Virus record (IMG/VR): IMGVR_UViG_3300045961_000077
Span: 1-23,196 of that record
Length of the DNA stretch: 23,196 nt
Origin: a virus
Strand: one strand, 5' to 3'
This document shows, one piece after another, positions 1 to 23,196 of the stretch. Under the pieces are notes generated by a model that saw nothing but the letters and a program-made list of their open reading frames with translations, had not been told where the DNA came from and did no database searches. How positions within the stretch are numbered: position 1 is the stretch's first letter; every line of letters starts with the position of its first letter. A program made the position numbers and the translations under genes.

Positions 1-117
1 CACCTCCTGAAGGACCCGGACACCTCCGGGGACTGGAGGTACAGCGATCTCAGGCTGATGATGGAGGGGTCGTGGAACGTCCTCGCCCGCGCATATAGGG
101 GGCCATACCAGTGGTAG
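1..117 (+). CDS. C-terminal end of an upstream phage structural gene (partial)
   Basis: The frame is open from the first base of the window and ends at a TAG at 115-117, giving the last 38 residues of a protein that begins outside the window. The visible tail is rich in aromatic and basic residues (WRYSDLR, ARAYRGPYQW). It overlaps the GTG start of the next gene by 7 nt, as expected for coupled genes of one structural operon. Tail or minor tail protein is inferred only from the next gene; the fragment is too short to assign to a family. Confidence 0.6.
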   Translation, partial: HLLKDPDTSGDWRYSDLRLMMEGSWNVLARAYRGPYQW

Positions 118-1313
118 ACGTGATCTCGGCATCGACCGGTGCCTTCGGTCTTGGCCCCTACGGTGACGAGGCGGAGCACACGGGGCCTCCCGAAGTCATC
201 ATCATCACGCCCCCGTACCGGGACTTCTTCGACACGGACGCGCGCTCGGTGATGATCACCCTGCTCCCCCAGCACTACAACATGATCCCGAACCCGGCCT
301 TCCGTACCGGGGTCACTGGCTGGGAGGTGACCGGGCTCGGGTGGATCTACTCCGACGATTCGTGGGTGGGCCAGTCCATCCAGTGCTCCGGTGAAGGTCT
401 CATCCGGTACAAGGAGCCCGACGGTCGTCTCGTCTACGTGGGACCCCTTCCCGGAACGGAGACCGACCAGTGGGACTCCCGCCGGGAGGGCGCGGAGTGG
501 ACCTTCTCCGTCTACTTCAAGGGCTCCGGGGAGGTGCGCCTGAAGATGGACGCCTACAACCCGACCGACCGGCAGGATCTCGCCAGCGGTCCGGAGTATC
601 AGGACCTCATCACCGTGGGGAACCCCACGATGGAGCCCGTCGGCAAGACCGCCTTCCTTGGGCCGGAGGGGGATGTCTGGGTCGCCATCGAACCGCAGCC
701 GACCGCAGAGCCGTACTACGAGTCCATCGGTCGTGGCCCGGCGGTGGCCTCAGTCAGTGGAGAGTGGACCGCCATCGAGGATGATGGGGACTGGCACCGT
801 GTGATCCTGAAGACCCGCGCTCGGGTCCCCGACAACGAGGGGCGAATCTCCTTCATGGGGGCCCGGTGGATCGACACCCAGATCGAGGTTCGCAATGCGA
901 ATCCGCTTCGGGTCTCCGCCGCGATGCTGGATCCGAACGAGTACCCGACGTGTGCCTACTTCGACGGAGGCATGACGGAGCACCTGAACCTCGATGACTT
1001 CCTGTGGGAGGGCGTGGCGGACAACAGCGCCAGTTACTACTACTTCGACCGGGTCCTGCGGACGAAGTGGCTCTACGAGCGGATGGGGTACGTGATCCCT
1101 GCGGGTCGTCCGTACCAGATCTTCTTCGGCTCCTACTGGCGTCCCTACGTCGGCAAGACCGGGGAGACGATCATCATGAACATCCCGGCCCCGGTGGCGC
1201 GCGCCATGTCGGCGGTCGAGGAGACGTCGAGGCCTCCACGGGCTCCCTTCATCGTCCTGCCCGGAGGACGTCCGCAGTTCGTCACCGAAGGGACTCCGAA
1301 TCAGTCGGGGTAA
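111..1313 (+). CDS. Minor tail-like protein with carbohydrate-binding-like domain
   Basis: A 400-residue protein. The GTG start at 111 has an AGGGGG ribosome site at 97-102. The segment NPAFRTGVTGW (about residues 62-72), followed by many Gly, Trp, Tyr and acidic residues, resembles the opening of CBM4/9-like jelly-roll domains seen in actinophage minor tail proteins. The C-terminal part (YYFDRVLRTKWLYERMGYVIPAG) is a tail-protein-like end. The likely role is a virion surface or receptor-contact component; no enzymatic motif is visible. It is the last large gene before the strand switch. A 13-bp palindrome (889-901) lies within the coding sequence and encodes VRNAN. The structural role is inferred from composition and context, so moderate confidence. 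Confidence 0.6.
   Translation: MVDVISASTGAFGLGPYGDEAEHTGPPEVIIITPPYRDFFDTDARSVMITLLPQHYNMIPNPAFRTGVTGWEVTGLGWIYSDDSWVGQSIQCSGEGLIRYKEPDGRLVYVGPLPGTETDQWDSRREGAEWTFSVYFKGSGEVRLKMDAYNPTDRQDLASGPEYQDLITVGNPTMEPVGKTAFLGPEGDVWVAIEPQPTAEPYYESIGRGPAVASVSGEWTAIEDDGDWHRVILKTRARVPDNEGRISFMGARWIDTQIEVRNANPLRVSAAMLDPNEYPTCAYFDGGMTEHLNLDDFLWEGVADNSASYYYFDRVLRTKWLYERMGYVIPAGRPYQIFFGSYWRPYVGKTGETIIMNIPAPVARAMSAVEETSRPPRAPFIVLPGGRPQFVTEGTPNQSG
889..901. repeat. Dispersed palindrome site 1 (exact)
   Basis: TTCGCAATGCGAA, an exact copy of TTCGCANTGCGAA, inside the minor tail-like gene. It is read as V-R-N-A-N in that gene. Confidence 0.8.
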
Positions 1314-1322
1314 TCTCCAGCC

Positions 1323-1592
1323 ATGCTCTCCGACCTACTGATCGTTGCCCTGTCCACGTCGTTCGTGCTGTCGTTCTTCGACCAGTGGCTGAACCGAGGG
1401 ATCCTCCGTGGTGCCTTCGTGCTGGCCGTGGCCGCTCTCCTGATGGCGTTCGTCTTCGACTACACCGGATGGTTGCTCTTCACCGTGGCCACCGCCGCCG
1501 CCTTCTCCGCCCTGCTCATGGTGCTGGTCGGTGAGCGTCTCGCCACCCCGCCTCCGATGGTGCTGGACTCGCGCCGCGCTAGGGGCCTCTAG
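1323..1592 (+). CDS. Small membrane protein
   Basis: An 89-residue hydrophobic protein starting at ATG 1323, nine bases after the preceding stop, with a weak ribosome site. Three hydrophobic segments are visible: about residues 3-19 (DLLIVALSTSFVLSFF), 29-46 (RGAFVLAVAALLMAFVF) and 50-68 (WLLFTVATAAAFSALLMVL). A short charged tail (DSRRARGL) follows. Size and position after tail genes would fit a holin or another envelope-acting phage protein, but no endolysin is visible in the window to support that. Function unknown; the membrane location is well supported. Confidence 0.65.
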   Translation: MLSDLLIVALSTSFVLSFFDQWLNRGILRGAFVLAVAALLMAFVFDYTGWLLFTVATAAAFSALLMVLVGERLATPPPMVLDSRRARGL

Positions 1593-1711
1593 GGGCCCTC
1601 CGTTGGATATGGCCATCAATGTAGGGGATGCATATAACTCAGGCCCTTATCAGAACTGGCCTCTGACCTGCGACGATACCCTCCAGTATGAGTAAGTACG
1701 CGTTATCGGCT

Positions 1712-1741
1712 TTGACAGCGTCACTGAGGACCCGATATCCA
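1712..1741 (+). promoter_or_regulatory. Possible promoter in the convergent region
   Basis: TTGACA (1712-1717), an 18-bp gap, then TATCCA (1736-1741). The -35 is a consensus match and the -10 is weak. Transcription would run straight into the hairpins 1748-1797, so it would give at most a very short RNA or RNA antisense to the parB-like operon. It may be chance. Confidence 0.25.
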
Positions 1742-1747
1742 ATGGGG

Positions 1748-1768
1748 GCCATGTAGCCGTTACATGGC
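1748..1768. terminator. Hairpin, first of two in the convergent region
   Basis: Perfect 8-bp arms GCCATGTA (1748-1755) and TACATGGC (1761-1768) with a five-base loop. There is no T-run on either side. Its flanks can also pair in a longer alternative (GGGGGC 1744-1749 with GCCCCC 1772-1777). A termination role is inferred from its place between converging operons. Confidence 0.4.
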
Positions 1769-1771
1769 GAA

Positions 1772-1797
1772 GCCCCCGTCCTATATGGGACGAGGGC
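1772..1797. terminator. GC-rich hairpin, probable bidirectional terminator
   Basis: GCCCCCGTCC (1772-1781) pairs with GGACGAGGGC (1788-1797), with one mismatch and a short loop. It lies 20 bases beyond the parB2 stop codon on the minus strand and downstream of the tail genes on the plus strand. There is no U-tract, which is common in high-GC actinobacteria. Confidence 0.5.
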
Positions 1798-1798
1798 A

Positions 1799-1811
1799 CT
1801 CGCACTGCGAA
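1799..1811. repeat. Dispersed palindrome site 2 (one mismatch)
   Basis: CTCGCACTGCGAA differs from TTCGCANTGCGAA only at the first base. It is non-coding, immediately beyond the terminator hairpin and six bases beyond the end of the second parB-like gene. Confidence 0.6.
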
Positions 1812-1816
1812 CGGGG

Positions 1817-3208
1817 TCAGGACAGTTCGCTCAGGATCTGATCCAACGTCTTGCTTCCGCCGAACTTCTCGATGAGGGCTTCGACTGCCGCCTTCGTGGA
1901 ATCGTCGTCTGCCAAGATCGCGATCTTCATCGCGTTCGTGTCGCGAGCGACGTACATGGCGGACTTGGGGGATCGACCCTTGGACTTCGCCGCATCCACC
2001 AGAGGCTTTGCCTTCGCCGCCTGCTTCCTCCTCCCCTCAGGGGTCTTGGACTGTTGGGAGGGCTTGATGTGGGAGAGGATCTCTTCGACCTCCTCCTTCT
2101 CGACCTCCTCCTTGATCTCAGCAGCGGCGATCAGCGCGGTGGCCTTCTTGATGCTCTCCTTGGTCTCCGCATCCTTCGACGCCATGGTCACCCGGTACCG
2201 GTCGGCGTACCGCTCGATGGTGCTCTTGCCCCATCCCGTGAGAAACGTCGCGATGTCTCGGTAGGACCACCCTGCGTCGTTGTAGGCCACCCAGCGGATG
2301 ATCTCCTCCTCCGTGGGGGAGGTAGGCGCTTGGTTGTCCGACACCTTGGCGAGGACCTTGCTGACAGTCTTCTGGGAGACACCTACTTCACTGGCGATCT
2401 TTTCCTGAGACCAGCCCTCAGCCGCCAGTTGTGCGATGTACGCGTCGCGGGCGGACTCCGACTGGTCCTTGGAGGTCACGTAGACCTCGTGGTGGATGCG
2501 CTGGAGAAGAGCCTCGGTCGCTGTGGTTCTCGCTGGAAGCCACTCGATGCGGGGCTCGATCCCCATCGACTCCAGCAGTTCCTTGCGGGTCTGCCCGTTG
2601 ATGACGATGGGGTCCGCACCCATGTTGGGCGGCTGCCACATCCGGATCGGGTCCAACTGGCCGACCGTCTCCAGAGACTTCTTGAGCAGCGCCTTCTTAG
2701 CCCGGTCGGGCTTCCTCCGGGCCGGGTTGGTCTTGGCACGAAGAGTCTCCAGAGCCTTGGAGTTTCCCTCCTTCATGATGACGGAGGACACCCCAGACTC
2801 ACCACCGACGGACTGCAACGCCGTGTGCTCGGGGGGACAGGACCCGATTGTGAGCAGCCCAGCCGCATCACGCTTCAGGTACTCGTTGTCGAGTCCGAAA
2901 GCGATCTCCTGATCCATGTGCCAGCGGTTGGCGTCATGGAGCAGATTCGCGTCCTTCTCGTACGCCTTGGGGTCTGTTCCGGGGTGCATCCGGAGGTATG
3001 CGCGCCACGACCCACCAGAAGCGAATACCAGCCCCATGTAGATGTCGTTGTCGCTGATCGGGCCGAAGATCGCGACGCGATCCCAGACCTTGTAGAGGAG
3101 GCGCTGACGGGACGGGTTGAAGTCGTCCCCCGCCTCCTCAGCCACGGGTGGCGGGGGAGGGGCCGGGATCTCCGACCCCTCCACCACCGTGATGACGTCG
3201 GCAGACAT
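1817..3208 (-). CDS. Large ParB-like protein with two helix-turn-helix units (ParB2)
   Basis: 463 residues from the ATG at 3208, which overlaps the stop of the upstream gene as ATGA; a longer reading from 3313 would run 105 bases into that gene and is rejected. A proline-rich stretch (about 15-22) precedes a ParB N-terminal-like domain at about 180-245, with INGQTRKELLE (203-212) in the position of the ParB (D/N)GxxR motif. Two helix-turn-helix candidates follow, at about 265-290 (GWSQEKIASEVGVSQKTVSK) and 313-340 (GWSYRDIATFLTGWGKSTIE). A charged, coiled-coil-like stretch (345-405) and a short C-terminal helical domain complete it. Residues 1-175 match nothing I recognise. ParB-family proteins bind centromere-like sites and may slide as CTP clamps; partition, regulatory or nuclease roles are all possible. 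No ParA is encoded here. Confidence 0.65.
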   Translation of the reverse strand: MSADVITVVEGSEIPAPPPPPVAEEAGDDFNPSRQRLLYKVWDRVAIFGPISDNDIYMGLVFASGGSWRAYLRMHPGTDPKAYEKDANLLHDANRWHMDQEIAFGLDNEYLKRDAAGLLTIGSCPPEHTALQSVGGESGVSSVIMKEGNSKALETLRAKTNPARRKPDRAKKALLKKSLETVGQLDPIRMWQPPNMGADPIVINGQTRKELLESMGIEPRIEWLPARTTATEALLQRIHHEVYVTSKDQSESARDAYIAQLAAEGWSQEKIASEVGVSQKTVSKVLAKVSDNQAPTSPTEEEIIRWVAYNDAGWSYRDIATFLTGWGKSTIERYADRYRVTMASKDAETKESIKKATALIAAAEIKEEVEKEEVEEILSHIKPSQQSKTPEGRRKQAAKAKPLVDAAKSKGRSPKSAMYVARDTNAMKIAILADDDSTKAAVEALIEKFGGSKTLDQILSELS

Positions 3209-4179
3209 CAGTGGCTGACCTCTGCGGTCTCGATGACGCTGTTCAGCCAGTCCCGCACGGAGGTGTACTTCTCCAGCAGATCGGCACGACGGGCATCGTC
3301 CACCGGGATCCACTGCTCCGGAGCCGGGTTGGCGTCCTTCACGCTGAGGATCAGGCCCATCGCCATGGAGATGCGACCGATGGGCTGGTTCTTGACCACC
3401 CGGCCAGTCTTCTTGGCCGTGATCTGGGCGGCGCGGTCCGAACGGGCCTCAGCCACGACGCGCAGGCGGTCGGCCTCGGAACCCTGCTTGCTGATCTCGT
3501 TGCACAGGTGGCGGATCTCGGTCTGCTTCATGTCCGAGTCGATGATCAGGTTCGCGAGGTCGCGCTTGACGGCAGTGTCCGCCAACTTGGCGAGGGACAC
3601 CTTTGCGGAGTCCGCGATGGCAACCGGGTCGATGCCCAGCGCGGTCAACTCACCCGTGACGCGGTGGATGTTCTGGACGCTGCTGACCATCTGGACGGTC
3701 AGGCCGTAGTCCTTCGCCAACTGCTCGTTGGTGGGCGGGTTGTCCATCAGACCCGCCGCGATGACCGCGTGGTGGATCTCCTCCTTGGAGAGCCGCTGGC
3801 CGTGGGTGGCGTTGAAGATGGCCGAGACGTAGATGGCCTCGTTGGAGTCGCTGACGTTCACGATGTAGGCATCAACGGTCGTCTCCTTGCGAGCCTTCTT
3901 GGCCTCGACGCGGGTGTTGCCATCCACGATGCCGTAGCCCTCGTAGCCGTCCTCCCAGAGGATGACCGGCGGGAAGATGGCTCCCTGCTTCATCTTCTCG
4001 ACGTACTCCTTGACGAGGGCCTTGTCCGTGTCGCGGAGACGGGACTGGCTCTCCTTGTGGCGCTCGATCTCGGTGATCAGGACGACGCCCTTGTAGGTGA
4101 AGGTCACGCCATGGGCGGTGAGGATCTGCTCGATGTCTGCCCGACGGTTGTCGGTCTTCGCAGTGCGAACGGTGCTCAT
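3208..4179 (-). CDS. ParB-like protein (ParB1)
   Basis: 323 residues from the ATG at 4179; a TTG at 4188 with AAAGG close upstream is an alternative adding three residues. The ParB/sulfiredoxin-like N-terminal domain spans about 30-110: IERHKESQSR, then FPPVILWEDG and the nucleotide/phosphate motif IVDGNTRVEA (84-93). A helix-turn-helix follows at about 150-172 (TNEQLAKDYGLTVQMVSSVQ). The remainder is helical and charged. This is the first gene of a leftward two-gene operon and its stop overlaps the ParB2 start. One exact TTCGCANTGCGAA palindrome (4157-4169) lies within its first codons, read VRTAK. That placement suggests self-regulation or loading from its own gene (inference). Family membership is well supported; the function in this phage is not. 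Confidence 0.75.
   Translation of the reverse strand: MSTVRTAKTDNRRADIEQILTAHGVTFTYKGVVLITEIERHKESQSRLRDTDKALVKEYVEKMKQGAIFPPVILWEDGYEGYGIVDGNTRVEAKKARKETTVDAYIVNVSDSNEAIYVSAIFNATHGQRLSKEEIHHAVIAAGLMDNPPTNEQLAKDYGLTVQMVSSVQNIHRVTGELTALGIDPVAIADSAKVSLAKLADTAVKRDLANLIIDSDMKQTEIRHLCNEISKQGSEADRLRVVAEARSDRAAQITAKKTGRVVKNQPIGRISMAMGLILSVKDANPAPEQWIPVDDARRADLLEKYTSVRDWLNSVIETAEVSH
4157..4169. repeat. Dispersed palindrome site 3 (exact)
   Basis: TTCGCAGTGCGAA, codons 4-8 of the first ParB-like gene on the minus strand, read V-R-T-A-K. It sits just downstream of the predicted leftward start, a natural place for a roadblock. Confidence 0.8.
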
Positions 4180-4286
4180 AGGGATCAATGAGCCTTTCTG
4201 GTACCACGATCTGTGGTCCGGGTTGTGTTGACGATCAGGAACTCTGATGTCCCTGTCGTAGCCACCCTTGTGAGCGACTGGGGATG

Positions 4287-4315
4287 ACGGTACACGCTGG
4301 CCGTGGATAGTCCAA
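4287..4315 (-). promoter_or_regulatory. Candidate leftward promoter for the parB-like operon
   Basis: On the minus strand TTGGAC (4315-4310), an exact 17-bp gap, then TACCGT (4292-4287), which fits the actinobacterial TANNNT -10. It would give a leader of about 100 nt before the ParB1 start. Confidence 0.35.
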
Positions 4316-4403
4316 ATCGGGGTTTCTTAGAAGATAGTGACTCCGTTAGCAGATAGCGATCCACCTCCTCCGCTGTCTGACCTCTTAGGGGAAGGGACCA
4401 CGA

Positions 4404-4419
4404 TGTGACACAGGTCACA
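4404..4419. promoter_or_regulatory. CRP/FNR-family-type operator
   Basis: TGTGA-N6-TCACA is a perfect match to the consensus for CRP-family regulators, including the mycobacterial CRP and the related GlxR of corynebacteria. The arms extend to TGTGAC / GTCACA around a four-base centre. It lies 4 bases upstream of a second dyad and about 25 bases upstream of a TATAAC hexamer (4445-4450) that could serve as a rightward -10. Confidence 0.5.
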
Positions 4420-4423
4420 CCCG

Positions 4424-4457
4424 TGTCCCAGATATACCCCCCGGTATAACTGGGACA
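4424..4457. promoter_or_regulatory. 34-bp dyad (operator or RNA hairpin)
   Basis: TGTCCCAG (4424-4431) mirrors CTGGGACA (4450-4457), and TATACC (4433-4438) mirrors GGTATA (4443-4448) around CCCC. Only the single base between the arms fails to pair. It overlaps the TATAAC hexamer at 4445-4450, so a bound dimer would block or position a rightward promoter. As RNA it would form a strong hairpin without a U-tract. Confidence 0.55.
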
Positions 4458-4548
4458 GAGGGGCCGAAAATCTCACATATTGAGACAAGGAAGGGAGCCT
4501 CAGGGGTCCCGGCGGCGGTGGTATAGGGTGTGGCCCACCGCACAAAAG

Positions 4549-4580
4549 GAACCGCCCCCCGGTTTCCCAGAGGGCGGTTC
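4549..4580. terminator. Hairpin; possible terminator in the leftward direction
   Basis: GAACCGCCC (4549-4557) pairs perfectly with GGGCGGTTC (4572-4580). On the minus strand the stem is followed by CTTTTGTG, a short U-run, so it could stop leftward transcription. On the plus strand it is part of the structured leader of the initiator gene. Confidence 0.4.
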
Positions 4581-4590
4581 GAGAGACTGG

Positions 4591-4690
4591 AACCGGTTAG
4601 CGCCGGTTGACAGTCGAAACTGGAGAAGCCGCTCCAGTGCGATGTGGGTACATCCTACATCCCACGGTGGCCTCTCCCGAACAGAGAGGC
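4591..4690 (+). promoter_or_regulatory. Three consecutive hairpins in the initiator leader
   Basis: Perfect inverted repeats: AACCGG (4591-4596)/CCGGTT (4603-4608), ACTGGAG (4619-4625)/CTCCAGT (4632-4638), and GCCTCTC (4670-4676)/GAGAGGC (4684-4690). The last ends right before the AAGGAAAG ribosome site and could tune translation of the initiator. Confidence 0.45.
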
Positions 4691-4698
4691 AAGGAAAG

Positions 4699-5658
4699 TT
4701 GAGCGTCACCCTCATCAAGCAAGCCCGTGATGACCGGGATGACCGACTCACGCCTGCCCTCAAGTTCACCCTGATGACGGTGGCGTCCCATCACTCCGAG
4801 AAGCACCCGGAGTCCGGCACGGGCATCACCAACAAGCGGTTGGCCGAGGACATGGGCGTGGATGTCCGCACTGTCCAGCGCAATCTGACTGCGCTCGTAT
4901 CCGTGGGCAAGATCACCATCGAAGCGTCTTCCCACCCCCGCCGACGGGGCAGGATCTACATGTCTCAAGCGACACCAACGTCGCTTGCGAAGGATATTCA
5001 AGCGACACCAACGTCGCTTGCGAAGGATATTCAAGCGACACCAGCGTCGCTTTCAAGCGACACCAGTGTCGCTCCTAGCGACACCAGTGTCGCTTCTATG
5101 CGTCAAGGCTCTAATCAAGGAAGAACTATCAAGGCAGAATCAAAGACGTCCGCGCCCTCCGGGCACGGAGGAAGGACGGACATGCCAGTCATCGGGGCGC
5201 TGGACGACGACGCGGAGATGCCGGAGGCAGGGGCTCCGCCCGCCCGGAGGAAGAAGCCGTTCGCGGAGGCCCCGACGGAGGGCACCCATGCTTGGGTGGT
5301 CTACCGGTTCGAGCAGGCCATGCGCCGGGAGCAGTGCGGACGGCACGGGTTCAACAAGGGCGTCCTGAACGCCACGCTCAAGGCGCTCCGGGAGGAGGGC
5401 TTCAAGAACGCCGAGATCGACCAGATGGTCTCGGTCTTCTGGGCCCGACAGGGATCGGTGATCCGGGGCAAGAAGGAACTGGACGTGGCGGTGGCCTTCC
5501 GCCACCACCTCCCGCAGTTGAAGGAAGCCACCGAGGCGGAGATCCGTCTCAAGCGGAGCGGCAAGAAGACCAGCGCCGAGATCGGATCGGCACTGGGTTC
5601 GGAACTGAAGGATCGGCTGATGAGGTTGGCCGAGGAGAACAGGAGCGCAAGTGCATAA
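4699..5658 (+). CDS. Winged-helix replication initiator-like protein (lambda O-like layout)
   Basis: 319 residues from a TTG at 4699 preceded by GAGGCAAGGAAAG. A winged helix-turn-helix spans about 18-88 (TNKRLAEDMGVDVRTVQRNL, then a basic wing HPRRRGRIY). Residues 90-133 are a low-complexity linker (ATPTSLAKDIQ twice, then SSDTSVA) whose DNA is an array of five palindromes. A disordered basic stretch precedes a helical C-terminal domain at about 190-319. N-terminal DNA-binding, iterons in the middle and a C-terminal partner domain mirror lambda O, and the next gene is a DnaC-like loader as lambda P follows O. I infer an origin-binding initiator; the C-terminal contact with the loader or helicase is unproven. 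It heads the rightward operon and overlaps the next gene by 8 nt. Confidence 0.65.
   Translation: MSVTLIKQARDDRDDRLTPALKFTLMTVASHHSEKHPESGTGITNKRLAEDMGVDVRTVQRNLTALVSVGKITIEASSHPRRRGRIYMSQATPTSLAKDIQATPTSLAKDIQATPASLSSDTSVAPSDTSVASMRQGSNQGRTIKAESKTSAPSGHGGRTDMPVIGALDDDAEMPEAGAPPARRKKPFAEAPTEGTHAWVVYRFEQAMRREQCGRHGFNKGVLNATLKALREEGFKNAEIDQMVSVFWARQGSVIRGKKELDVAVAFRHHLPQLKEATEAEIRLKRSGKKTSAEIGSALGSELKDRLMRLAEENRSASA
4966..5031 (+). repeat. Two tandem identical 33-bp direct repeats
   Basis: Units 4966-4998 and 4999-5031 are identical and each carries one iteron palindrome followed by GCGAAGGATATT. A third, partial unit begins at 5032. Because 33 is a multiple of three, the repeat stays in frame and duplicates the peptide QATPTSLAKDI. 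Confidence 0.9.
4968..5094. other. Iteron array: candidate replication origin
   Basis: Five 18-bp hyphenated palindromes AGCGAC-N6-GTCGCT at 4968-4985, 5001-5018, 5034-5051, 5056-5073 and 5077-5094. The centres are ACCAAC (twice), ACCAGC, and ACCAGT (twice); in the last two copies the arms extend to 8 bp. Start spacing is 33, 33, 22 and 21 bp, about three and two helical turns, so all copies would face the same side of the DNA. Iterons inside an initiator gene followed by an AT-rich region is the established layout of the lambda origin in O. That they are bound by the encoded protein is inference. Confidence 0.7.
5095..5147. other. AT-rich segment beside the iterons (candidate DNA-unwinding element)
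   Basis: These 53 bases are about 40% G+C, in a neighbourhood well above 60%. They contain direct repeats TCAAGG at 5103-5108, 5115-5120 and 5129-5134 and a related TCAAAG at 5140-5145, all starting 11-14 bases apart. Confidence 0.5.
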
Positions 5659-6364
5659 GCCAAGGAAGCCCTACCACAAGCCCGGCGGGTACCCCACGGA
5701 TCACCTGATCCACGATTTGGACGACGATGCGCTGTTGGCGCACATGGGTGTTCCGCTGAAGTACATCCCGTTCGTCCACGACACGGAACTACCGGATGAG
5801 GCCGGAGCGTGGCTGGAGAACCTGCCGTACATCTTCCGCCCGTCCTTCGAGAACCTGCGGAAGGGCATGTGCGGGACTGGATTGATCCTCAGCGGTCCCG
5901 GATCCACCCGGAAGACCACCACGGCGGCAGCCATCCTCCTCGCTGCGGTCAGGGCCGAGATCCCCAACACCGATCCGACCGGACGGAACTTCACATGGCA
6001 CGGGGCAGCCATGGGTCGATTCGTGGACTGGCAGGAGGCCAGCGAACTCTTTCGCAGTGCGAACCACGATGATGAGGCGGCGGAGGCCGCAGCGGCGATC
6101 CGCGAGCCCATGCACCCGTCCGGTCCGATGACCGAGCGCGGAGACTTCCTCGTGATCGATGACATCAGCCGTGAGCGACCCACGGAGTACAACGCCGGAG
6201 AGTTGCAGCGGATCATCCGCCGTCGGTCCGACAACGGCTACCCGACCATCCTGACCACCAACCACTCGCCTCATGACTGGGCCAAGAACCACGGCGACGT
6301 GCTCGCGGGGTTCCTGTCTCGGTCCTTTGTCACCATCGAGTTCTTCGGAGATACCAATGGCTGA
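5651..6364 (+). CDS. DnaC-like helicase loader ATPase
   Basis: 237 residues from GTG 5651 with AGGAG five bases upstream, overlapping the initiator stop. It is an AAA+ protein of the DnaC/IstB type. The P-loop is GPGSTRKTT (82-90), Walker B is FLVIDDIS (about 166-173, D170-D171), and a sensor-like ILTTNH lies near 203-208. Such proteins place the replicative helicase on DNA, and DnaB is encoded three genes on. The residue before the P-loop lysine is Arg87 where the family has glycine, an oddity noted under findings. One dispersed palindrome (6051-6063) lies in the coding sequence as FRSAN. Family call is firm; ATP hydrolysis is uncertain because of the P-loop change. Confidence 0.8.
   Translation: MHKPRKPYHKPGGYPTDHLIHDLDDDALLAHMGVPLKYIPFVHDTELPDEAGAWLENLPYIFRPSFENLRKGMCGTGLILSGPGSTRKTTTAAAILLAAVRAEIPNTDPTGRNFTWHGAAMGRFVDWQEASELFRSANHDDEAAEAAAAIREPMHPSGPMTERGDFLVIDDISRERPTEYNAGELQRIIRRRSDNGYPTILTTNHSPHDWAKNHGDVLAGFLSRSFVTIEFFGDTNG
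6051..6063. repeat. Dispersed palindrome site 4 (exact)
   Basis: TTCGCAGTGCGAA inside the loader gene, read F-R-S-A-N. Confidence 0.8.
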
Positions 6365-6746
6365 CGCCCCCTACGTGGAACTCCGGGCAGCGGAGGACCG
6401 CGCGGACTGCACCTCGTGCGGAACCACGGACGCTGCCTGCACCAAGAAGGTCGTCGGGGGCGGCAAGGCATGCTGCTCCCAGTGCGCGTACACCGACACC
6501 CACCCGAAGCCAGAAGTGGAGAACCCCGTGAACGACCCGGTCAACTCGCCCAGCCACTACACCGCCTACAAGGGGCTGGAGATCATCGACCTCACGGAGC
6601 AGATGAACTTCAACCGGGGCAACGCCGTGAAGTACATCGCCCGCGCCGGACTGAAGAACCCGACCCGTGACGCGGAGATCGAGGATCTGAAGAAGGCCCG
6701 CTGGTACATCGACCGTGAGATCGCCCGTCTGGAGGCGTCCGAGTGA
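6357..6746 (+). CDS. DUF3310 (SaV-like) protein with N-terminal Cys cluster
   Basis: 129 residues from ATG 6357 with GGAG at 6347-6350, overlapping the loader stop. The C-terminal half is the DUF3310 domain common in phage replication regions: VNSPSHYTAYKGLEIID, then NRGNAVKYIARAG and a helical EDLKKARWYIDREIARLE. Residues 18-43 carry five cysteines (C18, C21, C28, C39/C40, C43) arranged like a zinc ribbon, which is not part of the usual short DUF3310 protein. The biochemical role of the domain is not established; a nucleotide-metabolism or replication accessory role is usually presumed. Confidence 0.75.
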   Translation: MADAPYVELRAAEDRADCTSCGTTDAACTKKVVGGGKACCSQCAYTDTHPKPEVENPVNDPVNSPSHYTAYKGLEIIDLTEQMNFNRGNAVKYIARAGLKNPTRDAEIEDLKKARWYIDREIARLEASE

Positions 6747-7165
6747 AGGACAACGACCTGAGCGCCAGCCTGACCTACCGGTACTGGGTGCTGGCCGAGG
6801 TGGTCTTCCGATCCGATGAGACGACCACCACGAGCAAGACGGGCTGGTTCAAGAGCCTGCGGACCTCGCGGATCACCGTGATGCCTGACCTGATGACGCT
6901 GAGCATGCTGTGGCAGTTCAGCGTCTCGTCGGGGGCCCGGATGGAGTTGGTCTTCATCGGCGACTACGCCCGCGATGCGGTCTCCCTCTGGGAGATGCTG
7001 GAGAAGTCTGCCGCCAACCCGTTCTACGACTGGCATGCGATGGAGGACACCAACAAGATCCTCGAAGTCCTGCCCTACCGACCCGACCTGCTGGGGATCA
7101 TCGACCTTCCCGAGCGCAGCGCCCGGTACGGCGGCAAGGGCCTGACCACCGCGAACCTGCACTAG
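6743..7165 (+). CDS. Hypothetical protein
   Basis: 140 residues from GTG 6743, which overlaps the previous stop as GTGA. The N-terminal half looks beta-rich (LTYRYWVLAEVVFRS; SRITVMPDL) and the middle helical (SLWEMLEKSAANPFYDW). No catalytic motif, signal or membrane segment is visible and I do not recognise the family. It sits between the DUF3310 gene and DnaB in the same tight operon, so a replication accessory role is possible but unsupported by sequence. Confidence 0.6.
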   Translation: MKDNDLSASLTYRYWVLAEVVFRSDETTTTSKTGWFKSLRTSRITVMPDLMTLSMLWQFSVSSGARMELVFIGDYARDAVSLWEMLEKSAANPFYDWHAMEDTNKILEVLPYRPDLLGIIDLPERSARYGGKGLTTANLH

Positions 7166-7173
7166 GAGCACCC

Positions 7174-9429
7174 GTGCCACTGAGCAATGAGCAGCGGATC
7201 ATCTCCAAGATCATCACGGAGAAGGATCTGCGCCCCGTTCTGGATCGCGGGGTCACCCCCGCGTGGTTGTACGTACCGGAGCACAAGGACGCACTGAAGT
7301 TCATCCTCGAACACCACGAGAAGTACGGAAACGTCCCGTCGAAGACGACGATGCACCACCACTTCGGCGGCTCCTACAAGATCGTCAACGTCCCGGAGAC
7401 GCTGGACTACCTCCTCGATGAGTGCGCCACCCACTGCCGGTGGATGCACACCAAGGCGACCGTTCAGGACGTGGCGGATCGTCTCAAGGCGAGTGAGACC
7501 GAGGACGCGATCAAGGAGATGGAGGAGGGGCTGGCCCGGATCCGGTCCTTCTCCCCCACCACGACCCATCTGGTCAACTCGATGGACAACGCTCGACTCG
7601 ATGAGCGCTGGGAGGAGTACGACTCGCGGGCCTCCTCGACAGGTCTGCTGGGGTACGCGACCGGCTTCCCCACCATCGACGCGGCCACACTGGGTCTCCA
7701 GAACGGCCAGTTGATCACCGTGCTGGCCCAGCACAAGGTCGGCAAAGGGTTGAGGCATGGAACCCCGGTGAAGACCCCCACAGGCTGGATGCCCATCGAG
7801 GATCTTCGTGAGGGAGATCTGGTAGTCGGCGGGGACGGTCTTCCTACGAAGGTGGTCGGTGTGTTCCCTCGCGGTGTGCTTCCCATGTATCGCGTCACCA
7901 CCAATGACGGTCGTTGGGTGGATGTGGATCCGGAGCACCTGTGGACCGTTCATCCGCGAGGGATGAAGCCTCAAACCGTGGACACTCTGACTTTGTTGGA
8001 GAAGATCTCGTGGAGGAACTACGGGTTCCTGCCCATGACCGTGGATCACTCCTGCTCTGAGACCTCTCCCGTGGATCCCTACCTGCTCGGACTGTTGCTC
8101 GGGGATGGGCAGATGGGGAGCAGCACCATCGCATTCTGCAAGCCGGATCCGGAACTCCATCGGACTATCGAGTCCATCACGGGATCAGTCCTCACATCGT
8201 CTCCGGGTAAGTTCCACAACACATGGAGGATCCCGGACGGCGGAGCGCTGCGACGTGAACTGGATGATCTCGGACTGATCGGAAAGACCTCACTGGAGAA
8301 GTTCATCCCCGAGGTCTACTTCCAGACTTCTGTGGGGGATCGGTTCGCACTGCTTCAAGGGCTGTTGGATACCGATGGCGGGGTCGAGGGACGGACAACC
8401 ACGTTCTCTTCTTCATCCCTTGATCTGGCGCAGGGAGTGGTCGCACTGGTCCGAAGCCTTGGAGGTACCGCACACTTCAGCACCAAGAAGGAGCCGAAGT
8501 ACACATACCGGGGCGAGACCCGAGTGGGTTCGACTGCGTATCGAGTGCGGGTTCGTCTTCCTGAAGAGTTCGGGTGTCCATTCCGACTGACACGGAAGCG
8601 GGATTCGTGGCTCGGGACAGGCACCAAGAAGCGCCGCCCTCTCACCAAGGTGATCTCTGTGGAGCCAGTGGATCCGGGGGAGGTAACGTGCATCAAGGTC
8701 GCCAACGAAGATGGCTTGTTTGTGACCAAGGACTTTGTCGTCACGCATAACACCAGCCTCTGTCTGGCGATGGGCAACAACGTCTACGTCGAGCACAAGG
8801 TCCCGATCCTGTTCGTGACCTTCGAGATGGGCGTGCGCGAGTTGGAGATGCGTCAGGAGTCCCTGATGGCGAAGATCAACTTCCGCAGGCTCCAGCAGGG
8901 CGCGCTGACCGCACTGGAGGAGAAGAAGTACTCCGACTGGCTGGACATGGCCCAGACGGACTACACGTGGCCGTACCACTTCATGGACGTCTCCAGCGGA
9001 GCCACGGTCAGCAGCGTGGAGGCGCAGGCGGTCCGGTACGACCCGGCGGTGATCTTCGTGGACGGCATCTACATGATGCGTGACGAGGTCACGGGCGACG
9101 TGAACACGTGGGAGGCGATCACCAACATCACCCGGTCGCTCAAGCGGCTGGCGACCCGTCTGGACAAGCCCATCGTGATCAACTCGCAGGCCCTGCACAG
9201 CAAGTCCAAGGGCAAGCGAATCTCATCCGAGAGCGCGGGCTACTCCTCGTCGTTCGGACAGGACTCCGATGTTCTTCTCGGGCTTGAGAGGATCCAGCCC
9301 GGCAAGGGCGAGGACGACTCTGCCTACGCCTACCAGCGGATCCTCCGCATCCTCGACTCGCGCAACACCGGGACTGCGGAGGTCGAACTGACCTTCGACT
9401 ACGACGCCGGACTCATCGAGGAGGTCTAG
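7174..9429 (+). CDS. dnaB: Replicative DnaB-like helicase interrupted by an intein
   Basis: The precursor is 751 residues from GTG 7174 (AGGAG at 7164-7168). Residues 1-191 and 527-751 join after splicing to a 416-residue RecA-fold helicase. Joining restores the Walker A motif (HKVGK + TSLCLA); Walker B is VIFVDGIYMM (about 626-635), and VINSQAL (668-674) is a further motif. An N-terminal helical domain (1-150) resembles the DnaB primase/loader-interaction region. The protein should unwind the fork as a hexamer, loaded by the DnaC-like protein and working with the primase two genes on. Insertion exactly in the P-loop means the helicase is inactive until splicing. The start codon is chosen because the longer frame back to 6910 overlaps the preceding gene and lacks a ribosome site. 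Confidence 0.88.
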   Translation: MPLSNEQRIISKIITEKDLRPVLDRGVTPAWLYVPEHKDALKFILEHHEKYGNVPSKTTMHHHFGGSYKIVNVPETLDYLLDECATHCRWMHTKATVQDVADRLKASETEDAIKEMEEGLARIRSFSPTTTHLVNSMDNARLDERWEEYDSRASSTGLLGYATGFPTIDAATLGLQNGQLITVLAQHKVGKGLRHGTPVKTPTGWMPIEDLREGDLVVGGDGLPTKVVGVFPRGVLPMYRVTTNDGRWVDVDPEHLWTVHPRGMKPQTVDTLTLLEKISWRNYGFLPMTVDHSCSETSPVDPYLLGLLLGDGQMGSSTIAFCKPDPELHRTIESITGSVLTSSPGKFHNTWRIPDGGALRRELDDLGLIGKTSLEKFIPEVYFQTSVGDRFALLQGLLDTDGGVEGRTTTFSSSSLDLAQGVVALVRSLGGTAHFSTKKEPKYTYRGETRVGSTAYRVRVRLPEEFGCPFRLTRKRDSWLGTGTKKRRPLTKVISVEPVDPGEVTCIKVANEDGLFVTKDFVVTHNTSLCLAMGNNVYVEHKVPILFVTFEMGVRELEMRQESLMAKINFRRLQQGALTALEEKKYSDWLDMAQTDYTWPYHFMDVSSGATVSSVEAQAVRYDPAVIFVDGIYMMRDEVTGDVNTWEAITNITRSLKRLATRLDKPIVINSQALHSKSKGKRISSESAGYSSSFGQDSDVLLGLERIQPGKGEDDSAYAYQRILRILDSRNTGTAEVELTFDYDAGLIEEV
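7747..8751 (+). other. Class 3 (WCT-type) intein with LAGLIDADG endonuclease, in DnaB
   Basis: 335 residues, G192 to N526 of the precursor. Block A reads GLRHGTPVKT, with glycine instead of the usual Cys/Ser at position 1. Block B has DPEHLWTV (His255, Trp257). Block F has VTCIKV with Cys506 where most inteins have Asp. Block G is FVVTHN (Thr524, His525, Asn526) followed by Thr527. The Trp/Cys/Thr set and missing N-terminal nucleophile define class 3 inteins, known from mycobacteriophage Bethlehem DnaB. Endonuclease motifs LLGLLLGDG (about 304-312) and LLQGLLDTDGG (393-403) keep their acidic residues, so homing may be active. Third codon positions contain visibly more A and T than the exteins, suggesting separate ancestry. 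Confidence 0.85.
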
Positions 9430-9549
9430 ATGCGAGGCAGCGAGAAGTGCATCTGCACTCACACCTACAGCAGCCATAGTTTGTCGGGAGTTTGTCTCGC
9501 CTGCGGGTGCGACACGTTCGAGAAGAGTGACCGTGGATCGACTTCCTGA
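9430..9549 (+). CDS. 39-residue Cys/His-rich small protein
   Basis: ATG 9430 directly follows the DnaB stop (TAG at 9427-9429) and the frame ends at TGA 9549, overlapping the primase start. The peptide has C7-x-C9-x-H11, H16 and C22-x2-C25-x-C27, a pattern that could hold one zinc ion. Upstream GAGGTCTAG gives a usable ribosome site from within dnaB. Short length leaves room for chance, but the cysteine spacing and the tight fit between two genes support it. A small zinc-knuckle partner of DNA or a replication protein is only a guess. Confidence 0.5.
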   Translation: MRGSEKCICTHTYSSHSLSGVCLACGCDTFEKSDRGSTS

Positions 9550-10477
9550 GGGAGCGGTTGCGGCCACGCTTGCTGATCTGGGCGTCGAGGTTCTGACCGA
9601 GGATGGCGACGAGTTGGTCGCCCTGTGCCCCGGACATGAGGCGCGGACCGGCAAGAAGGATGGCCACCCGTCGTGGTCGATCAACGGCGAGACCGGGATC
9701 CACTTCTGCTTCTCGTGCCACTACAAGGGCAATCTCATCACGCTGGTGCGGGACCTCAAGGGCACCGATGCAGCGGCGAGGTTCCGGTCGGAGTTCGACA
9801 CTCACAAGCGGCTGGTGTCCGAGGATCACGACTTCGAGGTGGTCATCGACAAGCCGGTCGCCGAGGAGGTTCGCACTGCGAACTTTCGCCCGGAGTCGTG
9901 GCTGTACGACTTCGATGAGCCCCCGCTCTGGGCTCGACAGGCTCGCCGGATCAGCGCAACCGGTGCCAAGGAGTACGAGGTGCTGTGGGACGAGAGTCGG
10001 GACGCGTGGATCCTTCCGCTGCGGGATCCACACACGTCTCGTCTGCTGGGCTATCAGGTGAAGTCCCAGAAGACGAGGTTCTTCCGGAACCGTCCGAGGA
10101 CCGTCCAGAAGTCCGAGACGTTCTTTGGTTGGAATGCTGTGAGGGATGCCAAGAAGGTCGTTATCGTGGAATCTCCGCTCGATGCTGTACTATTGGCAGA
10201 TATGGACGTCCCCGCGATAGCGCTCTGCGGCTCTCGGATGAGTGACTCACAGGTCTCTCTCCTGATGGACAGCGCGTTCGAGCGGGTCGTCCTGTGGCTG
10301 GACAACGACACCGCCGGGGCCCTTGAGACGGAGCGCCTGAAGAAGGTTTTCGTGGATGTGGGCGTACAGGCGGAGTTCATCACCCCGGACTCCTATCCTC
10401 AGTTCGATTCGTGGAAGGACGTAGGGGAGATGCCAGATGAGGAGATCTTCTCCGTACTCGACGCTGCCGGGATCTGA
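9533..10477 (+). CDS. DnaG-type primase (zinc finger plus Toprim)
   Basis: 314 residues from GTG 9533 (AAGAG five bases upstream; GTG 9527 is an alternative). An N-terminal CHC2-type zinc finger has C32, H35, C59 and C62 (LCPGHE, then HFCFSCHYKGN). The Toprim domain follows with VVIVESPLDA (E213) and VVLWLDNDTAG (D257, D259), the metal-binding acids. The protein makes RNA primers at the fork for the polymerase encoded downstream. It is shorter than bacterial DnaG, lacking a C-terminal DnaB-interaction domain, which is common in phage primases. A dispersed palindrome (9870-9882) encodes VRTAN in the linker between the zinc finger and Toprim. Confidence 0.85.
   Translation: MDRLPEGAVAATLADLGVEVLTEDGDELVALCPGHEARTGKKDGHPSWSINGETGIHFCFSCHYKGNLITLVRDLKGTDAAARFRSEFDTHKRLVSEDHDFEVVIDKPVAEEVRTANFRPESWLYDFDEPPLWARQARRISATGAKEYEVLWDESRDAWILPLRDPHTSRLLGYQVKSQKTRFFRNRPRTVQKSETFFGWNAVRDAKKVVIVESPLDAVLLADMDVPAIALCGSRMSDSQVSLLMDSAFERVVLWLDNDTAGALETERLKKVFVDVGVQAEFITPDSYPQFDSWKDVGEMPDEEIFSVLDAAGI
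9870..9882. repeat. Dispersed palindrome site 5 (exact)
   Basis: TTCGCACTGCGAA inside the primase gene, read V-R-T-A-N. From here on the sites are spaced 2.8-3.0 kb apart. Confidence 0.8.
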
Positions 10478-10478
10478 T

Positions 10479-10856
10479 GTGCCGTGGCTGGTGGCGAGAG
10501 CATGTGCAGGGGAGTGGGAGTACCGACCGGAGTGGGTCATGTACCTGCGGCATCCGGCGTTCACGTACAAGTTCGAGAAGCAGTCCCGGATGTTCGTGGT
10601 CCCGGATCTCCGGGACAGGTCGGTGCAGGTAGGAGTTGAGGTCATCCGAAGGGTGGCCCGGCAGGAGTTGGCGGACAGAGAGGTCAAGCACTTCGAGGTG
10701 GTGTCCCTGCGTCAGCATGGATGCAGGGCGGTTCCCCACACGAGGTGCGCGGAGAAAGGGTGCGACATGTGTCGCGGTATCGGAGCACTGTTCATGGAGG
10801 ATCCTGAGAGCCACGTGGACCTGATGGGTTGGGTGGCGATCTGCCGTGTGGCGTGA
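10479..10856 (+). CDS. Hypothetical protein with a Cys cluster
   Basis: 125 residues from GTG 10479, one base after the primase stop. An ATG at 10437 with a good GGGGAG site upstream is an alternative that would add 14 residues and overlap the primase by 41 bases. The sequence is basic and rich in aromatic residues, with C-x4-C-x2-C near the C terminus (HTRCAEKGCDMCRG), possibly a metal site. It lies between primase and the SF2 helicase and ends 11 bases inside the helicase gene, so it belongs to the replication operon. I do not recognise the family. Confidence 0.55.
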   Translation: MPWLVARACAGEWEYRPEWVMYLRHPAFTYKFEKQSRMFVVPDLRDRSVQVGVEVIRRVARQELADREVKHFEVVSLRQHGCRAVPHTRCAEKGCDMCRGIGALFMEDPESHVDLMGWVAICRVA

Positions 10857-12441
10857 GGATCGAGCGCTGTACCCGTTCCAGCAGTCAGCGGTGGACCGGA
10901 TGCTGGACTGCAACGTCCTGCTCGCCTTCGAGATGGGGTGTGGGAAGACGCCGACCACGCTGTACGCCGTCGAGGAACTGCGGAAGCGCGGTGAGGTGGA
11001 CGGGGCCGGGATCATCCTTGCTCCCTCCAGCCTGATGTGGCAGTGGGGTCGGGAGATCGAGAAGTTCACCACCTCGACCTACGTGGTCCTGCACGGGACA
11101 CCCAAGACTCGGAAGATGCTCTACCTGACTGCGGCCCATCACGACTACGTGATCATGACGTACGACACCTTCCTGCGGGACGCCGAGCAGATCCACCGTC
11201 TGCCGCTCAAGTCGTTCCTCGTCATCGATGAGGCCACGGCGATCAAGTCGTTCAAGGCCAAGCGGACCAAGGAGTTGAAGCGGGTTCGGGACGTCTACCC
11301 GATCCGCTACGCCCTGTCCGGAACCCCCATCGAGAACGGCAAGCCAGAGGAACTCTTCTCCATCTTGGAGTGGGTCGATCCGCTGATCTCCGGCTCGTGG
11401 TGGAAGTTCGAGAAGGACCACCTGATCCGCAACACTCTTGGCTGGGTGGAGGGCTACCGGAACATCGACAGGTTCCACAAGCGCATCCGCCCCAACCTGC
11501 TGCGGAAGACGGTCCACGACCCCGATGTGTCCAAGTACCTCCCCAAGGTGATCACCCCCGAGCCGTACGAGGTCGCCATGGACTCGAAGACTCGGCGGGT
11601 CTATCGGAGGATCGTGTCGGACCTCCTCGAAGACCTTGATGAGGCGGCGGACAAGATCGCCGAGCGGTTCTCGCAGGAGTGGCAGTTCGAGGATCCGGAT
11701 CACCCGGACGGCAAGATGATGGCGAAGATCCAGACCGCCCGGATGCTGTTGGATCATCCGGTCGCGGTGTACTCGTCCGCCGCCCGGTTCGCAGATCCGG
11801 ATGATGATCGCGGCTCGTCCTATGCCGACCAACTGGTCTCAGAGGGACTGATCGATGGACTGCGCCCCCTGAAGTTCGAGGCCCTGCTGACCTACGTCAA
11901 CGAGTTCCTCGACCGGGACGAGAAGAACAAGGCGGTCGTCTTCTGCTCGTTCGTGGACGTGGCGGAGGCGATCCACAACGCCCTTCCGGGATCGGTGGTC
12001 TTCACCGGGAGCATGACGTCCAAGGAGCGCGACGCCGCCGTCATCAAGTTCCAGACGGATCCGCACTCACGCATCTTCGTCTCCACCGATGCAGGCGGAT
12101 ACGGGCTGGATCTGCCGCAGGCCAACCTGCTGATCAACTACGACATGCCGTGGCAGGCAGGTCTGCTCAAGCAGCGCAACGCCCGGATCCGCCGGGCCAG
12201 CAGCGAGTGGGAGCACGTGGTCGTTCAGGACTTCGTCGTGACCGACACAATCGAAGAGCGGCTGATGCACATGCTCAGTCACAAGATCGCGGTGTCGGAC
12301 GCCTTCGTGGATGGGACCGGGATCTTGGAGGACGGTTCGCTGGGCTCCGATCTGGACACGCTTCGCTCGTTCCTTGGCTCTGTCGATCCGGGGGAGGACG
12401 ACCCGGAGCCGATGGTCATGGGGATCAGCGGCGGCATCTGA
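10846..12441 (+). CDS. SF2 helicase of the SNF2/DEAD-like type
   Basis: 531 residues from GTG 10846. Helicase motifs are in order: a Q-motif-like LYPFQQSAV (about 8-16), motif I EMGCGKT (29-35), Ia LAPSSLMWQW (59-68), II VIDEATAIKS (126-135), III ALSGTPIEN (155-163), V STDAGGYGLDL (about 406-416) and VI QRNARIRRAS (443-452). The DEAx box and spacing match the small SNF2-like helicases common in phage genomes. Likely roles are branch migration, protein displacement or recombination-dependent replication. It follows the primase gene and is the last gene before a 91-base gap with a new promoter. Confidence 0.82.
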   Translation: MWREDRALYPFQQSAVDRMLDCNVLLAFEMGCGKTPTTLYAVEELRKRGEVDGAGIILAPSSLMWQWGREIEKFTTSTYVVLHGTPKTRKMLYLTAAHHDYVIMTYDTFLRDAEQIHRLPLKSFLVIDEATAIKSFKAKRTKELKRVRDVYPIRYALSGTPIENGKPEELFSILEWVDPLISGSWWKFEKDHLIRNTLGWVEGYRNIDRFHKRIRPNLLRKTVHDPDVSKYLPKVITPEPYEVAMDSKTRRVYRRIVSDLLEDLDEAADKIAERFSQEWQFEDPDHPDGKMMAKIQTARMLLDHPVAVYSSAARFADPDDDRGSSYADQLVSEGLIDGLRPLKFEALLTYVNEFLDRDEKNKAVVFCSFVDVAEAIHNALPGSVVFTGSMTSKERDAAVIKFQTDPHSRIFVSTDAGGYGLDLPQANLLINYDMPWQAGLLKQRNARIRRASSEWEHVVVQDFVVTDTIEERLMHMLSHKIAVSDAFVDGTGILEDGSLGSDLDTLRSFLGSVDPGEDDPEPMVMGISGGI

Positions 12442-12497
12442 TCAATGTCAGACCCATCCAGTAGCATGAGTCCTGTAGAAAGTTGATCCAAGTGGGG

Positions 12498-12526
12498 TTG
12501 AACTGCCCCTCCTTATCTGATAGGTT
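12498..12526 (+). promoter_or_regulatory. Candidate promoter for a leaderless transcript
   Basis: TTGAAC (12498-12503), exactly 17 bp, then TAGGTT (12521-12526), a TANNNT-type -10. The expected start of transcription is about 12533, which is the A of the next gene's ATG. No ribosome site precedes that ATG, consistent with leaderless translation. Confidence 0.5.
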
Positions 12527-12532
12527 GACCAC

Positions 12533-13030
12533 ATGACCCCCAGAGAGCCCGGAGTCCGGGACTTCAGCACAGACCAGATCGATCCTGCTCCCGCCCACCA
12601 GACGATGGCAGAGGAGGAGTACGAGGACTTCCTTCGCGAAGCGCGGGAGATGATCCTCATCCGCGAGCAGAAGGTTCGCATTGCGAATCGCGAGGCGGAA
12701 CTGAAGAACGACCTGATGGACGCCCTCGCCACCTACGGCGACCCCTACGGTCCGTCCGGTCAGCACCAGACCATCGAGTTCCCCCGCCCCATCCGGGGCA
12801 TTGTCCGGTTCGTCCGGCAGTCCAAGGTCAGCACCACGGTGGATGAGACCAAGGCCGAGGCCATCGCCCGTCGGCAGGGCATCTACGAGCGGCTGTTCAA
12901 GCCGGTCATGACGCTGGATGACTCCGCCGTTCTTGTCGCCCTCCAAGAGGGTCTGCTCACTGAGGCTGACATGGAGGAGATCTTCCCCAAGAAGACCATC
13001 CACGCGTTCGTCGCGGAGAAGAAGAAGTGA
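12533..13030 (+). CDS. Hypothetical protein, first gene of a probable leaderless transcript
   Basis: 165 residues from ATG 12533. A long amphipathic charged helix (about 25-65: EEEYEDFLREAREMILIREQ...EAELKNDLMDAL) precedes a mixed middle region and a basic end (FVAEKKK). It loosely resembles DNA-end-binding Gam-like proteins in shape, but I see no diagnostic motif and do not assign it. There is no Shine-Dalgarno before the ATG. A dispersed palindrome (12675-12687) encodes VRIAN at about residues 48-52. It overlaps the next gene by four bases. Confidence 0.6.
   Translation: MTPREPGVRDFSTDQIDPAPAHQTMAEEEYEDFLREAREMILIREQKVRIANREAELKNDLMDALATYGDPYGPSGQHQTIEFPRPIRGIVRFVRQSKVSTTVDETKAEAIARRQGIYERLFKPVMTLDDSAVLVALQEGLLTEADMEEIFPKKTIHAFVAEKKK
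12675..12687. repeat. Dispersed palindrome site 6 (exact)
   Basis: TTCGCATTGCGAA inside the 165-residue hypothetical gene, read V-R-I-A-N. Confidence 0.8.
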
Positions 13031-13518
13031 TTCCCGACCTCGTGGACACGATCTTCGGCGACGGTTCGGAGGAGCCGTCCGCCGATGAGTACTACCCCGG
13101 CTCCCGGCGCAAGAAGGCCGAGAAGCCGTCCTCCAACGTGGAGTTCATCCCCGACCCGTGGCGGGAGAACTTCACGACCAAGGTGATCAACGGCGTGGAG
13201 ACGAAGATGTATCCCATCGGAGCCCTCGCCAATGCTCTTGGAGTGTCGGTGCAGTCCATCCGGCACTGGACGCGGAGTGGGTACATCCCCGCCGCGCCCT
13301 ATCGGCTGCCAGCCAACATGGTGATCAAGGGCGAGAAGGTATCGGGCCGACGCCTCTACACCGAGCCCCTGATCGAGGCAGTCGTGGCAGCGTTCGAGAA
13401 GCGCGGGCTTCTCGGCAAACCCCGGATCGAGTGGTCCAAGCACTCGGACCTACCAATCGAGATCAAGGAAACGTGGTCTCGTATCGTCAACCAAACAACT
13501 ACCCGTAGGAGCAACTGA
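13027..13518 (+). CDS. MerR-like helix-turn-helix protein
   Basis: 163 residues from GTG 13027, which overlaps the previous stop as GTGA; purine-rich GGAGAAGAAGAA lies just upstream. Residues about 60-90 (MYPIGALANALGVSVQSIRHWTRSGYIP) form the helix-turn-helix and start of the wing typical of MerR/excisionase-type DNA-binding domains. A basic stretch (VSGRRLYTEPLIEAVVAAFEKRG) follows. The N-terminal 40 residues are polar and probably disordered. It could regulate phage genes or act as a DNA-bending replication accessory; the context among replication genes does not decide. Confidence 0.7.
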   Translation: MIPDLVDTIFGDGSEEPSADEYYPGSRRKKAEKPSSNVEFIPDPWRENFTTKVINGVETKMYPIGALANALGVSVQSIRHWTRSGYIPAAPYRLPANMVIKGEKVSGRRLYTEPLIEAVVAAFEKRGLLGKPRIEWSKHSDLPIEIKETWSRIVNQTTTRRSN

Positions 13519-14450
13519 TGCCGCGTTCGCGTCGCATTGACCCTGACGTTGAAGAGATCGATGACGTCGAAGAGGAAGCAGCAGAGGAGGATGCGGCTCC
13601 CCGCCGTCGCCGTCGCAATCCCGCCGCCGCTGAGGTGGAGGAGGCCAAGCCGGTCCGCCGTCGCCGTCCCGTCGAGGAGGACGTGGATGCCGACGAGGAT
13701 GAGGATGAAGAGGAGGAGAAGCCTGCTCCCCGCCGTCGTCGTCCGGCCAAGGTCGAGGAAGATGAGGAAGAGGCCAAGCCGGTCCGCCGTCGTTCGGCCA
13801 AGCCAAAGGACGACGAGGACTACGACGAGGACTCTGACGAGGACAGCGCCGTGATCCCGATCTCCCGTGGTCGCAAGGAGATCAAGAAGAACCGTCCGAC
13901 CAGCGAGGCCAGCCTCGCGTTCTTCCGCTGGGACGAGGAGCCCCAGTTGATCAAGTTCCTCGACAACGAGCCGTGGTCCTACGACCAGCACTGGGTCACT
14001 CGGGATGGGAAGCAGTCCTTCCCCTGCATCGGCAAGGGCTGCCCGCTCTGCGCCATCGGGGTCAAGGTCTCGCAGAAGATCGTCTACCCGATCCTCAACC
14101 TCACCCCGCCGAAGGGCGACGACTTCCTCACCCAGTCGATGGAGGTGGGCCCGACGCTGGACGACACCCTCGTCTCCCATGACGCCTCCACCAAGACCGG
14201 TCCGCTGACCCGGCTCTGGTGGTCCGTCAGCCGCACGGAGGGCGCACGGTCCACGGGCAAGCGGAAGAAGTACAACTACGTCTTCACCCCCGTGAAGGAT
14301 CGCGATCTCGAAGAGGACTGGGAGATCGATCTGGACGAGGCGGAGGACGCTGCCGCTGCGGCGAAGATCCCGTCGCCCAAGGAGGTTCTGGGCGAGTGGA
14401 ACCGGTCGCAGTTGCAGGAGATCGCCGACGAGGCGATGGGTCACTCCTGA
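13518..14450 (+). CDS. Probable single-stranded DNA-binding protein with charged N-terminal tail
   Basis: 310 residues from ATG 13518. Residues 1-115 are an alternating Arg-rich and Glu/Asp-rich low-complexity tail with a repeated unit (APRRRRR / EEAKPVRRR). The folded part begins near 125: FFRWDEEPQLIKFLDNEPW, then H158, C170, C175 and C178 (HWV...FPCIGKGCPLC), a zinc arrangement reminiscent of T4 gp32-type proteins, and a beta-rich core. Its position just before the polymerase gene fits an ssDNA-binding function. The C-terminal 40 residues are also acidic and helical. Assignment to the gp32-like group is by motif and context only. Confidence 0.6.
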   Translation: MPRSRRIDPDVEEIDDVEEEAAEEDAAPRRRRRNPAAAEVEEAKPVRRRRPVEEDVDADEDEDEEEEKPAPRRRRPAKVEEDEEEAKPVRRRSAKPKDDEDYDEDSDEDSAVIPISRGRKEIKKNRPTSEASLAFFRWDEEPQLIKFLDNEPWSYDQHWVTRDGKQSFPCIGKGCPLCAIGVKVSQKIVYPILNLTPPKGDDFLTQSMEVGPTLDDTLVSHDASTKTGPLTRLWWSVSRTEGARSTGKRKKYNYVFTPVKDRDLEEDWEIDLDEAEDAAAAAKIPSPKEVLGEWNRSQLQEIADEAMGHS

Positions 14451-14522
14451 TCCACTGAACTCCGGGTTGCCACCACGGGCGCAGTATCAAGGGCCCAGCA
14501 TCCCGGCCCCGGCCACCCCTGC

Positions 14523-14556
14523 CCCAGCCCCTCCCTAGGGGGCGGGGTTGGCTGGG
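14523..14556. terminator. GC-rich inverted repeat between ssDNA-binding protein and polymerase genes
   Basis: CCCAGCC (14523-14529) pairs with GGCTGGG (14550-14556), with further imperfect GC pairs inside. It lies in a 136-base gap and has no U-tract. It may attenuate transcription into the polymerase gene or stabilise the upstream message. Confidence 0.35.
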
Positions 14557-14586
14557 ATTCCGCCCATCTACCAGAAAGAGGCCGTT

Positions 14587-16569
14587 GTGGCTCTCATCAC
14601 CACCGAAGAAGAACTGCGTGACCTCGTTGACGGGTACCTCCTCTCCGGCAGTCCCTTCGCCTTCGACATCGAGACGATGGGACCGGACAGGGCCAACCCC
14701 CTTGTCGCCCACGCCGTGTGGCTCTCCCTCGCAAACCCCTACCGCTCAGACGTGATCCCGATGGGCCACCCCAATGGGGAGTTGGTCTACGAGCGGCTGG
14801 CCCCCAACAAGAAGGGCCGCGAGCGGCTGGAGCGGGGTCTCACCTACGAGGACCTCAACCCCAAGTACGACCTGTCTGTCGTGGAGATGGAGCGGGTCTT
14901 CACCGATCCCCCGAAGCAGTTGGACCGGTCGGTCGCCATGCCGATCCTGTCGCCGCTGTTCACGTCCTCCCTGCTGAAGGTCGGGCACAACGTCAAGTTC
15001 GACGTCCACGGCATGAGCAAGTACTTCCGTGGAGGCGTTCAGGGTCCGTTCTTCGACACCATGATCGCGTCGTGGCTGTTCGACTCCCGGAGGGTCAAGG
15101 GTCGGATGATCCGGGGCGTTGGCGGTCTCAGTCTTGAGGACTGCGTCCGTCGTGAGATGGGCGAGACCGTGGTCAAGGGAGTAGGCAAGGAGATTGAGCG
15201 CCACTCCTTCGATGATGTGGCGACGTACGCCTTGAAGGACGCCGAGTTCACCTTCGACCTGTACGAGTCGCTGAAGGCCAAGTTCACTCCGCAGATCCGG
15301 TGGCTGATGGATCTGGAGATGAATGTCCTGCACCCCGTGCTGGAGATGGAGACCTCTGGCGTCCGCATCGACAAGGAAGTCCTGCGGGATCTTCAGGAGG
15401 AGATCGAGGCAGACCTCAAGGACATCGAGGAGAGGATCCACCGCAGTCTGGGACGCTCGATCAACCTGCGGTCCAACAGGGACAAGCAGGAACTGATCTT
15501 CTCCCCCAAGTCCGAGGGCGGTCTGGGTGTTCGCACTGCGAATGCGAAGTTGACACCCGGCGGCGAGGCCAAGCGGGACCGGGGCGAGGAGATCACCATC
15601 CACGACCTCTCCACCGAGAGCGGGGTGCTGGAGCGGATCAAGCATCCAGTCGTGGAGATGATGCTGGAGCACGCCGCGAAGTCGAAGTTGTACGGCACCT
15701 ACGTCCTGCCCTATCTGGGAGGCGTGCCGCTGTCCGGCGGCAAGTACAAGCCGTCCCAGTTGAGGAATGGTCGGGTCTACGGACAGTTCAAGCAGAGCGG
15801 CACCGAGTCGGGGCGGTTCTCGTCCTCGAACCCGAACCTCCAGAACATCCCCAGCCGGACGAAGGATGGGAAGCGCATCCGGGACGCCTTCGTGGCCAAC
15901 TCAGGAGAGGCTCTGGTCGTAGCGGACTACAGCCAGATCGAGCCCCGGATCATCGCCAGCCTCTCCGAGGACCCCACGATGATCGCGGCCTACTGCGACG
16001 GGGGCGATGTCTACCAGACGGTCGCTGACCGGATGGGAGTCACACGACAGGCCGGGAAGACGCTCGTCCTCGCCATTGCCTACGGCGTCGGGCCCACCAA
16101 GATCTCTGCCGACATCGGATGCTCAATGACCGAGGCGCGGGAACTGATGGACTACTTCGCGCGGGCCTTCCCGAGGATCCCCCAGCACAAGAAGCGGACC
16201 ATCACCGAAGCGCGCCGAGTCCAGTACTCCGAGACCATCTTCGGACGCCGTCGCTACTTGGACATCCGCAGTCGGGATCCGGAGATCCGGTCGATGGCGG
16301 AGCGTCAGGCGTACAACCACCTGATCCAAGGCTCCGCCGCCGACATCATGAAGATCGCGCTGGTCAACGTCCACGCCGCTCTCCCCGAGGGGGCCACGAT
16401 GCTGATGACCGTCCATGATGAGGTGGTCATCAGCGCCCCCTACGACTTGGTGAGTGACGTCGAGGAGATCGTGCGGGAGGAGATGGAAGCATCTCGCCCG
16501 AGTAGGCACATCAAGGTGCCACTGGTGGCGGACGTGAAGTCCGGATACCGGTGGAGCGACTGCAAGTGA
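14587..16569 (+). CDS. Family A DNA polymerase (Pol I type, no 5'-3' exonuclease)
   Basis: 660 residues from GTG 14587, chosen for AAAGAGG five bases upstream; a TTG at 14548 lies inside a hairpin stem. The proofreading exonuclease comes first: FDIET (D27, E29), GHNVKFD (about 134-140) and YALKDAEF (about 213-220). The polymerase domain carries motif A VADYSQIEPRI (D447), motif B RQAGKTLVLAIAYG (R487, K491) and motif C TVHDEV (H610, D611, E612). All catalytic residues are present. Motif A has proline where most have leucine (IEPR for IELR). A dispersed palindrome (15530-15542) encodes VRTAN between the two domains. It is the main replicative polymerase of the phage. Confidence 0.92.
   Translation: MALITTEEELRDLVDGYLLSGSPFAFDIETMGPDRANPLVAHAVWLSLANPYRSDVIPMGHPNGELVYERLAPNKKGRERLERGLTYEDLNPKYDLSVVEMERVFTDPPKQLDRSVAMPILSPLFTSSLLKVGHNVKFDVHGMSKYFRGGVQGPFFDTMIASWLFDSRRVKGRMIRGVGGLSLEDCVRREMGETVVKGVGKEIERHSFDDVATYALKDAEFTFDLYESLKAKFTPQIRWLMDLEMNVLHPVLEMETSGVRIDKEVLRDLQEEIEADLKDIEERIHRSLGRSINLRSNRDKQELIFSPKSEGGLGVRTANAKLTPGGEAKRDRGEEITIHDLSTESGVLERIKHPVVEMMLEHAAKSKLYGTYVLPYLGGVPLSGGKYKPSQLRNGRVYGQFKQSGTESGRFSSSNPNLQNIPSRTKDGKRIRDAFVANSGEALVVADYSQIEPRIIASLSEDPTMIAAYCDGGDVYQTVADRMGVTRQAGKTLVLAIAYGVGPTKISADIGCSMTEARELMDYFARAFPRIPQHKKRTITEARRVQYSETIFGRRRYLDIRSRDPEIRSMAERQAYNHLIQGSAADIMKIALVNVHAALPEGATMLMTVHDEVVISAPYDLVSDVEEIVREEMEASRPSRHIKVPLVADVKSGYRWSDCK
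15530..15542. repeat. Dispersed palindrome site 7 (exact)
   Basis: TTCGCACTGCGAA in the polymerase gene, read V-R-T-A-N, followed by an extra half-site TGCGAA at 15543-15548. Confidence 0.8.
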
Positions 16570-16579
16570 GGAGAACAGA

Positions 16580-16936
16580 ATGAGCGACTGGTACGCACGA
16601 CGTCTTGCGGGGCAGCAGCATCCGCAGCCACCCGTGGCTCCCCCGCCGCCGCCGCCGCCCTACGCGACTCCGGCACAGCCCCAGCCACAGGCGCACTACC
16701 AGCGCCCCACGCCGTCTTCCCTCCAGACGGACCGTTGTCCTTCCTGCGCGAGCCCGAACTACATGGCTCCGGTCGGCACGAACCAGCAGCGGTGCTTCGA
16801 CTGTGGGTACCCCGTGGTGCAGTCCGGCACAGGGGTCGGCGTGGTCGGGGGCAAGACGGACGGCACGGTTCACAAGGCGACGCAGGTCGCGTCTGGCGGG
16901 TACCACCCGACCCAGATCATCGGAAGGGTGGAGTAG
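16580..16936 (+). CDS. Proline-rich zinc-ribbon protein
   Basis: 118 residues from ATG 16580 with GAGGAG upstream. Residues 15-50 are a Pro/Gln-rich flexible region (PPVAPPPPPPPYATP). C53-x2-C56 (CPSC) and C72-x2-C75 (CFDC) then form a typical zinc ribbon of about 25 residues, followed by a Gly-rich tail. Placed between polymerase and RecA and ending two bases before the RecA start, it may be a small adaptor of the replication complex. No catalytic residues are visible and its exact role is unknown. Confidence 0.65.
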   Translation: MSDWYARRLAGQQHPQPPVAPPPPPPPYATPAQPQPQAHYQRPTPSSLQTDRCPSCASPNYMAPVGTNQQRCFDCGYPVVQSGTGVGVVGGKTDGTVHKATQVASGGYHPTQIIGRVE

Positions 16937-17974
16937 ATGAGTGATCGGTTGGCCGACGTGAAGGCTCTCGCGGCCCAGATCAACAAGAAGTTCGGGGAAG
17001 ACATGGTCGTCCTTGGATCCGAGGTCACTGACATGATTCCCCGGATCCCCAGTGGCAGCCTGAGCCTCGACATCGTTTTGGGCGGCGGTTGGCCCGCCAA
17101 CCAGTGGATCGAGATCATCGGCGACGAGTCCAGTGGCAAGACGGCGGTGGCCCTCAAGACCATCGCGGCCAACCAGCAGCGGGACCCCGACTTCATCGCC
17201 GTGTGGGTCGCGGCGGAGAAGTGGGTGGTCGAGTACGCCGAGATGTGCGGCGTGGACACTGGTCGGGTCTTCGTCGTGGAGACCAACGACATGGAGACGG
17301 CCTACAACGCAGCCATCGACTTCGCTGCCTCGAAGGAGGTGGACTGCATCGTCATCGACAGCCTCCCCGCGCTGGTGCCCGGAGACGAGGACGAGAAGAC
17401 GATGGAGGGGTCCACCGTCGGTCGTGGAGCGCTGCTGACCGGCAAGTTCTTCCGCAAGGTCGGCAAGGCCACCAAGCGCTCCCTGACCGAGGCGGAGCGT
17501 CCAGTGCTGGGGATCGTCATCAACCAGTGGCGGCAGAAGATCGGGGTCATGTACGGCGACCCCCGAACTACCCCCGGAGGGGTCGGCAAGAACTACGCCT
17601 ACTTCGTCCGAGCGGAGGTTCGACGCGGCGACTGGATCGAGGTGGGCACTGGCAAGGACAAGGAGCGGGTCGGACAGACGATCCAGATCCGCACCATCAA
17701 GAACAAGACTGCCCCGGCTCAGCGGGTCGCCTTCGTGGACTTCTACTTCGCAGAGGGCGGCACGGTTGCGCCCGGCGACTACGACTTCGCCAAGGAGATC
17801 CTCGCCATCGGAATGATGGAGGATGTGATCGAGCGCAAGGGTGCGTTCTACTCCTACGACGGCCAGAAGTGGCGGGGCAAGGAAGAGGCTCTCGCGGCAA
17901 TCCGCGAGGATGTGGACCTGTACGAGAAGGTCCGAGACGAAGTGGTGGACATCATCGCCAAATCGGTGCGGTGA
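16937..17974 (+). CDS. RecA-like recombinase
   Basis: 345 residues from ATG 16937, with the stop of the previous gene immediately before it and GGTGGAG upstream. The RecA core is clear: IPSGSLSLDIVLGGG (about 35-50), Walker A GDESSGKT (62-69), the catalytic Glu region near AAEKWVVEYAEMCGVD (about 92-107), Walker B DCIVIDSLPALVP (about 136-148), and the DNA-binding loop segment TTPGGVGKNYAYFVRAEVRR (about 213-232). It should form filaments on ssDNA for recombination and repair. It is near bacterial RecA length, ending in an unusual region with LYEKVRDEVVDIIAKS. It could also support recombination-dependent replication with the SF2 helicase. Confidence 0.88.
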   Translation: MSDRLADVKALAAQINKKFGEDMVVLGSEVTDMIPRIPSGSLSLDIVLGGGWPANQWIEIIGDESSGKTAVALKTIAANQQRDPDFIAVWVAAEKWVVEYAEMCGVDTGRVFVVETNDMETAYNAAIDFAASKEVDCIVIDSLPALVPGDEDEKTMEGSTVGRGALLTGKFFRKVGKATKRSLTEAERPVLGIVINQWRQKIGVMYGDPRTTPGGVGKNYAYFVRAEVRRGDWIEVGTGKDKERVGQTIQIRTIKNKTAPAQRVAFVDFYFAEGGTVAPGDYDFAKEILAIGMMEDVIERKGAFYSYDGQKWRGKEEALAAIREDVDLYEKVRDEVVDIIAKSVR

Positions 17975-17997
17975 GGAAACAAAGGGAGCACAGAGAG

Positions 17998-18231
17998 ATG
18001 AAGCAGGTAATGACGGTCGTGACCTCATGGTGCGACTACCCCGGATGCGCTGATGAAGCCGCGAAGGCCGGAGAGACCACGCAGGAGACGATCAGCGTCC
18101 AGTTCCTGTTCTACACGTCGGGTCGCGGTCGGAAGACCAATCCGATCAACGTGGAGATGTGCAAGGACCACGCGGACGCGATGCGATTGCTCTACCAGTC
18201 GATGCAGAAGTACGACCAGAAGAACGACTGA
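17998..18231 (+). CDS. Small Cys-containing protein
   Basis: 77 residues from ATG 17998 with AAAGGGAG upstream. C12-x4-C17 (WCDYPGCADE) and C54 with H57 (EMCKDH) could make one zinc site; the layout is that of small phage proteins carrying a split zinc ribbon around a beta-hairpin (TISVQFLFYTS). No other motif is visible. Its stop overlaps the next ATG (TGATG), placing it at the head of a train of small genes downstream of RecA. Confidence 0.6.
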   Translation: MKQVMTVVTSWCDYPGCADEAAKAGETTQETISVQFLFYTSGRGRKTNPINVEMCKDHADAMRLLYQSMQKYDQKND

Positions 18232-18551
18232 TGGACGAGACCAAGATCGCAGAGACGCTCGCCGTCTCTGGCATGTGCCGGGATCTGCGCCACGCGTGGG
18301 ATTCCATCGGGGACACGATCCTCATCGAGCAGAATGGTCAGGTCCGGCACTTCGCCCGGACGCTCCGCTGCCTCCGATGTGAGACCGAGCGGGTGGACGA
18401 GTACAAGATCAGCACCGTCGCCCTGACCCGGATCCGCAGCCGGTACACCTACGTTCCCGGCTACCAGATCAAGGGCGGGATCCCCATCGCGGATGTCAGG
18501 TTCCACCTGTTCAAGAACGCGGTGATGGTGAAGAAGCGTGACGACCAGTGA
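18231..18551 (+). CDS. Small hypothetical protein with Cys pair
   Basis: 106 residues from ATG 18231, coupled to the previous stop. It contains C16 in an early region (SGMCRDLRHAWDSIG), then C47-x2-C50 (LRCLRCETERVDEY) and a beta-rich, basic second half (RIRSRYTYVPGYQIKGG). The Trp plus paired cysteines followed by a basic beta region suggest a small nucleic-acid-binding zinc fold, but this is inference. An exact dispersed palindrome begins one base after its stop. Confidence 0.55.
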   Translation: MDETKIAETLAVSGMCRDLRHAWDSIGDTILIEQNGQVRHFARTLRCLRCETERVDEYKISTVALTRIRSRYTYVPGYQIKGGIPIADVRFHLFKNAVMVKKRDDQ

Positions 18552-18564
18552 TTCGCACTGCGAA
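18552..18564. repeat. Dispersed palindrome site 8 (exact)
   Basis: TTCGCACTGCGAA in the 28-base gap between two small genes, upstream of the GAGGGG ribosome site of the next gene. It is one of three non-coding or start-proximal copies. Confidence 0.8.
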
Positions 18565-18579
18565 GGGTGAGGGGACGAC

Positions 18580-19026
18580 ATGCCGGTGAGCGGCAAGACC
18601 GACAAGACGGCGGCGGTCTACGTGATGGGTCGGCACCTTCGTGACCGCCCCTACCTGAAGACCCCGCACACGAACGCGGAGCGCCCCGACACGGACTTCT
18701 TCTACGACGCCGGGATCTACGACGCCTATCCCTCCATGCGGGAGGCGTACGAGGCCCGGAGGAAGATCGAGGAGAGGTCTACCCGCAAGATCCGAGACTG
18801 GGGCCTGCGGGCTGTGGACGCGATGGACAGAGGAGCGCCCATGCCGGACACGAAGCGGGAGGTGCTCATGGATGTCCTCTGGGCCATCTACAACGCGGGA
18901 GTCACCGGAGCCACTCGCCCGGAGATCTGCCGGAAGTACGGACGGGACGGCGGGAAGGTCTCCGCCGCGATGACCGACCTCCACGCCGCTGGGATCATCT
19001 TCCCGCTGGAGGGGGTCCGTCGATGA
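18580..19026 (+). CDS. Hypothetical protein with C-terminal winged-helix-like segment
   Basis: 148 residues from ATG 18580, with GAGGGG about six bases upstream. The first 80 residues are polar and charged. The C-terminal part (about 105-145: GVTGATRPEICRKYGRDGGKVSAAMTDLHAAGIIFPLEG) reads like a winged helix-turn-helix of the type that compares a short helix pair followed by a beta-wing. A DNA-binding role is therefore plausible. It overlaps the next gene by four bases (ATGA). Confidence 0.6.
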   Translation: MPVSGKTDKTAAVYVMGRHLRDRPYLKTPHTNAERPDTDFFYDAGIYDAYPSMREAYEARRKIEERSTRKIRDWGLRAVDAMDRGAPMPDTKREVLMDVLWAIYNAGVTGATRPEICRKYGRDGGKVSAAMTDLHAAGIIFPLEGVRR

Positions 19027-19253
19027 GGACGTTCAGGCTGGTCCGGAACACGGACGTGACGGGCATCTCCGGTACGGGGGTCGTGGCGGAGGGCGTGGAG
19101 TTCACCGACAAGACTGTGGTCCTGCGCTGGCTCAAGGCGGGCACTGCCCGTCCTGATCACGTCCGACCCACCACGGTGATGCACGATGACATCGACAGCG
19201 TGCTGGGTCTGCACGGCCACAACGGGGCGACCCAGATCGAGTGGGATGACTGA
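19023..19253 (+). CDS. Small conserved phage protein of unknown function
   Basis: 76 residues from ATG 19023. The sequence pattern (FRLVRNTDVTGISGTGVVAEG, then TVVLRW...T.V...D, HGHNG, IEW) is one I recognise as recurring in many phage genomes, with a compact beta fold and the C-terminal HGHNGATQIEW. Function is unknown. It overlaps both neighbours (four bases and one base), so it is part of the same small-gene operon. Confidence 0.6.
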   Translation: MRTFRLVRNTDVTGISGTGVVAEGVEFTDKTVVLRWLKAGTARPDHVRPTTVMHDDIDSVLGLHGHNGATQIEWDD

Positions 19254-19657
19254 TGGACGACATCGAGTCTGAGATCCACCGCGTCATCGGCGAGTGCGCC
19301 GGGGCCGTGTCTATGTGCTGGGAGCCACGCCCGGAGGGGGTGTTCGACAGCACTCAGGCCGTGACGTACGTGGAGGGGGCCGTCGCCCGCGTCCTGTCCG
19401 TGATGAACGCGGAGGCCGACCGGCGCGTGGATCGAATGATCCTTCGGAACGCCCAGCAGCAGGTGCGGCTACGGAAGGCGCTGGAGTTCTACGCCGACCC
19501 GGCCACCTACCACGCCATCGCCTTCCTCCCGGATCCTCCGTGTGGAGACTTCGTGGGGGACTTCTCCGAGGATCACGGCGACTCGTTCTACCCGCGCGCA
19601 ATGCCGGGCATGAAGGCGCGAGAGGTTCTGCGGGGGGTTGAGCCTGATGACCAGTGA
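19253..19657 (+). CDS. Hypothetical protein
   Basis: 134 residues from ATG 19253, overlapping the preceding TGA by one base. The first 75 residues are predicted helical (SEIHRVIGECAGAV; VEGAVARVLSVMNAEADRRVDRMILRNAQQQV) and may form a coiled coil. The second half contains the motif-like stretch LPDPPCGDFVGDFSEDHGDSFYPR with few basic residues. I do not recognise the family and see no membrane segment or signal peptide. Confidence 0.6.
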   Translation: MDDIESEIHRVIGECAGAVSMCWEPRPEGVFDSTQAVTYVEGAVARVLSVMNAEADRRVDRMILRNAQQQVRLRKALEFYADPATYHAIAFLPDPPCGDFVGDFSEDHGDSFYPRAMPGMKAREVLRGVEPDDQ

Positions 19658-19952
19658 CTCCGACAGTGACTGGATCCAGCAGGAGCGGAACCATGAGTAC
19701 AAGATGGCCTCGCTCATGGAAGAGGTGGACCGTCGGCGACGGGAGCAGCGCACTGAGAGGTTCGTGGCCTTCATGTGGGCCTTCGGCATCGTGTCTGTCG
19801 TGGCTATCCTCTCCGCGCTGATCTACCTCTGGCAGCAGGATGCGGGGGAGCGAGGCCAGAAGGCTGAGATGGCCTGTCTCACCAGTGGCGGTACGTGGAC
19901 CGGCCTGAACGGGGGGGCTGACCTCTGCATAGGTCGGGTGGAGCCTCGATGA
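19647..19952 (+). CDS. Single-pass membrane protein
   Basis: 101 residues from ATG 19647, chosen for GGGGGG at 19632-19637; a TTG at 19638 is less likely. About 40 charged residues (EVDRRRREQRTER) precede one membrane helix, about 44-66 (FVAFMWAFGIVSVVAILSALIYLW). The C-terminal part has two cysteines (ACLTSGGTWTGLNGGADLC) that could form a disulfide outside the membrane. It opens a run of four genes that encode membrane-bound or exported proteins. Likely topology is N-in, C-out by the positive-inside rule. Confidence 0.6.
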   Translation: MTSDSDSDWIQQERNHEYKMASLMEEVDRRRREQRTERFVAFMWAFGIVSVVAILSALIYLWQQDAGERGQKAEMACLTSGGTWTGLNGGADLCIGRVEPR

Positions 19953-20218
19953 CCGACGACACGGACCAGATCCACGTCCAGTGCTCCGTGTGCCACACGC
20001 CGACCACGCTGATCGTCAACAAGGGGCAGTCACTGGAGTCGGCGCTGGATCGACTCAACCAGAGGGCTGGATGGACCGTCATCGACGGCGAGATCATCTG
20101 CCCGAAGCCCCACGACCATAAGGAGGGCATCTCCCTTCGAGGAGCGTTCTGGGCTTTCGTCCTCTCGATCCCGCTGTGGCTACTCATCATCGGCATCGTC
20201 TGGTTGGTGACTCGATGA
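19949..20218 (+). CDS. Membrane-anchored protein with N-terminal Cys motif
   Basis: 89 residues from ATG 19949, overlapping the preceding stop by four bases. The N-terminal domain (CSVCH, then CPKPHDH) has two Cys pairs or Cys/His clusters that fit a zinc ribbon. The C-terminal end is a membrane helix (about 66-87: GAFWAFVLSIPLWLLIIGIVWLV). With the soluble domain on the N-terminal side it is a tail-anchored type of protein. Function unknown. Confidence 0.6.
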   Translation: MTDDTDQIHVQCSVCHTPTTLIVNKGQSLESALDRLNQRAGWTVIDGEIICPKPHDHKEGISLRGAFWAFVLSIPLWLLIIGIVWLVTR

Positions 20219-20409
20219 GCATCCGCAAGCAGTTGGTCTGCGACTGGCCCGAGTGCGGGACGGTGAAGTCCGACCTCGTCTGGTGGGAGGACTCGATTGG
20301 AGAGGGGATCTGGAACCGGACCAAGGATGGCCGGGACTGGTGTCCCAAGCACACTCGTGAAGAGATCACGGGACTACTGATGGAAGAAGAAGAGGGAGCA
20401 AAGGAATGA
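20215..20409 (+). CDS. Small zinc-ribbon-like protein
   Basis: 64 residues from ATG 20215, overlapping the previous stop as ATGA. C10-x4-C15 (VCDWPECGT) and C43-x2-H46 (DWCPKH) are about 28 residues apart, a spacing compatible with one zinc site. The C terminus is a short acidic helix. It is a companion of several similar small proteins in this operon. Function unknown. Confidence 0.55.
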   Translation: MSIRKQLVCDWPECGTVKSDLVWWEDSIGEGIWNRTKDGRDWCPKHTREEITGLLMEEEEGAKE

Positions 20410-20675
20410 AGCGCTGGCAGCAGGGCGTCGCAGGCGTCCTCATGGGGGCCACCACTCTCGTCATCATGGCGGGGTGCGGCGAGCAGCAGCAGTTGCGGGA
20501 TCTGGAGAACGTCCCGGTCACTGAGCCGGACAAGGTCCGTCTCGTAGTGGGAGTGGATGAGTATCCGAACGTGGTCGCCTTCTGCATCGAGGGCGTCGGG
20601 TTCGTGGCCACCACCCGAGCCGACCGACCGTTGCAGGAGAGCCCCGGCCTGACCGAGGGATGGTGCCGACAGTGA
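20406..20675 (+). CDS. Probable lipoprotein
   Basis: 89 residues from ATG 20406 (ATGA overlap). The N terminus is a lipoprotein signal: positive MKRWQQ, hydrophobic VAGVLMGATTLVIM and lipobox MAGC with Cys24. After processing the protein would be lipid-anchored outside the membrane. The mature part of about 65 residues contains two further cysteines (AFCIEGVG; EGWCRQ). Phage lipoproteins of this size often change receptors or block superinfection, but nothing here shows that directly. Confidence 0.75.
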   Translation: MKRWQQGVAGVLMGATTLVIMAGCGEQQQLRDLENVPVTEPDKVRLVVGVDEYPNVVAFCIEGVGFVATTRADRPLQESPGLTEGWCRQ

Positions 20676-20902
20676 TCGACGCGCTCCTCTTCGGCGTCAT
20701 CTACCTCTGGCTGATCGTGCTCAGCATCTTCGTGGTTCGGAAGGCCAAGACCGGTCCCCCCGGTTTCACCGGGCCCATGGGAGTCATGGGTCCTCCCGGA
20801 CCTCCCGGCGTCTGCAAGTGCGAGGGGACCCTCGACGCGGGCAAGGACGCCATCTACGACCGACTGCGAGCCAACGAACTGCGAGAGGAAGACAGCCGAT
20901 GA
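20672..20902 (+). CDS. Membrane protein with collagen-like repeats
   Basis: 76 residues from GTG 20672, which overlaps the preceding TGA as GTGA; an ATG at 20660 is possible. One membrane helix (about 4-21: ALLFGVIYLWLIVLSIFVV) is followed by KAKT and seven Gly-X-Y triplets (GPP GFT GPM GVM GPP GPP GVC), ending in CKC. A charged helical tail (DAGKDAIYDRLRANELREED) follows. The collagen-like stretch could trimerise the protein, with the cysteine pair cross-linking it. Such anchored G-X-Y proteins are unusual in replication regions. Confidence 0.65.
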   Translation: MIDALLFGVIYLWLIVLSIFVVRKAKTGPPGFTGPMGVMGPPGPPGVCKCEGTLDAGKDAIYDRLRANELREEDSR

Positions 20903-21186
20903 GGACCATCCACAAGGCAGTCCTGAACGTGACGGACGAGCAGATCATCGTCCTGCCCAAGAACTCCCTGCCCATCTCCGTCGGGGAGCAGCGGGGGGCC
21001 CTATGCCTCTGGTACGGGTGCAACACCGACGAGGAGGAGAGCGCCCAGTACATCGTCCGCATCTTCGGAACCGGCAACCCGATCCCGTACGGGGATCTGG
21101 GGCGGTTCTTGGGCACCGTGCCCATGGCGGACGGCGCGCTGATCTGGCACGTCTTCGTCGGACCGTTCGTGACGTCCGTTGACTGA
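20899..21186 (+). CDS. Small conserved phage protein (DUF7352-like)
   Basis: 95 residues from ATG 20899, overlapping the preceding gene by four bases. The pattern RTIHKAVLNVTDEQIIVLPKN, then SVGEQRGALCLWYG, RIFGTGNPIP and LIWHVFVGPF resembles a beta-rich protein family frequent in phage genomes that I associate with DUF7352. Its function is not known. No membrane or signal segment is visible. Confidence 0.6.
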   Translation: MRTIHKAVLNVTDEQIIVLPKNSLPISVGEQRGALCLWYGCNTDEEESAQYIVRIFGTGNPIPYGDLGRFLGTVPMADGALIWHVFVGPFVTSVD

Positions 21187-21406
21187 GCATCCATCCCGGT
21201 ATGGCTACGCCGTCGGCGGGAGAGCCCTGCGGATGTGCCTCCTGTGCGGAGCACTTGTTGGGGATACCGACATCCACGACAAGTTCCACGCGTCCATCGA
21301 GGAACTGGCGGTCATCGTGGTGACCACGTCCACCAACCTGATCGGAACGATGGGGGCCCTACAGGACGCAGGCATCCATATTGAAGAGGAAGACGCGGTG
21401 CGGTGA
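21179..21406 (+). CDS. Small zinc-binding-like protein
   Basis: 75 residues from a TTG at 21179 overlapping the previous stop; an ATG at 21233 with GGGAG upstream is an alternative. The diagnostic part is C-x2-C-G-x-L-V-x-D-x3-H-x3-H (CLLCGALVGDTDIHDKFH), a C2H2-like zinc motif I see repeatedly in small actinophage proteins. An acidic helix follows. The role is unknown; protein or nucleic acid binding is likely. Confidence 0.55.
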   Translation: MTEHPSRYGYAVGGRALRMCLLCGALVGDTDIHDKFHASIEELAVIVVTTSTNLIGTMGALQDAGIHIEEEDAVR

Positions 21407-21424
21407 CCGAGAAGATCGAGGAGA

Positions 21425-21437
21425 TTCGCAGTGCGAA
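21425..21437. repeat. Dispersed palindrome site 9 (exact), over a start codon
   Basis: TTCGCAGTGCGAA. Its central G is the G of the GTG start of the nuclease gene, and it begins two bases after the GAGGAG ribosome site. Confidence 0.8.
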
Positions 21438-21766
21438 CGCCTAGTCAGAAGCAGGAGCGCTCCCTCGCCAAGAACCTTGGCGGGCGGACCGTTCCAGCGT
21501 CCGGGGCGTTCTGGAGTCGAAAGGGAGACGTGCGCTCCGAGGATCTTCTGGTGGAGGCCAAGACCACGGAAGCGGCGTCCTTCTCGCTCAAGAAGGCGAC
21601 ATGGGACAAGATACGCAGGGAAGCACTGTTGGACGGCAGGATCCCTGTGATGGCGGTACAGATTCAGGGGAGGAACCTCGTCGTCCTCGATGAGGAGGAC
21701 TTCCTTGAACTCCGTTCCAACGCCGCACGACATCTGGAAGAAGGGACTGTGCCATGCACACCCTGA
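21431..21766 (+). CDS. Holliday-junction-resolvase-like PD-(D/E)XK nuclease
   Basis: 111 residues from GTG 21431; GAGGAG at 21418-21423 supports the start. The pattern of a conserved E9, then GGRTVPASGAFWSRKGDV (G32-D33) and LLVEAK (E42-A43-K44) is that of Hjc-like or VRR-type nucleases, which cut branched DNA. With RecA, the SF2 helicase and the Cas4-like nuclease in the same operon, resolution of recombination intermediates or trimming of concatemers is the likely role. The dispersed palindrome covers its start. Confidence 0.65.
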   Translation: MRTPSQKQERSLAKNLGGRTVPASGAFWSRKGDVRSEDLLVEAKTTEAASFSLKKATWDKIRREALLDGRIPVMAVQIQGRNLVVLDEEDFLELRSNAARHLEEGTVPCTP

Positions 21767-22142
21767 GCCGGACATCTTCTACCCCGACCGGGATGCCACC
21801 ACGTACGGCTCCGTCGCGGCGCGAGCCAAGGCGATCTGCCGGGGGACCAACCCGGACGCGGAGCCCTGTCCCGTCCTGCTGGAATGCCTCTTCTACGGGC
21901 TGATCACAGAGGACCCCTTCGGGATCTGGGGCGGGCAGTCCGCGCGAGAGCGGAACGCGCTGCGGCGCATGAGATCGCTAGACAAGTACAAGGAGGCCTC
22001 CCACCTCCGGGGAACTAGATACTGGGCACTGATCGAGAACTACTTGGAGCAGCATGGCGAAGAAGACGAAGGTGACGAGTCCGCGCTTGAAGGCGTACTT
22101 GGAGGCGAAGAAGCACGAGACAGTGCTGTTGGGGTCAGTTGA
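21705..22142 (+). CDS. WhiB-like iron-sulfur protein
   Basis: 145 residues from TTG 21705, preceded by AGGAGG six bases upstream; an ATG at 21690 has no close ribosome site. The WhiB pattern is present: W11, C16 (LCHAHPEPDIFYP), C45, C55, C61, and the glycine turn GIWGG (73-77) with a basic helix. WhiB proteins use four cysteines to hold a 4Fe-4S cluster and act as transcription regulators with the host sigma factor; phage copies can alter host gene expression. The middle cysteines are C45-x9-C55-x5-C61 where WhiB proteins usually have C-x2-C-x5-C. The acidic C-terminal tail overlaps the next gene by 89 bases. Confidence 0.7.
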   Translation: MNSVPTPHDIWKKGLCHAHPEPDIFYPDRDATTYGSVAARAKAICRGTNPDAEPCPVLLECLFYGLITEDPFGIWGGQSARERNALRRMRSLDKYKEASHLRGTRYWALIENYLEQHGEEDEGDESALEGVLGGEEARDSAVGVS

Positions 22143-22932
22143 CCGCTACCTCCAGTTGCTCCCGAATGACCGGGACGCGACCGTCATCCACCCCAGCGAG
22201 ATGTGCAAGCCTGACTGGTGCCCTCGCGCCACATGGCACCGATTGGTCGGACACCCCTTGAGGGAGGCTCCTGCCATCCCCCTGCGGCTCAGCATGATCT
22301 TCGAGACCGGCACTGAGTCCGGGGAGAAGTGGCAGCGGTGGACCGGAGACATGGGGATCCTCTGGGGCAAGTGGAAGTGCCTCCTCTGCGAGACGGTCGT
22401 GTTCGGGTGGTCCAACGAGATCGGGGGGTTCTGTCCCGAAAGGGTCACCGCCGAGCGCCCGCATCTGTGGAAGTACAAGGAGGTCCCGCTGACCCACGGA
22501 CTGATCGGCGGGCACGCGGATGGGATCGTCAACCCGACGGGGGACGAGAGCCTGCTGATGGAGAACAAGACCATCGGCCCCGGCACCCTGCGTCTGCTGA
22601 ACGTCCTTGGCGAGGAGGATCACGACGAGGTCGCACACGACAAGTTCGGACGGATCACCAAGATCCTGCCCTCGCACTTCCATCAGACCCAGATCTATCT
22701 GAGGATGGCTCAGTCCTACAAGGAGTCGGTGGGACCCATCAAGCGCGGGGTCGTCGTCTACGAGTACAAGTCGGATCAGCAGGTCCGGGAGTTCATCATC
22801 GAGTACGACCCGAGGTGGACTGACCACCTGTGGGAGACGGCGGATGACATCAAGTGGGCGATCAGCAAGGACCGCGAGGTCAAGTGCCCACGAGGTGGCT
22901 GCGCCAACTGCCGAGCCTACGAGGAGGTCTGA
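22054..22932 (+). CDS. Cas4-like RecB-family exonuclease
   Basis: 292 residues from ATG 22054 with GGAG upstream. Nuclease residues: GGHADGIV (H154, D156), LLMENK (E170, K172) and a QxxxY motif HQTQIY (Q211, Y215). Four cysteines typical of the Cas4 iron-sulfur cluster are C51 or C56 near the N terminus and C278, C283, C286 at the end. An additional pair CLLC (C109, C112) with C127 may form a second metal site in an insertion. No CRISPR array or other cas gene is present, so it is a phage recombination nuclease, not part of adaptation. Its start region lies within the WhiB gene. Confidence 0.8.
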   Translation: MAKKTKVTSPRLKAYLEAKKHETVLLGSVDRYLQLLPNDRDATVIHPSEMCKPDWCPRATWHRLVGHPLREAPAIPLRLSMIFETGTESGEKWQRWTGDMGILWGKWKCLLCETVVFGWSNEIGGFCPERVTAERPHLWKYKEVPLTHGLIGGHADGIVNPTGDESLLMENKTIGPGTLRLLNVLGEEDHDEVAHDKFGRITKILPSHFHQTQIYLRMAQSYKESVGPIKRGVVVYEYKSDQQVREFIIEYDPRWTDHLWETADDIKWAISKDREVKCPRGGCANCRAYEEV

Positions 22933-23196
22933 ATGTCCAAGACGGAGTATCGCGTCTCTCCAGAGGGGGAGACGGCGTTGGAGAAAGTACTGAAGCAGGG
23001 GTTCAAGTTGCCGGAGAATCCAGAGGACCAACCAGCCCTCCCCCACGATCTCGATGATCTGGACGACAAGATGCTGATGGAGGAGTTCTCGCTGTTCACC
23101 GCATGGGCGGACTACGCCAGCGCACAGGTGGGTCTGGCCGTCATCGCGGAGCGCGCGGCGGAACTCGATCTGGAGTGGCATATCAGCCTGCACTAC
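22933..23196 (+). CDS. Hypothetical helical protein (3' end outside window)
   Basis: 88 codons from ATG 22933, with GAGGAGG six bases upstream; the frame is open to the last base, so the gene continues beyond the window. The visible part starts polar and then forms helices (DLDDLDDKMLMEEFSLFTAWADYASAQVGLAVIAERAAELDLEWHIS). Proteins of this type often follow Cas4-like genes in actinophages and may be structural or accessory partners; I cannot name a function. Confidence 0.6.
   Translation, partial: MSKTEYRVSPEGETALEKVLKQGFKLPENPEDQPALPHDLDDLDDKMLMEEFSLFTAWADYASAQVGLAVIAERAAELDLEWHISLHY

Follow-up and report, generated by a model that had tools for sequence, protein, structure and literature searches.

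A candidate lambda-type replication origin built of palindromic iterons inside the initiator gene of an uncultured phage

In bacteriophage lambda the replication origin lies inside the initiator gene O, whose product carries a DNA-binding N-terminus (NC_001416; PMC7466680, PMC5043065). Inverted-repeat iterons of 18-19 bp occupy the linker, an A+T-rich, strongly strand-asymmetric segment follows as the region opened by O (PMC5043065), and the loader gene overlaps the initiator gene. The staphylococcal RepA_N plasmid initiator pSK41 Rep (319 aa) has an N-terminal winged helix, a central linker and a C-terminal domain; the origin, which contains four Rep boxes, codes for this linker, and the protein can do without it (PMC5703833). 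In the Rep_3 iteron plasmids (P1, F, RK2), phased initiator-bound repeats adjoin an A+T-rich unwinding region of short repeats (PMC5043065). For the mycobacteriophage RepA origins no repeats were found, and a position inside repA, as in lambda, was suggested (PMC7157519); in the light of that suggestion, an explicit in-gene array in a little-known lineage is useful, not surprising.

The window (the whole stretch of DNA that was analysed, 23,196 bases) is a complete IMG/VR record, a linear fragment from an uncultured phage. Similar DNA in phage records belonged to phages of actinobacteria and covered only 3-5% of the query, so that no host was assigned. Four relatives (L005, L006, L007 and L008) were found in IMG/VR with the loader as query; the same search with the initiator as single query returned nothing, and the loader had no match in GTDB genomes. 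The order along the record is O-like initiator, DnaC-like loader, DnaB and primase, and the best explanation of the whole, which we hold to be very probable, is a phage origin of the theta type that lies within the linker-coding part of the gene for its own initiator. The replication genes were:

4699..5658, plus strand, initiator gene (319 aa; TTG start, also kept in relatives)
5651..6364, plus strand, DnaC-like AAA+ helicase loader gene (phrog_50 DnaC-like, E=7e-16; 58-69% identical in relatives)
7174..9429, plus strand, DnaB-like replicative helicase gene with an intein (DnaB_C, E=8e-22; Hint and LAGLIDADG matches)
9527..10477, plus strand, DnaG-type primase (zinc ribbon and Toprim; profile matches)

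The loader gene (start 5651) follows the initiator gene (end 5658) and overlaps it by 8 bp, as in lambda. The first-pass annotation had given loader and then DnaB; that order is right, but two small ORFs (about 6360-6746 and 6743-7165) intervene between them. The DnaB intein covers about residues 192-526 and is absent from the DnaB of relatives; PHROG “terminase” matches of the DnaB-like protein arose from the intein stretch. The loader P-loop is GPGSTRKTT, in which Arg replaces the usual Gly (4/4 aligned sequences have Arg). A tail ORF and the initiator gene flank two genes with ParB-like matches (1817-4188, minus strand), of which tblastn found no counterparts in the contig stretches of relatives analysed. 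GC skew gave no clean origin signature in this 23,196-base fragment with divergent genes.

Five AGCGAC-N6-GTCGCT palindromes of 18 bp, spaced 33, 33, 22 and 21 bp, had been reported at first pass in the linker of a winged-helix protein. All five were confirmed as exact, at 4968, 5001, 5034, 5056 and 5077, with the spacings as claimed and the array within the 4699-5658 gene, between the DNA-binding and C-terminal domains of the protein. The pattern AGCGACNNNNNNGTCGCT has no other exact site in the whole 23,196-base record.

4968..4985, plus strand, iteron 1, AGCGACACCAACGTCGCT
5001..5018, plus strand, iteron 2, AGCGACACCAACGTCGCT
5034..5051, plus strand, iteron 3, AGCGACACCAGCGTCGCT
5056..5073, plus strand, iteron 4, AGCGACACCAGTGTCGCT
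5077..5094, plus strand, iteron 5, AGCGACACCAGTGTCGCT

The arms of iterons 1 and 2 reach 8 bp (CAAGCGAC-N6-GTCGCTTG), and both iterons lie within an exact 33-bp tandem unit, in frame. Iterons 4 and 5 lengthen inwards (AGCGACAC-CA-GTGTCGCT). Synonymous-codon shuffles of the initiator gene (n=1,000) gave a mean of 0.17 sites and a maximum of 3, against the 5 observed; allowing any 5-bp arm with N6, three or more copies appeared in 1 of 2,000 shuffles. When the window iteron was sought as a single copy, 15 hits were returned, each with one copy, and these were taken as chance. The phasing with the helix that had been proposed is a fair description, yet approximate: with 10.5 bp to a turn, the spacings of 33, 22 and 21 bp correspond to 3.1, 2.1 and 2.0 turns. 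The codon frame differs between iteron 3 and iterons 4-5, the encoded residues going from ATPxSL to SDTSVA, and thus DNA, not protein, is the repeated unit.

The AT-rich stretch noted 3' of the palindromes is real as well, and stands directly after the iterons:

5097..5146, plus strand, candidate DNA unwinding element (A+T-rich, A-rich coding strand, direct repeats)

This is the most A+T-rich 50-mer in the record (60% vs. a mean of 37%), and its composition is strand-asymmetric: the coding strand has 21 A and 9 T (lambda is more extreme, with 28 A and 10 T), and is A-rich in all relatives too. Direct repeats of TCAAGG start at 5103, 5115 and 5129, with TCAAAG at 5140. Short direct repeats, 3-4 of them with a period of 11-14 bp, mark the A-rich segment in all lineages: TCAAGG in the window, GAACCG(TCA) in L006 and L008, and AACAGACCA in L005. 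In the stretches L013 (13.7 kb of the L006 contig) and L016 (15.0 kb of the L008 contig) the segment repeats were the sole such 6-mer chains. In the lambda control (NC_001416), whose iterons are inverted repeats of the same 18-19 bp class, an A-rich stretch with repeats of a similar kind comes after imperfect palindromes 20-24 bp apart.

The initiator matched phrog_391 “replication initiation O-like” (E=2.9e-6) and, at its N-terminus, HTH_36 (E=3.4e-6). Two domains flank the array:

4699..4965, plus strand, predicted N-terminal winged-helix DNA-binding domain (AlphaFold2 model)
5161..5655, plus strand, conserved C-terminal domain of the initiator (39-43% identity in relatives), likely a contact for the loader or the helicase

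In the model of the N-terminal domain (19 sequences, HTH pLDDT about 80), the predicted HTH helices are residues 45-52 and 56-69 and the wing strands residues 72-75 and 85-88; the full-length model (pLDDT 46) was too poor for use. Foldseek matches of this domain had weak E-values, none below 1e-3. The highest TM-scores listed (0.62-0.65) were for 4pt7 (“Structure of initiator”), 4pql and 5kbj (“Structure of Rep-DNA complex”), which we take to be staphylococcal RepA-type initiators, and the DnaD N-terminal domain 2v79 was also among the matches listed. The protein plan and the 319-aa length are those of pSK41 Rep. Pfam RepA_N (PF06970) was not matched by the window initiator, the similarity being one of fold only, and neither was Phage_rep_O (PF04492), HTH_36 being the only Pfam family that passed; matches to O-like initiators came from PHROG families. 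With tblastn against phage records, the window and L006 initiators had no match and that of L005 had weak matches.

Several features set the locus apart from the described systems. The iteron sequence differs from that of lambda, there are five iterons instead of four, some with 33-bp spacings, the loader is a DnaC-like AAA+ protein and not lambda P, and DnaB and primase are both phage-encoded. Unlike pSK41, the locus has GC-rich palindromic sites in place of Rep boxes, in a phage context with a DnaC-like loader and a phage DnaB. Iterons of Rep_3 plasmids bind monomers and, in the cases compared, are not palindromes within the initiator gene.

The anatomy of winged helix, linker iterons, A-rich segment, C-terminal domain and overlapping loader gene is retained in relatives that differ in both winged helix and palindromes. 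L006-L008 carry four GGGAC-N6-GTCCC-type palindromes in the same linker, one every 23 bp. The initiator genes of L006 and L008 are 97% identical, and their differences are unevenly placed: 1 of 40 positions in the arms, 12 of 24 in the spacers, 5 of 27 between palindromes and 6 of 764 in the rest of the gene (arms vs. spacers, Fisher P=8e-6). Ten of the 13 array codons changed are amino-acid replacements. The arms are kept while spacers and residues change, which reveals selection on the DNA at the arms. Several spacers of L008 (L008 3424-3508) are the reverse complement of those of L006 (L006 4348-4432), for example ACCCGT vs. ACGGGT, with unchanged arms, as though symmetric sites had undergone inversion or homogenisation.

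Identity between the window and its relatives is 80% for DnaB, 70% for primase, 78% for helicase, 58-69% for the loader and 39-43% for the initiator C-terminal domain, and the window winged-helix domain had no tblastn match in the relatives. Since the rest of the module is conserved while the winged helix is unmatched and the palindromes differ, domain and sites change together. L005 is the main exception, with no exact palindrome array and two weak dyads 23 bp apart; it keeps the A-rich repeats and is a close relative in the rest of the module. An array was seen in 0 of 3 upstream genes checked in Streptomyces phages with DnaC-like loaders (L018, L019).

Pattern scans for two successive palindromes, using no protein, returned 20 stretches with GGGAC pairs in IMG/VR, 57 with GGGAC pairs in GTDB genomes and 37 with GCGAC pairs in IMG/VR. 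Because the search pattern dictates the GAC/GTC core common to these sets, that core does not count as evidence. The longest ORF covering each stretch was taken for family matching. The family phrog_678 “replication initiation O-like” matched 19 of 47 viral covering ORFs (11/16 and 8/31); L013 and L037, among the 16, were already known, and leaving both out gives at least 17 of 45. Among random ORFs of the same contigs, phrog_678 matched at most 1 of 46 and was not among the 25 families listed. In the GTDB genome set, which includes L037, HTH_36 matched 8 of 45 and Phage_rep_O 3 of 45, with winged-helix matches in Methylobacterium, Mycobacterium, Fructobacillus, Marinobacterium and others. Three Mycobacterium genome contigs (L045, L051, L063) encode winged-helix proteins whose linkers contain pairs of GGGAC-type palindromes, possibly prophage origins.

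The 60 bp 3' of the array were A-rich on the coding strand in 31 of 32 winged-helix-type genes (mean A-T +13, vs. +0.5 in other hits); these 32 genes were picked by eye and include related members, so that not all are independent. In the set with the GC motif, spacings fell at 21-22 and 30-33 bp although 20-35 bp were allowed, which supports helical phasing. By eye, an Arg of the recognition helix (the column of window R61) was nearly invariant in winged helices with either motif, and the residue before it was often Lys or Arg with GGGAC sites and not with GCGAC sites, which is only a lead.

Other roles for the palindromes were weighed against these results. They might be bound by the initiator mainly as a control or incompatibility site, through titration or autoregulation, with replication starting elsewhere. 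Iteron arrays in plasmids also serve copy control, and a second origin might be found beyond the ends of this fragmentary record; the A-rich repeat segment, however, keeps the same polarity where it reappears, in lambda as in unrelated initiators, and the array has no second copy in the record, so we consider this reading improbable. The ParB-like proteins encoded at 1817-4188 raise the thought of centromere-like sites, their genes being adjacent and parS sites being short palindromes. Against this, L006 and L008 have equivalent arrays and no detectable ParB-like match in the contig stretches analysed, the tail ORF there runs straight into the leader and initiator, and the DNA-only scans matched initiators, not ParB neighbours; centromere function is thus very unlikely. 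Assignment to the ParB/parS systems, where the array stands together with a parB gene, was rejected on the relatives that have arrays and no ParB-like match.

A role in the initiator mRNA, as terminator, attenuator or mRNA-stability hairpins, would fit the stable hairpin into which each unit folds as RNA. What is kept, though, is arm sequence and not pairing alone, the same arms being present across the five copies and in unrelated phages; the single arm change of L008 breaks pairing with no compensation, and helical spacing classes would be meaningless for RNA hairpins. We give this role an equally slight chance. Slighter still, and close to negligible, is the chance that a protein-level tandem repeat in a disordered linker yields the palindromes incidentally. 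The first two units are indeed exact 33-bp in-frame repeats, but the frame and the encoded residues are different in iterons 4-5, so that a repeat of the protein could not account for the full set; moreover, residues change between L006 and L008 while the arms stay, and iterons of many other initiators sit in mixed reading frames.

The lambda-type origin proposed at first pass is, at the level of sequence, supported by the anatomy kept in relatives, the selection on the arms, the joint change of winged helix and sites, the recurrent polarity of the A-rich segment, the lambda control and the DNA-only scans, which led to O-like initiators of unrelated phages. Read across from lambda and pSK41, its mechanism would start with the winged-helix N-terminal domain, probably as a dimer, binding each 18-bp palindrome. 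Initiators bound at intervals of 2-3 helical turns would bend or wrap the DNA, the neighbouring A-rich repeats (5097-5146) would melt, and the C-terminal domain would recruit the DnaC-like loader, the product of the next gene, which would load the phage's own DnaB onto the opened strand for the origin to fire. By this analogy, the origin would work like ori-lambda and the pSK41 origin, outside Pfam Phage_rep_O and RepA_N.

The locus is a precisely placed origin candidate in a phage lineage for whose initiator no relative could be detected in the isolated phages searched. It would mean that the layout of lambda can survive a complete change of binding site, together with a loader of the DnaC type and a helicase encoded by the phage itself. 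The wider recurrence in the scans is the more interesting part. Tentatively, and with more doubt than confidence, palindromic iterons and 3' A-rich repeats in winged-helix initiator genes may form one widespread origin module in phages and prophages of several bacterial phyla, its specificity switched by joint replacement of winged helix and iterons, with a shared recognition-helix arginine contacting a common half-site core. If so, origins of uncultured phages would be predictable from DNA alone, and the scans suggest that many could be located in the same way. The paired winged-helix/palindrome changes are a natural data set for the evolution of initiator specificity.

The region upstream of the initiator gene is also conserved:

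4522..4529, plus strand, -10-like element TATAGGGT (conserved in four contigs)
4549..4698, plus strand, structured 5' leader (alignment and folds of four contigs)

The -10-like element belongs to a candidate promoter that would transcribe through the origin. The leader had no Rfam match, and its hairpin pattern was found in IMG/VR only in these four contigs. It contains a near-identical 32-nt hairpin (4549-4580) kept in all four, one with ACTGGAG/CTCCAGT arms and one directly preceding the start codon. This last one appears to covary (CCTCTC/GAGAGG vs. CTCCTC/GAGGAG in L005) and could mask the ribosome-binding site.
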